In this document: positions 1-64,000 of the stretch, piece by piece | Layout of the letters: each line of letters opens with the position of its first letter | Numbering within the stretch: the stretch's first letter is position 1 | Assembly: GCA_009995225.1 (NCBI GenBank) | Contig: JAACPW010000001.1 | Span: 62,001-126,000 of the forward strand | Direction of reading: 5' to 3' | DNA: 64,000 bases | From: Sphingomonadales bacterium | GTDB taxonomy: Bacteria; Pseudomonadota; Alphaproteobacteria; Sphingomonadales; Sphingomonadaceae | Made by a program: the position numbers and the translations under genes | The notes under the pieces: model-generated | Databases searched by the model: none | Seen by the model: only the letters and a program-made list of their open reading frames with translations | What the model was told of the DNA's origin: nothing

Positions 1-2780
1 CGGTTCTGGTTGTACCGCTGGATCGCGGTGGGGCCGGAGCCGAAGCTGATGTCAGCCACGCGGCTCAGCGGCACCGATCCGCCATTGGCGAGCGGCACGG
101 GCAGGTTTTCAATCGTCCGGTAATCGGTGCGGGCTTTCTCCGACAGACGCACCACAATCGGAATCTGGCGATCCGACAATGAGAAGCGCGCCGCGTTCTG
201 CTCGATTTCTCCCAAGGTGGCGATGCGGATCGTCTGGGACAGGGCAGCGGTGGTAACGCCCAGTTCGGCGGCGATCTTGTCGCGCGGCGTAATGATGATT
301 TCAGGACGGTTGAGATCGGCACTGACGCGCGGGGCGACCAGCGAGGGCAGACCGCGCATTTCTTCGACCAGCCGGGCGGCGGTCTGGTCAAGCAGCACCG
401 GATCGGATCCTGCCAGCATCACGGTCATGTCGCGACCCGAACCGAACCCGCCCGATTGCGACTGGAACCTGACCCGCGCATCGGGGAACCTGGCAAGATC
501 GGGCGCAAGCTCCCGCTCGAACTCGACCGAGGTGCGGGCGCGGTCATCCTTCAGCTTGACGAAGATCGACGACGTTTCGCCCAGCCGGATGCGTTCCAGC
601 AGGCGTTCGACTTCAGGCTCGGTGCGCAGCCGCGCGGCGACCGAATTGACCACCCGCTTGGTCTCGGCAAGCGTGGTGCCGGGCACCATCTCGATTTCGA
701 CGCGGCTGTTCTCGTCGTCGATGGTGGGCTGGAACTGGCCGGGGATCTGGCCAAACAGCAGGATCGTCACCAGGAACGAGAACCACCCGATGCCGAGCAT
801 CCACACGCGGTGGTCGTAGAAACGCGCCGTCATCCAGCGGGTGCTGCGGGCAAAGGCGCTGTCGCCGCCGGCCGGTGCCTCAATCGCCCGGAACGTCACG
901 AAGGCAGCAAAGAAGGACAGCAGCGAGACCAGCAGGACGATCACCACTTCAAACAGCTTGGAGACCAGCTTGTGTGCGGCCCCGTTGGTGTCGGCGGAAA
1001 CGGCCGTGGCAATCTGCTTGTGCACGTCGAGGCCGATCAGGCCGCTCCACGGGGGCGCGGCGCCCGCACTGCTTGCAATCACGCCCGAGACCGAGCCGCT
1101 CGCCAGTTCGAACATCGCCAGCATCGGCACGATCAACAGCGCCAGCACCGCCAGCAGCAGGCCGAACACATAGCCGACACGGTGCCGCGGGCCATCAAGC
1201 CCGGCGCGGCGTGCCGCCATCTTGCCGGTATCCAGCGTCCAGGCCAGCACCTGCATATAGCGGTCGATCATCGGGCCTTCGCCATGTTCGGCATGGCCCT
1301 TCGACTTGAGGAAGTAGGCCGCCATCAGAGGCGTGACCATGCGCGCCACCGCCAGTGACATCAGCACCGCAATCACCACCGTGATCCCGAAGTTCTGGAA
1401 GAACTGACCCGATACCCCCGGCATCAGGCCCACCGGTAGGAACACCGCGACGATGCAGAAGCTGGTGGCGACTACCGGCAGGCCGATTTCGTCTGCTGCC
1501 TCAATGCTTGCCTGATAGGCCGATTTGCCCATCCGCATGTGGCGCACGATATTCTCGATCTCCACGATCGCGTCATCGACCAGCACGCCGGCCACCAGCG
1601 CCAGCGCCAATAGCGACAGGAAGTTGAGGTTGAAGCCCAGCAAATCCATGAAAAAGAACGTCGGAATCGCCGAAAGCGGGATGGCGACTGCCGAGATGAA
1701 GGTTGCGCGCCAATCGCGCAGGAACAGGAACACCACGATCACGGCCAGCACCGCGCCTTCGACCAGCGCCCACATCGACGATTCGTACTGGGCGCGGGTG
1801 TAGGTCGTGCTGGTCGACAGCTTGATGAACTTGACGCCTTCGTTTTCGGCCTCGATCGCGTCCATCTCGGCCAGCGCGGCATCATAGACGGCCAGATCCG
1901 ATGCCCCGCGCGCGCGGTTCATCAGGAAGTTGACCACTTCCTTGCCGTTCACTTCGCTGATCGAGGTGCGTTCCGAATAGCCATCGCGCACCTGGGCGAT
2001 ATCGGCCAGCCGCACGGTGCGCCCGCCGCTCAATTGCACCTGGGTCTGCGACAGGGCGTAGGCTGTGTCAGAATTGCCGAGCACGCGCAGCGACTGGCGG
2101 GTGCCCCCGATTTCGGCGAGACCGCCCGCCGCATCCAGATTGCTCTGGCGCAGCGCCGCGTTGATCTGCGAGGCGGTGACCCCGAAGGACTGTATCCGCG
2201 CCGGATCGAGGATAACCTCGATCTGCCGGTCCACCCCGCCAAACCGCTGGACTTCGGCCATGCCTTCGATCTTCAGCAGCCGCTTGGCCACGGTATCGTC
2301 GATGAACCAGCTAAGCTGTTCCAGCGTCATGTCATCGGCTTCGACCGCAGTGTAGCCGATCGGCTCACCCACAACATCGACCTTCGACACCTGCGGTTCG
2401 AGGATGCCGTCAGGCAAGGATCCGCGCACCGAATCGATCGCGGTTTCGACTTCGTTGACCGCCTCGATCAGATTGGTGCCGATCTCGAATTCGACAAAGG
2501 TGTTGGAACTGCCTTCGCGCGCGGTCGACTGGATCGAATTGACCCCGCTGATCGACCGCAGCGCGCTTTCGACCCGCTGGGTGATCTGGTTCTCGATCTC
2601 GGTCGGAGAGGCACCGGGCTGGGAAATATTGACAATGACGGCCGGAAAATCGACGTCCGGGTTGTTGGTCACATCCATCTGCAGGAAGCTGACGATCCCG
2701 GCGAACAACAGCCCGGTGAACAACACCAGGGGGATCACCGGGTTGCGGATCGACCAGGCCGAGATGTCGCGAAGTGCCAT
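1..2780 (-). CDS. RND efflux transporter permease (3' end beyond window)
   Basis: Inner-membrane permease of a tripartite RND (AcrB/MexB/HAE1-type) drug or solute exporter, driven by proton influx. Start is the ATG at 2778-2780 (MALRDISAWSIRNPV), followed by a first membrane helix and a periplasmic porter domain. The family signature GVLVDDAIVEIENI is seen around 1.55 kb. About 925 residues are visible; the C-terminal membrane part lies before base 1. Oddity: between the cytoplasmic amphipathic helix after TM6 (MIDRYMQVLAW) and the expected TM7 (DHRVWMLGIGWFSFLV) there is an extra stretch of about 110 residues with two strongly hydrophobic segments (about bases 860-1200), in frame throughout. 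It is followed after 81 bases by its adaptor gene, both reading leftward, so the two form an operon. Substrate cannot be predicted. Confidence 0.93.
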   Translation of the reverse strand, partial: MALRDISAWSIRNPVIPLVLFTGLLFAGIVSFLQMDVTNNPDVDFPAVIVNISQPGASPTEIENQITQRVESALRSISGVNSIQSTAREGSSNTFVEFEIGTNLIEAVNEVETAIDSVRGSLPDGILEPQVSKVDVVGEPIGYTAVEADDMTLEQLSWFIDDTVAKRLLKIEGMAEVQRFGGVDRQIEVILDPARIQSFGVTASQINAALRQSNLDAAGGLAEIGGTRQSLRVLGNSDTAYALSQTQVQLSGGRTVRLADIAQVRDGYSERTSISEVNGKEVVNFLMNRARGASDLAVYDAALAEMDAIEAENEGVKFIKLSTSTTYTRAQYESSMWALVEGAVLAVIVVFLFLRDWRATFISAVAIPLSAIPTFFFMDLLGFNLNFLSLLALALVAGVLVDDAIVEIENIVRHMRMGKSAYQASIEAADEIGLPVVATSFCIVAVFLPVGLMPGVSGQFFQNFGITVVIAVLMSLAVARMVTPLMAAYFLKSKGHAEHGEGPMIDRYMQVLAWTLDTGKMAARRAGLDGPRHRVGYVFGLLLAVLALLIVPMLAMFELASGSVSGVIASSAGAAPPWSGLIGLDVHKQIATAVSADTNGAAHKLVSKLFEVVIVLLVSLLSFFAAFVTFRAIEAPAGGDSAFARSTRWMTARFYDHRVWMLGIGWFSFLVTILLFGQIPGQFQPTIDDENSRVEIEMVPGTTLAETKRVVNSVAARLRTEPEVERLLERIRLGETSSIFVKLKDDRARTSVEFERELAPDLARFPDARVRFQSQSGGFGSGRDMTVMLAGSDPVLLDQTAARLVEEMRGLPSLVAPRVSADLNRPEIIITPRDKIAAELGVTTAALSQTIRIATLGEIEQNAARFSLSDRQIPIVVRLSEKARTDYRTIENLPVPLANGGSVPLSRVADISFGSGPTAIQRYNQN

Positions 2781-2861
2781 GAAATTCCTGCCTGTGTTTC
2801 GCCGGTCTTATAACCTTGTGCGGTCAGTTACGCGCAATCTGCCTGCGGAGATGGCCGTGAC

Positions 2862-4058
2862 CTATGTCTTGGGTGTCTGCGGATTGACGGTTTCGCCGGG
2901 ATTGAGGAACCCGCCAGCCCTAAGCACGATGCGCTCCTTGCCGGTCAGACCTTCGGTAATAGCGAGGCCCTGTGCGGTCACCGCGCCGGTCTTGACCGCG
3001 CGGCGCGCCACCTTGTTATCGGCCCCCACGACGAAGACGTAACTGCCTTCGTCATCGGCCTGAACCGCGCTTTCGGGCAGGACGGTGGCGGTGAAGCTGC
3101 CGGAATTGATGCGCGCGGTGGCAAAGCCGCCGGGGCGCAGCTCGGGCGCGAACGGCAATGCGATCCGCGCCGTGCCCTGCCGGGTGGTCGCGTCGATCAC
3201 AGGGGCCACCTGCCAGACCTGGCCGGCGAAGGACTTTTCCGATCCGGTCGGGACAATGGTGGCCATGGTGCCGACCGACAGCTTGGCCAATTGCTCTTCG
3301 GAAAGCTGAGCGAGCATTTCCATCTCCCCGCCGCTGGCAATCGTGAACAGCGCCGGGCTGCCCGCGCCAACGGTCTGACCGGGCTCGACATTGCGGGCAA
3401 GGACATAGCCGGTGGCCGGCGCATAGATATTGAGGCGTTCGTTGCGTGCGCGCTGTTCGCCAAGCTGGGCCTGAGCGACCTTGACCCGTGCCATGGCGGA
3501 ATCGCGCACAGCAGTCAGCCGGTCGATATCAGCCTTGGAGATGAACCCGCGCGCCACCAACTGCTGGGCGCGGTCGAGATTGGCCTGCGCCAGGTTGGCA
3601 TCGGCCCGCGCGACATCGATCTGCGCGGACTGCGCGGCGACTTGCTGGGTCTGGACGCTGCGGTCGATCACGGCGAGAACCTGGCCCCGCTGGACCCAGT
3701 CGCCTGCATCTACCGTGACGCGCAGCACCTGCCCGCCTTCACCCACCACGCCCACCGGCATCGGGCGGCGCGCAGCGAGGGTGCCGGGAGCCTCGATCTC
3801 GCCGGAAACCGTGGTGGTGCCCGGCGTGACAACGGTAACGGTGGGCGCCTGCGCATTGTCATCGCCCACTGCGACAGGCTCACCACCGGCGATTGCGAAA
3901 TAGGCAGCGATGGCGAGCAGCAGCGCGAACAGGCCGAGTCCACCGATGATCAGCCAGCGCGGCACAGCGGGCGCGCCAAACGTGCGCGCACCGGAAAACT
4001 CGGTGGTCACGCCGTCGGCGGCTTCAGCCTTGATCGTTGTCTCGTAATTCATCGCCAT
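2862..4058 (-). CDS. RND efflux periplasmic adaptor (membrane fusion protein)
   Basis: 398-residue HlyD/AcrA-type adaptor linking the RND permease to an outer-membrane channel. An N-terminal cytoplasmic stub is followed by one membrane helix (about residues 35-57), so it is helix-anchored rather than a lipoprotein. Next come a lipoyl-like half (GDWVQRGQVLAVID), an alpha-hairpin (QSAQIDVARADANLAQANLDRA region), the second lipoyl half (IYAPATGYV) and beta-barrel/membrane-proximal domains. Start ATG at 4058. It precedes the permease gene in the same direction, the usual adaptor-permease order. No outer-membrane factor gene is next to it. The 190 bases upstream (4059-4247) hold no gene and probably carry the operon promoter. 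Confidence 0.92.
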   Translation of the reverse strand: MAMNYETTIKAEAADGVTTEFSGARTFGAPAVPRWLIIGGLGLFALLLAIAAYFAIAGGEPVAVGDDNAQAPTVTVVTPGTTTVSGEIEAPGTLAARRPMPVGVVGEGGQVLRVTVDAGDWVQRGQVLAVIDRSVQTQQVAAQSAQIDVARADANLAQANLDRAQQLVARGFISKADIDRLTAVRDSAMARVKVAQAQLGEQRARNERLNIYAPATGYVLARNVEPGQTVGAGSPALFTIASGGEMEMLAQLSEEQLAKLSVGTMATIVPTGSEKSFAGQVWQVAPVIDATTRQGTARIALPFAPELRPGGFATARINSGSFTATVLPESAVQADDEGSYVFVVGADNKVARRAVKTGAVTAQGLAITEGLTGKERIVLRAGGFLNPGETVNPQTPKT

Positions 4059-4247
4059 TCCCTCACCCGGCTCATGACCCTGTTACAGATCAATCCGGCC
4101 CCGAGTGTATTACTCGCATAAGTCACCAACTGCAACGTCTGATAGATTGTCGGGCGTGTTGCTGCAATGCGCGCATCGACAGGTAACTTTCAGCCTAGAC
4201 GAAAGGCGCGCAATCGGGATTCCGGGCGAGGGAGCGACGAAGGTGGC

Positions 4248-4514
4248 TTAACGGACCTTGCCGCGTTGGAACAGATTCACGATACCCAGCAGCACAACCG
4301 CGCCAAGCAGTGCCACAAGCAGGCCCGTGATCGAAAACTCCTGCACGCTGCCGCTGATCCCCAACAGCGGCCCGGCAATCAGGTTACCGATAACCGATCC
4401 GACGCAGCCCACGACGATATTCAGTACGATCCCCATCGAGGCATCGCGGTTCATGACCTTGCTGGCCAGCCAGCCGGCGATCCCGCCGACAATCAGTGCG
4501 ACAATCCATCCCAT
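4248..4514 (-). CDS. GlsB/YeaQ/YmgE family small membrane protein
   Basis: 88-residue, very hydrophobic protein of the transglycosylase-associated (GlsB/YeaQ/YmgE) family, often linked with stress responses; the biochemical role is unknown. Three membrane segments with glycine-rich helices are visible (GWIVALIVGGIAGWLAS; GIVLNIVVGCVGSVIGNLI; GLLVALLGAVVLLGIVNLF), ending in a basic tail. I chose the internal ATG at 4512-4514 (MGWIVAL), which matches the family N-terminus; the track start five codons upstream (MWRCI) is not conserved-looking. It stands alone between the RND operon and sciP. Confidence 0.85.
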   Translation of the reverse strand: MGWIVALIVGGIAGWLASKVMNRDASMGIVLNIVVGCVGSVIGNLIAGPLLGISGSVQEFSITGLLVALLGAVVLLGIVNLFQRGKVR

Positions 4515-4539
4515 AATGCATCTCCACATTGGGGCAGCG

Positions 4540-4650
4540 CATGCACATGATTCCCCGCGACGCCCCTCGGAGGTGTTGCCGCCAACCGACGGCAGCCCGC
4601 AACGCCTTGCGGGCGAAGCGGGCTTGGGCCGGGATGAACCGAGTCAGCGG
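4540..4650 (-). repeat. Possible degenerate structured intergenic element
   Basis: GC-rich intergenic segment between sciP and the GlsB-family gene. Read on the minus strand it contains CTCGG, CCCGCAAGG, a hairpin TGCCG...GCGGCA, then CCGAGG. This is the same order of conserved blocks as the elements at 8286, 16276 and 20741, but the hairpins fit less well. It may be a decayed copy or chance similarity in GC-rich DNA. Confidence 0.3.
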
Positions 4651-4950
4651 TCAGTACTTCAGCTGGCGTTCGTAGAGGTCGCGATAGTGCTGGATTTTGG
4701 TGACCCGCAGGCCGTGCATGCCCGATCGGTCGACCGCGCGCTGCCACGAGGCGAACTCTTCGAGCGTGAGGCCATAGCGCGCCAGTGCCTCGTCAAGCGT
4801 CAGCAGCCCACCATTGACGGCAGCCACCACCTCGGCCTTGCGGCGCACGACCCAACGCTTGGTCTGGGGCGACGGCAGATCGGCAATGGTCAGCGGCTCG
4901 CCAAGCGGGCCGATGACTTGTGCGGGGCGGATATCCTGGTTCTCAATCAT
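4651..4950 (-). CDS. sciP: SciP-type CtrA inhibitory protein (DUF1153)
   Basis: 99-residue DUF1153 protein. In Caulobacter, SciP binds DNA and CtrA and represses CtrA-activated transcription in G1 cells. The sequence carries the family hallmarks: an N-terminal IGPLGEPLTI-type segment, KRWVVRRKAEVVAAV, then a helix-turn-helix (LTLDEALARYGLTLEEFASWQ) and a C-terminal LRVTKIQHYRDLYERQ. I chose the ATG at 4948-4950 because it overlaps the stop of the upstream gene as ATGA, which implies translational coupling; the track start lies eight codons further upstream. Presence of SciP implies a CtrA cell-cycle circuit in this organism. Confidence 0.92.
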   Translation of the reverse strand: MIENQDIRPAQVIGPLGEPLTIADLPSPQTKRWVVRRKAEVVAAVNGGLLTLDEALARYGLTLEEFASWQRAVDRSGMHGLRVTKIQHYRDLYERQLKY

Positions 4951-5402
4951 CGCTTGTCTTTCGCATCGCCGCATGGGGCATCGGCGTGTGATCCTTTCGT
5001 ATCGCCAAGGCAGTTGGACTCGCCAGACCCTTCATTGGCACCCAAGGCTTTAGATTGCTCTAAAGCATCAGGGTTAACGCCCGGTTCGTCATCACCGAGA
5101 AGCGCAAAGTAACTTGCCGCCGCATCGCCAAAGCTGGCGGCGACCGATTCGATCGGGGCCTGCGATTCGGTCCGCATCAGCAGCCTGAGATCGCGCGCCG
5201 CGTTGAGCCTGGCGGTCAGTTCGTTCCATTCCACCGCACGCAAAGCCTCACCCGTTCGCCGCGCGGGACGGTTGGCGGATCGTTCGTCGCCGCCGGATGT
5301 GATCGTCGTCGCAGGTCGCATCCGGGTGCGTTCCGGCGAAGCAGCAGTGCCCGTCTTTGCGCTGCGTTGCACATTGAAAGAATTGGGTTTCTCAAACATC
5401 AT
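4947..5402 (-). CDS. Uncharacterised protein coupled to sciP
   Basis: 151-residue protein I do not recognise. It starts at tandem ATG codons (5402 and 5399) behind AGAAGG. The N-terminal third is polar and probably disordered. The middle (WNELTARLNAARDLRLLMRT) looks like an amphipathic helix. The C-terminal part is acidic and low in complexity (GVNPDALEQS ... GDAKDKR). Its stop overlaps the sciP start (ATGA), so the two are co-translated and may act in the same process. That functional link is an inference from gene order only. Confidence 0.7.
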   Translation of the reverse strand: MMFEKPNSFNVQRSAKTGTAASPERTRMRPATTITSGGDERSANRPARRTGEALRAVEWNELTARLNAARDLRLLMRTESQAPIESVAASFGDAAASYFALLGDDEPGVNPDALEQSKALGANEGSGESNCLGDTKGSHADAPCGDAKDKR

Positions 5403-5523
5403 CGCGCCTTCTAACCCGAGGACGTCAAAATCCGGTAAAACCGCCATTTACTTCAGATTAGGAATAGTGCGGGTGTGGCCGGCACCTGCGAGGGGACAAT
5501 GACCGCCACTGGCGAAGCGGGCG

Positions 5524-6729
5524 ATGCATCGCTATGTCGTGGCCTTCATGACTCATCCTGATCTTCTTGAACCCGGCCCGATGGCGGCGTCCCCCATCGG
5601 GCCCGATGCCGCCGCATTGTTCGATCTGCCGCGCGCCGCCGCCGATTGCCGGATCGTTGTCGCCATGAGCGGCGGCGTCGATAGCTCGGTGGTCGCCGCC
5701 CTGGCCGCTGCATCGGGCGCAGAGGTGATCGGCATCACGCTCCAGCTGTATGATTACGGCGCCGCCACCGGACGCAAGGGCGCGTGCTGCGCGGGCGATG
5801 ACATTCGCGACGCGCGCGCCGTGGCCGACCGGCTCGGCATCGCGCATTATGTCTTCGACCATGAAAGCGCCTTTCGCGAAGAGGTGGTCGAACAATTCGC
5901 CGACGAATATCTCGCCGGGCGCACCCCGGTGCCCTGCATCCGCTGCAACATGGGGCCGAAATTCACCGATCTGTTTCGCATGGCCCGCGAACTGGGCGCA
6001 GATTGCCTCGCGACCGGACATTATGTCCGCCGGATGATGACGGCGGAGGGCGCGCAACTGCACCGTGCCTTTGATCCGGCGCGCGACCAGTCCTATTTTC
6101 TTTACGGCACCACGGACGCGCAGCTCGATTACCTGCGCTTCCCGCTGGGCGGGATGCCCAAGCCGCAGGTGCGCGAACTGGCGGAAGCCGCAGGCCTCAG
6201 GAATGCGGCCAAGCCTGACAGTCAGGACATCTGCTTCGTCCCGGACGGCAATTATGCCGCAATCGTCACCAAGGTGCGCCCTGAAGGCGCAGCGCCGGGC
6301 AACATCGTTCACGCAGCAAGCGGCGCGGTTCTCGGCCAGCACAAGGGCATCGTGCATTTCACCGTTGGCCAGAGAAAAGGCCTCGAAATCGGCGGCCAGC
6401 CCGAACCGCTCTATGTCATCGGCCTTGATGGCGCGGCGCGCGAGGTGCGGGTCGGGCCCAAACGGATGCTGGCCGTTCACGCCGCGCGCGTAAAGGAAAC
6501 CAACCGCATCGGCCCGCTGCCGGAAGGCCCACTGACGGCCAAGGTGCGCAGTATGGCACAGCCAGTGCCCGTGACGCTCGAAGGCAGCCTGGGTGACGGC
6601 GGGGCCGTGACGATCCGCTTTGCCGCGCCGGAATACGGTGTTGCGCCGGGGCAGGCGGCGGTCATCTACGCCGGGGACCGCGTGATCGGCGGCGGCTGGA
6701 TCGATTCGACCGAGAAGGTCACCGCTTAA
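5524..6729 (+). CDS. mnmA: tRNA-uridine 2-sulfurtransferase MnmA
   Basis: 401-residue enzyme that thiolates U34 of Lys, Glu and Gln tRNAs, using sulfur relayed from a cysteine desulfurase. The PP-loop SGGVDSSV is at residues 49-56. The catalytic cysteine pair of the family is represented by TPVPCIRCN (Cys138/Cys141 region) and [11 protein letters not shown] (Cys237). The C-terminal third is the expected beta-barrel. The N-terminus is about 30-40 residues longer than in many MnmA proteins; the first ATG at 5524 is used, but a later ATG (for example MAASPIG at residue 20) is possible. It ends in a 4-base overlap (TTAA) with the convergent gene. Cytoplasmic. Confidence 0.95.
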
Positions 6730-7079
6730 CCCTCCCACGGCTCCAGCACGCAGCCATAGCCCTCGCGATAGGTCGCTGTTGCTTCGGCCACCAGCGGGAA
6801 ACGCGCCGTAACGCTCCTGGCCTCCAGATCGTCGCGCAAGGTTACCACTTCCATCCCCGCAAGCTTGTCCTTGGCGCAGTCCTTCAGGCTGCGGCCGGCA
6901 ACGAAGCGGCACGAACAGCCCACCCGCGCCGAATAGGCCGAAGCGATGCTGCCATAGCCCTTTATCGGTTCGCGAAACGCCCAGGCCGCGCCGCCGATCA
7001 CAACCGCGATGATCGCCAGCAGCCAGAGGCCCCAGCGCGTGCGCCTGCGCGGCGCGGTGGACGTTGATGATTTCGCCAT
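6726..7079 (-). CDS. Membrane-anchored hypothetical protein with CSC motif
   Basis: 117-residue protein of unknown function. A basic N-terminus (PRRRTRWG) precedes one hydrophobic helix ([18 protein letters not shown], about residues 18-35). The remaining ~80 residues are probably periplasmic and contain cysteines in [20 protein letters not shown] and a C-terminal GYGCVLEPW, suggesting disulfides. Start ATG at 7077-7079. It is divergent from the serine hydrolase gene at 7128, with only 48 bases between the two starts, so they share a promoter region and perhaps a process. Its stop overlaps the stop of mnmA. Confidence 0.75.
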
Positions 7080-7127
7080 AGCCAAGCCCCATTGCCAAAC
7101 CCGACCGCATCGGGAATTGAGGTCGCG

Positions 7128-8285
7128 ATGACCCTCAGATCGCCTGCCCTTAAGCGCGCCGCCTTGCTCGCGCCAGCCCTGCTGACGCCCCTGTTGATGC
7201 TTGCCTCCTGTGAAGCAGCGCCTGCGGGGCAGACCCCTTTGTCGGATGCGGCACTGGCCGCCGTCAAGGATGACGCAGGTGCCCCGAAGGACCAGCTCGC
7301 CCGCGAGATCGACGATCTTTTCACAGCCGAGGGCCTTGGCGAAACCCGCGCCGTTGTGGTGATGGCGAACGGTGCGCTCGCCGCCGAACGTTACGGCCCC
7401 GGCTATGACCGCGATACCCGCTTCATCAGCTGGTCGATGGCCAAGACTATCACGGGCGTGCTGATCGGGATGCTGGTGGCCGATGGCAAACTCAGTCTCG
7501 ATGAACCGGCTCCGGTGCCGCTCTGGCAGCGCCCCGGCGATCCGCGCAGCGACATCACCTTGCGCCACCTGCTCCAGATGCGCAGCGGGCTGCGGCATAC
7601 CGAAGCGGGCGATCCGCCCTACGAATCGAGCGAGGTCCGGATGCTGTTCCTCGACGGGCGCGACAACATGGCCAAGTGGGCCGAGGAACAGCCCTTGGAG
7701 GCCGAGCCCGGCAAGCAGTTCGAATATTCCTCCAACACCAGCGTGATCCTCGCCGATATCGCCGCGCGGGCGCTGACCAACAGCAACACCCCCGAAGCGC
7801 GGCGCAAGGCGGTGGCGGACTATCTCCAGGTCCGGCTGTTCGGGCCGTTGGGAATGACGAGCATGGTGCCGGAGTTCGATGCCAGCGGCACACTGATCGG
7901 CGGCAGTCTGATGCACGCGACCGCACGCGACTGGGCGACATTGGGCGAGTTCCTGCGGCGCAAGGGCCGCGCGCCGGGGGGCGAACAACTGGTGCCCCAG
8001 CGCTGGGTCGAAGCGATGGTAGCGCCCTCGCCTGCCAGCCCGCATTACGGGTTCCAGACCTGGCTCAACCGCCCGATCCCCGGCACGCCCGCCAGCGACC
8101 ACCCGCTCTTCCCCGACCGCGCGCCGGAAAGCCTGTTCTCGCTGATCGGGCACATGGGGCAATATGTGCTGGTCTCGCCGAGCCAGCGGGTGACACTGGT
8201 GCGGCTCGGCCATTCGGACAGTGCCGAGCGCCCGCCGATGCTGCAGCAGACCGCCGATATCCTCGACCTGTATCCGGAGTCCTAG
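7128..8285 (+). CDS. Class C beta-lactamase-fold serine hydrolase, probable lipoprotein
   Basis: 385-residue CubicO/beta-lactamase class C family protein. The start is the ATG at 7128 (MTLRSPALKRAALL). A hydrophobic signal follows and ends in a lipobox-like LASC, so it is probably exported and lipid-anchored. The nucleophile motif SMAK (S-x-x-K) is in SWSMAKTITG, and the second motif YSSN (Y-x-N type) is in FEYSSNTSV. LRHLLQMRSGLRH is typical of esterase/D-aminopeptidase members. Substrate is unknown, and the family contains esterases, peptidases and inactive homologs, so beta-lactam resistance should not be assumed. It is divergent from the 117-residue CSC protein. Confidence 0.85.
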   Translation: MTLRSPALKRAALLAPALLTPLLMLASCEAAPAGQTPLSDAALAAVKDDAGAPKDQLAREIDDLFTAEGLGETRAVVVMANGALAAERYGPGYDRDTRFISWSMAKTITGVLIGMLVADGKLSLDEPAPVPLWQRPGDPRSDITLRHLLQMRSGLRHTEAGDPPYESSEVRMLFLDGRDNMAKWAEEQPLEAEPGKQFEYSSNTSVILADIAARALTNSNTPEARRKAVADYLQVRLFGPLGMTSMVPEFDASGTLIGGSLMHATARDWATLGEFLRRKGRAPGGEQLVPQRWVEAMVAPSPASPHYGFQTWLNRPIPGTPASDHPLFPDRAPESLFSLIGHMGQYVLVSPSQRVTLVRLGHSDSAERPPMLQQTADILDLYPES

Positions 8286-8387
8286 TCGTACGCACGCCGT
8301 CCGGCGCGCGGTCCTCGCTAGGCGCGCAGCAAGCTGCGCCCGCTGCGGGCGGCCGGTCGGCCTTGCGGACCCTGCGGGTCCGATGCG
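8286..8387 (-). repeat. Structured intergenic element, copy A
   Basis: Read on the minus strand, four successive hairpins are visible: CGGACCC gca GGGTCCG; GGCC gacc GGCC; GCGCAG cttg CTGCGC; CGCGCGCC ggac GGCGTGCG (one G-T pair). Conserved linkers CCGCAAG, CCCGCAG and CGAGGAC separate them. The same order and linkers occur in the copies at 16276 and 20741. It fills the space between two convergent genes (serine hydrolase and phzF family) and contains no open frame of its own. The outer stem is weak in this copy. Confidence 0.65.
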
Positions 8388-9215
8388 TCACAGATAGAAC
8401 GCGCCCTCGACCACGGTGACGCATGGCCCGCCGAGCCAGGCGCGATCACCCGTGTCGTCTTTGGCAAGCCGTAGCGCCAGATCGCCGCCACGCGTGCTTG
8501 CCTGATGCGCGGTGAAGCTGTCCCGCCCCAGCCGCCGCGCCCAGTAAGGCGTCAGCACCGCATGGGCCGATCCGGTGACGCTGTCCTCGTCCACCCCGCC
8601 ACCGGGGACGAACACGCGGCTGACGATATCGGTCTTGATACCGGGCGCGGTCACAATGAACTGATCGGTGCCAAGCCGTTCCAGCCCGCGAATGTCCGGC
8701 GCAAGGCCGCGCACTGCGGCCTCGTTTTCATAGAGGTAGATGTTGTAGCCCAACGCCGACCGCGCCATGTCGAACGGCTCGGCCCCGAGCAGGCCGATCG
8801 CTTCGGCCTGATTGGCAGCCGTGTCGGGCGCGGTCGCGATCGCAGGCAGCGCGAGTTCGTAGGCGTCCCCTGCGCGTACGACTTCCAGGACGCCTGACTT
8901 GCGCGTGCGGAACGTCACCCGCTCACGCGCCTGGCCCTCGCCGTCCCGTGTCAGCAGCACATGCCCGCTGGCCAGCGTCGCATGGCCGCACAGCGCGATT
9001 TCATAGGTGGGCGTGCACCAGCGCAGCTCCCAATCGGCCTCTCCGGTCGCATCGCGCACCACAAAGGCCGTCTCGGCAAACAGGTTCTCCGCCCCGATCG
9101 CCACCAGCACATCATCGGGCAACCATTCGTCCAGCACCATGACGGCTGCCTGATTGCCGCCAAACGGCTGCGCGGCGAAGGCATCGACGTGCCAGTAAGG
9201 GATCGTCTGGGGCAT
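8388..9215 (-). CDS. PhzF family isomerase
   Basis: 275-residue PhzF-like protein (diaminopimelate-epimerase fold). N-terminal signature YWHVDAFAAQPFGGNQAAV and the substrate-pocket region ENLFAETAFVV are present, as is CGHATLASGHVLL. The C-terminal half has DSVTGSAHAVLTPYW. PhzF itself acts in phenazine synthesis, but most homologs, and probably this one, have unknown substrates; no phenazine genes are nearby. I chose the ATG at 9215, preceded by a TGAGGA ribosome site, over the TTG track start. It lies 11 bases after pdxH on the same strand, so it is probably co-transcribed with it. Confidence 0.88.
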   Translation of the reverse strand: MPQTIPYWHVDAFAAQPFGGNQAAVMVLDEWLPDDVLVAIGAENLFAETAFVVRDATGEADWELRWCTPTYEIALCGHATLASGHVLLTRDGEGQARERVTFRTRKSGVLEVVRAGDAYELALPAIATAPDTAANQAEAIGLLGAEPFDMARSALGYNIYLYENEAAVRGLAPDIRGLERLGTDQFIVTAPGIKTDIVSRVFVPGGGVDEDSVTGSAHAVLTPYWARRLGRDSFTAHQASTRGGDLALRLAKDDTGDRAWLGGPCVTVVEGAFYL

Positions 9216-9226
9216 AAGCGATATCC

Positions 9227-9901
9227 TCAAGGGTAGAGCAACGTATCGGACCAGTCGGCGTCCACGTTCGCGCGGAGGAATTCGCGCCGGTCATGCAGGC
9301 GGTTGTCGCGGTCGATCCAGAATTCGATCCGGCGCGGGCTGAGCGTGAAGCCGGTCCAGTGCGCAGGGCGCGGCACCTTGCCTTCGGCTTCATGGGCGGC
9401 CCACAATTCCTGCACCCGGTCGAGATAGGTCTGGCGGTCGGGCAAGGGGCGCGACTGGTCGCTGGCCGCGCTGCCGACCTGGCTTTTGTAGGGGCGCGAG
9501 TGGAAATAGGCGTCGGCGCGTTCGGGGCTGACTTCGACCAGCGGGCCTTCGATCCGGATCTGGCGGCGCAGGCTCTTCCAGTGAAACAGCAGCGCGGCCT
9601 GCATATTGGCCCGGATGTGCTGGCCTTTGCGGCTGTCGGCATTGGTAAAGAAGGTGAACCCGCCGCCGCCCATGCCTTCAGGGTTTTCCTCGCGCCCGTG
9701 GCCCTTCAGCAGGACCATCCGCACCGAAGGCGCGGCATCCGCCGTCGCGGTGGCCAGCGCCATGGCGTTGGGATCGTTGACTTCGCCGACCTGCGCGGCA
9801 GCAAACCATTCCTCGAACAGGTCAAAGGGATTGGCGCCTTGCGGCAGGACCGAGTCGGCCAACTGGGCATCATCGAGCGGGGTGGCAGCACGTTCGTTCA
9901 T
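9227..9901 (-). CDS. pdxH: Pyridoxamine 5'-phosphate oxidase
   Basis: 224-residue FMN-dependent oxidase that converts pyridoxamine or pyridoxine 5'-phosphate to pyridoxal 5'-phosphate (vitamin B6). Family segments seen: MVLLKGHGREE (FMN/substrate region), FFTNADSRKGQHIRANMQAALLFHWKSLRRQIRIEG, SRPYKSQVGSAASDQS and the C-terminal FWIDRDNRLHDRREF. Start ATG at 9899-9901 (MNERAATP); the track extension upstream is not conserved-looking. It is followed closely by the PhzF gene. Confidence 0.95.
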   Translation of the reverse strand: MNERAATPLDDAQLADSVLPQGANPFDLFEEWFAAAQVGEVNDPNAMALATATADAAPSVRMVLLKGHGREENPEGMGGGGFTFFTNADSRKGQHIRANMQAALLFHWKSLRRQIRIEGPLVEVSPERADAYFHSRPYKSQVGSAASDQSRPLPDRQTYLDRVQELWAAHEAEGKVPRPAHWTGFTLSPRRIEFWIDRDNRLHDRREFLRANVDADWSDTLLYP

Positions 9902-10133
9902 TGTCGTGACCTTGAGGCTGAATAATGAGACACATGAGACACCGTCCAAAAGCAAAAAACCCCGCCTTGCACCTGGGCCTTGCGCATGGACGCGTCTGCC
10001 TGTGCCCTTATGCAAGCACGGGTCGTGGCGCAATGTTCATGCCGCCGTCCGCGCCTGTAGGAAAGGCGCAGCGCGAGAGCGCGCAGCACCGGAATTGCTT
10101 GTCGTAACAACGGCAAGCGGTTAACTTCAGGGC

Positions 10134-10457
10134 ATGGAGCGGTGGTACCCCATCCTTGGCCTTGTCTTTATGGTCGCTGCCCTCGCCTATGCCGCATGGA
10201 AGGTCTGGCAGATGGGGCGGCGCGGCTGGACGGATCACCTGTGGATCTGGAAGGATGCCAACCGCGCGGCACGCTTCATGCTCGTGATTTTTACCGCGCA
10301 AATCGTGGGCCGGTGGGCGTGGCGTGGGTGGAGCGACGAAGTTCTGGCCTTCATCATCGGCGCTGCGATCATCGTTCCCATTCCTTACATGGCCTATACC
10401 ATCGGCCGCCTGCTCGGCATCCGGGACCGCGTCCGCCACGGCGCACGGCTGTCCTGA
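10134..10457 (+). CDS. Small membrane protein, uncharacterised
   Basis: 107-residue protein I do not recognise. Three hydrophobic segments are visible: YPILGLVFMVAALAYAAWKV, RFMLVIFTAQIVGRWAW and VLAFIIGAAIIVPIPYMAY. They are separated by basic, tryptophan-rich stretches (GRRGWTDHLWIWK), which suggests an inner-membrane protein with short loops. Start ATG at 10134. It is divergent from pdxH; the 232 bases between (9902-10133) hold no gene and should carry both promoters. The dnaJ-like gene follows 72 bases downstream on the same strand. Confidence 0.6.
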   Translation: MERWYPILGLVFMVAALAYAAWKVWQMGRRGWTDHLWIWKDANRAARFMLVIFTAQIVGRWAWRGWSDEVLAFIIGAAIIVPIPYMAYTIGRLLGIRDRVRHGARLS

Positions 10458-10529
10458 AACAGCGCGCCGTTGCACCGTGCCACCAGCGCACGCTTGCGCA
10501 GCCGCGCTGTCTCACCTAGCTAATACGCC

Positions 10530-11519
10530 ATGCGCGACCCTTACAGCACCCTTGGCATTGCCCGCACAGCTTCGGAATCGGACATCAAGAGCGCCTATCG
10601 CAAGCTCGCCAAGGAGCTGCACCCCGATCGCAACAAGGATAATCCCAACGCATCGGAGAAGTTTTCCGATGCGACCCGCGCCTATGATCTGCTGTCCGAC
10701 AAGGCCAAGCGCGCGCAGTTCGATCGCGGCGAAATCGATGCCGAAGGCAACCCCGCCAACCCCTTTGCAGGCATGGGCGCGCGGCCCGGCCATGGCCGCG
10801 GCGCAAGCTACGGTGCTGGCCCCGGCGGCGGACCGGGCGCAGGCGATTTTGGCGGTTTCGGCGCGGATGATGTCGATCTGGGCGATCTGTTCGAAGGCCT
10901 GTTCGGCGGCCGTGCGCGCCAGCAGCAACCGCCGCCCAAGCGCGGCTTCGGCCGGCAACCCCCGCCGCCTCCGCCCAAGCGCGGCGCGGACATCCAGTAC
11001 CGGCTGGCGGTGCCTTTTGTCGACGCTGCCGCGGGCCGCGATCAGCGCATCACGCTGGCCGATGGCAAGGCGATCAATCTGAAACTGCCCGCTGGCGTCG
11101 AAGACGGCACGACGATGCGCCTGAAAGACAAGGGCCACCCCGGCACCGGCGGCCATGGTGACGGGATCGTGATGGTCGATGTCGGCACCCACCCCTTCTT
11201 CCGGCGCGAGGGCGACAATATCCGCATGGACCTGCCGATCACGCTCGATGAAGCGGTGCGCGGGGCCAAGGTCAAATGCCCCACGGTCGATGGCGCGGTG
11301 ATGCTGACGATCAAGCCGGGCAGTTCGAGCGGCACGGTGCTGCGGCTGGCCGGCAAGGGCTGGACCCGCAAGGCCGGCAAGACCGTGGATGGCAAGCCCG
11401 AACGCGGCGACCAGCTGGTTTCGATCGAGATTCAGCTGCCCGCCGATCTTGGCCCGCTGCAAGAGCGGCTGGACGGCTGGATCGACACGGCACGCCCGCG
11501 GGAGAAGTTCGGCCATTAG
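10530..11519 (+). CDS. DnaJ-class co-chaperone (CbpA-like, no zinc finger)
   Basis: 329-residue J-domain protein. The J domain (residues about 1-70) has the HPD motif (KELHPDRNKDN) that stimulates DnaK ATPase. A Gly/Phe-rich linker (GMGARPGHGRGASYGAGPGGG) and a proline-rich patch follow, then the two DnaJ C-terminal beta-sandwich domains (RGADIQYRLAVPFVDAA ... GDQLVSIEIQLP). The four CxxCxGxG zinc repeats of true DnaJ are absent, so it is the CbpA/DjlA-like class. It begins a run with the YihY and fabI genes. Confidence 0.9.
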   Translation: MRDPYSTLGIARTASESDIKSAYRKLAKELHPDRNKDNPNASEKFSDATRAYDLLSDKAKRAQFDRGEIDAEGNPANPFAGMGARPGHGRGASYGAGPGGGPGAGDFGGFGADDVDLGDLFEGLFGGRARQQQPPPKRGFGRQPPPPPPKRGADIQYRLAVPFVDAAAGRDQRITLADGKAINLKLPAGVEDGTTMRLKDKGHPGTGGHGDGIVMVDVGTHPFFRREGDNIRMDLPITLDEAVRGAKVKCPTVDGAVMLTIKPGSSSGTVLRLAGKGWTRKAGKTVDGKPERGDQLVSIEIQLPADLGPLQERLDGWIDTARPREKFGH

Positions 11520-11536
11520 GGCCGGGCGAACGCGGT

Positions 11537-12418
11537 TTGATTGCCCGCCTGACCAGCATCCCCCGACTTCGCCACGCAGGGCGCGTGGCCCGCCGGGTGG
11601 CTATCGATACCTTCAACGACGGGTTCATCCACGCGGGCAATCTGGCCTATCTGTCGATGCTGGCGATCTTTCCGTTCTTCATCCTGGGCGCGGCGCTGTT
11701 CGATCTGATCGGGGGGCGCGACAATGCGCAGACGATCATCTTTTCGGTGGCGCAAGCGATGCCGGAATCGGTGGCAGCCGTGATCGTCCCGGTGGCGGAA
11801 ACGGTCATCTATGCCCGGTCGGGCTGGTTGCTGTGGGCCGGCGCTGCGGTGGGTCTGTGGACCGTGTCCAGCCTGATCGAGACCATCCGCGATATTCTGC
11901 GCCGCGCCTATGACACCAACACGGGGCGCTCCTTCTGGCGAAAGCGTCTGGTGTCGGCCGGGCTGATCCTGGGCGCGGTGGTCCTGCTGATGCTGTCGCT
12001 ATTTGCGCAGGTGCTGATCGGCGGCGCGCAGGAAGTGATCGATGCGATCTTCCCGCAGCTTGGCCAATGGATCGGTGCCTTGCGCCTGTCGCGGATCGTG
12101 CCGGGATTGGGGCTTGCCGCGTCCCTGTGGGTCTTGTTCGTGACCCTGACCCCGCTGTCCTATCGCGGGCCGCAGTGGCCCAAATGGCCCGGCGCGCTGT
12201 TCACAACCCTGTGGTGGCTGGCAGTCGCCGCCGCCCTGCCGATGGTGCTGCGCAGCGTCTTCACCTATGATCTCACCTATGGCAGCCTTGCAGGCAGCAT
12301 GGTGACGTTGCTGTTTTTCTGGCTCGTCGGGCTTGGCGTCGTTATTGGCGCCGAATTGAACGCGGCATTGGCGCATGAAGCGGCGGCTCTGGCCGAGCCA
12401 CCCGAGGAGAATGTTTGA
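11537..12418 (+). CDS. YihY/BrkB family inner-membrane protein
   Basis: About 293 residues. Six or so membrane segments are visible, including LSMLAIFPFFILGAALFDLI, SAGLILGAVVLLMLSLFAQVL and LLFFWLVGLGVVIGAELNAAL, the last being the conserved C-terminal helix with the acidic residue. The family was once named RNase BN, but that was an error; its function is unknown. The start is uncertain: no ATG is well placed, so I propose the TTG at 11537, 17 bases after the dnaJ-like stop; GTG at 11585 is an alternative. Its TGA is immediately followed by the fabI ATG. A second YihY homolog lies at 48837. Confidence 0.85.
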   Translation: MIARLTSIPRLRHAGRVARRVAIDTFNDGFIHAGNLAYLSMLAIFPFFILGAALFDLIGGRDNAQTIIFSVAQAMPESVAAVIVPVAETVIYARSGWLLWAGAAVGLWTVSSLIETIRDILRRAYDTNTGRSFWRKRLVSAGLILGAVVLLMLSLFAQVLIGGAQEVIDAIFPQLGQWIGALRLSRIVPGLGLAASLWVLFVTLTPLSYRGPQWPKWPGALFTTLWWLAVAAALPMVLRSVFTYDLTYGSLAGSMVTLLFFWLVGLGVVIGAELNAALAHEAAALAEPPEENV

Positions 12419-13225
12419 ATGAACGGACTGATGCACGGCAAACGCGGCCTCATCATGGGGCTGGCCAATGACAAGTCGCTCGCCTGGGGGATCGCCAAGA
12501 AACTGGCCGAACACGGCGCCGAACTGGCCTTTTCCTATCAGGGCGATGCGCTGGCCAAGCGTGTGAAGCCGTTGGCGGAACAGCTGGGCAGCGATTTCAC
12601 CTTCGAATGCGATGTTTCCAGCATGGAATCGCTCGATGCCGCTTTTGCGACATTGAAGCAGCGCTGGGACAGCCTCGATTTCGTGGTTCACGCCATCGGC
12701 TATTCCGACAAGAACGAGCTGCGCGGGCTGTATGTCGACACCAGCCTCGACAATTTCCTGATGACCATGAACATTTCGGCCTATTCGCTGGTGGCGATCA
12801 CGCAGCGTGCAGCTGCGATGATGCCCGAAAGCGGCGGCACGATCCTGACGCTGAGCTATTACGGTGCGGAGAAGGTCATCCCGCATTACAACGTGATGGG
12901 CGTGGCCAAGGCGGCGCTGGAGGCCAGCGTGAAATATCTCGCCAATGATCTGGGCCCGCGCAATATCCGCGTCAACGCGATCAGCGCCGGCCCGATCAAG
13001 ACGCTGGCCGCCAGCGGGATCGGCGATTTCCGGTATATCCTCAAGTGGAACGAACTGAACGCGCCGCTGCGCCGCAATGTCTCGATCGACGATGTCGGCG
13101 GGGCGGGACTTTATCTGCTCTCCGATCTGTCCTCGGGCGTGACCGGGGAGACGCATCATGTCGATGCGGGTTACCATGTGGTCGGCATGAAGCAGGAAGA
13201 CGCGCCCGACATTGCGCTTTCTTAA
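12419..13225 (+). CDS. fabI: Enoyl-[acyl-carrier-protein] reductase (NADH) FabI
   Basis: 268-residue short-chain dehydrogenase-like enzyme catalysing the last reduction of each fatty-acid elongation cycle. The FabI-specific N-terminus KRGLIMGLANDKSLAWGIAK replaces the usual TGxxxGxG motif. The catalytic Y-x6-K is Tyr157...Lys164 (HYNVMGVAK). The sequence IKTLAASGIGDF, typical of FabI, is present. The ATG directly abuts the stop of the YihY gene. FabI is the triclosan/isoniazid-type target family. Confidence 0.96.
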   Translation: MNGLMHGKRGLIMGLANDKSLAWGIAKKLAEHGAELAFSYQGDALAKRVKPLAEQLGSDFTFECDVSSMESLDAAFATLKQRWDSLDFVVHAIGYSDKNELRGLYVDTSLDNFLMTMNISAYSLVAITQRAAAMMPESGGTILTLSYYGAEKVIPHYNVMGVAKAALEASVKYLANDLGPRNIRVNAISAGPIKTLAASGIGDFRYILKWNELNAPLRRNVSIDDVGGAGLYLLSDLSSGVTGETHHVDAGYHVVGMKQEDAPDIALS

Positions 13226-13248
13226 GCGGTTTGGCGTAAGGCGCCCCC

Positions 13249-14262
13249 ATGCGCACCGTTCTCGTCACCGGCTCGGCCGGGTTCATCGGCTTCCACCTTT
13301 CGCAATTGCTGCTGGAGGAGGGCTTCCGCGTGGTCGGCTTCGACGGGATGACCGACTACTATGACGTGCGGATCAAGCAGCGGCGTCACCAGATGCTGCT
13401 GCAACATCCGCATTTCTCCTGCACCGAAGGGATGCTGGAGGATTTCGGCACGCTGCAAGCGCTGGCGCTGGCGGAAAAGCCCGATGTGATCGTCCACCTG
13501 GCCGCGCAGGCCGGGGTGCGATACTCGCTGGAGAACCCGCGCGCTTACGTGGACGCCAATCTGATCGGCACCTTCAACGTGATGGAATGCGCGCGCGAAC
13601 TGGGTGTGGATCATCTGCTGATGGCCTCGACCTCGTCGGTTTACGGCGCGAACACCGATATGCCGTTCGGCGAAGACCAGAAATGCGACACCCCCCTCAC
13701 CTTGTATGCCGCAACCAAGAAGGCGAACGAGGCGATGGCGCATTCCTATGCCCATCTGTGGAACCTGCCGACCACCATGTTCCGGTTCTTCACGGTCTAT
13801 GGCCCGTGGGGGCGGCCTGACATGGCGCTGTTCAAGTTCACGCGCGGCATCCTCGAAGGCACGCCGATCGACATCTACAATGATGGCGAAATGTACCGCG
13901 ATTTCACCTATGTGGACGATCTGGTGCGCGGCATCCGTCTGCTGATCGACGCCGCCCCGGTGCGCCCCGAAACGCCGGAGGACATTGCCGAAGGCGACAG
14001 CCTGTCACCCGTGGCGCCGTTCCGCGTGGTCAATATCGGCAATGGTGACAAGGTGCGCCTGATGGACTTCATCGAAGCGATCGAGGCCGAATGCGGGCGC
14101 GTGGGCGTGAAGAACTTCATGCCGATGCAGCAGGGCGATGTCCCGGCCACCTGGGCGGATGCGTCGCTGCTCAAGTCGCTCACCGGCTATGCCCCGCAAA
14201 CCCCGTTCCGCGAAGGCGTGGCGCGGTTTGTGGCGTGGTACCGGGACTATTACCGGGTCTGA
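13249..14262 (+). CDS. UDP-glucuronate 4-epimerase-like NAD-dependent epimerase
   Basis: 337-residue extended SDR. Rossmann motif GSAGFIGFHL is at residues 8-17, catalytic Ser in ASTSSVYG, and the Y-x3-K dyad in LYAATKKANE. Two features match bacterial UDP-glucuronate/UDP-GlcNAc-uronate 4-epimerases rather than GalE or RmlB: the N-terminal MTDYYDVRIKQRR segment and the sequence RFFTVYGPWGRPDMALFKFTRGI. It would supply UDP-galacturonate for surface polysaccharide. It lies 23 bases after fabI, and a second nucleotide-sugar gene (TviB-type) is 700 bases away, but no glycosyltransferases are adjacent. Confidence 0.88.
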   Translation: MRTVLVTGSAGFIGFHLSQLLLEEGFRVVGFDGMTDYYDVRIKQRRHQMLLQHPHFSCTEGMLEDFGTLQALALAEKPDVIVHLAAQAGVRYSLENPRAYVDANLIGTFNVMECARELGVDHLLMASTSSVYGANTDMPFGEDQKCDTPLTLYAATKKANEAMAHSYAHLWNLPTTMFRFFTVYGPWGRPDMALFKFTRGILEGTPIDIYNDGEMYRDFTYVDDLVRGIRLLIDAAPVRPETPEDIAEGDSLSPVAPFRVVNIGNGDKVRLMDFIEAIEAECGRVGVKNFMPMQQGDVPATWADASLLKSLTGYAPQTPFREGVARFVAWYRDYYRV

Positions 14263-14267
14263 CGCGC

Positions 14268-14813
14268 TTACTGCGGGGGGACCGGCAGCGCGCCTTCGTT
14301 CGGCACTTCGCCCGCACGTTCGCGTTCGAGCCGCTCCATATATTCGCGCTCGATCATCTCGACCCGGCTCTGCTCGGCCGCGGCATCTTCATCGATGGTC
14401 GAAAGGCGTTCGGCCCGCGCTTCCTCGATCAGGCGGCCAAAGCGCACGCCATCTTCCTCCGCGCGGTCCTGGTAGGCGGCTTCGATGAACTTCTGGGTGC
14501 AGCCGGTGAATCCGCCCGCGCCTGCCGGCGAACAGCTCATCGCGCCGAAATCGCCGACATATTTGATCTGGTCGACCTGCCGCGCGAGCGACTGGTTCGC
14601 CGGATTGTCGCTGTAACGCAGGTTCGACGGGATGCGGTAGCGATCTTCCTCGACCAGAATCTCGCACACCACCACTTCGCCGGGCTGGGCGACGGGGCAT
14701 TCGGATTCGTTATAGGCGATCACCATGTTGATCTTCTCGTCCGCGCTCTGGGCCGAGGCGGGGCTGGCCGCGACAAGCGCGGCGAGAATGGCGGGGGCGA
14801 CGAGATGCTTCAT
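14268..14813 (-). CDS. Secreted hypothetical protein
   Basis: 181 residues. A clear signal peptide (MKHLVAPAILAALVAASPASAQ, cleavage after AQ likely) leads to a mature domain with four cysteines (ESECPV, VVCEIL, MSCSPAG, TGCTQKF) that could form two disulfides. The C-terminal 60 residues are highly charged and helical (EEDGVRFGRLIEEARAERL ... REYMERLERE). I do not recognise a family. It converges on the epimerase gene with five bases between the stops. The 156 bases before its start and that of the dehydrogenase (14814-14969) are a divergent promoter region. Confidence 0.75.
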   Translation of the reverse strand: MKHLVAPAILAALVAASPASAQSADEKINMVIAYNESECPVAQPGEVVVCEILVEEDRYRIPSNLRYSDNPANQSLARQVDQIKYVGDFGAMSCSPAGAGGFTGCTQKFIEAAYQDRAEEDGVRFGRLIEEARAERLSTIDEDAAAEQSRVEMIEREYMERLERERAGEVPNEGALPVPPQ

Positions 14814-14969
14814 GGCGCATGGATCCTTTGTGGTCGCGCGGGATAACGGACACAGGAATGCCCACGACCCGGGTGACTTGTCTAGTCTTATGGGGCTGAA
14901 CCGCCCGTGAAGCCGGAAGGTCCGGCGTGGTTAGCAAAAAATTGAACCCTGTCAGGCTATCGGAGGCGC

Positions 14970-16259
14970 ATGAACGAAAGAATCGCAGTCGTGGGTCTGG
15001 GCTATGTCGGCCTGCCTGTTGCCGTGGCGCTGGCCGAGCGGCTGGGCCCGCACGGCGTCGCGGTTGCGGGCTTCGATATCGCTGCGGCGCGTGTGGCGCA
15101 GCTTGTCGCCGGGCATGATGCCACCCGCGAGATTGACGATGCGCGGTTGGCGTCATGCGGGCTTACCGTCTCGGACGATCCGGCGGTGCTCGAAGGCGCG
15201 AGCATGATCATCGTCACCGTGCCGACCCCGATCACCGAGGAACGTCGCCCCGATCTCGCCCCGCTGGAACGCGCCTGCGAAACCATCGGCCCACGCCTCG
15301 CGAAAGGCGCGTTGGTGGTGTTCGAATCGACCGTCTTCCCCGGCGTGACCGAAGATATCTGCGGGCCATGGCTGGCGGGGCATTCGGGGCTGACGCAGGG
15401 CCGCGATTTCGCGCTCGGCTACAGCCCGGAACGGATCAATCCGGGCGACCATGTCCACCGGCTTGAAAGCATCACCAAGATCATCGCCGCCGACAGCGAA
15501 GCGGCACTCGTCCGGATGCGCCGCATTTATGGCGCGATTGTCGATGTGGGGCTGCATGAAGCGCCATCGATCAAGGTGGCGGAAGCGGCCAAGGTGATCG
15601 AGAACACCCAGCGCGATCTCAACATCGCGCTGATGAACGAAATTGCGCTGATCTTCGACCGCATGGGGCTGGCGACGCGCGATGTGCTGGCCGCGGCGGG
15701 GACCAAGTGGAACTTCCTGCCCTTCACCCCCGGCCTTGTCGGTGGACACTGCATCGGGGTCGATCCCTTCTACCTCACGGCAGCAGCCGAAAAGCTGGGC
15801 TATCGCCCCGAAGTGATTCTGGCCGGGCGGCGGATCAATGATGCGATGGGGCAGGCGATCGCGCAAAAGGTGGTCAAGCTGCTGATTGCCAAGGGCGTAT
15901 CACCTTGCACAGCGCGGGTTGGTATCATGGGGCTGACCTTCAAGCAGGACGTGCCCGACATTCGCAATTCCAAGGTGCCCGATATCCTTGTCGAACTGCG
16001 CGAATATGGCATCGAAGCACTGATCAGCGATCCGCTGGCCGATTCCGACGCTGCGGCGCGCGAATATGGCATCACGCTTAGCCCGGAAGGCGACATGGTT
16101 GATCTGGACGCGCTGGTTCTGGCGGTGAACCACGCCGAATATATCGCCGACTCTGCCAGCTTGCTCGCACGGCTACGCGAAGGCGGGGTGCTGGTGGATG
16201 TGAAAAGTGCGCTCGACCGCGAAGGGCTGCCGGATGGGCTGATTTACTGGAGTTTGTAA
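14970..16259 (+). CDS. tviB: UDP-N-acetyl-D-hexosamine dehydrogenase, TviB/WbpO-like
   Basis: 429-residue NAD-dependent nucleotide-sugar dehydrogenase of the UDP-glucose/GDP-mannose family. Rossmann motif GLGYVGLPVA is at residues 9-18, the catalytic cysteine in VGGHCIGVDPFYL, and a central hinge helix in KVAEAAKVIENTQRDLNIALMNE. The SNLDR-type substrate contacts and ERINPGDHVHRLESITKI match the TviB/WbpO/VipA group, which oxidises UDP-GalNAc or UDP-GlcNAc to the uronic acid for capsule or Vi-like polymers. The exact substrate is inferred from resemblance only. Start ATG at 14970. A structured element lies directly downstream. Confidence 0.88.
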   Translation: MNERIAVVGLGYVGLPVAVALAERLGPHGVAVAGFDIAAARVAQLVAGHDATREIDDARLASCGLTVSDDPAVLEGASMIIVTVPTPITEERRPDLAPLERACETIGPRLAKGALVVFESTVFPGVTEDICGPWLAGHSGLTQGRDFALGYSPERINPGDHVHRLESITKIIAADSEAALVRMRRIYGAIVDVGLHEAPSIKVAEAAKVIENTQRDLNIALMNEIALIFDRMGLATRDVLAAAGTKWNFLPFTPGLVGGHCIGVDPFYLTAAAEKLGYRPEVILAGRRINDAMGQAIAQKVVKLLIAKGVSPCTARVGIMGLTFKQDVPDIRNSKVPDILVELREYGIEALISDPLADSDAAAREYGITLSPEGDMVDLDALVLAVNHAEYIADSASLLARLREGGVLVDVKSALDREGLPDGLIYWSL

Positions 16260-16275
16260 TAAGGGCGGAGATGAA

Positions 16276-16392
16276 GCGCCTCGGTCGCGGAGCGACCGCA
16301 AGGGCGACTGCCCGCCCGCAGGTGCTCCGTCGCACAGCGACGGAAATGCACCGAGGACGCGCCCGCGGATGCGCCCGCGGATGCGGGCGCGA
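16276..16392 (+). repeat. Structured intergenic element, copy B
   Basis: Cloverleaf-like palindromic element between the convergent tviB-like and coq7 genes. The outer stem CCTCGGT/ACCGAGG encloses hairpins GGTCGC gga GCGACC, GGGC gact GCCC and TCCGTCG cacag CGACGGA. A fourth hairpin, CGCGCCCGC ... GCGGGCGCG, follows and contains a tandem 12-base duplication (GCGCCCGCGGAT). Linkers CCGCAAG, CCGCAGG and CCGAGGAC are shared with copy C1 at 20741, while the stems differ and remain complementary. No coding frame. Confidence 0.75.
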
Positions 16393-16395
16393 AAA

Positions 16396-16917
16396 TCAAA
16401 GGCGCTCGCTTACCTTGATGGCAATGCGGCAGCCCAGCCGGATCGCACCGGCCAGCAGCGGATAGGCGGGCGCGCGTTCGGCGCCGTTCGCCATCGCCGA
16501 ATCGAGATGCTCACGCTCCTCATCGCGGAAGGCCTCGATCATTTCCGCCAGTTCGGGATCGCTCCCGCTGGCTTGCAAGGCTTCGAGCTGATCGGTGTAA
16601 TGCTTGTCGATCTCGGTCTCGACCGCCGCCGTGCAGGCCATCGCCGCTTCCGGCCCGAGCAGCGCGGTGAAGGCGCCCAGCCCATACCCCGCCGCCGACC
16701 AGATGGGGTGCAGCGCCGTGGGGCGCACCCCGCGCTTGGCGAGCAGCGCATCAAACTTGGCGCGGTGTTCGGCTTCCTGCGCGGCCATGTGGCGGATTTC
16801 CGCCGAATGCGGGCCGCGATCGCCCATCACGGCGAGCTGGCCTTCGTAAATCCGGGTAGCGCCGAATTCGCCGGCCTGATCGACCCGGATCATGCGGTGG
16901 AGTTCGTCGCGGTCCAT
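16396..16917 (-). CDS. coq7: Demethoxyubiquinone hydroxylase (Coq7/UbiF-type)
   Basis: 173-residue di-iron monooxygenase that adds the last ring hydroxyl in ubiquinone synthesis. The carboxylate ligands are visible in the order AGEFGATRIYEGQ, QEAEHRAKFD (E-x-x-H), AVETEIDKHY and FRDEEREHLD (E-x-x-H), which is the Coq7 pattern. Internal alpha-hairpin pseudo-symmetry fits the family. Length agrees with bacterial Coq7. Start ATG at 16915-16917. It is the last gene of a leftward run after dsbB, 38 bases away. Confidence 0.95.
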   Translation of the reverse strand: MDRDELHRMIRVDQAGEFGATRIYEGQLAVMGDRGPHSAEIRHMAAQEAEHRAKFDALLAKRGVRPTALHPIWSAAGYGLGAFTALLGPEAAMACTAAVETEIDKHYTDQLEALQASGSDPELAEMIEAFRDEEREHLDSAMANGAERAPAYPLLAGAIRLGCRIAIKVSERL

Positions 16918-16955
16918 ATCTGCGTGTCCTTTTGTATGTCCCCGTCGCCGGGACC

Positions 16956-17423
16956 TTACTTCCTATACGCGGCAAGTGCCACAATGGCCGCACCGCTCAC
17001 GGTCGAGATCAGGAAATTGAACCCGGCCAGCGAAATGCCCAATAGCGTCCATGGCGCGACATCGCAGCGAATCAGCGGGGCGGCGTTGAAGTCCAGCACA
17101 TCGACCCCGGCCATGGGCGCCGCGCAACCGGTGATCCCGTCCCACCAGCCATATTCAACGCCCGCATGAAATCCGCCGATCAGCCCTGATGTCAGGATCG
17201 CAAGGCCGGCCAGCGCAGTCCACACCTGCGCGGGCTTCAGCACGTAAGCGAACAGCCCGACGCCCACGGCCGCAAAGTGCGGGTAACGCTGCCACCAGCA
17301 CATTTCGCACGGAGGCAGGCCAAAGGCGTATTGCGAGACATAGGCCCCGCCCAGCAGAGCCGCCGGAACCAGCACGGCGAGCGCACGCGCCTTACGCGCA
17401 TTGGGCCCCAGATTGTCCATCAT
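16956..17423 (-). CDS. dsbB: Disulfide bond formation protein B
   Basis: 155-residue, four-helix inner-membrane quinone reductase that re-oxidises DsbA. The first periplasmic pair is PPCEMCWWQRYPH (C-x-x-C), and the second pair is in TGCAAP and LIRCDVAPW. Helices such as ALAVLVPAALLGGAYVSQYAFG and ILTSGLIGGFHAGVEYGWW fit the fold. Tandem ATG codons at 17423 and 17420; the track extension uses an upstream non-ATG codon. It begins 7 bases after the ctpA-type gene, in the same operon. Confidence 0.93.
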   Translation of the reverse strand: MMDNLGPNARKARALAVLVPAALLGGAYVSQYAFGLPPCEMCWWQRYPHFAAVGVGLFAYVLKPAQVWTALAGLAILTSGLIGGFHAGVEYGWWDGITGCAAPMAGVDVLDFNAAPLIRCDVAPWTLLGISLAGFNFLISTVSGAAIVALAAYRK

Positions 17424-17430
17424 CGGTGCC

Positions 17431-18804
17431 TTAGGGCTTGGCCGAAGACTTGGCACCGCGCGGCGCCGGGCGCAGCGCCACCGTGCTCTTGGTGGTGCGG
17501 CGCAGGGTTTCCATCGCGTAGTTAAGCTGGAAATCCGCGATGCCCTGTTCTTCGAGCTGCGCAGCGGTCAGCTGAAAGCGGGGATCAGCGATTGTGTCCG
17601 CCTCCATCTCCTCGTCCTTTTCGGCAAGCTCGTTGATAAGGTGGCCGCGAAGGTCGCTTTCGCGGGTCTGATACTTCTGGCGCAGCGCATAATCGGGATC
17701 AGAGATCTGCGGCACGGTGATATCGGGACGAATGCCGCCTTCCTGCACCGATTTGCCGGCGGGCGTGAAATAGCGCGCCGTGGTCAGCTTCAGCGCCGCG
17801 TCTTTGCCCAGCGGCAGCAGCGACTGGACCGAGCCCTTGCCGAAGCTGCGTTCCCCCATGATCAGCGCGCGGCGGTGATCCTGAAGCGCGCCCGCGACGA
17901 TTTCCGAAGCCGAGGCCGAGCCTGCATTGATCAGCACGATCATCGGCACGCCTTCGGCCATGTCGCCGCGATAGACCGTTTCGGCATCGTAAAGCATCGT
18001 TTCGCCCCGCGCGCGGCCGCGCTGGCTGACGATGCGCCCATCGGTCAGGAACAGATCAGACAGCGCGACCGATTCGTCGAGGCTGCCGCCGGGATTGTTG
18101 CGCAGGTCGAGCACCAGTCCGTTGATCCGCCCACCGGGCGCCTGCTTCTTGATATCCTGCCAGGCGGCAAAGACATCCGCGCCGACATTGGCGCTGAATT
18201 CATTGACCGTGATGACGCCGATATTGCCCGCCGACACCTCATGCGTCACCGGTTCCAGCTCGATCACGCCGCGCGTCACGTTGACTTCAAGCGGCTCTTC
18301 GCGGCCCGGACGAAAGATCGTCAGCATGATCGACGTGCCCTTGGGCCCGCGCATCTGCGCCACGGCGTCATCCAGTTTCTGGTCGACGATCAGCTTGCCA
18401 TTGAGGTGCGTGATGAAATCGCCCGCCTTGATGCCCGCCGTCTCTGCCGGACTGCCACGGAACGGCGAGACGACCTTGACCGCGCCATCTTCCAGCACCA
18501 CCGACAGGCCGAGGCCCGAATATTGCCCGTCGATCATGGTTTCGAGCCGCTGGAGATCGCCACCGTCAAGATAGGCCGAATGCGGATCGAGCGCCGCCAG
18601 CATCCCGTCAATCGCGCCGCGGATCAGCACGTCATCCTCGACCGGCTCGACATAGCTGGCCTTCACCCGCTGGAACACCGCGAAGAGTTTGGCGAATTCC
18701 GGCCCGGCGCGGCCATCGACCTGCGCCATGGTAACCGTGGTGGCAGGGATCAGCGCGACGGCAGTGACCAGCGCGGCGCTGCGCAGGAGAGCGGCGATTT
18801 TCAT
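17431..18804 (-). CDS. ctpA: S41 family carboxy-terminal processing peptidase
   Basis: 457-residue periplasmic serine protease. A signal peptide (MKIAALLRSAALVTAVALIPATTVTMAQ) is followed by a helical cap, a PDZ domain (about residues 75-160; YSGLGLSVVLEDGAVKVVSPFRGSPAETAGIKAGD) and the S41 core. The catalytic Ser is in NAGSASASEIVAGAL and the Lys in GERSFGKGSVQ. In Gram-negatives such enzymes trim lipoproteins and peptidoglycan hydrolases, which fits its place just after an EnvC-like hydrolase activator. Start ATG at 18802-18804. The 134 bases upstream (18805-18938) are non-coding. Confidence 0.94.
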   Translation of the reverse strand: MKIAALLRSAALVTAVALIPATTVTMAQVDGRAGPEFAKLFAVFQRVKASYVEPVEDDVLIRGAIDGMLAALDPHSAYLDGGDLQRLETMIDGQYSGLGLSVVLEDGAVKVVSPFRGSPAETAGIKAGDFITHLNGKLIVDQKLDDAVAQMRGPKGTSIMLTIFRPGREEPLEVNVTRGVIELEPVTHEVSAGNIGVITVNEFSANVGADVFAAWQDIKKQAPGGRINGLVLDLRNNPGGSLDESVALSDLFLTDGRIVSQRGRARGETMLYDAETVYRGDMAEGVPMIVLINAGSASASEIVAGALQDHRRALIMGERSFGKGSVQSLLPLGKDAALKLTTARYFTPAGKSVQEGGIRPDITVPQISDPDYALRQKYQTRESDLRGHLINELAEKDEEMEADTIADPRFQLTAAQLEEQGIADFQLNYAMETLRRTTKSTVALRPAPRGAKSSAKP

Positions 18805-18938
18805 AAGCGGTGCAAGGCTCCTTTGTTCGGCGAAGATATAGGATTGCCGGCCTGAACGCCAGATGAGAGCATCCGCGCCGCGGTCGTCGTGCCAGCGCGG
18901 AGCGGACAACCGGCGATAGCAGACCCCGCCCCTTGCCC

Positions 18939-20198
18939 TTAGCGCAAATATTGCAACGGATTGACCGGCTGTCCATTGCGCCGCAACTCGATCGTCAACG
19001 CCTGCGTGCCGCCGCTGGCGCGGCCCATCGGGCTGCCGCCGATGACGGCGTCGCCCACCGCAACCTCGACGCGGCCGAGCCCGGTGATAAGGCTGGTCCA
19101 CCCGCCAGCATGTTCGATGATGACGATCCGACCAAAACCGCGATAGGCGCCAGCGAAGGCAACGCGGCCACGCGCCGGGGCCACCACCTGTGCATCCCTG
19201 GCAGGCGCGAGGCTCAGTCCGGTGCTGGCAAGGCCGCTCTCGCGCCGGGCGCCAAAGCCGATCAGCGTGCGGCCCTGCACCGGCAACTGAAAATCGCGCG
19301 GCGGCGGCGCACTGGCCTGGGCATCAGGGGCGCTGAGCGCGGGCACGGGCATGGGCGCAGCAGGCAGCGCCGCGGCCAGATCGGCAGGACGCAGAACCGG
19401 CCCCGGCAGGGCCGCAAGTTCCTGACGCAGCGCCGCCACCTCGCCCAGCTTGTCCACCAGCCCATCGAGATCGCGGGCTTCTTCGGCCAGCGCCAGCGCG
19501 CGCTCCCCTTCGCGCAGGGCTGCGCCCTTTGCGTTGCGCGACGCAATGCGCTGCCGGGTTTCGAGCGCGGCCAGTTGGGTGCGGCGCTCGCGCAGCGCGC
19601 CTTCGCCATCGCGCATCTGGGCAAGGGCGCGGGCGGCCTGCGCTTCGAGCGCCCGTCCCCGGTCAAGCTCACTGCGCAAGGCAGCGGTGCGCGCGCGGAT
19701 CTGCGGCACCGCGCTGCCAAGCACGGCGCGGACATGGACCACATCGGTCAGCGATCCCGGCTGCAACGCGGCCAGCGCCAGCGGCCGGCGGGCCGCGGTT
19801 TGGAGCGCGGCGGCAAGGCGCGCCGTCGGCTCCTGCTTTACGGCAAGTCTTGCCGTCAGATCGGCGCGCGCTTTGCGCGCAATGGTCAGCCGCGCGCGGG
19901 CGATTTCAATATCGGCTTCGGCCTGCTGGATCCGGGCGGCGAGCGCGGCGGCTTCGCTGGCCGTGCGGGTGGCGGCTTGTGTCGCGGCCTCGGCGGCGCG
20001 GGTCATGCGCGCGGCGCGGGCTTGCGCAATCCGGCTTTCGCGGGTCGCGCGGGCCAGTGCGGCATCGGCCTCGTCCGGTGCAAGCAGGGTGACAACGGGC
20101 GCAGCCTGCGTTTCGGGTATGACCACCGCCAGCATCGCACCGACGCCAAGCATCGCGCACAGCGTCAGGGCAAGAGAACGGCGGGGAGCGCGGGGCAT
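18939..20198 (-). CDS. envC: EnvC-like murein hydrolase activator (degenerate LytM domain)
   Basis: 419-residue exported protein. Signal peptide (RRSLALTLCAMLGVGAMLAVVIPETQA), then about 230 residues of alanine-rich coiled coil, then a C-terminal M23/LytM fold (about 300-419). The zinc-binding motifs of active M23 enzymes are missing: the H-x(3)-D position reads STGLSLAPARD and the H-x-H position reads ALTIELRR. This is the pattern of EnvC/NlpD activators of amidases at the division septum rather than endopeptidases. Start ATG at 20198 (MPRAPRRS), 7 bases after the rlmH stop; the downstream neighbour is ctpA. Confidence 0.87.
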   Translation of the reverse strand: MPRAPRRSLALTLCAMLGVGAMLAVVIPETQAAPVVTLLAPDEADAALARATRESRIAQARAARMTRAAEAATQAATRTASEAAALAARIQQAEADIEIARARLTIARKARADLTARLAVKQEPTARLAAALQTAARRPLALAALQPGSLTDVVHVRAVLGSAVPQIRARTAALRSELDRGRALEAQAARALAQMRDGEGALRERRTQLAALETRQRIASRNAKGAALREGERALALAEEARDLDGLVDKLGEVAALRQELAALPGPVLRPADLAAALPAAPMPVPALSAPDAQASAPPPRDFQLPVQGRTLIGFGARRESGLASTGLSLAPARDAQVVAPARGRVAFAGAYRGFGRIVIIEHAGGWTSLITGLGRVEVAVGDAVIGGSPMGRASGGTQALTIELRRNGQPVNPLQYLR

Positions 20199-20205
20199 TG
20201 TGCCG

Positions 20206-20628
20206 TCATGCCCGATGATAGGGATGCCCGGCAAGGATGGTCGTGGCGCGGTAGAGCTGTTCGATCAGCATCGCACGGGCCAGCATATGCGGCCAGGTCG
20301 CCGGACCGAAAGCGAGCAGCAGGTCCGCGCCGGCCCGCTCGGCGTCGGAATGGCCATCCGCCGCGCCCAGCATGAAGCGTGTTTCGCGCACGCCTTCATC
20401 CCGCCAGCGCCCCAAGAGATGCGCGAAATCCTCCGACGTCATGGCCTTGCCCCGCTCGTCCAGCAGCACGGTGCGGACAGGTGTGAGCGCATCGGCCAAC
20501 TTGCCCGCGCCAGTATCGGGCCATTCGGTCAGCTTGAAAGGCCAGGTCATGCGCTTGGCATAGCGATCCACCAGCTCGCCCTCAGGCGACCGGCCGATTT
20601 TCCCGCGCGCGATGATGTGGAGGAGGAT
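20206..20628 (-). CDS. rlmH: 23S rRNA pseudouridine-1915 N3-methyltransferase RlmH, apparent ATC start
   Basis: 140-residue SPOUT methyltransferase acting on the 70S ribosome. Family pattern: N-terminal HIIARGKIGRSPEGELVDRY; SAM-binding knot FMLGAADGHSDAERAGADLLLAFGPATWPH; C-terminal ARAMLIEQLYRATTILAGHPYHR. The usual N-terminus is M-x-LHI(I/V)ARGKIGRSP, so the initiator should be at 20626-20628, but that codon is ATC (Ile). No in-frame ATG, GTG or TTG lies near it; the track extends far upstream through repeat sequence. AAAAGGA, a good ribosome site, lies 8 bases before the ATC, supporting initiation here. The upstream DNA is a structured element whose last hairpin directly abuts the ATC. 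Confidence 0.85.
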   Translation of the reverse strand: MLLHIIARGKIGRSPEGELVDRYAKRMTWPFKLTEWPDTGAGKLADALTPVRTVLLDERGKAMTSEDFAHLLGRWRDEGVRETRFMLGAADGHSDAERAGADLLLAFGPATWPHMLARAMLIEQLYRATTILAGHPYHRA

Positions 20629-20730
20629 AAAAGCGTCCTTTTCTCTCGCGGCACAAGGCTTCGCCTTGGCCTGCCGAGGGGGCGGCCTACCGGCCGGCGG
20701 GCGGTCGCCCTTGCGGCTCCCGAGAGCCGA
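20629..20730 (-). repeat. Structured intergenic element, copy C2 (abuts rlmH)
   Basis: On the minus strand: hairpin CGGCTC tcgg GAGCCG, linker CGCAAG, hairpin GGGC gacc GCCC, hairpin CAAGGC gaa GCCTTG, then GCGAGAG and a final hairpin AAAAG gacg CTTTT. The order of parts matches copies A, B and C1. The final hairpin ends at 20629, immediately before the presumed ATC initiator of rlmH, and its 5' arm contains the rlmH ribosome site (AAAAGGA). Folding would mask the site. Confidence 0.6.
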
Positions 20731-20740
20731 TAATCGTGTT

Positions 20741-20845
20741 CCTCGGCCCGGAAAGCGGGCCGCAAGGCCACGCGGCCGCCCCGCAGGCGCTCGAGCCCGC
20801 AGGGCTCGAAACAGCGCCGAGGACGAAGGCGCGGAGGCGCCTTCG
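20741..20845 (+). repeat. Structured intergenic element, copy C1
   Basis: Outer stem CCTCGGC/GCCGAGG, hairpins GGCCCG gaaag CGGGCC, GGCC acgc GGCC, TCGAGCC cgcag GGCTCGA, and a final CGAAGGCGC ggag GCGCCTTCG. Linkers CCGCAAG, CCGCAGG and CCGAGGAC equal those of copy B, though the stems have different sequences. It lies back to back with C2 in the 226-base gap between rsfS and rlmH, and ends 10 bases from the rsfS stop. Confidence 0.75.
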
Positions 20846-20854
20846 AAAAACGGA

Positions 20855-21289
20855 CTACGCTCTACCCTGCTGCGGTTCGCCGCCCTCGAACGACCACATC
20901 CGCTCAAGGTTGTAGAAGGTGCGCACTTCGGGGCGGAACAGGTGAATCACCACGTCGCCCGCATCGATCAGCACCCAGTCAGCCGCCGGAAGGCCTTCGA
21001 TCCGGGCGTGCCCGAAACCGGCCTTCTTGATCTCCTCGGCCAGCTTCTGCGCCATCGACGCAACCTGACGGGTCGAACGGCCGCTGGCGATCACCATGTG
21101 ATCGGCAATCGAGCTTTTTCCCGCGAGCGGGATCGACACGATTTCCTGCGCCTGATCATCGTCAAGCTGAGCGAGCACAAGCTGGTGCAGGGCATCGGCG
21201 CCCATTTCAGGCTTGCCCTGCGATGGGGCGGCGGTGGCAGCAGCTTGCACTGCGCCAAGCGGAAGGGAAGCGACAAAGGCCTCGGACAT
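20855..21289 (-). CDS. rsfS: Ribosomal silencing factor RsfS (Iojap)
   Basis: 144-residue Iojap/DUF143 protein that binds L14 of the large subunit and blocks subunit joining in starvation. Core seen: LVLAQLDDDQAQEIVSIPLAGKSSIADHMVIASGRSTRQVASMAQ and ADWVLIDAGDVVIHLFRPEVRTFYNLERMW. An alanine-rich N-terminal extension of about 30 residues precedes it. I chose the ATG at 21289 (MSEAFVAS), preceded by GGAGA; the track start 15 codons upstream is a weaker choice. It follows nadD by 87 bases, the widespread nadD-rsfS-rlmH order. Confidence 0.94.
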   Translation of the reverse strand: MSEAFVASLPLGAVQAAATAAPSQGKPEMGADALHQLVLAQLDDDQAQEIVSIPLAGKSSIADHMVIASGRSTRQVASMAQKLAEEIKKAGFGHARIEGLPAADWVLIDAGDVVIHLFRPEVRTFYNLERMWSFEGGEPQQGRA

Positions 21290-21376
21290 GGGCAATCGAA
21301 TATCTCCAGAGTTTGAGGTCAATGCAGGCCACATGACGCAAGCGGGCAGGCAACCGGGCCGAAACGCTGGCGCGCT

Positions 21377-22126
21377 TCATGCCTCGGCCTCTTGCCGGAG
21401 CTTGCGGAATGTCAGCCGGTCACGCACCCCTGCCCTTCGATCCTGACGGTCCGCGCCTTGACCATGCCCGTCATGGGCAAGCAAAGCATCGGCCCACCCG
21501 GCATGGGCACGGCGAATGGCCGTGGCCGAGCGGTCGTCCGGATCGAAACGCATTAACACCAGGGCCGGTGCGCTCCATTGCCCCCGTTTCCGAATGCTGG
21601 CGGCAGACACACGATAGCGTCTGAGCCAGGCCATGGCGGGGCTCGTCATAGCGCCTGTATCATAGCCGGGACGGGCGATCACCGCAATCGGCATTGTCCG
21701 CGCCAATCTCCGCCAGTCTTTCCAGCGGTGCAATTGAGCGAGATTATCCGATCCCATCAGCCAGATAAACCGCCGCTTGGGATAGCGCCGGACCAACCGC
21801 GCAAGCGTATCGACCGTGTAGCGGGTGCCCAATTGCTGCTCGATGATGGTGGGCACGATCCGCGCCCGCCGGGCCTGCTGGCGCGCCGAAAGCAGCCGCG
21901 CGGCCAGCGGCGCCATGCCTTCGCGCCGTTTCAGCGGATTGCCGGGCGATACCAGCCACCATGTCTCGTCCAGCCCCAGTGCCTCGCCGGCGAACAGCGT
22001 GATCTTCCGGTGCCCGCCATGCGCAGGGTTGAAGCTGCCGCCGAGCAGCCCGGTCAGTTGGGGTGGCGCAGGCAATGGCTTGGGTGGGCTTACGGGCGTG
22101 TCTGGCCCGCGCCGCGAACCTGCCAC
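21377..22126 (-). CDS. nadD: Nicotinate-nucleotide adenylyltransferase NadD
   Basis: 249-residue enzyme joining NaMN and ATP to form deamido-NAD. The nucleotidyltransferase motif GGSFNPAHGGHRKI (G-S-F-(N/D)-P-x-H-x-G-H) is at about residues 29-42, and the second motif is near the C-terminus (DRSATAIRRAH, the S-S/A-T-x-I-R signature). The last about 35 residues (DGHGQGADRQDRRAGVRD...) form a charged extension I do not recognise. The start is a GTG at 22124-22126 inside the 3' end of proA (37-base overlap); a later TTG is possible. Confidence 0.92.
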   Translation of the reverse strand: MAGSRRGPDTPVSPPKPLPAPPQLTGLLGGSFNPAHGGHRKITLFAGEALGLDETWWLVSPGNPLKRREGMAPLAARLLSARQQARRARIVPTIIEQQLGTRYTVDTLARLVRRYPKRRFIWLMGSDNLAQLHRWKDWRRLARTMPIAVIARPGYDTGAMTSPAMAWLRRYRVSAASIRKRGQWSAPALVLMRFDPDDRSATAIRRAHAGWADALLAHDGHGQGADRQDRRAGVRDRLTFRKLRQEAEA

Positions 22127-23370
22127 TTGTAGGTCGTCAGCCCTTCCAGCGCCACAGGCCCGCGTGCGTGCAGACGCCCGGTGGCGATGCCGATTTCCGC
22201 GCCCAGCCCGAATTCGCCCCCGTCGGCAAATTGCGAGGATGCATTGTGCATCACGATCGCGCTGTCGACTTCGTTGAGGAAGCGTTCGGCCGCAGCGTCA
22301 TCGGCGGTGACGATGACATCGGTATGCGCGGAGGAGTGGCGGGCGATGTGGGCGAGAGCCTCGTCCAGCCCATCGACGATGGCGACAGACAGAATCGCAT
22401 CGAGATATTCGGTGTCCCAGTCATTCGCGCTGGCAGGGATCACCCGCCGGTCGAGCGCCCGCGCGCGTCCGTCACCGCGCACTTCGCAGCCCTTGGCGAT
22501 CAGCGCCGCGATCAGGGCGCTGGCTTCCTGATAGGACGAATCGATCAGCAGTGTCTCCATCGCCCCGCAGATGCCGGTGCGGCGCAGCTTGGCGTTGAGC
22601 GCGATCTGCTCCGCCATCGCCGGATCGGCAGCGGCGTGGATGTAGGTGTGGCAAATACCATCAAGGTGCGCGAGCACGGGCACCCGCGCATCGGCCTGCA
22701 CCCGCGCCACCAAGCTCTTGCCTCCGCGCGGCACGATCATGTCGATCAGCCCGCTCGCCGTCAGCATCGCACCCACGCAGGCGCGGTCTTGCGACGGCAT
22801 GAGCTGCACCGCATCGGCCGGCACGCCGCCGCGTTCCAGCCCGGCGACCAGCGCGGCGTGAAGCGCGCGGTTCGAATGCACCGCCTCGCTGCCCCCGCGC
22901 AGCAAGGCGGCATTGCCCGCCCGCACGCATAGTGCAGCAGCATCGGCAGTCACATTGGGGCGGCTTTCGTAGATGATCCCGATCACGCCAATCGGCACGC
23001 GGATGCGCTGCATCTTGAGCCCATTGGGACGCGCGGACGAATCGATCACGTCGCCCACCGGATCGGGAAGATCGGCGACCGCGTCCACCGCATCGGCAAT
23101 CGCGCCCAGACGCGCCTCGTCCAGCGCAAGGCGGTCCAGCATGGCCTTGGCAAGGCCGTTGGCCTCGCCTGCGGCGATGTCCCTGGCATTGGCGGTGAGG
23201 ATTTCCGGCGCGGCGGCACGCACGGCCTGCGCGGCCAGATGCAGCGCGGCGGCACGGGCTTCGCTGGGCATGGCAGCCAGCGCGCGCTGTGCGCTGCGCG
23301 CCGCGCGCGCCATATCGGGAACCAGAGCGGCAGGATCGGCGGATTGGGTTTGTTCAGCTTGATAGGTCAT
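22090..23370 (-). CDS. proA: Glutamate-5-semialdehyde dehydrogenase (gamma-glutamyl phosphate reductase)
   Basis: 426-residue NADPH-dependent enzyme of proline synthesis, reducing glutamyl-5-phosphate. Family segments: VPIGVIGIIYESRPNVTADAAALCVRAGNAALLRGG, the catalytic Cys in RRTGICGAMETLLID, and EFGLGAEIGIATGRLHARGPVALEGLTTYKW at the C-terminus. Start ATG at 23368-23370 (MTYQAEQT); the track start is six codons upstream. proB is not in this window. It heads the leftward run proA-nadD-rsfS-rlmH-envC-ctpA-dsbB-coq7. Confidence 0.96.
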   Translation of the reverse strand: MTYQAEQTQSADPAALVPDMARAARSAQRALAAMPSEARAAALHLAAQAVRAAAPEILTANARDIAAGEANGLAKAMLDRLALDEARLGAIADAVDAVADLPDPVGDVIDSSARPNGLKMQRIRVPIGVIGIIYESRPNVTADAAALCVRAGNAALLRGGSEAVHSNRALHAALVAGLERGGVPADAVQLMPSQDRACVGAMLTASGLIDMIVPRGGKSLVARVQADARVPVLAHLDGICHTYIHAAADPAMAEQIALNAKLRRTGICGAMETLLIDSSYQEASALIAALIAKGCEVRGDGRARALDRRVIPASANDWDTEYLDAILSVAIVDGLDEALAHIARHSSAHTDVIVTADDAAAERFLNEVDSAIVMHNASSQFADGGEFGLGAEIGIATGRLHARGPVALEGLTTYKWQVRGAGQTRP

Positions 23371-23605
23371 GGCGCGCAGCCTTAGCATTTCTGCGCCGCG
23401 CTGTCAGGTCATGCGAGTCGCAGGGTGCAAAATCACTGCCGAAACCGCCCATCCGGTTTTGTTCCGCCGCCCCGATGCAAACGATGATCAATTCATCGTG
23501 ATTCCCTGTCAGCTCACCTGTAAAGCCGTCAAGGGATTCGACCCGCAGGCCCACCGCTGATAGCGCGCCTTGGCGTGGGGCATAGATAAAAAATCGGGGC
23601 CGCAA
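23371..23605. promoter_or_regulatory. Divergent intergenic region proA / M23 peptidase
   Basis: 235 bases without a convincing gene between the divergent proA and M23 peptidase starts. Locally less GC-rich (for example AACGATGATCAATTCATCGTG, a partial palindrome TGATCAATTCATCGTGATT). It must carry the promoters of both operons, but I cannot place -35/-10 boxes with confidence. Confidence 0.35.
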
Positions 23606-24781
23606 TTGTCAGAGAAGATTATCACCCAATCGCGGGGCGAGCGGCTGCGTCGGTGGTTCCCCGAACGCGAGTTCTTCATGCGTGCCGATGGGCAGGTGCG
23701 TTTCATCAAGATTTCGTCAAAGTTGCAGATGCGCGTCGCCGCCGGCGTCGTGGCGATGGTGCTGTTCTGGCTTGTCGCGCTCGCCGTGATGGCCTGGGGG
23801 CAATACCGCGCACAGGCCGATCTCGCCTCCTTCGCCGAAAAGCGCGCCGAAGTTGCGAGCGCCGATGAACGCATCAAGGCTTATGGCGGCAATGTCGACA
23901 AGGTGGTCGATGACCTCAAGGAACGTCAGGCCTTCCTTGAAGAAATGGCGCGGATGCTGCCTGAAGATATCATTGCGCAAGGCGCGGCCAGCGGCACGGT
24001 CACTGATTCCGCCACCGAAGCGGCCAGGACGATCGAAAAGGTCGGCGCGATGATCCCGCAGGCGCGCGGTCTCGCCGAAATCGAAGCCCGCCAGCTTGCT
24101 CTTGTGGAACGCCTCACCCGCTTTGCCGATGCCCGCGCGAACCGTGCAGAGGCCGCGATGCGCAAGCTCAACCTCGATCCCGCCGCGATGAGCCGTCAGG
24201 CGCGGCAGGCCATGGGTGGTCCCTTTGAAGCCGTCACGGGCCCCGACAAGATCGACCCGCGCTTCGAACGCCTCGGCCTCAGCCTTGCCCGCATGGCCGC
24301 GCTCGAACGCGCGCTTGACGGTATTCCGCAGGTGGTGCCCGCCAGCATCCAGAACATCACGTCAGGCTTTGGCTATCGCCGCGATCCATTCAACGGACGC
24401 GGGGCGATGCATGCCGGGCTCGACTTCCGCGGTGCGACCGGTTCCCCCATCTTTGCCGCTGCCGAAGGGCGCGTGACCTTTGCAGGGACCAAGTCGGGCT
24501 ATGGCCAGGCGATTGAAATCACGCATGGTAACGGAATGTTGACCCGCTATGCCCACTTGTCGCGGATTGACGTGACAGCCGGCCAATCGGTTGACGCCGG
24601 GGCCACCATCGGCGGGCTTGGCAGCACCGGGCGGTCGACTGGGCCGCACCTGCATTTCGAAGTTCGCATCAATGATCGCGCGGTCAATCCGCGTCCGTTT
24701 CTGGAGGCTGCCCCCGATGTTCTCAAAGAAGTCCGCAGCGGCCGATCCGGCCGGCACGCCGCCCGCGCCGCGTCCCGCTAA
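23606..24781 (+). CDS. M23 family peptidoglycan endopeptidase, membrane-anchored
   Basis: About 391 residues. N-terminal cytoplasmic basic segment, one membrane helix (AAGVVAMVLFWLVALAVMAW), a periplasmic coiled coil (about residues 70-210), then an M23 domain. The complete zinc site is present: HAGLDFRG (H-x(3)-D) and HLHFEVR (H-x-H), with SGFGYRRDPFNGR ahead. It therefore should cut peptidoglycan cross-bridges. The start is not sure: the TTG at 23606 (LSEKIITQ) is proposed, and the track uses a TTG at 23570. The 3' end overlaps the bactofilin gene by 65 bases, the classic peptidase-bactofilin shape module. Confidence 0.9.
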   Translation: MSEKIITQSRGERLRRWFPEREFFMRADGQVRFIKISSKLQMRVAAGVVAMVLFWLVALAVMAWGQYRAQADLASFAEKRAEVASADERIKAYGGNVDKVVDDLKERQAFLEEMARMLPEDIIAQGAASGTVTDSATEAARTIEKVGAMIPQARGLAEIEARQLALVERLTRFADARANRAEAAMRKLNLDPAAMSRQARQAMGGPFEAVTGPDKIDPRFERLGLSLARMAALERALDGIPQVVPASIQNITSGFGYRRDPFNGRGAMHAGLDFRGATGSPIFAAAEGRVTFAGTKSGYGQAIEITHGNGMLTRYAHLSRIDVTAGQSVDAGATIGGLGSTGRSTGPHLHFEVRINDRAVNPRPFLEAAPDVLKEVRSGRSGRHAARAASR

Positions 24782-25160
24782 CAGGAGCAGCAGTATGGCA
24801 TCGGGTTCGACCTTTTCGGTGATCGGCGCGGACGTGACGATCACGGGCAATGTCAGCGCATCGGCCGATCTGCACATCGACGGGACGATCGAAGGCGACA
24901 TCACCTGCGCCTCGCTGGTGCAGGGCGAAAAGAGCGTCATCAGCGGCGCGGTTGTGGCGGAAAGCGCCAGGCTTGCGGGCAAGGTGTCGGGATCGATCGC
25001 CGCGCGCGAACTGGTGGTTCTCAAATCGGCCCGGATCGACGGCGATGTCCATTATGACGCGCTGACGATCGAGCAGGGCGCAGAGGTCGACGGACGCTTT
25101 GCTCCCAATGCCCGTCAGGCGGTGAAAGCTGTGCCGAGCAGCGTCGAAGCCGCCGAATAA
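24717..25160 (+). CDS. Bactofilin
   Basis: 147-residue DUF583 cytoskeletal protein. The N-terminal 30 residues are flexible and proline-rich, then a right-handed beta-helix core: SVIGADVTITGNVSASADLHIDGTIEGDI ... VISGAVVAESARLAGKVSGSIAARELVVLKSARIDGDVHYDALTIEQGAEVDGRF, with the repeating G-x-(V/I) turns typical of bactofilins. It polymerises without nucleotide and localises cell-wall enzymes. I chose the ATG at 24717 because GGAGG lies 9 bases upstream, although it sits within the M23 gene; the ATG at MASGSTF is a shorter alternative. Confidence 0.93.
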   Translation: MFSKKSAAADPAGTPPAPRPANRSSSMASGSTFSVIGADVTITGNVSASADLHIDGTIEGDITCASLVQGEKSVISGAVVAESARLAGKVSGSIAARELVVLKSARIDGDVHYDALTIEQGAEVDGRFAPNARQAVKAVPSSVEAAE

Positions 25161-25164
25161 GGCG

Positions 25165-26835
25165 CTACAGCACCTCGGCCCGCAACGTCTTGCGATCCAG
25201 CTTGCCGATGATCGTCTTGGGCAGGCTTTCGCGGATCACCACGGAATCGACCCGTTCGTGCTTGCCGATCTTGGCGTTGAGCCATGCGGCCAATTCCTCA
25301 GCCGTGGCTGATGCGTCCTCGTTCAGCGTGACATAGGCACGCGGCACTTCGCCGCGCTGCGCGTCAGGCACACCGATCACCAGCGCCTCCTTGACCGCTG
25401 CGTGTTCAAGGATCACATCCTCGACCACGCTGGGAAACACCTTGAAACCGTTCACCGCGATCATGTCCTTGATGCGGTCGACGATTTCGAGGAACCCGTC
25501 CTCATCCACCCGTGCGACATCGCCCGTGCGCAGGTAGCGTTTGCCATCGCGCTCCGCAAAGCAATCGGCGTCGTTTTCGGGCCGGTTCCAATAGCCGCGC
25601 ATCACCTGCGGGCCGCAGACGGCAAGCTCCCCCGGCTCGCCTTCGGGGGCCAGCTTCGAGGGATCTTCCTTGTCGAGCAGGATCACTTCGGTTCCCGCGA
25701 CTAACTGGCCAATGGTGCCACGCTTGCGGAACCCGTCATAGGGGTTGGCCGACACCACACCGGCGCTTTCGGTGAGGCCGTAGCCTTCGACCAGCCGCAC
25801 GCCGGTCGCCTCTTCAAAGCGGACATGGACCGGCCCCGGCATCGGCGCGCCGCCGGAAATGCAGATCTTGAGGCTGGAAAGGTCGGTCTTGGCCAGATCG
25901 GGGTGATCGAGCATCGCCTGAAACATCGTCGGCACGCCGGGAAAGCCGGTGCAGCGGTATTTCTGGATCGTTTCCAGAACCTGCTTGGTTTCGAACCGGG
26001 GGACCATCGCGATCGACGCACCGGTGACACAAGCGTGGTTGAGCAGCGCGGTGTTGGCGAAGACGTGGAAGAACGGCAGCGCGCCCATGAACACCTCGCC
26101 TTGCGCATTACCGAAGGGGTTGATGCCTGCGACCTGCTGCGCGTTCACCGAAAGCTGGTCATGCCCCAGCATCGCACCCTTGGGCCGCCCGGTGGTGCCG
26201 CCGGTGTATTGCAACAGGGCAAGGTCAGATGCGGTGACTTCGATGGGCGTGAACGGCCGGTTCGGCGTCATGTCGGCCCAGCGGCGGATTGCCGAGCCTT
26301 CGCCGCCATAGGCGACATCGGCAATCTGGCTGCGCTTCAGCAGCTTCAGCGCCGCGCCCTTGTACCACGGCAGCATATCGGCAAGGCTGCCGACGACCAG
26401 CGTTTCGAGCCCGGACCCGTCCAGCACCTTCTTCGCGGTCTTGTAGAGTTCCGGCACATCCAGCGTCACCAGCACCCGCGTGCCGGAATCGCCCACCTGC
26501 CAGCTCAATTCCTCGACCGAATAGAGCGGCGAGAAGTTCACCACCACCGCGCCCGCCATCATCGCACCGTAATAGGCGGCGGCGTAGATCGGCACATTGG
26601 GCAGGAACAGGCCGACCCGGTCGCCCTTCACGATGCCCGCTTCGGTCAGACCCAACGCAAAAGCCTGCGCCTGCGCGAAGATCTGTTTGTAGCTGTAGGT
26701 GCGCCCCAAAAAGTGCAGGAACGGCGCATCCGGATTGGCGCGGACGCTGCGTTCCAGCATCGCCGGAAGGCTCATCGGTTCAAACCGGGTGTCGAGGGGC
26801 GTGGGGTGGTGATAGGCGGCATTACTGACAGGCAT
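25165..26835 (-). CDS. fadD: Long-chain fatty acid-CoA ligase
   Basis: 556-residue AMP-forming acyl-CoA synthetase that activates fatty acids for beta-oxidation or lipid synthesis. Motifs: P-loop YTGGTTGRPKGAM (about residues 205-217), VEGYGLTESAGV, YLRTGDVARVDEDGFLEIVDRIKD (adenylate-binding and hinge) and the C-terminal catalytic Lys in LPKTIIGKLDRKTLR. Start ATG at 26835 (MPVSNAAY); the track uses a TTG 7 codons upstream. It converges on the bactofilin gene with 4 bases between stops. Confidence 0.93.
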   Translation of the reverse strand: MPVSNAAYHHPTPLDTRFEPMSLPAMLERSVRANPDAPFLHFLGRTYSYKQIFAQAQAFALGLTEAGIVKGDRVGLFLPNVPIYAAAYYGAMMAGAVVVNFSPLYSVEELSWQVGDSGTRVLVTLDVPELYKTAKKVLDGSGLETLVVGSLADMLPWYKGAALKLLKRSQIADVAYGGEGSAIRRWADMTPNRPFTPIEVTASDLALLQYTGGTTGRPKGAMLGHDQLSVNAQQVAGINPFGNAQGEVFMGALPFFHVFANTALLNHACVTGASIAMVPRFETKQVLETIQKYRCTGFPGVPTMFQAMLDHPDLAKTDLSSLKICISGGAPMPGPVHVRFEEATGVRLVEGYGLTESAGVVSANPYDGFRKRGTIGQLVAGTEVILLDKEDPSKLAPEGEPGELAVCGPQVMRGYWNRPENDADCFAERDGKRYLRTGDVARVDEDGFLEIVDRIKDMIAVNGFKVFPSVVEDVILEHAAVKEALVIGVPDAQRGEVPRAYVTLNEDASATAEELAAWLNAKIGKHERVDSVVIRESLPKTIIGKLDRKTLRAEVL

Positions 26836-26930
26836 GTCAATAATACTGGCGGACAATCACACGGCGCACAAGCGAAAGTCGCGGGCGCCTTGTCGCTTTT
26901 TGCACGGCGACAGCATGGGTAGCCAGAGGT

Positions 26931-26958
26931 TGCCGGGGCGGCCGAAACCCGCCCCGGC
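26931..26958 (-). terminator. Hairpin after the DUF1013 gene
   Basis: Near-perfect stem GCCGGGGCGG / CCGCCCCGGC with a short loop, starting 9 bases after the DUF1013 stop. There is no T-run after it in the minus-strand direction (AACCTC follows), so it may be a transcript-end-protecting or weak terminator hairpin. Confidence 0.45.
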
Positions 26959-26966
26959 ACCGTCAA

Positions 26967-27710
26967 TCAGTTCGAGATGAACCCGCTTTCGGGGTCGATC
27001 TTTTCTTCGGCCGCTTCGGCAGCGCGGCGTGCGGCGAGCCAGGCTTCGGCCTCGGCTTCCTGCGCGGCCTTGCCTGCGGCCTGAACAGTGGCATCACGCT
27101 CTGCACGCAGTTCCGCGATCAGATTTTCGCGGTCGTTACGCTCGGGCTTGGCGGGGGCATCGACGTCTTCGACGATCCCGGCGCGCTTGGCCGCCTTGGC
27201 CACCATCGCATCGAGTTCGCGCTGCGAACACAGGCCCAGAGTCACAGGATCCTTGGGCGTGATGTTCTGGATGTTCCAGTGGCTGCGATCGCGGATCGCG
27301 CCGATGGTGTTGCGGGTGGTGCCGATCAACTTGCCGATCTGCGCGTCGGACACTTCGGGGTGGCTGCGCAGGATCCAGGCGATGCCATCAGGCTTGTCCT
27401 GACGCTTCGACACCGGAGTGTAGCGCGGGCCCTTGGTCCGGGTCACTTCGACCGGGGCCTTGTGCATCTTGAGCGAATAGGTCGCGTCTTCCTGACCCTT
27501 CTCGATCTCGCCCTGCGTCAACTCGCCCGCGTGAACCGGATCACGCCCGGTATACTTGCTGCTGGCCAGATCATCGGCCATCGCCTGCACTTCAAGAATG
27601 TGGAGGCCGCAGAACTCGGCGATCTGCTCAAACGAGAGCGCGGTGTTGTCCACCAGCCACGTCGCAGTGGCATGCGGCATCAGCGGCTTGGGCTGATCCT
27701 TGGTCGCCAT
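26967..27710 (-). CDS. trcR: DUF1013 family cell-cycle transcriptional regulator (TrcR-like)
   Basis: 247-residue alphaproteobacterial protein of the DUF1013 family, named TrcR in recent annotation of cell-cycle regulators. The N-terminal part (TATWLVDNTALSFEQIAEFCGLHILEVQAMADDLAS) and the middle (IAWILRSHPEVSDAQIGKLIGTTRNTIGAIRDRSHWN) both look like helix-turn-helix DNA-binding units. The last 70 residues form a charged, alanine-rich coiled coil (IAELRAERDATVQAAGKAAQEAEAEAWLAARRAAEAAEEK). Start ATG at 27710. Single gene with its own upstream region. The gene name rests on family membership rather than experiment. Confidence 0.85.
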   Translation of the reverse strand: MATKDQPKPLMPHATATWLVDNTALSFEQIAEFCGLHILEVQAMADDLASSKYTGRDPVHAGELTQGEIEKGQEDATYSLKMHKAPVEVTRTKGPRYTPVSKRQDKPDGIAWILRSHPEVSDAQIGKLIGTTRNTIGAIRDRSHWNIQNITPKDPVTLGLCSQRELDAMVAKAAKRAGIVEDVDAPAKPERNDRENLIAELRAERDATVQAAGKAAQEAEAEAWLAARRAAEAAEEKIDPESGFISN

Positions 27711-27736
27711 GGGGAAATCTCCGTTGAAAATGAAAG

Positions 27737-27759
27737 GGCCGCCCCTTTCGGAGCGGCCA
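27737..27759 (-). terminator. Rho-independent terminator after the glycosyltransferase gene
   Basis: Stem GGCCGC / GCGGCC (minus strand GGCCGCTCCGAAAGGGGCGGCC) followed on the minus strand by the T-rich CTTTCATTTTC. It lies between the glycosyltransferase stop (27812) and the DUF1013 start (27710), separating the two transcription units. Confidence 0.6.
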
Positions 27760-27811
27760 CATTGGATTTACAGATAGGCCAATTGCGCAGAAACGGCAAG
27801 CAAACCTTGAA

Positions 27812-28924
27812 TCAAAACGCCTGCGCAGCCTGAAGCGATACCGCCTCGTCCGCCTGCAAGGGCACCAGGCCTGCCAGGAACTGTTGCGTGGCGGCCTCCC
27901 ACGAATAGCTCGCGCCATAGGCTGCGCAGGCCGAACGGTCGCAATAGCGGGCCGCGTCAATGGCGCGGGTGAGGTCTTCGGACAACGCGCCGACGGCATC
28001 GGTAACGATATCGAGCGGTCCGGCCACCGGAAAAGCGGCCACCGGAGTCCCGCAGGCCAGTGCCTCGATCATCACGAGCCCGAAGGTATCGGTGCGGCTG
28101 GGAAAAACGAACACGTCGGCGCCCGCATAACAGCCCGCCAGATCCGCCCCAATGCGCTTGCCAAGGAACAGCGCATCGGGAAACTTCGCCTGCAACCCGG
28201 CACGCGCCGGCCCGTCACCCACCACCACCTTGGTGCCGGGATAGGGGCAGGCGAGGAAGGCCTCGATATTCTTCTCGACCGCCACCCGCCCGACATACAG
28301 CAGGATCGGCCCGGCGATCCCGGCATATTCGGGCGGCGGCAGGGCGGTGGGCGAGAAACACGCCAAGTCGACACCGCGGCTCCAGTGGGTGAGCCGGGTC
28401 AGGCCCTGTTCGCGCAACTGGGTCCGGATCGTCTCGGTGGCGACCATGATGCTTTGCGCGGGGCGGTGGAACCAGCGGATATAGGGCCAGAAGACACGCG
28501 CCGGCAGACGGGTGCGGCGGGCGAGGTAATCGGGAAACTGGGTGTGATAGGCGGTGGTGAAGGGCACCTTGCGGCGCAGACAATACCGCCGCGCGGCCAA
28601 TCCCAAGGGGCCTTCGGTGGCAATATGCACCGCCTGGGGTGCGATGCGCGCGAGATGCCGTCCGACAGCACCCGGCGCGGTCAGGGCGAGGCGGATTTCG
28701 GGATAGGTGGGCGCGGGGATCGACGGATAGCCTTCGGGCGAAATCACCGTGACGTCATGGCCCCAGCCGCGCAGCACGTCGCATGTGGTCGACAGCGTGC
28801 GCACCACCCCATTGGTCTGCGGATGCCAGGCATCGGTGACGATTGCGATGGATGCAGGCGCAATCGAAGCGGGCACAGGTGCAGGAGAGGCGTTATCGGG
28901 CTGGATCGTGGTGTACCGGTTCAC
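27812..28924 (-). CDS. Family 4 glycosyltransferase (mannosyl/glycolipid type)
   Basis: 370-residue GT-B enzyme. The N-terminal domain opens with IAIVTDAWHPQTNGVVRTL, the signature of GDP-mannose-dependent alpha-mannosyltransferases/MgtA-like glycolipid transferases. The C-terminal nucleotide-sugar site has LYVGRVAVEKNIEAFL, VVGDGPARAGLQ and FPSRTDTFGLVMIEALACGTPVAAF (E-x7-E motif). I chose the GTG at 28922-28924, which overlaps the stop of the upstream phosphoesterase as GTGA; the track start lies deep inside that gene. The acceptor is unknown; a glycerolipid or lipid A-like acceptor is plausible. Confidence 0.85.
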   Translation of the reverse strand: MNRYTTIQPDNASPAPVPASIAPASIAIVTDAWHPQTNGVVRTLSTTCDVLRGWGHDVTVISPEGYPSIPAPTYPEIRLALTAPGAVGRHLARIAPQAVHIATEGPLGLAARRYCLRRKVPFTTAYHTQFPDYLARRTRLPARVFWPYIRWFHRPAQSIMVATETIRTQLREQGLTRLTHWSRGVDLACFSPTALPPPEYAGIAGPILLYVGRVAVEKNIEAFLACPYPGTKVVVGDGPARAGLQAKFPDALFLGKRIGADLAGCYAGADVFVFPSRTDTFGLVMIEALACGTPVAAFPVAGPLDIVTDAVGALSEDLTRAIDAARYCDRSACAAYGASYSWEAATQQFLAGLVPLQADEAVSLQAAQAF

Positions 28925-29832
28925 GCGGCCTCGCGGGCCGGATCGGCCGGGTGGCGCGTCTGTGACGCCTCGGCCGCCTCGCTGCGACGCTTGATTTCCT
29001 CGGGCCAGTGCAGGATTTCCATCCGCCCGTCGTGATGTTCGACCAGCGCGTTGCAACCTTCGACCCAGTCGCCATCATTCCAGTATTCGACCGGCTTGCC
29101 GTTATGTTCGAACATCCGGAATTCAGCGGTGTGGATGTGGCCGCATACCACGCCGTCAACACCGCGCTCGCCCGCGGCGCGGGCCACGACCTCTTCGTAT
29201 TTGCCGATGAATTCGACCGCGTTCTTGACCTTGTGCTTGGCCGCCTTGCTGAGCGACCAGTAAGGCTTGCCCAGCCAGCCGCGCACCGCGTTTACGGTGA
29301 CATTCAGGTTCATCATGAGATGATAGGCATGATCGCCCACGAAGGCGAGCCAGCGGTGCGAGAGCATCACGGCGTCGAATTCGTCCCCGTGCAGCACCAT
29401 CAACCGGCGCCCGTCGGCGGTATCGTGGAAGGCGGCGCGGCGGATTTCGATCCCGCCGAAGTTCAGGCCCGTAAACTGGCGGAACATCTCGTCATGGTTG
29501 CCGGGGATATAAACCACCCGCGTGCCGCGCCGGGCGCGTTTCATGATGCGCCAGACGATGTCGTTGTGCGCAGACGGCCAGTAGAACTTCTTCTTCAGCC
29601 GCCAGCCATCGATGATGTCACCCACAAGATACATCGTTTCGCTGTCGGTGGTGTCGAGGAAGTCGATCAGCATGTCGGCGTTGCAGCCCTTGGTGCCCAG
29701 ATGCACGTCGCTGATCCAGATGGTGCGGAAGCTGCGCCGTTCGGCTCCTTCGGGCTCGGGCGTTCGTGGCGCACTCAGCGGGAGGCTGGCGACATTGTTG
29801 CCGATCAATTCGGACAGGTCGGAACCGGTCAT
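28921..29832 (-). CDS. Calcineurin-like phosphoesterase, UDP-2,3-diacylglucosamine diphosphatase-like
   Basis: 303-residue metallophosphoesterase. Metal ligands are visible in order: ISDVHLGTKG (D-x-H), LVGDIIDGW (G-D), IPGNHDE (G-N-H-D/E), VLHGDEFD and VCGHIHTAEF (G-H-x-H). It resembles the LpxH-related group annotated as UDP-2,3-diacylglucosamine hydrolases, although many alphaproteobacteria use LpxI instead, so the assignment is tentative. Start ATG at 29832 (MTGSDLSEL). Coupled by a GTGA overlap to a glycolipid-type glycosyltransferase, which suggests that both act on the same envelope lipid. Confidence 0.82.
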   Translation of the reverse strand: MTGSDLSELIGNNVASLPLSAPRTPEPEGAERRSFRTIWISDVHLGTKGCNADMLIDFLDTTDSETMYLVGDIIDGWRLKKKFYWPSAHNDIVWRIMKRARRGTRVVYIPGNHDEMFRQFTGLNFGGIEIRRAAFHDTADGRRLMVLHGDEFDAVMLSHRWLAFVGDHAYHLMMNLNVTVNAVRGWLGKPYWSLSKAAKHKVKNAVEFIGKYEEVVARAAGERGVDGVVCGHIHTAEFRMFEHNGKPVEYWNDGDWVEGCNALVEHHDGRMEILHWPEEIKRRSEAAEASQTRHPADPAREAA

Positions 29833-30036
29833 ACGCAATCCCCGAAAAACTCGTCTTGCAATGCCGCTGTCATGACAGGCTATTGTTACAGGCATTGCGC
29901 AGGAGAATGACGGTTCCGAGTCAGATCCGGGTTTTATGACGGGCTGATGGCAAAAACGGGCCCTTTTTCACCAAAAACCGCTTTTTTAACGACTGGTGTC
30001 CGCCGCAAGTGACCCTTTGGGGGGAGCATGAGCGCG

Positions 30037-31071
30037 TCAGCCCATGTCACCGCTTTTGGCCACTTCCAGCACGATTTTGCCGATGTGATCGCCCGCTTCC
30101 ATGCGCGCATGGGCGGCGGCGGCTTGCGCCAGCGGGAAGGTCATATCCATCACGGGGGACAGTTCGCCGTCTGCGAACAGCGGCCAGGCATTGTCGGCGA
30201 TCTCATCGGCGAGCGCGGCCTTGAACCCATCGGTGCGCGGACGCAGGGTCGATCCGGTCAGGGTCAGCCGCTTCATCATCACGACCGCCATGTTCAGATC
30301 GGCCTTGGCACCGCCCAGCACCGCGATGGTGACATGACGGCCATCTTCGGCAAGGCATTTGAGGTTGCGCGCCACATAATCGCCCGACACCATGTCGAGC
30401 ACCACATGCACACCCTTGCCCTCGGTATGCGCCATGACCGCCTCGACATAGTCGGTTTCACGGTAATTGATCGCAAGGTCCGCGCCGATCCGGGTCGCCG
30501 CGGCGCATTTGGCGGTGTCGCCGCAGGTCACGATCACCTTGAGGCCGAACGCTTTGCCCAGCATAATCGCCATTGTCCCGATCCCGCTGGTGCCACCGTG
30601 GATCAGCGCGGTCTCGCCATCGCGGGCCAGACCCCGCTCGAACAGGTTGTGCCAGACGGTAAACAGCGTCTCGGGCACGGCGGCTGCTTCGGACAGCATC
30701 ATGCCCTCGGGGACCGGCAGGCAGTGCTGCCAATGCGCCGCGCAATATTCGGCGTAACCGCCGCCTGGCGTCAACGCGGCGACGAATTGCCCGATCATCT
30801 CGCGCGGAACCTCGGTGCCGACCGCGACAACCTCGCCCGATACTTCAAGCCCCAGCAGCGGCGAGGCGCCCTTTGGCGCGGGGTACATTCCGGCACGTTG
30901 CAGGCAATCGGGCCGGTTGACCCCGGCATAGGCCACCTTGATGAGCACATCATCGGGGCGCAGGCGCGGCAGCGGCAGGGTTTCGGGCCGCAGCACATCC
31001 GGACCGCCTGGCGCGTCGAAGCCGATCGCCTGCATTGTTTCGGGCAATTGCGCCCCTTGGCCTGCGATCAT
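30037..31071 (-). CDS. NAD(P)H quinone oxidoreductase, PIG3 family
   Basis: 344-residue zinc-free medium-chain dehydrogenase/reductase. Features of the TP53I3/PIG3 quinone reductase group: MQAIGFDAPGGPDVLRPET, AYAGVNRPDCLQRAGMYPAPKGASPLLGLEVSGEV, and the NADPH-binding motif HGGTSGIGTMAIMLGKAFG. There are no structural-zinc cysteines. The ATG at 31071 (MIAGQGAQ) is chosen; the ATG at MQAIGF 12 codons later is a strong alternative. It is divergent from the DUF1192 gene, a recurrent pairing in sphingomonads. The 204 bases after it (29833-30036) hold A/T-rich runs but no gene. Confidence 0.9.
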   Translation of the reverse strand: MIAGQGAQLPETMQAIGFDAPGGPDVLRPETLPLPRLRPDDVLIKVAYAGVNRPDCLQRAGMYPAPKGASPLLGLEVSGEVVAVGTEVPREMIGQFVAALTPGGGYAEYCAAHWQHCLPVPEGMMLSEAAAVPETLFTVWHNLFERGLARDGETALIHGGTSGIGTMAIMLGKAFGLKVIVTCGDTAKCAAATRIGADLAINYRETDYVEAVMAHTEGKGVHVVLDMVSGDYVARNLKCLAEDGRHVTIAVLGGAKADLNMAVVMMKRLTLTGSTLRPRTDGFKAALADEIADNAWPLFADGELSPVMDMTFPLAQAAAAHARMEAGDHIGKIVLEVAKSGDMG

Positions 31072-31172
31072 CGACGTCTTACCCCTCAACCAGCCCCGTT
31101 CACCATCGTGCCAGCGCGAATAACCGTCTCGCCGATTGACAGCAAGCCGCTTCCCCCTGATGCTGCATCCCA

Positions 31173-31376
31173 ATGGAAGAACCCGATCGTCCCAGGCCCA
31201 GCGGAGACGCGGCGAGTCGCCTCGGACACGAGGATCTCGGCCCCTATTCGCAGGCCGAACTCAATGACCGGATCGCTCTGCTCCACGCCGAAATCGCCCG
31301 TGTGACAGCACATCGCGACAAGGCCGCCGCCCATCGCGCTGCCGCCGATGCGCTGTTTGCGAAAGGGGGCGGATGA
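31173..31376 (+). CDS. DUF1192 domain protein
   Basis: 67-residue protein, mostly one amphipathic helix (DLGPYSQAELNDRIALLHAEIARVTAHRDKAAAHRAAADALF), the DUF1192 signature. Function unknown; probably cytoplasmic and coiled-coil forming. Divergent from the quinone oxidoreductase gene. It ends 143 bases before clpA. Confidence 0.85.
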   Translation: MEEPDRPRPSGDAASRLGHEDLGPYSQAELNDRIALLHAEIARVTAHRDKAAAHRAAADALFAKGGG

Positions 31377-31518
31377 TCCGGCCCGTATCTTTCCCCGTAT
31401 CTCCCAGCGTATCACCTTTAGGGGATTCGCAATTTGCGCAGTCCATCCCATATTGTTGGAAACTGGCTTCCTCCGCTCCTTCGCCACGAGCATCCTCCCG
31501 CAGATAGAGGCCTTACCC

Positions 31519-33876
31519 ATGCCCAGCTTCGCCCAAAATCTCGAACGCACGCTGCACAACGCGCTTGGCAATGCGTCCGAACGGCGACACGAATATGCCA
31601 CGCTCGAACACCTGTTGCTGGCGTTGATCGATGATGAGGACGGTGCGGCCGTGATGTCCGCCTGCGGAGTCGATCTGGCCGAACTGGGCGAGGTGGTGAA
31701 GCAATATCTCGATCAGGAATACCAGTCGCTCAAAACCGAGGACGGGGCCGATCCGCAGCCCACCGCAGGCTTCCAGCGGGTCATTCAGCGCGCGATCCTG
31801 CATGTCCAATCCAGCGGCAAGGACACCGTCACCGGCGCCAACGTGCTGGTCGCGCTGTTCTCCGAACGCGATAGCTACGCGGTCTATTTCCTCCAGCAGC
31901 AGGACATGAGCCGGCTGGATGCGGTCAGCTTCATCAGCCACGGCATTGGCAAGGGCGGCCGCCAGATCGAACCGAAGAGCGCCGGCGGCACGGAAAAGTC
32001 CGACGAACCGGCGCAGACCAAGGAAGCGGGCGGCAGCAAGAAGGAAACGGCGCTCGACCAGTTCACCGTCAACCTCAACGCGCGCGCCGAAGCGGGCAAG
32101 ATCGATCCGCTGATCGGGCGCGGGCCGGAGGTTGACCGGACGATCCAGATCCTGTGCCGCCGTTCCAAGAACAACCCGCTTTATGTCGGCGACCCCGGCG
32201 TGGGCAAGACAGCGATTGCCGAAGGCCTGGCGCGCAAGATCGTCGAAGGCGATGTGCCCGAAGTGCTGGCGCCTGCGGTGATCTATTCGCTCGACATGGG
32301 CGCGCTGCTGGCGGGCACGCGTTATCGCGGCGATTTCGAGGAGCGACTGAAGCAGGTCGTCACCGAATTGGAAGCGATGCCGCACGCGGTGCTGTTCATC
32401 GACGAGATCCACACCGTGATCGGTGCCGGCGCGACCAGCGGCGGGGCGATGGATGCCTCGAACCTGCTCAAGCCCGCGCTGTCGAGCGGTGCGATCCGCT
32501 GCATCGGTTCGACCACTTACAAGGAGTTCCGCAACCACTTCGAAAAGGACCGCGCGCTGCTGCGCCGGTTCCAGAAGATCGACGTGAACGAACCCACGAT
32601 CGAGGACACGATCAAGATCCTGAAAGGTCTGCGCAGCGCGTTCGAGGATCACCACAAGGTGAAATACACCCCCGACGCGATCAAGACCGCGGTGGAACTG
32701 TCGGCGCGTTACATCAATGACCGCAAGCTGCCGGACAAGGCGATCGACGTGATCGACGAAGTCGGCGCGATGCAGATGCTGGTGCCGCCGAGCCGCCGCA
32801 AGAAGACCATCACCGCGCGCGAGATCGAAATGGTCATCGCGACGATGGCGCGCATCCCCGCCAAGTCGGTCAGCAAGGACGACAAGAAGGCGCTCGAAAA
32901 CCTCGAACGCGATCTCAAGCACGTCGTGTTCGGGCAGGACGAGGCGATCAAACGGCTGTCGACCGCAATGAAGCTGGCCCGCGCAGGCTTGCGCGATCCG
33001 GACAAGCCGATCGGCAGTTTCCTGTTCAGTGGGCCGACGGGCGTCGGCAAGACCGAGGTTGCCCGCCAGCTTGCCACGATCATGGGGATCGAGCTCAAGC
33101 GGTTCGACATGTCCGAATATATGGAGCGTCACTCGGTCAGCCGCCTGATCGGTGCGCCTCCGGGCTATGTCGGCTACGATCAGGGCGGTCTGCTGACCGA
33201 TGCGATTGATCAGAACCCGCATTGCGTGCTTCTGCTCGACGAAATCGAAAAGGCGCACCCCGACCTGTTCAACATCCTGTTGCAGGTGATGGATAATGGC
33301 CGCCTGACCGATCACCACGGCAAGACAGTCGATTTCCGCAATGTGGTCCTCATCATGACCACCAATGCGGGCGCATCGGACATGGCGCGTAGCGGGATCG
33401 GCTTTGGCGACGTATCCAAGGCCGATGCCGGGACCGAAGCGGTGAACAAGATGTTCACGCCCGAGTTCCGCAACCGTCTCGATGCGATCGTACCCTTCGC
33501 CTATCTGGGCAAGAGCATCGTTGCCCGCGTGGTCGACAAGTTCATCCTCCAGCTGGAATTGCAGCTGGCCGAACAGAACGTCCACATCCAGTTCGACAGC
33601 GACGCGCGTGCGTGGCTGGGGGACAAGGGCTACGACAAGCTCTACGGCGCCCGTCCGATGAGCCGCCTGATCCAGGACAAGATCAAGCAGCCGCTGGCGG
33701 AGGAACTGCTGTTCGGCAAGCTGGCCGAAGGCGGCGAGGTGCATGTCACGGTGAAGGACAACAAGCCGAGCTTTGAAATGACCCCGGCCCCGCCCAAGGT
33801 GAAAATGGCCAAGAAGGTCTCGGTGAAAAAGAATGCGCCGGCCAAGAAGCCCGCCCCGGAAACCGACGAAGGCTGA
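31519..33876 (+). CDS. clpA: ATP-dependent Clp protease ATP-binding subunit ClpA
   Basis: 785-residue AAA+ unfoldase that feeds proteins to ClpP. N-domain (residues 1-150), D1 with Walker A GDPGVGKT near residue 224 and sensor LFIDEIHTVIGAGA, and D2 with Walker A GPTGVGKT near residue 505 and LLLDEIEKAHPDLFN. The ClpP-docking loop reads ARSGIGFGD (IGF). The middle domain of ClpB is absent. A lysine/proline-rich tail (KKVSVKKNAPAKKPAPE) extends the C-terminus. I chose the ATG at 31519 (MPSFAQNLERTL) behind GAGG; the longer track start is not supported. clpS is not adjacent. Confidence 0.96.
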   Translation: MPSFAQNLERTLHNALGNASERRHEYATLEHLLLALIDDEDGAAVMSACGVDLAELGEVVKQYLDQEYQSLKTEDGADPQPTAGFQRVIQRAILHVQSSGKDTVTGANVLVALFSERDSYAVYFLQQQDMSRLDAVSFISHGIGKGGRQIEPKSAGGTEKSDEPAQTKEAGGSKKETALDQFTVNLNARAEAGKIDPLIGRGPEVDRTIQILCRRSKNNPLYVGDPGVGKTAIAEGLARKIVEGDVPEVLAPAVIYSLDMGALLAGTRYRGDFEERLKQVVTELEAMPHAVLFIDEIHTVIGAGATSGGAMDASNLLKPALSSGAIRCIGSTTYKEFRNHFEKDRALLRRFQKIDVNEPTIEDTIKILKGLRSAFEDHHKVKYTPDAIKTAVELSARYINDRKLPDKAIDVIDEVGAMQMLVPPSRRKKTITAREIEMVIATMARIPAKSVSKDDKKALENLERDLKHVVFGQDEAIKRLSTAMKLARAGLRDPDKPIGSFLFSGPTGVGKTEVARQLATIMGIELKRFDMSEYMERHSVSRLIGAPPGYVGYDQGGLLTDAIDQNPHCVLLLDEIEKAHPDLFNILLQVMDNGRLTDHHGKTVDFRNVVLIMTTNAGASDMARSGIGFGDVSKADAGTEAVNKMFTPEFRNRLDAIVPFAYLGKSIVARVVDKFILQLELQLAEQNVHIQFDSDARAWLGDKGYDKLYGARPMSRLIQDKIKQPLAEELLFGKLAEGGEVHVTVKDNKPSFEMTPAPPKVKMAKKVSVKKNAPAKKPAPETDEG

Positions 33877-33897
33877 GGCAAAGCGACGCACAAAACG

Positions 33898-33936
33898 GGG
33901 CGCGGGAGAGGAACCTCTCTCGCGCCCTTGTGGTTT
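33898..33936 (+). terminator. Strong hairpin after clpA
   Basis: Long inverted repeat GGGCGCGGGAGAGG / CCTCTCTCGCGCCC (13-14 pairs with one G-T), beginning 22 bases after the clpA stop and followed by TTGTGGTTT. A likely rho-independent terminator before the exonuclease gene at 33945. Confidence 0.7.
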
Positions 33937-33944
33937 AGGACACC

Positions 33945-34949
33945 ATGACCGCCCCCTTTTCCTGGATCCGGCCCGAACCGTGGGGCATTCACATTGTCCC
34001 CGCCGATGCCTGGGTCGATCCCGCGCGCGCCGTTCCACGCGCCTTGGTGACGCATGGCCATGCCGATCATGCCCGCGGCGGGCATGGCATCACCATCGCC
34101 ACGCCCGAAACGCTGGCGATCATGAAGCTGCGCTACGCCACGGCAGAGGGCGCGCAGCCGGTGGCTTATGGCGAGACGGTCAGCATCGGCGGCGGCGTGA
34201 CCGCGACCTATCTGCCTGCCGGACACGTGCTGGGATCATCGCAGATTCTGTTCGAACACGCGGGCGAGCGGGTCGTCATCACCGGCGATTACAAGCGCGT
34301 GCCCGACCCGACCTGCGCGCCGTTTCAGGTCACGCCGTGCGATATCTTCATCACCGAGGCGACCTTTGGCCTGCCCGTCTTCACGCACCCGCCGATCGGC
34401 GAGGAGATCGGCAAGCTGCTGGATGCCCGCGCTGAAAACCCCGACGCCTGCGTGCTTGTGGGTGCCTATGCGCTCGGTAAAGCGCAGCGGGTGATCGCGG
34501 AACTGCGCGCAACGGGACATACCGATACGATCTGGCTTCACGGCGCGATGGAGGCGATGTGCCGGCTGTATGAGGAGCACGGCGTCGCGCTGGGCGATCT
34601 CAAGCTGGTGAGCGATGCGACCAAGGACGACATGCGCGGTCACATCGTCATCGCGCCGCCGTCTGCCCTGAATGACCGCTGGAGCCGCCGCCTGCCCGAT
34701 CCGATCACGGCCATGGCGAGCGGATGGATGCGGGTGCGCGCCCGCGCCCGCCAGCGCGGGGTCGAACTGCCGCTGGTCATTTCCGACCATGCCGACTGGA
34801 ACGAGCTGACGCGAACGATCCGCGAAGTGAACCCGCAGGAAACCTGGATCACCCATGGCCGCGAGCAAGCGCTGCTACGCTGGTGCGAACTCAGCCAGCG
34901 CCGCGCGCGGGCCCTGGCGCTGGTGGGCTACGAGGACGAGGATGACTAG
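33945..34949 (+). CDS. Ligase-associated DNA exonuclease (metallo-beta-lactamase/beta-CASP)
   Basis: 334-residue nuclease of the ligase-associated exonuclease family. The N-terminal metallo-beta-lactamase core has VTHGHADHARGG (H-x-H-x-D-H), AGHVLGSSQI and ITGDYKR. The beta-CASP part ends with VISDHADWNEL and WITHGRE. In many bacteria it forms a four-gene repair cassette with an ATP-dependent ligase, a DEXH helicase and a metallophosphoesterase; here only exonuclease and ligase are seen, separated by a convergent small gene. Start ATG at 33945. Confidence 0.92.
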   Translation: MTAPFSWIRPEPWGIHIVPADAWVDPARAVPRALVTHGHADHARGGHGITIATPETLAIMKLRYATAEGAQPVAYGETVSIGGGVTATYLPAGHVLGSSQILFEHAGERVVITGDYKRVPDPTCAPFQVTPCDIFITEATFGLPVFTHPPIGEEIGKLLDARAENPDACVLVGAYALGKAQRVIAELRATGHTDTIWLHGAMEAMCRLYEEHGVALGDLKLVSDATKDDMRGHIVIAPPSALNDRWSRRLPDPITAMASGWMRVRARARQRGVELPLVISDHADWNELTRTIREVNPQETWITHGREQALLRWCELSQRRARALALVGYEDEDD

Positions 34950-34971
34950 CGCCCCCGTCCCCCATGATGGC

Positions 34972-35286
34972 TTACTGGATCGTGGCGAGATCGGCGGCGA
35001 TCTTTTCCAGCATTTCGTCGGTGATCAACCCTTGCGAGAACGGCGCGACCGCCTTGAGGCTGAGCGTCTTGAACTGTTCATAGGCCGGGTGCTGCGTCAG
35101 ATCCTGCCCGGCAAAATGCTTGGCGACCACGGCATTGGCGCGCTCGTCCGCCATCAGCACTTCGATCGGGGTGTCGATGGTGAAGGCAGCGGCCGTGGTG
35201 GCAGCGGCCGCGCTGTCGTCAGCGAAAGCCGGGGCGGTCAGGGCAGCGGCGGCAAGACCGATAGCGGCAAGCGGAATGAACTTCAT
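34972..35286 (-). CDS. Secreted small hypothetical protein
   Basis: 104 residues. A good signal peptide (MKFIPLAAIGLAAAALTAPAFAD) precedes a mature alpha-helical domain of about 80 residues (TIDTPIEVLMADERANAVVAKHFAGQDLTQHPAYEQFKTLSLKAVAPFSQGLITDEMLEKIAADLATI) with no cysteines. I do not recognise the family with certainty; the ADERANAVVAKHFPG-type helical motif resembles small periplasmic proteins found after alpha/beta hydrolases. It lies in reverse orientation between the exonuclease and ligase genes, which are normally adjacent. Confidence 0.75.
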   Translation of the reverse strand: MKFIPLAAIGLAAAALTAPAFADDSAAAATTAAAFTIDTPIEVLMADERANAVVAKHFAGQDLTQHPAYEQFKTLSLKAVAPFSQGLITDEMLEKIAADLATIQ

Positions 35287-35384
35287 ACAGGCGATTCCTT
35301 GTTGAAGACGCGCAGGTGCATTGCGTCGGCGAAATCCTCTAACCGATTCGTATGGCGGTGCAATGAACGCGGCGGCGCGTCTTG

Positions 35385-37013
35385 ATGGAGGAGTTTGCCG
35401 CCCTGCTCGATGCGCTGGTCTATACCACCAGCCGGAACCGCAAACTGGCGCTGATCGCCGCCTATCTGCGCGCTGCGCCCGATCCCGATCGCGGGTGGGC
35501 TATGGCAGGGTTGACCGAAGGGCTGGATTTCCCCGCGGTCAAATCGGCGACTATCCGCAACCTGATGCTGGAACGGGTCGATCCCGCCCTGTGGGCGATG
35601 AGCCGCGATTTCGTGGGCGATACGGCCGAAACCGCCAGCCTGCTCTGGCCTGAACCGGAAAATGCCGCGCCGCAGCCGCCGCTGTCGCTGGCCGAGGTGG
35701 TCGAGCGCCTGTCCGCGCTCACCCGCGCCACCGCGCCCAGGGAATTGCCCGGGCTGTTCGACCGCATGGACGCCAAGGGCCGCTATGCCCTGATCAAACT
35801 GGCCACCGGCGGGATGCGTGTGGGCATCTCGGCGCGGCTCGCCAAGGTCGCCTTTGCGCAAGGCTTCGATGTCACGGTGGAGGAGGTCGAGGAATATTGG
35901 CACGCCCTCACTCCGCCCTATACCGCGTTGTTTCAATGGGCGGCGGATGGTGGCCCGCCACCTGATCTGGCCGGTGTTCCGCGCTTTCGCCCTTTCATGC
36001 TGGCGCACCCGCTGGAGGAGACGCAAGTCGATCTGAAAGATTACGCCGCCGAATGGAAGTGGGACGGCATCCGGGTGCAGTTGGTGCGCACCACGGACAC
36101 TGAAGGCCGCGCTGAAACGCGGGTCTATTCACGCTCGGGCGACGATATTTCCGCCACTTTTCCCGAATTGCTGGACGTGCTGCCGATGGACGCGGTGCTC
36201 GATGGCGAATTGCTGGTGCGCGGCTCTGCGCAGGGGGGGGAAGCCAATGACACCACCCAGGGCGGCGCGGCGAGTTTCAATGCGCTGCAACAGCGGCTCG
36301 GACGCAAGACCGTGTCGGGCAAGATGTTGAAGGAATATCCTGCCTTCGTGCGGCTTTACGATGTGCTGCTGCTGGACGGCACCGATTGGCGCGAACAGCC
36401 GTGGAAGTCGCGCCGCGCGACTTTGGAAGCCCTGCTCCCGCGCCTGCCCGCCAGCCATTTCGACCTGTCCCTGCTGGTCGAGGCCGAGGATTTCGCCGCG
36501 CTCGCCGCGATCCGCGACACCGCGCGCGACGAGGCGATCGAGGGCCTGATGCTGAAGCACCGCGACAGCCCTTACGTTGCGGGGCGCAAGGTCGCCTTGT
36601 GGTACAAGTGGAAGCGCGATCCGCTGCTGATCGATTGCGTGGTGATGTATGCCCAGCGCGGCAGCGGCAAACGATCCAGCTTCCATTCGGACTTCACCTT
36701 CGGTTGCTGGGATGGCGATCCTGATGCGGGCGCGGAGCTGCTGCCGGTGGGCAAGGCCTATACCGGGTTCACCGATGCGGAATTGAAGCTGCTCGACAAG
36801 TTCGTGCGGCAGAACACGGTGGGCCGCTTTGGCCCGGTACGCGAGGTGAAGCGCGAACTGGTGTTCGAGGTCGCCTTCGATAGCGTCCACACCTCCAAAC
36901 GCCACAAAAGCGGCCTCGCCATGCGCTTCCCCCGCATCCACCGCATCCGCTGGGACAAGCCCGCGCACGAGGCGGACCGGATCGAAGGGTTGCGGGCGTT
37001 GATAAAGGACTAG
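35385..37013 (+). CDS. Cisplatin damage response ATP-dependent DNA ligase
   Basis: 542-residue ATP-dependent ligase (LigC/LigB-type; bacterial 'cisplatin damage response' family). An N-terminal helical DNA-binding domain (1-205) precedes the nucleotidyltransferase core: motif I EWKWDGIRVQ with the adenylated Lys near residue 225, motif III VLDGELL, motif IV EGLMLKHRDSPYV, and motif V ALWYKWKRDP. The OB domain follows. I prefer the ATG at 35385 over the preceding TTG. A run of eight G residues at 36234-36241 keeps the frame open. It pairs functionally with the exonuclease upstream, but the usual helicase partner does not follow. Confidence 0.94.
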   Translation: MEEFAALLDALVYTTSRNRKLALIAAYLRAAPDPDRGWAMAGLTEGLDFPAVKSATIRNLMLERVDPALWAMSRDFVGDTAETASLLWPEPENAAPQPPLSLAEVVERLSALTRATAPRELPGLFDRMDAKGRYALIKLATGGMRVGISARLAKVAFAQGFDVTVEEVEEYWHALTPPYTALFQWAADGGPPPDLAGVPRFRPFMLAHPLEETQVDLKDYAAEWKWDGIRVQLVRTTDTEGRAETRVYSRSGDDISATFPELLDVLPMDAVLDGELLVRGSAQGGEANDTTQGGAASFNALQQRLGRKTVSGKMLKEYPAFVRLYDVLLLDGTDWREQPWKSRRATLEALLPRLPASHFDLSLLVEAEDFAALAAIRDTARDEAIEGLMLKHRDSPYVAGRKVALWYKWKRDPLLIDCVVMYAQRGSGKRSSFHSDFTFGCWDGDPDAGAELLPVGKAYTGFTDAELKLLDKFVRQNTVGRFGPVREVKRELVFEVAFDSVHTSKRHKSGLAMRFPRIHRIRWDKPAHEADRIEGLRALIKD

Positions 37014-37052
37014 ACGCAGCCTACCTCGCGTGCACACCATCGGGAGAGAGCC

Positions 37053-37565
37053 ATGTCCTACGCCACCGCTGCACTTGCGACTTATACAAATATGCTCGCC
37101 ACGCTGGACACCCTGACATCCAGGGCGAGCGCGCACGAAAAAGGTGAGGCGCTGCTGACAGCCCGGTTGGCCGACGACATGTTTCCGCTGCATACCCAGA
37201 TCCGCTTCACGCTGGATCAGGTCCGTATCGCGCTCAACCGGCTTTGCAGCCGGGATCTGACAGCGGACGAAAGCGATATCGCCAGCTTCGCCGATGCGGC
37301 TGCGCGGATCGCCGCCACGCAGGACATGGTCGCCGACGCCTACCATGCGACCTGGCCGGCGGCTGACGACATGGTGGATTTCGATCTACCCAACGGCATG
37401 GCCTTCGCGATGCAAGCCCACGAATATTGCCGCGACTGGGCGACCCCGCAGCTCTATTTCCATCTGATGAGCGTCTATGCGATCCTGCGCATGGAAGGCG
37501 TCCCAATCGGCAAGATCGATTATGTGGGCCATATGATGAAATATCTGCGCCAGCCAGCCGCCTGA
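37053..37565 (+). CDS. DUF1993 family protein
   Basis: 170-residue helical-bundle protein of the DUF1993 (DinB-like) family. The family pattern is seen in LLTARLADDMFPLHTQIRFTLDQVRIALNRL and the C-terminal YFHLMSVYAILRMEGVPIGKIDYVGHM. Function unknown; related four-helix DinB/YfiT proteins often bind metal or thiols. Start ATG at 37053 with GGGAGAG upstream. It precedes the broken DUF1275 gene by 12 bases. Confidence 0.88.
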   Translation: MSYATAALATYTNMLATLDTLTSRASAHEKGEALLTARLADDMFPLHTQIRFTLDQVRIALNRLCSRDLTADESDIASFADAAARIAATQDMVADAYHATWPAADDMVDFDLPNGMAFAMQAHEYCRDWATPQLYFHLMSVYAILRMEGVPIGKIDYVGHMMKYLRQPAA

Positions 37566-37577
37566 TCGCCGGACGCA

Positions 37578-38183
37578 GTGCATCGCTATGACCCTGCGCG
37601 GCAACGCCTTGCCCTGGGCCTTGCCGGTCTGGCGGGGCTGGTCGATGCGACCGGGTTTGTGGTGGCGGGCAGATATTTCACCAGCTTCATGTCCGGCAAC
37701 ACCACGCGGATGGGGGTGGATCTGCTGGCGCGCCCCGCGCTGGCGCTGGCGCCGCTGGGGCTGATCGGCTGCTTTCTGGCCGGCGTCATATCGGGCGCGC
37801 TGATCGGACGGCGAACGGCAGAGCGCCGCAAGCCGGTCTTGCTCGGGCTGGTGGCCGTGCTGCTGGCAGGCGCCGCGGTCTCGCTGGCGGCGGGCTGGCC
37901 GCTCCCCTTCCTTGCCGCATCGGCCCTGGCGATGGGTGTGGCCAACAATGTCTTCGCCCGCGATGGCGAGGTGACCGTGGGCGTGACTTAGATGACCGGC
38001 GCACTGGTGCGGTTCGGCCAAGGGATCGCCGCCAGGCTGGCAGGCGCGCCGCTTCCCTCGACACGGGGATACGGGCTGTTGTGGAGCGCGCTTGCCGCCG
38101 GAGCAGCCGCCGGGGTCGCAGTAACGCTTTGGGGGTTTGCGGCAGGGATCAAAACGCCATCGGACCGGTTGGGCTCCGAATGA
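37578..38183 (+). pseudogene. DUF1275 (YoaK-like) membrane protein interrupted by in-frame TAG
   Basis: Two open frames in the same reading frame, 37578-37991 and 37992-38183, are separated only by a TAG at 37989-37991. Together they read as a DUF1275 protein: LAGLVDATGFVVAGRYFTSFMSGNTTRMG at the N-terminus, then ANNVFARDGEVTVGVT*MTGALVRFGQ. In intact relatives this last region reads VGVTYMTG, so a tyrosine codon has become TAG. The C-terminus is also short and runs into the next gene (ATGA overlap), so a final helix may be lost. Unless TAG is read through, the product would be a 137-residue truncated membrane protein. Confidence 0.8.
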
Positions 38184-38479
38184 AAACGAAAGTCCGTTCC
38201 AACTGGTCGCACGCTGTGCTGGTGTGCAAGAAATGCTCGAAGAAGCTGGAGAAGAAGGGTCGCGGGTTCGGCCCCGATGACAAACGCCTGTCCGCCGCGC
38301 TGAAACGCGAACTGGGCGCGGGCAAGGGGCGCAAGGCGCAGGTCGGGGTGATCGAGGTGCCGTGTCTCGACATCTGTCCCAAGGGCGGGGTCGTGGTGAT
38401 CGACAGCCGCCGCCCGCAGAACTGGCGCATCCTCACCCCTGACGCACCCTTCGCCGATGAGATCGAAACGCTGCGCTAA
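38180..38479 (+). CDS. (2Fe-2S) ferredoxin-like protein, thioredoxin fold
   Basis: 99 residues. Cysteines in AVLVCKKCSKKLEKKG and VEVPCLDICPKGGVVVID-type sequence (IEVPCLDICPKGG) give the C-x2-C ... C-x3-C pattern of thioredoxin-like [2Fe-2S] ferredoxins. No partner enzyme gene is adjacent, so its redox role is unknown. The ATG at 38180 overlaps the end of the DUF1275 frame (ATGA). Its stop overlaps the carbonic anhydrase stop by 4 bases. Confidence 0.82.
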   Translation: MKTKVRSNWSHAVLVCKKCSKKLEKKGRGFGPDDKRLSAALKRELGAGKGRKAQVGVIEVPCLDICPKGGVVVIDSRRPQNWRILTPDAPFADEIETLR

Positions 38480-39060
38480 AGCGCGGCCGCCACGGCCTCG
38501 GCATGGGCCTTGGCGTTTTCGGCGTAATGCATCACGCCCGCGCGCATTCCGGCCACAGCCGCATCGGTCAGATCCTTCAGCTTTGTCGCTGGGCGACCGG
38601 CCCATAGTTCGCGTGTTCCCATCACCTTGCGCTCGGTTAGCATCGCGCCCGCCGCCAGCATCGCGTCGGACCCGACCACCGCCTTGTTCATCACGATCGC
38701 GCCAAGGCCGACAAACCCGCGGTCGTGGATTGTGCATCCATGCACCATCGCCATGTGGCCGATCAGCACATCATCCCCGATGATGAGCGGACAGCCATCG
38801 GGGTCACCCGGACGCGGCGGGTCGCAATGGAGGATGCTGCCGTCCTGCACATTGGATCGTTCCCCGATGCGGATCGAAAAGACGTCGGCGCGCAGCACGC
38901 AATTGTACCAGATCGAACTGCCCGCCCCGATTTCGACATCGCCGATGATCGTGCAGCCGGGCGCAATAAACGCGGTTTCATGGATCCTGGGCGTTTTCCC
39001 ATGGATCGGAACAATCGTGACGCCCGGTCGATCGAGCAGGCGTGGGGGATCTTGCGGCAT
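38476..39060 (-). CDS. Gamma carbonic anhydrase family protein
   Basis: 194-residue left-handed beta-helix protein (hexapeptide repeats) of the gamma carbonic anhydrase/PaaY/YrdA group. Repeats: IHETAFIAPGCTIIGDVEIGAGSSIWYNCVLRAD, RSNVQDGSILH and IIGDDVLIGHMAMVHGCTI. The metal-ligand histidines are the H of SILHCD, and GHMAMVHG (H-x4-H). It probably is a trimeric enzyme or carnitine/CoA-thioester-related protein; activity as an anhydrase cannot be told from sequence. Start ATG at 39058-39060. Confidence 0.9.
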   Translation of the reverse strand: MPQDPPRLLDRPGVTIVPIHGKTPRIHETAFIAPGCTIIGDVEIGAGSSIWYNCVLRADVFSIRIGERSNVQDGSILHCDPPRPGDPDGCPLIIGDDVLIGHMAMVHGCTIHDRGFVGLGAIVMNKAVVGSDAMLAAGAMLTERKVMGTRELWAGRPATKLKDLTDAAVAGMRAGVMHYAENAKAHAEAVAAAL

Positions 39061-39074
39061 ACAGGGCACTCTTG

Positions 39075-40754
39075 TCAGTTGTCTTGTCCGAACAGCGTGT
39101 TCCAGCGGAAATGCGGCAGTGTCGAGGCATATTCGTCGCTCCACACCGATCCGGCGGGTTTTTGCAGCGCGGTCCACTTATCGGCGCCGGTTGCCTGCCG
39201 GATCGCCCCCAGCGATTGCGCCGAGGGTGACAGGACCACCCATTTCGACGCTGTCAGATCGGTTGACGCATCGGGTTGATCATACCGTATCGCCGCAGAC
39301 ATACCGGCATCGCGCGCCAGCGCCGCCAACACCGGCTCAAGCTCGATGAAGCGATTGGAGATGTGGATCAGCACCGCGCCATTTTCCGTGATGGTGCGGC
39401 GATAGGCCTGCAGCGCCTCGCGGGTGAGCAGATGCAGCGGGATCGCGTCGGATGAAAAGGCATCCACCACCAGCACGTCATACTGGGCCGCAGGCCCACG
39501 TTCGAGCTCGATCCGGGCATCACCGATGATGGTCTCGCTGTCAGGTGCGCAATCGGACAGGTACGAAAACTGGCCACGGGTCGAAAAATCCAGGATCGCC
39601 GGATCGATCTCGTAGAAGCGATAGGTCTGGTCCGGCGCGCGATAGCAAGCCAGCGTCCCGGCTCCGAGACCCACGATCCCGACAGTGGCGCCCGGACCAT
39701 AAACCGTCGCGGCATTGGCCAGCACCAGCCCGACACCGGCATTGCGGCCGTAATAGGTGGTCGGTTCGCGGCGCCGCTGCGCGCTCAGATACTGGCGGCC
39801 GTGCAAGGTCGTGCCGTGGGTGATCTGGCGGTATCCGTGGGTTGGCAGATCGGTGACGGTGTAGACTCCGAAATAGCTGCGCAGGCGTTCCCCCTTGGCA
39901 TAGGCACTGCCATGCCCCGGCGCGCCGACGCCCACCATCATCAGACCGAACACCACCACAAAGGCGAGCCGGTTGAACTTGAGCAGCAGTGCCAACAGCG
40001 CAAGCGCAAAGAAGGCTGCGACCGCCCAGAATTTGGAGCCGTCCGTTGCCGCAGTGGCAATGAACAGATACCAACCCAGGACGAAGGCCAGGACAATCCC
40101 CGCCGTCAGCAGCATCAAACGCCGCTTCTGGTCCGCCACCAGGCGATCCTGCCATGCCATCAACCCGCCCAGCGGGATCAGCGCCGCTGCGGCGAACACC
40201 AGCAGCGGATGCTCCCACACCCAATCGAACACCAGCGGCGCAATCAGGGCGGTGAACAATCCACCCAGGGCGCCGCCTGCCGACATCACCAGATAGAACA
40301 GGGTCAATCGCGACGAATCGGGGCGCAGATCATACATCCGGGCGTGCAATGCGACCGCGACGACGAACAGCAACATCACCGAAGCCACCATCAGCCCGAT
40401 CCCGCCGCTGGATTGGGACAGCATGGCCATCCCGCCCGAAAACAGCACGACAAAGGGCGCAGCGCGCGTGATGATCTGCGCCAGCAGGCGGTTCTCGGCA
40501 AAGGCGACGCTGAAGCTGAGCAGATACACGCCCAGCGGGATGACCCACAAAAGCGGCATCGCAAAGATATCGGTGGTAAGGTGCGTGGTGGTCGACAGCA
40601 TCAGGCCCGAAGGCACGGCCGCCAGCGCCAGCCACAACGCGATCCGCTGCCACCCGACAGGCGCTGCAACACCGGCATCATCGGCCCCAGCCACGGCCCT
40701 CGGCCCCGTTTGATTGTTCGGGCGCGATACTGTTCCAGCGGGCCCACACGACAA
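39075..40754 (-). CDS. Fused MFS/spermidine synthase-like protein, C-terminal part (frameshifted)
   Basis: 559-codon frame starting at a GTG (40754) inside the preceding frame. After a non-homologous-looking lead of about 35 residues come six or more membrane helices (from LWLALAAVPSGLMLSTTTHLTTDIFAMPLLWVIPLGVYLLSF) and then a soluble spermidine synthase-like methyltransferase fold: VGIVGLGAGTLACY, RFYEIDPAI, DVLVVDAFSSDAIPLHLLT. It is the second half of a protein family that is normally a single chain of about 750 residues; the first half lies at 40678-41316 in another frame. The product of the fold is unknown, and true spermidine synthase activity is doubtful. Confidence 0.8.
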   Translation of the reverse strand: MSCGPAGTVSRPNNQTGPRAVAGADDAGVAAPVGWQRIALWLALAAVPSGLMLSTTTHLTTDIFAMPLLWVIPLGVYLLSFSVAFAENRLLAQIITRAAPFVVLFSGGMAMLSQSSGGIGLMVASVMLLFVVAVALHARMYDLRPDSSRLTLFYLVMSAGGALGGLFTALIAPLVFDWVWEHPLLVFAAAALIPLGGLMAWQDRLVADQKRRLMLLTAGIVLAFVLGWYLFIATAATDGSKFWAVAAFFALALLALLLKFNRLAFVVVFGLMMVGVGAPGHGSAYAKGERLRSYFGVYTVTDLPTHGYRQITHGTTLHGRQYLSAQRRREPTTYYGRNAGVGLVLANAATVYGPGATVGIVGLGAGTLACYRAPDQTYRFYEIDPAILDFSTRGQFSYLSDCAPDSETIIGDARIELERGPAAQYDVLVVDAFSSDAIPLHLLTREALQAYRRTITENGAVLIHISNRFIELEPVLAALARDAGMSAAIRYDQPDASTDLTASKWVVLSPSAQSLGAIRQATGADKWTALQKPAGSVWSDEYASTLPHFRWNTLFGQDN

Positions 40755-41316
40755 ACAACAGCAGCACCAGCATGGCGCCGTAACCCAGGCTCCAGATCAG
40801 GCTTTGCTGGCCAAGCGGCAAAAACGGCTCGATCAGGATCGGGTAGCACAGCAAACCGCCAAAACTGCCGAGGTTTGATGCGGCATACAACGGATAGGGA
40901 TCGCCGGCGTGGGAATCGGCCGCATACCAGCGCTGGATCAGCGGCGCCTGCGCAGAGATCAGGAAAAACACCGGCCCGACCGAGGCGAACAGCAGCGCCG
41001 GCACCCACAGCGCCTCCATTCCCGGTCCGAAATCGGACAGATCCGCCAACCCCAGCGGCAATGTCAGCGCAGCAAGGGCAAGCAATCCGGTGTGCAGCAT
41101 CAACTGGCGCCGCAGCGGCAATCTGTCGATCACGTGGGCATAGGCATAACCCCCCAGCAGCAGCGCCTGATAGACCAGCATCGCGCTGTTCCAGACATTC
41201 GGCGTGCCGCCCAGCCGCGGCAGCGCGAGCCGCGCCATCAGTGGCTGGACCAGAAACAACAGAAAACTGCCGGCAAGAATGGCTGCAACAAACAGCGCGC
41301 GGCGGGGAGACGTCAT
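40678..41316 (-). CDS. Fused MFS/spermidine synthase-like protein, N-terminal part (frameshifted)
   Basis: 212 codons, six membrane helices: LFVAAILAGSFLLFLVQPLMARLALPRLGG, WNSAMLVYQALLLGGYAYAHVIDRL, VGPVFFLISAQAPLIQRWYAAD and so on. This is the N-terminal membrane half of the fused transporter/spermidine synthase-like family. It runs out at a TGA at 40678, while the second half continues in the neighbouring frame from 40754; the frames overlap by 77 bases in the variable linker. The ATG at 41316 overlaps the stop of the upstream GNAT remnant (ATGA). Confidence 0.78.
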   Translation of the reverse strand: MTSPRRALFVAAILAGSFLLFLVQPLMARLALPRLGGTPNVWNSAMLVYQALLLGGYAYAHVIDRLPLRRQLMLHTGLLALAALTLPLGLADLSDFGPGMEALWVPALLFASVGPVFFLISAQAPLIQRWYAADSHAGDPYPLYAASNLGSFGGLLCYPILIEPFLPLGQQSLIWSLGYGAMLVLLLFVVWARWNSIAPEQSNGAEGRGWGR

Positions 41317-41695
41317 GAGCGATCAATCCATGGCGTACGGGTGATTCCGTATACGATGTTATGGTTAAGATCTCGTCTCCGGGGGTCCTCCGGAAAATCG
41401 AGGTCGGCGCGGCGCGCCATCCCGAGCTTTCGCATCAAGCGCCAACTGCCGACATTCCCATCCACCGTGATGGCGACCAGATGCGGCGCGGCATGAACGG
41501 TAAAGCCCCATTCCATCACGGCGCGCATCGCTTCGTAGGCATAGCCCATCCGCCAGCGATCCTCGCGCGGGACTGGACGCCGCCAAGATGCTGCGTAACA
41601 GCCGGCGTGTTGAACAGCGCCATGTGGGCATCGAGATCATCTTCCCCGGTCTGACGCAGCACCAACCGCTCGGTCGTCAGGACGGGTGCCGTCAT
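41313..41695 (-). pseudogene. GNAT acetyltransferase remnant with internal deletion
   Basis: The ATG at 41695 opens a GNAT-like N-terminus (VLTTERLVLRQTGEDDLDAHMALFNTPAVTQHLGGV) that soon leaves frame. The C-terminal part is in another frame (41313-41549): GYAYEAMRAVMEWGFTVHAAPHLVAITVDGNVGSWRLMRKLGMARRADLDF. Compared with the intact paralog just upstream (41692-42243), about 50 residues of the acetyl-CoA core are missing and the frame is shifted, so it should be inactive. It keeps ATGA junctions on both sides, showing that it was once a full member of the operon. Confidence 0.8.
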
Positions 41696-42243
41696 GCCCC
41701 CAGCCAGCCGTCTCGGGTGATGGCATAAGCGATGATTCGCGGGTTTTCGGGATCGAAATCGGGGCTGTCGAAATCGAGATCCGCGCGCCGTTCCATCCCC
41801 AGCCGCCGCATCAGCCCCCAGCTTGCGGCGTTACGCTCCACCGTCAGCGCGATCACCTCGTCCGCGCCGAACCGAGCGAACGCGCAATCGAGCGCGGCGG
41901 TGGCCGCCTCCTTCGCATAGCCCTTCCCCCAGGCATCCTCGCGCAGCCGCCAGCCGACTTCCATCATCCCTTGCGGCCCGCCCGGCTGATTGGAACGTTT
42001 CAAGCCGCAAAAGCCCAGCAGCGCGCCATCGTCCTTGCGTTCCACCACCCAGAAGGTGTGACCGTGATCGCGCTGGTAGCCTTCCAGCCGCGCCCGAATC
42101 GCCCCGCGCTTGTCCGCATCAACGACGCCGCCCAACCAGCGCATCACCGCTGGCGTGTTGGTCACCTGCCAAAACGCCGCCCAGTCCGCATCGCGCCAGC
42201 CGCGCAGCACCAGACGGGCGGTTTCGTGGTGAAACGCCGCCAC
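41692..42243 (-). CDS. GNAT family N-acetyltransferase (RimJ-like)
   Basis: 183-residue GNAT of the RimJ/RimL-like group: TARLVLRGWRDADWAAFWQV at the N-terminus, EVGWRLREDAWGKGYAKEAATAAL as the acetyl-CoA pyrophosphate-binding motif (R/Q-x-x-G-x-G/A region), and IALTVERNAASWGLMRRLGM, typical of the C-terminal strand-helix. The substrate could be a ribosomal or other N-terminus but is not predictable. The start is a GTG at 42241-42243, 4 bases after hemB. It is followed by a decayed tandem paralog. Confidence 0.88.
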   Translation of the reverse strand: MAAFHHETARLVLRGWRDADWAAFWQVTNTPAVMRWLGGVVDADKRGAIRARLEGYQRDHGHTFWVVERKDDGALLGFCGLKRSNQPGGPQGMMEVGWRLREDAWGKGYAKEAATAALDCAFARFGADEVIALTVERNAASWGLMRRLGMERRADLDFDSPDFDPENPRIIAYAITRDGWLGA

Positions 42244-42247
42244 GGCG

Positions 42248-43243
42248 TCAGCCGTTCAGCAGGCGCGCAACATGGGCGGCGTGGTAGGTCAGGATGCCGC
42301 TGCATCCGGCGCGTTTGAAGGCGATCAGCTTTTCCAGCGCCAGCGCGTCACGATCCCCGATTCCGGCTGCGTGCGCGGCTTCGATCATCGCGTATTCGCC
42401 GCTCACCTGATAGGCGAACACCGGCACGTCGAACCGCTGCTTCACGCGGTAGATGATGTCGAGATAGGCAAGGCCCGGTTTCACCATCACCGAATCCGCG
42501 CCCTCGGCAATATCGAGCGCGACTTCCCGCATCGCCTCGTCGGCGTTGGCCGGGTCCATCTGGTAGGCTTTCTTGTCGCCTTTCAGCAGGCCGCTGCTGC
42601 CCACCGCGTCGCGGAACGGGCCATAGAACGCGCTCGCATATTTGGCGGCGTAGGACATGATCTGGACATTGTGGTGCCCGTTCATTTCCAGCGCCATGCG
42701 GATTGCGCCGATGCGGCCATCCATCATGTCGGACGGCGCGATGATATCCGCGCCGGCATTGGCCTGATTGACCGCCTGATCGACCAGCGTGGCCACGGTT
42801 TCGTCATTCACGACATAACCCGCATCATTCACCAGCCCATCCTGCCCATGCGAGGTGTAAGGATCGAGCGCCACGTCGGTCAGCACGCCGATGGAGTCTC
42901 CGCACGCGTCCTTGATGGCGCGGATCGCCTGGCACATCAGGTTGTCGGGGTTGTGCGCCTCGGCCCCGTCATCGCTGCGCAATTCGCGCGGGGTGTTGGG
43001 GAACAGCGCCACCACAGGAATACCCAGCGCCGCAGCCTCTTTCGCCCGCGCCACGATGCCATCGACCGACCAGCGCGAGACACCGGGCAGCGTGGCGATC
43101 GGTTCTTCGACGCCCTTGCCTGCCGTCACGAACAGCGGCCAGATCAGGTCGGCAGAGGTGAGCAGGGTTTCACGGTGCAGCGTGCGGCTCCATCCGGTGG
43201 AGCGGGTGCGGCGCAGGCGGGTGTTGGGAAAATGTCCGGTCAT
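42248..43243 (-). CDS. hemB: Porphobilinogen synthase (delta-aminolevulinate dehydratase)
   Basis: 331-residue enzyme condensing two 5-aminolevulinates to porphobilinogen in haem/cobalamin/bacteriochlorophyll synthesis. The two active-site lysines are in MSYAAKYASAFYGPFRDA and SVMVKPGLAYLDII. VLTDVALDPYTSHGQDGLV, where Zn enzymes have three cysteines, here has Asp/Ala, pointing to the Mg-dependent type. Start ATG at 43243. It leads a leftward operon with GNAT genes. Confidence 0.96.
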   Translation of the reverse strand: MTGHFPNTRLRRTRSTGWSRTLHRETLLTSADLIWPLFVTAGKGVEEPIATLPGVSRWSVDGIVARAKEAAALGIPVVALFPNTPRELRSDDGAEAHNPDNLMCQAIRAIKDACGDSIGVLTDVALDPYTSHGQDGLVNDAGYVVNDETVATLVDQAVNQANAGADIIAPSDMMDGRIGAIRMALEMNGHHNVQIMSYAAKYASAFYGPFRDAVGSSGLLKGDKKAYQMDPANADEAMREVALDIAEGADSVMVKPGLAYLDIIYRVKQRFDVPVFAYQVSGEYAMIEAAHAAGIGDRDALALEKLIAFKRAGCSGILTYHAAHVARLLNG

Positions 43244-43287
43244 GGGGCGAGGCTTACGCGCAATTCCCGCTTGGCCACAAGCCCCCG

Positions 43288-45123
43288 TTACAGGGATGCA
43301 GTGCGCGTCCCGCCGCCGGTCTTCAATCGCGCCGTATCGATTTTCTCGATCTCGCGCACCGGCTCCTTCACCTCAATCGGCAAGGGCGCGAGATCCGACA
43401 GCGCAGCGCCGACCTCGATCTCCTTCAGCCGGATCAGCTGGCGACGGAAATCAAGCAATTCGGTGCCCGACAGTTCGGCGCGAGTGACGAAGGATACGCT
43501 CGCCGGATTGATCGCACGGCCGCCGCGATACATCTCGTAATGAAGGTGCGGGCCGGTCGACAGGCCGGTCGATCCGACATAGCCGATCACCTGACCGCGC
43601 CGCACCTGCTGGCCGCTGCGGACCGCCATCTGGCTCATGTGGCAATAGCGGGTGGACAGCGCGCCGCCATGCTCCAGCCGCACCGCGATTCCGCAACCGC
43701 CCGCGCGGCCCGCGCTGCTGACCCGGCCATCGCTGACCGCGACGATCGGCGTGCCGTAACGCGCCTTGAAGTCCATCCCGGCGTGCATCCGGCGATACCC
43801 CAGGATCGGGTGACGACGCATCCCGAAGTTCGACGAAATCGCCCCCGGCACCGGCGCCAGCAACCCGCGCCGCTGTTCGCCCACGCCCGAGGCTTCGTAG
43901 AACCGCCCCTCGTCCCCCCAGCGCATCAACTGTGTGCGCGGGCGCCCGCTGCGGTCGATCCCGGCATAGAGCAATTGCCCCGCCTGCCGTTCGCCCGTGG
44001 CGGCGCGGCGATAGGCGATGATGATGTCGAATTCGTCAGTGGAACCCACTTCGCGGTCCAAGTCGACCTGCACGTCGAGCGCCTTGAGATATTCCTGCAC
44101 CGCGCTGGCCGGGACACCCGCCTGCCGCATCGAGCGGTAAAGGCTCGATCCCACGATCCCGCGTACGCGCAACGGCGTTTCATCGACGCGGATGATGTTG
44201 CGCTTCAACGCCAGCGGTCCGGATGGCACCACGGGCGTGCCATCGGGCGCAAAGGTGCCGACGCCCGGACGGGTCAGTTCGAGCTCCAGATCGAACCGGG
44301 CGCGAAAGGCGAGACTGTCGAGCGGGCGCGGCTGGCCCGGCGCGGGCCGGCGGCCCAGCAGCATATCCATCTGGGTTCCCGGCGCAATATCGCCTACCGC
44401 CAGCGCCTGACCCACCAGCGCTGTTGCGCGGTCGATATCCGCCGCGGCCACGCCAGCGCGGCGCAGCATCGACACGAAGCTGTCGCCCGGCGCAAGCGTC
44501 GCCACCATCTGAATCTGCGGCCGTTCGGGCGCGCTTTTGAGCGGGATCACCGCCGCTGTCGGCCCCATCCGGCGCCCACTGTCTGCGCCCAGGGCCAGCG
44601 GCAGGATCATCTGGCTGCGCAATTCGCTTGTGACATCAGGCGACTGCGGCATGGCGGCGCGCGCTTCGAGCGGCGTGAGATCGGGCCAGAACGCCAGCGC
44701 CGCCACACCCAGCCCCACCATTGTCCCCAGCCCGCGCAGCCAGCGGCGGCTGCCGATATCTTCGGCCAGATCGGGCGCGAGATCGAGACCGTCGAACCAC
44801 TGCGAGACGCTATGACGCCACGCATCGTATCGCGCCGCAAACCCGCCCAGCCGCGCAGCCGCCTTGCGCTTGGCGATCTGCCTGGCGGTGGGCGCGGCGA
44901 GCTTTTTGGAATTGCGCAGATAGGGCAGCAGATCGCGCGCGGTATCCGGGCCGACCGGCTGATGCGCCACCGGACCCGGCGCACGCGGATCTTCCGGCGC
45001 CGCCGGTTCGGGCGCGTCGTCGGGCGGGTGCCCGTCTGTCAATTTGTGCGCATGATCCAACATTGATGCCCCGAGAGCCGCAGCCGTTCCGAACGCGCTC
45101 CGTCCGAAGTGCGCCTTGGCCAT
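43288..45123 (-). CDS. M23 family metallopeptidase, membrane-anchored
   Basis: 611 residues. A long proline/acidic cytoplasmic N-terminus, a membrane helix (GLGTMVGLGVAALAFWPDL, about 130-150), a LysM-like/OapA-like periplasmic region (LAPGDSFVSMLRRAGVAAADIDRATALVGQAL), a middle domain, and an M23 domain with an intact zinc site: HAGMDFKARYG and HLHYEMYRGG. It should cleave peptidoglycan peptides (MepM-like). The tail of about 80 residues is charged. Start ATG at 45121-45123. It is divergent from the helicase gene; a CtrA-like box lies in the 148-base gap. Confidence 0.92.
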   Translation of the reverse strand: MAKAHFGRSAFGTAAALGASMLDHAHKLTDGHPPDDAPEPAAPEDPRAPGPVAHQPVGPDTARDLLPYLRNSKKLAAPTARQIAKRKAAARLGGFAARYDAWRHSVSQWFDGLDLAPDLAEDIGSRRWLRGLGTMVGLGVAALAFWPDLTPLEARAAMPQSPDVTSELRSQMILPLALGADSGRRMGPTAAVIPLKSAPERPQIQMVATLAPGDSFVSMLRRAGVAAADIDRATALVGQALAVGDIAPGTQMDMLLGRRPAPGQPRPLDSLAFRARFDLELELTRPGVGTFAPDGTPVVPSGPLALKRNIIRVDETPLRVRGIVGSSLYRSMRQAGVPASAVQEYLKALDVQVDLDREVGSTDEFDIIIAYRRAATGERQAGQLLYAGIDRSGRPRTQLMRWGDEGRFYEASGVGEQRRGLLAPVPGAISSNFGMRRHPILGYRRMHAGMDFKARYGTPIVAVSDGRVSSAGRAGGCGIAVRLEHGGALSTRYCHMSQMAVRSGQQVRRGQVIGYVGSTGLSTGPHLHYEMYRGGRAINPASVSFVTRAELSGTELLDFRRQLIRLKEIEVGAALSDLAPLPIEVKEPVREIEKIDTARLKTGGGTRTASL

Positions 45124-45148
45124 GTCCCATTTCTTTGCCCGATCATAG

Positions 45149-45163
45149 TAAATCCGTGGTTAA
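45149..45163 (-). promoter_or_regulatory. Candidate CtrA-like box (TAAA-N7-TTAA)
   Basis: TAAATCCGTGGTTAACC in the divergent region between the M23 peptidase and helicase genes. It differs by one base from the CtrA consensus TTAA-N7-TTAA and has the trailing CC often seen. SciP, a CtrA antagonist, is encoded in this window. A single near-match can arise by chance. Confidence 0.3.
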
Positions 45164-45271
45164 CCAGCGACCAATGGCCTTTGCCGCGGGATAGGGCGTT
45201 TCCCTTATGCGCCGTTCGATCCCATGCCCGCCCTTGCCCCGAAGGTGCAAGCCTGACAGAACCGCAGGATC

Positions 45272-48073
45272 GTGCCAGCCCCCCCGCCCGCCCGTCCCGC
45301 CCGCCCGCGCGACACCGCGTCCCGCGACGCCGCCGGTGATCACGGCGTGCGCGCCGTGCTCGGCCCGACCAATACCGGCAAAACGCACCTCGCGATCGAG
45401 CGGATGTGCGGCCATTCCAGCGGCATGATGGGCTTCCCGCTGCGGCTGCTGGCACGCGAGGTCTATGATCGGGTGCGCGCCATCAAGGGCGACAAGCAGG
45501 TCGCGCTGATCACGGGTGAGGAGCGGATTGAACCGCCCGATGCGCGCTATTTCCTGTGCACCGCCGAGGCCATGCCGCGGGTCAGCGGCCAGCACGCCTT
45601 CGTCGCGATCGACGAAGCGCAATTGGGCGCCGATCCGGAACGCGGGCACATCTTCACCGACCGGCTGATCAATGTGCGCGGGCGGGAAGAGACGATGATC
45701 CTGGGATCCGCCACGCTGGAACCGATGGTCAGGGCATTGATCCCGCGTGCGGACATCACCAGCCGCCCCCGCTTTTCCACCCTGTCGCACGCCGGGGTCT
45801 GCAAGCTGTCGCGCCTGCCCAAACGCTCCGCCGTGGTCGCCTTCAGCGTCGAGCAGGTTTACGCCATGGCCGAAGCCCTGCGCCGGTTCCGAGGCGGCGC
45901 GGCGGTGGTGATGGGCGCGCTGTCGCCTGAAACCCGCAACAAGCAGGTGGCGATGTTCCAGTCGGGCGAGGTGGATTACATCGTCGCCACCGATGCGATC
46001 GGCATGGGGCTGAACCTCGATCTGGACCATGTCGCCTTTGCAGCGCTCAGCAAGTTCGACGGGCGCAGAAAACGCCGGTTGACCCCTTCGGAAATGGCGC
46101 AGATCGCCGGCCGTGCGGGGCGGCACCAGCGCGACGGCACCTTCGGCACGCTATCGGGCACCGGCAAAGGCGAAACGGGCGAACCGCTCGCTTTCACTGA
46201 CGAGGAAGTCTACGCGATCGAGGAGCACAAGTTCGCGCCGCTCACCCACCTGTACTGGCGCGACGCCACCCCGCGGTTTGATTCGCTGCCCATGCTGATT
46301 GCGGATCTGGAAGCACGGCCCGATCATGCGGTGCTGCGCGGCGCGCCCGAAGCCATCGACATGGCCGTATTGCGGCGGTTGGCCGAGGACGATACCGGAC
46401 GCAGCGTGCGCGGGGCGGGAAGCGTGCGGCGGTTCTGGGAGGCGTGTTCGCTCCCCGATTTCCGCAATCTGGGCGTCGAACAGCACGCCCGCTTTGTCGC
46501 GCGGCTGTGGGACGATCTGGCCCAGGGCTATCTGGGCGCCGATTTCGTGGCGGCGCGCATTGCCGAGCTTGACCGGATGCAGGGCGACATCGACACGCTG
46601 CAAGGCCGGATTGCGGCGATTCGCAGTTGGGCCTATATCTGCCAGCGGCCCGATTGGGTTCTGGCACGCGACGAAATGGCTGCGCGGGCGCGCGCGGTCG
46701 AGGCGAAGCTTTCGGATGCGCTGCACGCGCGGCTGACCGAACGCTTCGTGAACCGAAGGACGACACTTTTGATGAAATCGCTGGGGCAGGATGCAAGCGC
46801 GCTGCCCGTCACGCTTGAACCTGATGGCCATCTGACGGTGGAGGGCGAAAGCATCGGCCGCCTCGAAGGCTTCCGGTTCCATGTCGATCCCGATGCGGGC
46901 GTTGCTGACCGCCGGATGTTGCTGGCGGCGGGCGAAAAGGCACTGCCGGCGCTTCTGGGCGAACGGGCCGATTGGCTGCTGGGCGAAGGGCTTGCGGAAC
47001 TGACCATTTCCGGCGGGGCAATCCGTTGGCAGGGCCGGGCGCTCGCTGACATCACCTTCCCCGGCCACCCGTTTGGCACCCCCAAGCTTGCGCTGACCCG
47101 CGATCTGGTGCTGCTGACCGATAACGCCAGGGCGAAACTGGAGGCGGGCCTTGCGGAATGGCTCGACAAGCAACTCGAACCGCTGGAGCCTTTGCGCAAA
47201 CTGGCCGAGGCCGCCCGCGATCCCGAAGCCGGCTCGCAGGCGCGCGCGCTGGTGATCACGCTGATCGACGCGCGCGGCGTCATCAGCCGCGAAGACGCCG
47301 GGCTGGAGCATCTGCCCAAGGATATGCGCCCCTATCTGCGCAAGCTGGGCATCACCTTCGGCGCGCTCGATATCTTTGCCGCGCCGCTGCTGAAGCCCGC
47401 GCCGCGCCGGCTGCTGCACGCGCTGGGTCTGGATCTGCGCCCCTTGCAGGAGGCGATGCTGCCGGTTCTGGCCGAGGGGAGCTGGGCCAAGGGTCGGCTG
47501 CCTGCGGGCTATCGCTACGCGGGAAGCCAGGCGATCCGGGTCGATCTGGCCGAAAAGATCCTGCGCGCCGCGTTCGACGCGCGAGCGGTGGCCACGGCGG
47601 CCCATCCCAAAGAGCGCGCCAGGAACAATGGGCGTGCCTTCCGGCTCGATCTGGCGCTGGCCGTCTCGATCGGGCTCGAAGCCGAGAATGCCCGGCGTCT
47701 GCTCGGCAGCGCGGGTTTCCGCTGTGAAAAGGCGCGGGCTCTGGCCGAAGGCGCGTTCGGCCCGCCCGCGCCCGACCGCTGGCACTGGCGCCCGCGCCGT
47801 CCCGGCGAGAGCAGCGACCAGCGCGCCGATCGGCGGCCCGAACGCCCCGAACGCCCCGAACGCAAGGACACACGCCGGGATCAGGGCGACGCCCAAGGCC
47901 GGGAAAAAGGCCGGGGCAAGCCGCACGGCGCAAGACCTGATCGTGACGGCGGCCAGCGGCCCCCTCGGCCCCGGCCAGACAGGGCGCAGACCCCTGCCAG
48001 ACCCCCGGCAGACACCGGCCCGGCCCGCGCCGGTGGTGCCTTCGACAAGCTGGCGGACCTGCTCAAGGGATGA
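45272..48073 (+). CDS. Suv3-like DExH RNA helicase
   Basis: 933-residue superfamily 2 helicase related to mitochondrial SUV3. RecA-like domain 1 has Walker A LGPTNTGKTH (about residues 30-39) and DEAQ (about 114). Domain 2 has VATDAIGMGLNLDLDHVAF and QIAGRAGRHQRDG. The C-terminal half is the family-specific region, and the last 120 residues are disordered and rich in Arg/Pro/Asp (RPERPERPERKDTRR). In alphaproteobacteria its role is presumed to be RNA turnover. The start is a GTG at 45272 with the preceding AGGAT. The following S4 gene overlaps its stop (ATGA). Confidence 0.9.
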   Translation: MPAPPPARPARPRDTASRDAAGDHGVRAVLGPTNTGKTHLAIERMCGHSSGMMGFPLRLLAREVYDRVRAIKGDKQVALITGEERIEPPDARYFLCTAEAMPRVSGQHAFVAIDEAQLGADPERGHIFTDRLINVRGREETMILGSATLEPMVRALIPRADITSRPRFSTLSHAGVCKLSRLPKRSAVVAFSVEQVYAMAEALRRFRGGAAVVMGALSPETRNKQVAMFQSGEVDYIVATDAIGMGLNLDLDHVAFAALSKFDGRRKRRLTPSEMAQIAGRAGRHQRDGTFGTLSGTGKGETGEPLAFTDEEVYAIEEHKFAPLTHLYWRDATPRFDSLPMLIADLEARPDHAVLRGAPEAIDMAVLRRLAEDDTGRSVRGAGSVRRFWEACSLPDFRNLGVEQHARFVARLWDDLAQGYLGADFVAARIAELDRMQGDIDTLQGRIAAIRSWAYICQRPDWVLARDEMAARARAVEAKLSDALHARLTERFVNRRTTLLMKSLGQDASALPVTLEPDGHLTVEGESIGRLEGFRFHVDPDAGVADRRMLLAAGEKALPALLGERADWLLGEGLAELTISGGAIRWQGRALADITFPGHPFGTPKLALTRDLVLLTDNARAKLEAGLAEWLDKQLEPLEPLRKLAEAARDPEAGSQARALVITLIDARGVISREDAGLEHLPKDMRPYLRKLGITFGALDIFAAPLLKPAPRRLLHALGLDLRPLQEAMLPVLAEGSWAKGRLPAGYRYAGSQAIRVDLAEKILRAAFDARAVATAAHPKERARNNGRAFRLDLALAVSIGLEAENARRLLGSAGFRCEKARALAEGAFGPPAPDRWHWRPRRPGESSDQRADRRPERPERPERKDTRRDQGDAQGREKGRGKPHGARPDRDGGQRPPRPRPDRAQTPARPPADTGPARAGGAFDKLADLLKG

Positions 48074-48435
48074 CGCAAGCGGGGCGGAGGGACTCGATTC
48101 GGATCGACCGTTTGCTGGTTTACCTCCGCCTCGCCCGCACCCGCTCCGCTGCACAAACGCTGATCGATACCCGCGCTTTGCGGCGCAACAGAAACCATGT
48201 GCTGCGCGGCGCAGAGCCGGTGCGTATCGGGGATGTGCTGACGGTGGCGATCGGGGGCACGGTGCGGGTGATCGAACTCCTCACCCTGCCCGACCGGCGC
48301 GGTCCGCCTGCCGAGGCACGTTCGCATTATCGGGAGGTTGACGGTGGCGGTCTTGACCCTAAATGGCAAAACGCAATAGCAGCATCGCCTTCCATCGCGG
48401 GCATCCCGCCCGCCGCTTCCCAAGACCGCTTTTGA
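48070..48435 (+). CDS. S4 domain RNA-binding protein (Hsp15-like)
   Basis: 121 residues. S4 fold: [50 protein letters not shown]. Hsp15/HslR proteins bind stalled 50S subunits carrying peptidyl-tRNA. The last 40 residues look unstructured. The ATG overlaps the helicase stop (ATGA), so the two are translated together, which fits an RNA-related job. FdxA follows 10 bases later. Confidence 0.88.
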
Positions 48436-48445
48436 AAGAGCCGCA

Positions 48446-48784
48446 ATGACTTACGTCGTCACTGAAGACTGCATCAAGTGCAAGTACACCGATTGTGTGG
48501 AAGTGTGCCCGGTCGATTGCTTCTATGAAGGCGAGAACATGCTGGTGATCAATCCCAGCGAATGCATCGATTGCGGCGTGTGCGAACCCGAATGCCCGGC
48601 CGAAGCGATTCTGCCCGATACCGAAGACGGCCTCGAAAAGTGGCTGGAGCTGAACACGCAATACTCCGCTGTCTGGCCCAATATCACCAGCCAGAAAGCA
48701 CCGCCCGAAGATGCCGATGCGCACAAGGGTGAAAAGGGCAAGTTCGAGCTGTATTTCAATGCCGATCCGGGTGAAGGCGACTAA
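48446..48784 (+). CDS. fdxA: Ferredoxin FdxA (7Fe-type)
   Basis: 112-residue bacterial ferredoxin with one [3Fe-4S] and one [4Fe-4S] cluster. Cysteine ligands are in [23 protein letters not shown] and [18 protein letters not shown]. The C-terminal extension ([20 protein letters not shown]) is typical of the FdxA/FdII group in alphaproteobacteria. Soluble electron carrier; partner unknown. Start ATG at 48446. Confidence 0.96.
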
Positions 48785-48836
48785 TTTCCGCCCGAACAGG
48801 CACAGGCATGGAACACCGTAGGCCCGCACGGGTAGA

Positions 48837-49637
48837 ATGGGCATGCCCCCCTTGTTTGCTTCCCTGAAGACCGGTTGGTCACGCGCGAGCGATAGCAATT
48901 CCGGCCTGATCGCAGCGGGCATTGCCTATTACGGGTTTCTCGCGCTTGTGCCCATGCTGGCCGCCGCTTTCCTGACCTATGGTCTGGTTGTTGAACCTGC
49001 GACCATTGCGGAACATGGCAGCAGCCTGACGCGCACGCTGCCGGGCGCGGCGGGTGAACTGGTCGCTGGCCAGCTTGAAAATATCGCTGCGCGGAACACT
49101 GGCGACTCCCGTTTCGGTCTGCTGATCGCCATCGCACTGGCCCTGTTTGGCGCACGGGTTGCAGCCGGCGCGCTGATCACCGCGATCGACATGGCGTTCA
49201 CCGTTCAGGACGAACGTGGCTTTATCGCATCGAATCTGCTCGCGCTGGTGATCACGTCGGGCGCGGTGCTGGCGCTGGGGCTGATGGCTGGCATCACGAC
49301 GCTTGTCGCAACCGTGCTGGCAGGCAGCATCGGAGCCTTTGCCAGCTATGTGCTGATCGGCCTTGCGGGGTTTGGCGGCGCCTTTCTCGCGTATCGCGTC
49401 GTTCCCCAACGCAAGATTGTCGGGCGCGGCGCGGCGATGCGGGGAAGCGGATTGTTCGCGCTGGGATGGCTCACCGCGAGCGCAGCCTTCGGCTTTTACG
49501 CAAGCAATTTCGGCAATTACAACGCCACTTACGGATCGCTGGGCGCTGTCATCGTGTTTCTGACCTGGCTGTGGCTCAGCGCCTTTCTGCTGCTGTTGGG
49601 CGCGCATGTTGCGGCGGCCAGCACGCAGCGTCCCTAG
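48837..49637 (+). CDS. YihY/BrkB family inner-membrane protein
   Basis: 266 residues, six membrane helices, for example GLIAAGIAYYGFLALVPMLAAAFLTYG and ASNLLALVITSGAVLALGLMAG, ending with TYGSLGAVIVFLTWLWLSAFLLLLGAHVAAA, the conserved YihY C-terminus. It is a distant paralog of the 11537 gene. Function unknown. Start ATG at 48837; the ATG two codons later is equally possible. Confidence 0.86.
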   Translation: MGMPPLFASLKTGWSRASDSNSGLIAAGIAYYGFLALVPMLAAAFLTYGLVVEPATIAEHGSSLTRTLPGAAGELVAGQLENIAARNTGDSRFGLLIAIALALFGARVAAGALITAIDMAFTVQDERGFIASNLLALVITSGAVLALGLMAGITTLVATVLAGSIGAFASYVLIGLAGFGGAFLAYRVVPQRKIVGRGAAMRGSGLFALGWLTASAAFGFYASNFGNYNATYGSLGAVIVFLTWLWLSAFLLLLGAHVAAASTQRP

Positions 49638-49862
49638 GGGCAAGGCGGGACTCGCAATTTTATTACCGACATGCTATACTCTTGCCAGCCGCGTAATGCT
49701 TTTGGCCTGCGCAGTGACGATAACCAGGAAGGCCGCACACCCCGCAACCCCACTCATGGACGATTTATGGCCCGGTGCATGCATCTCCCCTCACGGAGAT
49801 GATCGCCGCCGGGGTGATCGTTCCTCTCCCGTTGCTGGGTCGGCTTAAAGAAAGGATCTTGC
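49638..49862 (+). promoter_or_regulatory. carD upstream region with candidate -10 box
   Basis: 225 bases without a gene, less GC-rich at its start. TATACT at 49675-49680 is a good -10 hexamer, with TCGCAA 17 bases upstream as a poor -35. The rest would form a leader of about 175 bases ending with AAAGGAT before the carD ATG at 49863. Promoter placement is a guess from sequence. Confidence 0.35.
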
Positions 49863-50396
49863 ATGGCAAGCACCGCAAACGCATTTGTCGTCGGCGATTA
49901 TGTCGTTTACCCGAAGCACGGCGTTGGCCGCGTGATCGAACTGCAGAAGGAAGAAATCGCCGGAATGCAGCTCGAACTTTACGTGCTGCGTTTTGAGAAA
50001 GAGCGGATGACGCTTCGTGTGCCCGTGGGCAAGGTCGAAGCGATCGGGATGCGCAAGCTTTCGTCTGACAAGACGCTGAAGCAGGCGATGGAAACCTTGA
50101 AGGGCAAGCCCAAGGTCAAGCGCACCATGTGGTCGCGCCGCGCGCAGGAATACGAAGCGAAGATCAATTCGGGCGACCTGGTGTCGATTGCCGAAGTGAC
50201 CCGCGATCTGTTCCGCCCGGAAGACCAGCCCGAACAGTCCTATTCGGAACGCCAGATCTTCGAAGCCGCCTCCAGCCGCCTCGCGCGCGAACTGGCAGCG
50301 ATGGAAGAAACCGACGAGCCGACCGCGCTGAACAAGATTCTCGACGTGCTGCGCGAACACGCCCCGCAATATTACGACACCGCCGAAGAAGGCTGA
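49863..50396 (+). CDS. carD: CarD family transcriptional regulator
   Basis: 177-residue RNA-polymerase-binding protein. N-terminal Tudor-like domain: FVVGDYVVYPKHGVGRVIELQKEEIAG, binding the beta subunit. C-terminal helical DNA-binding domain: WSRRAQEYEAKINSGDLVSIAEVTRDLFRPEDQPEQSYSERQIFEAASSRLARELAAME. It stabilises open promoter complexes, often at rRNA and stress genes. Start ATG at 49863 with AAAGGATCTTGC upstream. A rho-independent terminator follows. Confidence 0.95.
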   Translation: MASTANAFVVGDYVVYPKHGVGRVIELQKEEIAGMQLELYVLRFEKERMTLRVPVGKVEAIGMRKLSSDKTLKQAMETLKGKPKVKRTMWSRRAQEYEAKINSGDLVSIAEVTRDLFRPEDQPEQSYSERQIFEAASSRLARELAAMEETDEPTALNKILDVLREHAPQYYDTAEEG

Positions 50397-50421
50397 AACC
50401 GTCTTCGGACTGACGACCATC

Positions 50422-50452
50422 AAGGGCTGCCCTGCGGGGCGGCCCTTTTTGT
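50422..50452 (+). terminator. Rho-independent terminator after carD
   Basis: Stem AGGGCTGCC / GGCGGCCCT (one G-T pair) with a CCTGCGG-like loop, followed by TTTTTG. It begins 26 bases after the carD stop and ends before the DUF2807 promoter. Confidence 0.85.
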
Positions 50453-50521
50453 TTGCGGATTGCTTGCAGCATCATGCGTGGTGTATTATGTGCACAATAC
50501 GGTAAAAGGGGAGGCTTCACG

Positions 50522-51340
50522 ATGTCACACACAATTCGCAACGCACAAATCTCTGCAAGCCTGCTGATCTTTGGGCCAATGCTGGCAGGGTGCGAGCCGG
50601 ATGTGGACATCAACGGCCAGCAAGGCGTTCCCATTGCCGAGGTCGAAATGGCAGGCCCGCCACCCACCGATGTCGTGCTGTCATCGGGCGATACCGTGAT
50701 CCTGACCACGGGCGACACCTTCGCCATCACGATTGATGGGACCAACATCGAAAGCCTGCGCTTCGTGCGCGATGCCGAGGTGATCGGTGTGGCCTGCGAA
50801 AATGGTTGGAACGGCAAGAATGACGCCACGATCCGCATTACCATGCCGCCGCCCGAGGATGTCGTCGTCGCTGGCAGCGGTACGATCAAAGCGCAAAGCC
50901 TCGCCAGCACATCGGAGATCACGATCGGCGGTTCGGGCACGGTCGAATTCGGCACGGTTGCGGCGGACAAGCTCGGGATCAACATCGGCGGCAGCGGTAC
51001 GGTGCGCGGCGCAGGCACGGTGAGGCGACTGGAAATCAATATCGGCGGCATGGGTGATATCGCAATGCCAACGCTCAAGGCCGATAGCGCGGAAATCAAC
51101 ATCGGCGGGTCGGGGGATGTGGCCTTCGCTTCGGATGGCGATGTCAAAGCGACTATTGCGGGGGCGGGCGATGTGCAGGTTTCGGGCGGTGCCAAATGCA
51201 CGGTCGAAACCTTCGGCTCTGGCACGCTCACCTGCACGCCCGCCAGCGCCGGGACAACCGCGGCGATCCCGGCAGACGTTCGGGTGCCTGAAGCATCAAC
51301 CGCGCCGCAGGTGCCGACCGCGGCAAAATCCGCACAATAG
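50522..51340 (+). CDS. DUF2807 (head GIN) domain lipoprotein
   Basis: 272 residues. A signal peptide ends in a lipobox MLAGC, so it is probably a lipoprotein. The body is the DUF2807/GIN domain, a beta-helix built of about 20-residue repeats such as ITIGGSGTVEFGTVAADKL, INIGGSGTVRGAGTVRRL and INIGGMGDIAMPTLKADS. The C-terminal 40 residues are Ala/Pro/Thr-rich. I chose the ATG at 50522 (MSHTIRNA), preceded by GGGGAGG; the track start lies upstream of this site. Function unknown; such proteins are envelope-associated. Confidence 0.86.
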   Translation: MSHTIRNAQISASLLIFGPMLAGCEPDVDINGQQGVPIAEVEMAGPPPTDVVLSSGDTVILTTGDTFAITIDGTNIESLRFVRDAEVIGVACENGWNGKNDATIRITMPPPEDVVVAGSGTIKAQSLASTSEITIGGSGTVEFGTVAADKLGINIGGSGTVRGAGTVRRLEINIGGMGDIAMPTLKADSAEINIGGSGDVAFASDGDVKATIAGAGDVQVSGGAKCTVETFGSGTLTCTPASAGTTAAIPADVRVPEASTAPQVPTAAKSAQ

Positions 51341-51380
51341 TATTTGCCTTATCGCAAGGGGTGGGCGACATGATGCGTTC

Positions 51381-51716
51381 ATGCACGCACGTTCTCTTTT
51401 GGCCCTCGGCCTCGCCGCGCTTGCCCTGCAGGGCTGCCTTGCCCGTGCGGCGGTGGATGTGGTCACCCTGCCGGTACGGGCGGTAAGCAAGGGGGTCGAC
51501 CTTGCGACCACCAGCCAGTCCGAAGCGGACGAGAACCGCGGGCGCGAAATCCGCAAGCGCGAAGAACGGCTCGGCAAGCTTGAGCGTGATTTTGACAGGC
51601 AGGCCGAACGTTGCGCCGATGGCGATGACGCGGCGTGCGACAAGGCACAGGCGATCCGCGCGGAGATGAAGGCGATTCTTCCGGGCGTTCCGATCGAACC
51701 GGAACGCGAGGACTAG
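51381..51716 (+). CDS. Small putative lipoprotein
   Basis: 111 residues. Signal peptide MHARSLLALGLAALALQGC with a lipobox (LQGC). The mature part begins with a short hydrophobic stretch (AAVDVVTLPVRAVSKGVDLA) and continues as a highly charged helix (SEADENRGREIRKREERLGKLERDFDRQAERC) with two cysteines (ERCADGDDAACDKA). Not recognised as a named family. It follows the DUF2807 gene by 40 bases and probably shares its transcript. Its TAG overlaps the stop of the convergent TsaC gene. Confidence 0.75.
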   Translation: MHARSLLALGLAALALQGCLARAAVDVVTLPVRAVSKGVDLATTSQSEADENRGREIRKREERLGKLERDFDRQAERCADGDDAACDKAQAIRAEMKAILPGVPIEPERED

Positions 51717-52630
51717 GCCGCAGCCCGGCGTAACCGGTCATTGATCGCCCGGCCCACGCCCTCCATCGGCACCGTGGCGACCGCGATGCGCGGCTGCGGG
51801 GCGTTCGCCGCTTCGTGCAGGCAGGCGTAGAGCTTCGCGGCGGCCTCATTGACATCGCCGCTGGCTGACAGAGTGCAGTCACCCTGCACCGCGCCGAAAC
51901 CGATCAGGAACTCGTTGTTTGCGGCCGTCATTGCATTCAAACGCAGCGGCTTGCCCGGAGCATAGTGGCTGGCAAGCTGGCCGGGAGCCTCGATATGTCC
52001 GCCCTTGCCCGGCGCGGCGATCTGGAGCGGGCCGGGGCGCAGCTCTTCCAGACTGCCATCGGCGCGAACGGCGACGATAGTGGACTCCACCCCCGCTGTG
52101 GTGACTCCGCCATCGAGCACCAGGTCGATCCGCCCACCCAGCGACGCGATCACATGCGCTGCGCTTGTCGGGCTGATGAAACCACTGCGATTGGCCGAGG
52201 GCGCTGCCAGCGGAAAGTCCACCGCCGAAAGCAGCGCACGCATGACAGGATGGGCGGGCGCACGCAAAGCGATGGTGGCCAGACCTGCCGACACCGCGTC
52301 GGCCAAACCGGCATCAGTGCAGGCCGGCACAACCAGCGTCAGCGGGCCGGGCCAGTGCGCATCGGCCAAGGCGCGGGCCTCCGGTGCAAAAATCCCATAA
52401 CGCTCCGCCTGCGCCACATCGCGCACATGGACGATCAGCGGGTTGAAATCGGGCCGCCCCTTGGCCGCGTAAATCCGCGCCACCGCTTCGGCACTGTCCG
52501 CCCGCGCGGCGAGCCCATACACCGTCTCGGTCGGCACCGCGACCAACCCGCCCGATTCGAGGATTCGCGCCGCTTTCGCGATCCCTGCGGCGTTTGCCAG
52601 CACCATATCCGTAACGTTCTTGCCGCTCAT
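51713..52630 (-). CDS. tsaC: L-threonylcarbamoyladenylate synthase (Sua5/TsaC type)
   Basis: 305-residue Sua5-length enzyme making threonylcarbamoyl-AMP for the t6A37 modification of ANN-decoding tRNAs. The YrdC domain (1-200) has GGLVAVPTETVYGLAARADS, IYAAKGRPDFNPLIVHV, WPGPLTLVVP, APSANRSGFISPTSA and GVESTIV. The C-terminal Sua5 domain follows the linker APGQLASHYAPGKPLRL. Start ATG at 52628-52630 (MSGKNVTD); the longer track start is unsupported. It converges on the small lipoprotein gene with a CTAG stop overlap. Confidence 0.93.
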   Translation of the reverse strand: MSGKNVTDMVLANAAGIAKAARILESGGLVAVPTETVYGLAARADSAEAVARIYAAKGRPDFNPLIVHVRDVAQAERYGIFAPEARALADAHWPGPLTLVVPACTDAGLADAVSAGLATIALRAPAHPVMRALLSAVDFPLAAPSANRSGFISPTSAAHVIASLGGRIDLVLDGGVTTAGVESTIVAVRADGSLEELRPGPLQIAAPGKGGHIEAPGQLASHYAPGKPLRLNAMTAANNEFLIGFGAVQGDCTLSASGDVNEAAAKLYACLHEAANAPQPRIAVATVPMEGVGRAINDRLRRAAA

Positions 52631-52705
52631 GCCCCCGGCGCTATATTCAAACCCCAGCCCTGCCAAGAGCGCAAGGGCATTTCGCAAACCAAGGACGCCC
52701 CCGAC

Positions 52706-54448
52706 GTGACCCCCTATACCCCGCCGACCGCCGACCAGCTGCTCGCCATCCGCGTCAATGCCGGGATCGACGAGCTCGCGCAAAGCGAACGCTTTGCTCA
52801 TGCCGAACCCGATCTGGTCGAAGCGATTGTCGAAGGTGTGGGACAATTCGCCGCCGGGGAGTTCGCACCGCTCAACCGCATCGGGGACAAGGAAGGTGCC
52901 CGGCTTGAGAACGGCGTGGTGCGCCTGCCCGACGGCTTCGACGCAGCGTACAAGGCCTATGTGGAGCAGGGTTGGAACGCGATTGCCTCCCCCGTGGAGC
53001 ACGGCGGTCAGGGCCTGCCCTTCACGCTGTCGTGCAATGTGCTCGAAAACCTCGGCGCGGCCAACATGGCCTTCACGCTGTTGCCGATGCTGAGCGTCGG
53101 CGCGATCGAGGCGCTGGAGCATCACGGCTCCAACGACCAGAAAGCCCGGTATCTCCCCAAGCTTGTCAGCGGCGCATGGTCGGGCACGATGAACCTGACC
53201 GAACCTGCCGCCGGTAGCGATGTCGGCGCGCTGCGTTCGACCGCGGAGCCAATCACCGATGGGCCACACGCCGGCAAGTACCGGATCACCGGACAGAAGA
53301 TCTATATCACCTGGGGCGAGCATGATCTGGCCGACAACATCATCCATCTCGTCTTGGCCCGCCTGCCGGGAGCGCCAGAAGGGTCACGCGGCATCAGCCT
53401 GTTCCTGGTGCCGAAGTATCACGTTAATGATGACGGCAGCCTTGGCCCGCACAACGATCTGCGTTGCGTCAGCCTCGAACACAAGCTGGGCATCAACGCC
53501 TCGCCCACCTGCGTCATGTCCTATGGCGACAACGGCGACTGCATTGGCGAACTGGTCGGCCATGAGAACAAGGGCCTCGCCGCGATGTTCACGATGATGA
53601 ACAATGCCCGCATCAATGTCGGCAACCAGGGCGTGCAGATCGGTGAGCGGGCGACGCAGCAGGCGCTCGCCTACGCCCGCGACCGCATCCAGTCGGCACG
53701 CGCCGGTTCGCCCGACAAGACCCCGGTCGCGATCCTCGAGCATCCCGATGTGCGCCGCATGATTCTGCGCATGAAGGCGCTGACCGAAGGTGCCCGCGCG
53801 CTGCTGTATTACTGCGCCGGGCAGGTCGATCGCGGCAATCTGGGCGATGAGGCGGCCAAGGCGCGTGCCGAGATCGTTGTCCCGCTGATCAAGGCGTGGG
53901 GCACCGATATCGGTGTGGAAGTCGCCGGGCTCGGCATCCAGATCCACGGCGGCATGGGCTTTGTCGAGGAAACCGGCGCGGCGCAGCACTGGCGCGATTC
54001 GCGCATCGCCCCGATCTACGAAGGCACCAACGGAATCCAGGCAGCGGACCTGGTCACCCGCAAACTCGGCCTCGATGGCGGCGAAGCGATGGTGACACTG
54101 TTTGAAACCGTCGCCCGCGAAGCCGCTGGCGAATCGGCGCTTGCCGCGCTCGCGCAAGACTGCGCCGATGTCGCGCGCTGGATGCGGGACGAGGCAAGCC
54201 TTGATGACCGGTTGGCGGGCAGCGTGCCGTTCTGCACCATGGCGGCCGTCACCGTCGCAGGGTGGCAATTGATGAAGCAGGCCGAAGCGGTTGCGGCGGG
54301 CGCAGCGCCTGAACTCGCGGCAACCAAGCCGGTGACGGTGCGCTTCTTCCTCGATCGGATCGTGCCCGAAGCCGCAGGTCTCAAGGCCGGCGCGGTCGCG
54401 GGCGCGGAAATGCTTTACACCCTGCCCGCTGCGGCATTGGTGGGCTGA
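52706..54448 (+). CDS. Acyl-CoA dehydrogenase with C-terminal extension
   Basis: 580-residue FAD enzyme of the larger acyl-CoA dehydrogenase class with a C-terminal ACAD-C domain. FAD/substrate signatures: GTMNLTEPAAGSDVGALRSTAEP, QKIYITWGEHD and QIHGGMGFVEETGAAQHWRDSRIAPIYEGTNGIQAADL, the last containing the catalytic Glu (YEGTNG). The start is a GTG at 52706 (VTPYTPPT) with AAGGA ten bases upstream; the track start far upstream overlaps tsaC and is spurious. Probably beta-oxidation of medium/long acyl chains, but specificity cannot be read. DUF815 follows after 1 base. Confidence 0.93.
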   Translation: MTPYTPPTADQLLAIRVNAGIDELAQSERFAHAEPDLVEAIVEGVGQFAAGEFAPLNRIGDKEGARLENGVVRLPDGFDAAYKAYVEQGWNAIASPVEHGGQGLPFTLSCNVLENLGAANMAFTLLPMLSVGAIEALEHHGSNDQKARYLPKLVSGAWSGTMNLTEPAAGSDVGALRSTAEPITDGPHAGKYRITGQKIYITWGEHDLADNIIHLVLARLPGAPEGSRGISLFLVPKYHVNDDGSLGPHNDLRCVSLEHKLGINASPTCVMSYGDNGDCIGELVGHENKGLAAMFTMMNNARINVGNQGVQIGERATQQALAYARDRIQSARAGSPDKTPVAILEHPDVRRMILRMKALTEGARALLYYCAGQVDRGNLGDEAAKARAEIVVPLIKAWGTDIGVEVAGLGIQIHGGMGFVEETGAAQHWRDSRIAPIYEGTNGIQAADLVTRKLGLDGGEAMVTLFETVAREAAGESALAALAQDCADVARWMRDEASLDDRLAGSVPFCTMAAVTVAGWQLMKQAEAVAAGAAPELAATKPVTVRFFLDRIVPEAAGLKAGAVAGAEMLYTLPAAALVG

Positions 54449-54449
54449 C

Positions 54450-55265
54450 ATGACGCGCGCGGCGCTGGAGCGGATCGCCGCCGCGCTGGAGCGGCTGGCG
54501 CCCCCTCCGCCTCCGCCAACCGACTGGTTGAGTGCGCCCGCCTATGTGTGGGACGGCGAGAGGGCACAGGCTGTTCCCCAGCTCGACGCAATGCCGCTGG
54601 ATCGGCTGCACGGAATCGCCGCGCAGAAAGTTGCGCTGCGCGACTTGTGCGGCAGGCTTGCGGCAGGCGCGGCGGCGCATGACGTGTTGCTGTGGGGGGC
54701 GCGCGGAATGGGAAAATCGGCGCTGGTGCGCGCCTGCGTGGCCGATGTGCAGCGCGATGCGCCCGAGGCGATAGCACTGGTGCAATTGGCATCCGGCGCG
54801 CTGCCGCATTTCCCTGCGCTGCTGACCGAATTGGCGCAGCAATCCCGCGCCTTCCTGCTGTTCATCGACGATCTGGGCTTTGGCGCGGACGGGCGGGCGC
54901 AGATGCTTGCGCTCAGGAGCCTGCTCGATGGCGGCGTCGCGCCGCGGCCGTCCCACATCCGCCTTGCCGTGACAGCGAACCGGCGTGCCATCGTCGCGCG
55001 CGAGGATACCAGCGACGCGCTGCATGAGCGCGACGAGCGGGATGATGCGCTGGCGCTGGCCGACCGGTTCGGCCTGACGCTGGGTTTCCACCCGGCGGAC
55101 ACAGCGACCTATCTCGCGATCCTCGAAGGCTACACCGCGCCGCTGGGCCTAACTGTCGATGCCGAGGAGGCGATGGCTTTTGCGATTGCGCGCGGGAACC
55201 GATCCGGTCGCACCGCGCACCAATTCGCGACCGAATTGGCGGGCCGTGCGGGCCTGAGGCTCTAG
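54450..55265 (+). CDS. DUF815 family AAA+ ATPase
   Basis: 271 residues. A Pro-rich N-terminus (APPPPPPTDW) precedes an ATPase core: Walker A LLWGARGMGKSALVRA, Walker B FLLFIDDLGFG, and LRSLLDGGVAPRPSHIRLAVTANRRAI. The final helical part is RSGRTAHQFATELAGRAGL. DUF815 ATPases are widespread in proteobacteria, with no firm role. The gene starts one base after the acyl-CoA dehydrogenase stop and ends in a CTAG overlap with the convergent sugar dehydrogenase gene. Confidence 0.9.
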   Translation: MTRAALERIAAALERLAPPPPPPTDWLSAPAYVWDGERAQAVPQLDAMPLDRLHGIAAQKVALRDLCGRLAAGAAAHDVLLWGARGMGKSALVRACVADVQRDAPEAIALVQLASGALPHFPALLTELAQQSRAFLLFIDDLGFGADGRAQMLALRSLLDGGVAPRPSHIRLAVTANRRAIVAREDTSDALHERDERDDALALADRFGLTLGFHPADTATYLAILEGYTAPLGLTVDAEEAMAFAIARGNRSGRTAHQFATELAGRAGLRL

Positions 55266-56740
55266 TTTGTTTTCTGGCCGGCCTGCTGGCGCAGGTAATC
55301 GGCTTCGAAATCGGCGCGCGGATCCCGCAGCGCTCGGGGCGGGAGCGGATCGTCCTGCAAGCGCGCGATCGCCGGGGCCGGTGCAGCCGAAGGCGAACGC
55401 ACCCGCCAGATGATCCCGGCGGTGTCGTCCGACACCAGCAAGGAACCATCGCCCGCCCATTCAACCCAGGTGGGCCGGCCACGGGTGGTGCCCTCGCCCG
55501 TCAGGAACCCGGTCAGCACCGGAACCGGCTTGCCCACCGGGTTGCCGAGATTGTCGAAGTCCACGAACACGACGTCATAGCCCGAGGCCGGCTTGCGGTT
55601 CCATGACCCATGGCGGGCAATGAAGGCGCCGCTTGCAAAGCCATCCCCCATTCGGTTGCCTTCGCTCGAAAAGACCATACCCAGCGCCGCGACGTGCGGG
55701 CCGAGCGCGAATTCGGGATTGCGGACATATTCCATCAAGAAGCGCGGCATCGGCGCTCCGACGCGGCGGTCGATGTTGGTGCGGTAATAGACCCACGGCC
55801 AGCCATATTGCGCGCCCACGGGGACATTGGTGAGGTAGTCGGGCACAAGATCCGATCCCAACATGTCGCGTTCGTTCACCGTGGTCCACAGCTCGCCGGT
55901 CCAGGGGCTGAAATCCAGACCGTTGGGGTTGCGCAGCCCCGCTGCAAACTGTCGCGCGCGGCCGGTGGCAAGATCATACTCCCAGATCATCGCGCGCCCT
56001 TCTTCGACCGCCATGCCCTGATCGCCGATATTGCTGACCGATCCGACCGCAACATAAAGCAAATCGCCCGCCGGCGAGATTTCGACATTGCGCATCCAGT
56101 GGCCGCCCCCGCCGGGCAGGTCCATCAGCTTGCGCGGTGTTCCCGTCACGGCGTCACTGCCCAGTTCATAGGGAAAGGCCAGCAGCGCGTTGTGATTGGC
56201 GACGTAGAGCGTGCCATCCTTCCACGCCATGCCCGATGGCGAATCGAGACCCGCTTGCAAAAGCACCTGCTGGGTCTCGGCGCTGCCATCGCCGTCGGAA
56301 TCGCGCAGCAGCACGATCTGGTTGGGCGATTCGCCCGCCGAACCGGCCTTGGCAAACAGGAATCCTTCGATCCAGCCACGGATCGTGCCCATGATCCCGG
56401 TGCTGCCGCCTTCCCCCGCAGGCGCGCGGGTCAGCGCCACCAGCATGTCACCATTGGGCAGCGCATACAGCGTGCGCGGGTGATCGAGCCCCTCGGCAAA
56501 GCGGACGACCTCAAGCCCGCCGGCCGGCGTCGGCGCCTCGCCGGGCTTCCAGCCCACCGGCTCGGCGATCTGGACGGTCGGGAAGGTCTGCGCATCGCCT
56601 TCCTGCAACACAGGGTCGGTGCCGGCGACCTCCGCAACGGTCAGATCGGCAGTATCCCCGCGGGTCAGCACGAACAGGGCGATGCCTGCGACCACAAGAA
56701 GGATGACAAGAGCGATTGCGATTTTGCGAAAAAGAGCCAT
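55262..56740 (-). CDS. PQQ-dependent sugar dehydrogenase-like beta-propeller protein
   Basis: 492 residues. An N-terminal membrane helix (KIAIALVILLVVAGIALFVL) anchors a periplasmic six-bladed propeller of the GSDH/sorbosone dehydrogenase (YliI-like) family: LDHPRTLYALPNGDMLVALTR, GLRNPNGLDFSPWTGELWTTVNERDMLGSDLVPDYL, AQYGWPWVYY and GSWNRKPASGYDVVFV. It may oxidise sugars with PQQ; no pqq genes are in the window, and some homologs are not enzymes. Start ATG at 56738-56740. Confidence 0.88.
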   Translation of the reverse strand: MALFRKIAIALVILLVVAGIALFVLTRGDTADLTVAEVAGTDPVLQEGDAQTFPTVQIAEPVGWKPGEAPTPAGGLEVVRFAEGLDHPRTLYALPNGDMLVALTRAPAGEGGSTGIMGTIRGWIEGFLFAKAGSAGESPNQIVLLRDSDGDGSAETQQVLLQAGLDSPSGMAWKDGTLYVANHNALLAFPYELGSDAVTGTPRKLMDLPGGGGHWMRNVEISPAGDLLYVAVGSVSNIGDQGMAVEEGRAMIWEYDLATGRARQFAAGLRNPNGLDFSPWTGELWTTVNERDMLGSDLVPDYLTNVPVGAQYGWPWVYYRTNIDRRVGAPMPRFLMEYVRNPEFALGPHVAALGMVFSSEGNRMGDGFASGAFIARHGSWNRKPASGYDVVFVDFDNLGNPVGKPVPVLTGFLTGEGTTRGRPTWVEWAGDGSLLVSDDTAGIIWRVRSPSAAPAPAIARLQDDPLPPRALRDPRADFEADYLRQQAGQKTN

Positions 56741-56831
56741 GTGACGCGGGATAAAGCGCAGGCACCGATGCGGCAACAGATTATGCGCCCGGTTGAGCGG
56801 TGCGCGATTCAACGAAAGGCCTCTGTCAGCA

Positions 56832-57332
56832 ATGTATGATTTCAAACCCGGTGCGGCGGTCGCTGCCGAAGAGCTTTACCATGATCTGCTGAACGCCGCC
56901 GATGCCTTGACCGCGGGAGAGCCGGACGCGGTTGCCAACATGGCCAATGTCGCCGCGCTTCTGTGGGAGTTTCTGCCCGATCTGAACTGGGCGGGCTTTT
57001 ATCGCGTCGGCCCAACGAAGTCAGGCGGCGCCGATGAACTGGTGCTGGGCCCCTTCGTCGGCCGCCCCGCCTGCATCCGCATCCCCTTTGGCACGGGCGT
57101 ATGCGGCACGGCGGCACAAAGCGGGACCACGCAGCTTGTCGCCGATGTCCATGCTTTCCCCGGACACATCGCCTGCGACGCGGCGAGCCAGTCGGAACTG
57201 GTGGTCCCCGTTGTGCGCAAGGGCGCGGTGATTGCCGTGATCGACCTCGACAGCCCCTCCCCCGCCCGGTTTACCGCCGAAGATGCCGTCGGGATAGAAT
57301 CGCTCGCCGCTCTGCTTGCCGACCGGATCTGA
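56832..57332 (+). CDS. msrC: Free methionine-(R)-sulfoxide reductase (GAF domain)
   Basis: 166-residue GAF-fold enzyme that reduces free Met-R-sulfoxide. The three family cysteines are visible in GRPACIRIPFGTGVCGTAAQ and GHIACDAASQSELVVP. WAGFYRV and AVIDLDSPSPARF complete the fRMsr pattern. The ATG at 56832 (MYDFKPGA) is chosen over the track start 13 codons upstream. It is divergent from the sugar dehydrogenase gene with 91 bases between. Cytoplasmic antioxidant role. Confidence 0.93.
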   Translation: MYDFKPGAAVAAEELYHDLLNAADALTAGEPDAVANMANVAALLWEFLPDLNWAGFYRVGPTKSGGADELVLGPFVGRPACIRIPFGTGVCGTAAQSGTTQLVADVHAFPGHIACDAASQSELVVPVVRKGAVIAVIDLDSPSPARFTAEDAVGIESLAALLADRI

Positions 57333-57459
57333 AGACAGCCCCGGTCGAGCTTCCCGAATCGGGACAGCGGCAATAGCGTCGCTTGGGTCGGCCGCCGCGT
57401 TGGTGGTAAGCCTTTGCTAACCATCAGCCCGATTTGGCTGACTCAGGGGGAAATTGCCC

Positions 57460-58347
57460 ATGTCGAAGTTTGCCGCGCCCACGCTTTCGCTCGCTGCCTT
57501 GGCCCTCGCCGTTCCGGCGGCGGCGCAGGCCCAGAATTACGATGACCTCCCGCCGCTTTCGCCCATGACCGAAGCCGAGGTGCAGTCCCTCCCCACAGAA
57601 TACCGCACCGCGCCAACGGTGATGCAGGACGAACAAACGGTGACGGACGTCGACGGGGTCGAGACCATCACGCGCACCCGGCGGATTGATGCACCGGTTG
57701 CGCTTCCGGCGGGACCAGCAAGCCGGCAACCGACCTATGCCACGCAGACGGGCTACGCGCCCGCTTATGCTCCGGCCTATGCCCCGGCCTATGGCGGCAC
57801 GCCTGCCGTGGTTGAGCGTGACCAGTGGATCGACGAATGCCGGCGCCGCACGGCCGGGCAGAACAGGGATGACACCGGCCTTATCATCGGTGGGTTGCTG
57901 GGCGCGATTGCGGGTGGTTTTGCCGGCTACGAAATTGCCGGCGTGGGGGACCGCGTGCTGGGCACCGTGCTCGGCGTTGGCGGGGGCGGTCTGATCGGCG
58001 GCTTGCTGGGCAGCCTGTTCGATGGGGATGACGACGCAGATCGCTACGATTGCGACGCTGCGCTCGACAGTTACTTGTCCACCTATGGTGCGCCGAACCC
58101 GCGGATTGCGAGCCGCGAAATCGCTTATGCCCCGCCGGCCTATGGGTATGGTTATCCCACGGCAGGCTATTCCTATGGCTACAGCTATGCCCCGCCGCAG
58201 CAAACAGTGCTGGTGCCGGTGCGCACTGAGGTGCAGCAGCAGGTGGTGGTGCGTGAGACCGAGCGTTACGAAACCTACGCGGTTCCCGGCGCCGCACGCA
58301 CCATTCCGGCCCAGCGCCCTTCGCCCAAGATGATCAAGAACCGCTGA
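57460..58347 (+). CDS. Secreted glycine-zipper (2TM) domain protein
   Basis: 295 residues. A signal peptide (KFAAPTLSLAALALAVPAAAQAQ) is followed by a polar region, then a tandem repeat of YAPAYAPAYAPAYGG (about residues 105-120). Next is a glycine-zipper membrane-like segment (TGLIIGGLLGAIAGGFAGYEIAG ... VLGTVLGVGGGGLIGGLLGSLF), followed by a Tyr/Gly/Pro-rich region (YGYGYPTAGYSYGYSYAPP). Glycine-zipper proteins sit in the outer membrane or periplasm. Start ATG at 57460 (MSKFAAP) with GGGGGA upstream; the preceding TTG is less likely. Function unknown. Confidence 0.82.
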   Translation: MSKFAAPTLSLAALALAVPAAAQAQNYDDLPPLSPMTEAEVQSLPTEYRTAPTVMQDEQTVTDVDGVETITRTRRIDAPVALPAGPASRQPTYATQTGYAPAYAPAYAPAYGGTPAVVERDQWIDECRRRTAGQNRDDTGLIIGGLLGAIAGGFAGYEIAGVGDRVLGTVLGVGGGGLIGGLLGSLFDGDDDADRYDCDAALDSYLSTYGAPNPRIASREIAYAPPAYGYGYPTAGYSYGYSYAPPQQTVLVPVRTEVQQQVVVRETERYETYAVPGAARTIPAQRPSPKMIKNR

Positions 58348-58377
58348 GATCTGGCTCCCCACCGCGCTAAACAAACA

Positions 58378-58415
58378 AAGCCCCGCAGGATCAGGCGATC
58401 TTGCGGGGCTTTTTG
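58378..58415. terminator. Bidirectional rho-independent terminator
   Basis: AAAGCCCCGCAGGATC AGGC GATCTTGCGGGGCTTTTT: a 15-pair stem with A-tract and T-tract on opposite sides. It sits between the convergent glycine-zipper gene and parB, and can end transcripts from both. Confidence 0.92.
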
Positions 58416-58440
58416 TTGTCTGGCGCGCGCGCTGAGCCGC

Positions 58441-59403
58441 TCAGAATTCGCCGCCCGTCAGCCGCTGGCATACGAGATCGAGCTGATCCAATGTGGTGTA
58501 GCGGATCGTGATCGTGCCCTTGCGGGGATCGCCTTCGGGCTTGATCTTCACATTGAGTCCGAGGAATTCCTCAAGGTGCTGCTGCACCGCCATTATATCT
58601 GCATTTTCAGTCGGTTGCTTTTGTCTTGCGGCTGTACCTTCGGCCCGGTTCGCAGGCTTTCGCGTGAGGTCTTCCATGTCGCGCACGGACAATCCTTCGG
58701 CCACCGCCACTTCGGCCAGATGAACCGCATCATCGCGTCCGATCAGCGCGCGCGCATGGCCGGATGACAGCTTGCCCTGCTCAACCAGGCCAAGAACAGG
58801 CTCTGGCAGCGCCATCAGCCGCATCATGTTGGCCACATGACTGCGCGATTTTTCGACCATTTTGGCAATGTCGGCCTGAATCATCCCCTCGTCCTCGGAC
58901 AACCGGTGATAAGCGCGCGCCTCTTCGACGGGGTTCAGATCTTCGCGCTGCAGGTTCTCGATCAGCGCCAGCGCCATGACCTCCCGGTCGGAAAGCGTGC
59001 GCACCAGCGCCGGGATCTCATGCAACCGCGCCTTTTGCGCCGCACGCCAGCGGCGTTCGCCAGCGACCAGTTGATAGCCGTCGCCATTGGGATGCGGGCG
59101 GACGATGATGGGCTGAATCACCCCGCGGGTTGCAATCGACGCGGCCAATTCCTCAAGCGCGGCTTCATCGAAGTATTTGCGCGGGTTGCCCGGCAAGGGC
59201 TTGATCGCGGCCAGCGCGAGTATCCGCAAGGCCGTGCCATCCGAAGCAGCGCCAGATACGGGGGCATCGTCACGCCGCACCAAGGGTTCCTCACGCCGGG
59301 TTTCCCCCAGCAGTGCGCCCAATCCGCGGCCCAGCCGCCGGGGCTTGTCATCGCTGCGCAGATTCATGGCCATTTCAGCGGGTTGAGTGGCGTTTTCAGT
59401 CAT
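58441..59403 (-). CDS. parB: Chromosome partitioning protein ParB
   Basis: 320-residue CTPase/DNA-binding protein that loads at parS and spreads as a clamp. The N-terminal ParA-contact region has RRLGRGLGALLGE. The ParB/Srx CTPase domain has IKPLPGNPRKYF and QLVAGERRWRAAQKA. The helix-turn-helix follows (ALIENLQREDLNPVEEARAYHRL ... QADIAKMVEKSRSHVANMMRLMALP). The C-terminal dimer domain ends RYTTLDQLDLVCQRL. I chose the ATG at 59401-59403, overlapping the parA stop (ATGA). Five parS-like sites lie 1-4 kb away. Confidence 0.96.
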   Translation of the reverse strand: MTENATQPAEMAMNLRSDDKPRRLGRGLGALLGETRREEPLVRRDDAPVSGAASDGTALRILALAAIKPLPGNPRKYFDEAALEELAASIATRGVIQPIIVRPHPNGDGYQLVAGERRWRAAQKARLHEIPALVRTLSDREVMALALIENLQREDLNPVEEARAYHRLSEDEGMIQADIAKMVEKSRSHVANMMRLMALPEPVLGLVEQGKLSSGHARALIGRDDAVHLAEVAVAEGLSVRDMEDLTRKPANRAEGTAARQKQPTENADIMAVQQHLEEFLGLNVKIKPEGDPRKGTITIRYTTLDQLDLVCQRLTGGEF

Positions 59404-60176
59404 GCGGCCTGTCTTTCTGCGGGAAATCGCCCGATCAATTCGCGGGCCAGCGCCATGTAAGCGCGGCTGCCGGTGCAATGTTGGTCATAAATCAGCGCGG
59501 GAAGCCCATGGCTTGGCGCTTCGGACAGGCGAACATTGCGCGGAATCACAGTCTCGAACACGAGTTTGCCGAGACAATCGCGCACATCGTCCGACACTTG
59601 ATCGGTCAGGCGATTGCGGCGGTCATACATGGTCAGCGCGATGCCGATAATCCCGAGATCGGGATTGAAACGTTGCTGAACCTGATCGACCGTCTGCAAC
59701 AGCTGGCTCAACCCCTCCAGCGCAAAGAACTCGCATTGCAGCGGCACCAGCAGGGTATCGGCCGAGCACAACGCGTTCAACGTCAACAGGCCCAGCGAGG
59801 GGGGGCAATCGATAAAGCAGATATCGTGGCCCGTGTGATGCGCGAGCGCCTTATCGAGACGGTGCGTGCGCCCCTCCACCGCGACAAGCTCAATCTCTGC
59901 GCCCGACAGATCGACGGTGGCCGGCACCAGATCGAGCCGCGGAATGCTGGTCGGCACAATCGCTGACGCGAGCGTGACCTGGTCCACCAGCAGATCGTAA
60001 CTGGACACTTCGCGCGCCGCTGCGTGGACGCCCAGCCCGGTCGATGCATTGCCCTGGGGATCGAGATCGATCAGCAGCGTGCGCCATCCCGTCGCGGCCA
60101 TCGCCGTCGCGATGTTGATCGCAGTCGTGGTCTTGCCCACCCCGCCCTTCTGGTTGGCGATCGCGATTATGAACAT
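59400..60176 (-). CDS. parA: Chromosome partitioning ATPase ParA
   Basis: 258-residue ParA/Soj ATPase that moves ParB-parS complexes over the nucleoid. The deviant Walker A KGGVGKTT is at residues 10-17, A' LLIDLDPQGNASTGLG, and Walker B YFIDCPPSLG-type ICFIDCPPSLGLLT. The start is the ATG at 60174-60176 (MFIIAIANQ), which is the family N-terminus; the track extension is not needed. It lies 82 bases after rsmG and is coupled to parB by ATGA. Confidence 0.96.
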   Translation of the reverse strand: MFIIAIANQKGGVGKTTTAINIATAMAATGWRTLLIDLDPQGNASTGLGVHAAAREVSSYDLLVDQVTLASAIVPTSIPRLDLVPATVDLSGAEIELVAVEGRTHRLDKALAHHTGHDICFIDCPPSLGLLTLNALCSADTLLVPLQCEFFALEGLSQLLQTVDQVQQRFNPDLGIIGIALTMYDRRNRLTDQVSDDVRDCLGKLVFETVIPRNVRLSEAPSHGLPALIYDQHCTGSRAYMALARELIGRFPAERQAA

Positions 60177-60258
60177 GGTGCGGTCAGCATGGTGTTCTGC
60201 GTCCTTCCCGTGCGCGGATATCGCCGAAAAACCGGCCCGTCTGCGCATGTTTCGCGTC

Positions 60259-60885
60259 TCAGGCCTTTACGATGATCCCGGCCTCGGGATCGGTCAAGGA
60301 ATGTTTCACGTGAAACATTGCGCGAGTCGAAGGCTTGAGTGTTGCCAACTCTTGCGCTGCCGAACGCCCTTTCGGCAAGACATAGGCCGTACGCGCTGTG
60401 GAGAAAGGCGCGGACAGGCTGAGCAGTTTGGCCAAGGGCGCGAAGGCACGGGCTGAAATGGCCCGCGCTTCAAACGGTGTAACCCGCTCGAGACGCTGAC
60501 CCTCCACGCGGCACTTGCGCAAATCGAGCGCCGCAATCACGGTTTCGAGAAATTCGGCCCGCCGGGCGCGGGATTCCACCAGCACCACCGGCATATTCGG
60601 ACAGATCGCCGCGATCACGATACCCGGAAAGCCCGGCCCGCTCCCCAGATCCAGCCACGGCCCGCCCGCGTTCGGCCCCAATGTTTCACGTGAAACATTG
60701 TCGAGCAATTGCGCCGAGTCCGCAATGTGCCGCTGCCAAAGCTGCGGCTCGGATGACTTGGCGATCAGATTCTGCCGCTGGTTTTCTTCGAGGACCAGTG
60801 CGGCAAAAGTATCAAGGCGCGCCAAGCCGCCATCATCCGTCAGCCCAGCGACATAGGCCCGCGCGTCCGTCTCATTGATAATCAT
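60259..60885 (-). CDS. rsmG: 16S rRNA (guanine527-N7)-methyltransferase RsmG
   Basis: 208-residue SAM methyltransferase (GidB). Motifs: [16 protein letters not shown] (SAM site), [17 protein letters not shown], and [15 protein letters not shown] (R-A-x-A-P-L). The gene carries two parS palindromes inside its coding sequence, seen as the peptides NVSRET and MFHVKH. Its ATG overlaps the mnmG stop (ATGA). Loss of RsmG gives low-level streptomycin resistance in other bacteria. Confidence 0.95.
60302..60317. other. parS site 1
   Basis: TGTTTCACGTGAAACA, a perfect 16-base palindrome matching the parS consensus bound by ParB. It lies in the 3' end of rsmG. Confidence 0.93.
60682..60697. other. parS site 2
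   Basis: TGTTTCACGTGAAACA, perfect parS palindrome inside the middle of rsmG. Confidence 0.93.
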
Positions 60886-62744
60886 GCTGCGCGCTGGCCG
60901 TCAGCGACGCGGCGCGCATGGACCAGCAGCGCGGAGAGCGCGGCCGGCGTCACCCCCGGCACCCGGCCGGCAGCCGCCAAGGTTCCCGGTGCCGCTTTGC
61001 TCAAACGCTCGATCATTTCGTGAGAAAGGCCGGGCACGGCGGCGTAAGGGAAATCGGAGGCCAGAATCACGGAATCACTGGCGCGCAGATCGCGAAGTTC
61101 CGAATCCTGCCGAGCCAAGTAAGGGGCATAGGCAGCATCTTCCGCCATTTCCTCGGACAACAAGGGATCGAGCGCCGTCACGTCTTCCAGCCACGGTGCA
61201 AGAGCATCGGGCGTGATCCCGTCATAGCGGAGCCATTCGCTGATCGCTTTCTCGCCATGATCGCGCCGCACGGGCAGGCCGCGATCGGCCAGTTCGCGCG
61301 CGTGGAGTTTGTGCGAATGTTTCACGTGAAACATTTTGCGCACGCCTTCGCGGGTGTTCCACCAGGCGCGGCGCTCATCACCGATACATCCGGCATCGAC
61401 ACCCAGCCCCGTCAGCCGCGTCGCTGCATTGTTGGCGCGCAGGCGCAGACGGTATTCGGCGCGGGCGGTCAACATCCGGTAGGGTTCGGACACCCCCTGC
61501 AGGGTCAGGTCGTCGACCATAACCGCGATATAGGAATTGGCGCGGTCCAGTCGCGGTGCCTGTTTACCGAGCGCTGCCGCAGACGCCTCTAGCCCCGCAA
61601 CCAGCCCCTGCGCCGCGGCCTCTTCATATCCTGTGGTGCCATTGATCTGGCCCGCGCAATATAGGCCGGGAATGGCGCGCAGCTGCAGGTCGGGTGTCAG
61701 GGCGCGTGGATCGACATGGTCATACTCCACAGCATAGCCCGGCTGCACGATCTCAGCCCGCTCGCAACCGGGCATTGTGCGCACGACTATCGCCTGCACG
61801 TCCACCGGCAACGAGGTGCTGATGCCATTGGGATAGACCATAGGCGTATCCAGACCCTCCGGTTCCAGAAACACCTGATGGCCCTCCCGGTCACCGAAGC
61901 GATGGATCTTGTCCTCGATCGAAGGGCAATAGCGCGGCCCCGCCGCCGCGATGGCACCGGAAAACAGCGGCGAGCGGTGGAGGTTGGCGCGGATCGCGTC
62001 ATGGCCCGCCTGTGATGTGCGGGTCATGGCGCAAAAGACCTGCGGATTGACACGGCGCTGCGTCAGCGCCGACATCGTCCATGCCTCGTCGTCGGAACGC
62101 TGTTCTTCCAGAACCGCCCAATTGATTGTCCGCCCGTCAAGCCGTGGAGGCGTGCCTGTCTTCAGCCGCGCTATCGGCAGGTCGGCGCCGCGAAGCTGTT
62201 GCGCCAGACGCTTGGCGGTGTCCTCGCCGATTCTGCCGCCCTCAAAGCGTTCCTCCCCCCGAAACAGGATGCCGCCGAGAAAGGTGCCGGTGCACAGGAT
62301 AACCCGGCCTGCGTGAAGAACCGTGCCGTCCGCCAGTTCCAACCCGACAACTCTGCCACCTCGAAGCGCCAAGGCGGCCGCTTCACCGCGAACCAATGTC
62401 AGATTTGCCTGCGCGCGCACGATTGCCTGAACCGCCGCCTTGAAGCGCGTCCGATCCGCTTGCACCCGCGGGCCCCAGACCGCGCTGCCCTTGGAACGGT
62501 TGAGCATCCGGTAATGGATCGCGCCAGCATCCGCGGCGCGTCCGATTACCCCGTCGAGTGCATCGACCTCGCGCACCAGATGACCTTTGCCCAGCCCGCC
62601 AATCGCGGGATTGCAGCTCATCGTGCCAATTGCATCAAGATCGAACGTCACCAATGCGGTGCGCGCACCAAAGCGGGCCGAGGCGCAGGCTGCCTCAACC
62701 CCGGCATGGCCACCGCCGATCACAATGACATCGAAGGACTGCAT
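60882..62744 (-). CDS. mnmG: tRNA uridine-5-carboxymethylaminomethyl synthesis protein MnmG
   Basis: 620-residue FAD protein (GidA) that with MnmE makes the cmnm5 modification at U34. FAD motif [13 protein letters not shown] at residues 8-20; [23 protein letters not shown]; second family signature region [13 protein letters not shown] and [17 protein letters not shown]. The C-terminal helical domain ends at about [26 protein letters not shown] chose the ATG at 62744 ([13 protein letters not shown]), the usual MnmG N-terminus; the track start is a GTG 34 codons upstream that overlaps the mnmE stop (GTGA) and would put a parS site inside the gene. One parS site is inside the coding region. Confidence 0.95.
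61318..61333. other. parS site 3
   Basis: TGTTTCACGTGAAACA, perfect palindrome inside mnmG, encoding MFHVKH in the C-terminal third of the protein. Confidence 0.93.
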
Positions 62745-62810
62745 GATCGCGCAGATAGGCGGTGACAGGGACATCGTCAAAGCGGATTTGGTGGGCGAGC
62801 GCGCAGCGAA

Positions 62811-62826
62811 TGTTTCACGTGAAACA
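62811..62826. other. parS site 4
   Basis: TGTTTCACGTGAAACA, perfect palindrome between the mnmE stop and the preferred mnmG ATG. Confidence 0.93.
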
Positions 62827-62842
62827 TTTTGCAGTGCCGCAT

Positions 62843-64000
62843 TCACTTTCCGATACAGAATCGCCCAAACAGCGTGTCGAGCATGTCTTCGGTCGTTGCG
62901 CGCCCGATCAAGCGGTCAAACGCCAAGCGCGCCAGGCGAAGCTCCTCTGCCACCAGCAGGGGATCGCGCAGTGCCCCCGCTGTCTCAAGCGCATCACGCG
63001 CCTCTGCAAGGCGCTGGTGCTGGCGAGCGTTCAATGCCGCTTCCCCCGGCTTGGGCATCGCGTTGCGTGCCATGACCACAAGCGCGGATTTCAGTGCGGC
63101 GATCCCCTCACCAGTGGCGGCTGACAAAGTGTGCTGCGGCGAAGTTTTGGTGACAAAAGCCTCACGATCGCTTTGTGCCGCGATCTCCCACGCGCCCTCT
63201 GGCCCCTCGCCTTCCGGCCCCAACCACAAGACAAGATCGGCGCTATCCAAGGCGTTTCGCGCCCGATCAATGCCGATAGCCTCGATTTCGTCCAGTCCAG
63301 GTCCATCCTCGGCTGTCCGTAGCCCTGCCGTATCCACGAATGTGAACGGCGCACCACCAATAGCCACGGCGCGCTCGATCACGTCGCGGGTTGTCCCGGC
63401 AATGGGTGACGTGATCGCGGCCTCGCTATCCACCAAAGCGTTGAACAAGGTCGATTTTCCGGCATTGGGCGGCCCGGCCAGCACCACCCGGAAGCCGTCT
63501 TTCAGCCGTTCCGACCGCGGCCGGGCGAGCCATGCTGTAATTTCTGCGGAGAGGGTGGCAATGTTCCACGTGAAACATTCAGGCAGACCGGCAGAATCCT
63601 CCTCGTCCGAAAAATCGAGCACGCCTTCAACCTCGGCCGACAGAACCAGTGCGCGTTCCCGCCACCTCTCAACTTGGCGCGACAAGGCTCCCCCCAGATT
63701 GGCCAGCGCCGCAGCGCGCTGCAATTCGGTTTCGGCGGTCAGAAGGTCGCCCAGACCCTCCGCCTCGGCCAGATCGATGCGACCATTGGCAAAGGCGCGG
63801 CGGGTGAATTCGCCGGGTTCGGCCCTCCGCAGACCGGGAAGCGCCGCCAGTGCGGTTTCGACCGCAGCCAGCACCGCACGGCCACCATGGCAGTGAAACT
63901 CAGCCAGATCCTCCCCTGTCGCTGTTCGGGGGCCGGGGAACCACAGCACCAAACCTTCATCGAGCGCCGCGCCCTCCGCGTCCCGCAACTTCGCCAGCGA
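62843..64000 (-). CDS. mnmE: tRNA modification GTPase MnmE (5' end beyond window)
   Basis: About 385 C-terminal residues of MnmE (TrmE), the GTPase partner of MnmG. Visible: end of the N-terminal folate-binding domain ([14 protein letters not shown]), the helical domain, G domain with G1 [16 protein letters not shown]2 [11 protein letters not shown]3 DTAGLRT, and the C-terminal FCIGK carrying the essential Cys. In the G4 position the usual NKxD reads TKTS, which is atypical. The start lies past base 64000. A parS variant lies inside the gene. Confidence 0.95.
63562..63577. other. parS-like site 5 (one mismatch)
   Basis: TGTTCCACGTGAAACA, one base different from the perfect palindrome, inside mnmE. 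It encodes CFTWN in that frame. Probably a functional but weaker site. Confidence 0.8.

Follow-up and report, generated by a model that had tools for sequence, protein, structure and literature searches.

To our knowledge, very few bacterial genes other than infC begin at AUU, AUC or AUA. The classic case, infC, is autoregulated through a start codon of this class and encodes IF3, the very factor that reads the codon. In Streptomyces, sigR starts at GTC and is repressed by IF3, as shown by mutation and western blots; its noncanonical start is conserved, lies outside infC, is mis-called by gene finders, and has been proposed to serve for limiting the product relative to the operon (PMC5472188). 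Work in other bacteria shows that IF3 makes initiation complexes unstable when they form at codons other than AUG, GUG and UUG (PMC5472188). In Listeria, the noncanonical starts described are the ATC of rnhC, the ATT of infC and those of ATA/ATT mutants of rsbW; rnhC is a housekeeping gene whose ATC start is fixed, and both ATA and ATT were shown to reduce translation (PMC13068326).

The gene considered here, rlmH, is encoded on the minus strand of the analysed contig, which belongs to a genome assigned to the GTDB genus Erythrobacter (which includes Porphyrobacter), family Sphingomonadaceae; the window, that is the whole stretch of DNA that was analysed, comprises 64,000 nucleotides. Its coding sequence (20206..20628, minus strand), identified from the translation and from NCBIfam and PDB matches, consists of 140 codons plus a stop and begins at ATC (20626..20628, minus strand). 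All nine of the nine NCBIfam matches are to RlmH equivalog models, with a best E-value of 8e-42 and all scores below the curated cut-offs (143 vs 169 bits and lower); the PDB matches of the product are YbeA/RlmH. The C-terminus, GHPYHRA followed by the stop, contains the conserved (H)PYHR tail, and the conserved N-terminus LLHIIARGKIGRSP comes directly after the ATC at 20628-20626, as the earlier note on this DNA had claimed. Model NF000988 covers residues 3-139 and aligns residue 3 to its position 3, as expected if the protein begins at the ATC. The gene upstream is rsfS (20855..21334, minus strand), which has a canonical start; a spacer of about 226 nt separates it from rlmH, and rsfS was found immediately 5' of rlmH in 130 of 130 loci examined.

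The absence of nearby ATG, GTG and TTG codons in frame, which had also been stated, was borne out. Upstream of the ATC the rlmH frame stays open for 106 codons, up to a stop at 20949, and the sole canonical codon in this interval is a TTG at 20907, located 93 codons upstream and inside rsfS; downstream, canonical codons first appear at codon 20 (GTG) and codon 27 (ATG), where initiation would delete the conserved N-terminal segment of RlmH. The AAAAGGA motif (20636..20642, minus strand) was likewise correctly described as well spaced, since it ends 7 nt before the ATC and provides an AAGGA match to the Shine-Dalgarno consensus.

Codon 1 was read by alignment in 108 Erythrobacter genomes (Porphyrobacter included), where it is ATC in 38, ATT in 28, ATG in 25, TTG in 10, GTG in 5 and ATA in 2, with no other codon present. 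Codons of the ATH type (H = A, C or T) therefore make up 68 of 108, about two thirds, ATG makes up 23%, and GTG or TTG is found in 15. One further N-terminus, in genome G435 (locus L124), reads GFSI-T-LLHII, encoded around ATC ACG CTT, and could represent an ATC displaced upstream by one codon, or an ACG start. Codon usage at this position is start-like: the Leu-type codons are all TTG (10/10) and the Val-type codons all GTG (5/5), whereas at codons 2, 3 and 5, taken for comparison, TTG represents 5 of 214 Leu codons and GTG 7 of 51 Val codons, most being CTC/CTT and GTC. Similarly, ATT accounts for 28 of the 68 ATH codons at position 1, against 66 of 336 Ile codons in the interior of these genes (Fisher p = 0.0003). 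No in-frame ATG, GTG or TTG lies between the upstream stop and the ATH in 33 of the 68 genes; this stop is within 5 codons of the ATH in 13 of the 68, and in some at a distance of 0 to 3 codons. Among the cultured species in which a stop closely precedes the ATC or ATT are Erythrobacter fulvus sf7 and E. colymbi (TGA GCC ATC). The neighbouring genes rsfS, envC and nadD, which served as controls for missing canonical starts, lack one in 0/107, 0/24 and 1/24 loci, respectively. In nadD of locus L128 (genome G011) no in-frame canonical start precedes the conserved domain, which may reflect a second noncanonical start or a matter of annotation. The codon set, the excess of ATT and the 33 ATH genes devoid of an upstream canonical codon thus identify codon 1 as the start codon. 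As judged from these comparisons, rlmH begins at ATC in the source genome, and the odd start is a true, recurring trait and not the result of sequence damage.

The context of the codon was also compared. Before ATH starts a purine peak extends from -12 to -9, with G in 40, 42, 53 and 47 of the 68 genes; this is the expected place of a Shine-Dalgarno sequence that serves the ATH codon. A longer Shine-Dalgarno as compensation for ATH was considered and rejected, the match length showing no clear difference (3.87 vs 3.70; independent pairs, median p 0.45). The number of G residues at -12 to -9 tends to be higher in ATH genes (2.68 vs 1.93), and their ribosome site tends to be more open (p = 0.003; independent pairs, median p = 0.07); extra G and a more open site may partly offset the weak ATH codon. 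Immediately before the start, at -1, a T is present in 13 of 15 GTG/TTG genes, 29 of 68 ATH genes and 5 of 25 ATG genes among the loci of the genus. A U at -1 would be compatible with codon-anticodon pairing to the initiator tRNA that reaches one base further. The first three codons of rlmH in the source genome (AUC CUC CUC C, within 20611-20642) contain UCCUCCUCC, which is able to pair with the Shine-Dalgarno of the gene itself.

In a tree built on rlmH (codon 1 excluded) and rsfS, at least 21 changes between ATH and NTG are required within the genus, compared with a mean of 32.7 and a minimum of 24 for shuffled labels; when outgroups are included the changes are 22, and the single codon states at position 1 change 43 times within the genus. 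Fewer changes than in the shuffles mean that the ATH state is inherited, yet it flips often: genomes G036 and G037, a sister pair, carry ATT and ATG, respectively. The comparison of sister strains, suggested in the earlier note, thus gave a divided answer, with ATG in 25 species of the genus but ATC in the nearest ones (loci L004-L007, RlmH 96-98% identical). When the family was scanned for an ATH codon directly before the RlmH N-terminus pattern, 18 of 401 genomes, from 9 of 96 genera, matched, and the reversed pattern gave none; eight genera of the family besides Erythrobacter also have ATH starts of rlmH. Eleven ATH matches outside the genus were examined in their sequence context, which includes TAG-ATC in G448; in Aurantiacibacter sp. 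D1-12, the start of rlmH reads TAG-ATT. In the rest of the Alphaproteobacteria, canonical rlmH (ybeA) belongs to the same gene family and weak GTG and TTG starts are common; however, among 40 additional loci read at the class level none lacks ATG, GTG or TTG near the N-terminus. From the genomes compared, the ATH start is a speciality of this lineage, placed on top of a broader tendency of rlmH toward weak starts.

The closest parallel is found in the same cells. The start of infC is ATA in 31 of 31 Erythrobacter loci (L220-L250), including that of the source genome (contig C26, 125100-126300), and it is preceded by AGGAGA. This finding implies that these cells very probably do initiate at AUH, in the classic gene autoregulated through IF3. 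The earlier proposal of a rare-codon start with a rationale like that of infC accordingly receives strong comparative support from the ATH codons of rlmH (68/108) and the invariant ATA of infC (31/31). The two genes share the codon class, the spacing of the Shine-Dalgarno and a role in the translation machinery; they differ in that infC encodes the factor that reads its codon, whereas rlmH does not, so that any control would act in trans, and in that ATA was present in all 31 infC genes checked, whereas rlmH uses ATC, ATT, ATG, TTG or GTG. Three features typical of infC and sigR are recognisable in rlmH: a noncanonical start in relatives (68 of 108, the other 40 having ATG, GTG or TTG), a spaced AAGGA and no usable canonical start. 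Differently from sigR, which has a GTC/GTT start with a long Shine-Dalgarno (PMC5472188), rlmH combines AUH with a short one, and the sigR case was proven by mutation and westerns, whereas that of rlmH is proposed from sequence comparison. The Listeria example concerns another gene, and its ATC is fixed, whereas the codon of Erythrobacter rlmH switches repeatedly between species.

From the position of the start, its recurrence, its Shine-Dalgarno and the parallel with infC, all of which are read in the DNA, we infer initiation at AUC, a low level of the product and control by IF3. In the reading that we prefer, to which we assign a probability of about 0.6, translation of rlmH would start at AUC with fMet, guided by the AAGGA located 7 nt upstream. 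Across Erythrobacter the start would be kept inefficient, being AUC or AUU, rarely AUA and sometimes UUG or GUG, with AUG in 23% of the species; the inefficient start would hold RlmH low, and a decrease in IF3 activity would raise the output of rlmH in step with that of infC, whose start codon in these species is AUA. Of these steps, that the odd start keeps RlmH scarce is probable. Dependence of rlmH expression on IF3 is plausible, since IF3 rejects AUU, AUC and AUA and the output should rise as IF3 falls. The substrate of RlmH is the assembled 70S ribosome, in which it methylates pseudouridine 1915 of helix 69 (PMC5430550), and the footprint of IF3 on the 30S subunit overlaps the region occupied by the helix 69 loop (PMC1190176); a link between the level of IF3 and this modification would make sense because the loop occupies the IF3 region of the 30S. 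In an extended form of the scheme, which we regard as doubtful, a shortage of IF3 would ease 70S formation and improve the reading of AUH, RlmH would increase, and helix 69 would be methylated at the very place that competes with IF3. A strict switch is opposed by the data on codon 1, with ATG in 25/108 and GTG/TTG in 15/108 genomes and sister pairs that differ, while infC is invariant; the 25 species with ATG count against an indispensable IF3 switch, which should be conserved.

The chief rival is drift. The AUH start would be real but not regulatory, since a low requirement for RlmH would let start strength wander among AUG, GUG, UUG and AUH, and no useful control by IF3 would exist. The frequent flips of codon class (at least 21 between ATH and NTG, 43 among codon states) and the 23% of ATG fit this explanation, as do the GTG and TTG starts common in the wider class; moreover, deletion of rlmH in E. 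coli is described as causing a slight growth defect only, in the account of Purta et al. (2008) given in PMC10117853. On the other side, ATH is the majority state of the 108 species and carries phylogenetic signal (21 changes vs 32.7 in shuffles, minimum 24), and drift alone would not favour such rare codons in rlmH while rsfS and envC are always canonical. We consider drift possible but, on balance, unlikely.

Other explanations deny that the ATC is a working start, and all are far less probable. It is very unlikely that the true start is canonical and upstream, at the TTG at 20907, so that RlmH would be extended at the N-terminus and the ATC would be an internal Ile codon. The open frame of 106 codons with its one TTG would allow such a protein in the source genome, and this TTG is what a gene finder limited to ATG, GTG and TTG would choose; the extension would, however, lie partly within rsfS and be encoded in part by a dispersed repeat, and its peptide is unconserved even in the nearest relatives. 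The 33 ATH genes without an upstream canonical codon, in part because a stop lies only 0 to 3 codons ahead of the ATH, the start-like codon choice at position 1 and the NF000988 alignment of residue 3 to position 3 speak against it as well, and the TTG 20907 start was rejected because it is not shared among relatives and no conserved peptide follows it. The earlier note had also considered that insertion of an element damaged the start, or that a base was misread, and a rlmH spoiled in this way or by point mutation, with RlmH absent or truncated, would account for a non-standard ATC adjoining a repeat. This repeat is a dispersed intergenic sequence of the rsfS-rlmH spacer (20645..20717, minus strand) with partial matches elsewhere in the source genome: the GC-rich spacer sequence (20645-20856) has about 20 partial copies at E below 0.1 (contigs C26, C21, C34, C33, C28 and others), and the best of these copies aligns with 20645-20715 and does not reach the Shine-Dalgarno. 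Of the 108 relatives, 36 carry it ahead of rlmH, and it is not associated with ATH, which is found in 27 of 36 genes with the repeat and 41 of 72 without it (p = 0.09); the nearest species have ATC too, RlmH is intact and conserved throughout, and ATH in independent genomes refutes a misreading, so that damage is hardly credible.

Equally improbable is a conserved hairpin that masks the ribosome site and regulates rlmH. The letters of the inverted repeat AAAAG-GACG-CTTTT (20629..20642, minus strand) are present and able to pair, as had been noted, but the pairing is weak: alone it folds at -0.9 kcal/mol, and the 56 nt around the start fold no better than shuffles (z 0.12). Perfect hairpins of at least 5 bp near the start were found in 4 of 108 relatives vs 2.3 expected from shuffles, and the sites of ATH genes are if anything more open. 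A known structured RNA regulator, such as a riboswitch or leader, was looked for with Rfam over 20200-21400, with no match at E <= 1. Nor does the ribosome site lie inside the repeat element, as the earlier note had it: the element ends near 20645, directly before the Shine-Dalgarno. A hairpin that is weak and unconserved and a repeat that is unassociated with ATH indicate that no conserved hairpin masks the start and that the element has not broken it.

A literature search retrieved no report of an AUH start of rlmH and nothing relevant that pairs rlmH with start codons; searches concerning Erythrobacter, or noncanonical starts within the Alphaproteobacteria, yielded nothing about rlmH. By the comparative evidence, rlmH joins the few genes with conserved AUH starts as a new member, and it stands out for the repeated switching of its codon. 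Gene finders restricted to ATG, GTG and TTG misplace or miss genes that start at AUU, AUC or AUA. The at least 21 switches of codon class in one genus provide natural pairs of strains for measuring the purpose of a weak start, and, since RlmH modifies helix 69, which touches the place where IF3 sits on the 30S subunit, it becomes possible to test directly whether the fidelity of initiation is linked to rRNA modification. If the doubtful extended scheme is true, and if the methylation alters start-codon selection or subunit joining, the Erythrobacter lineage would possess a second feedback loop on initiation fidelity beside that of infC.
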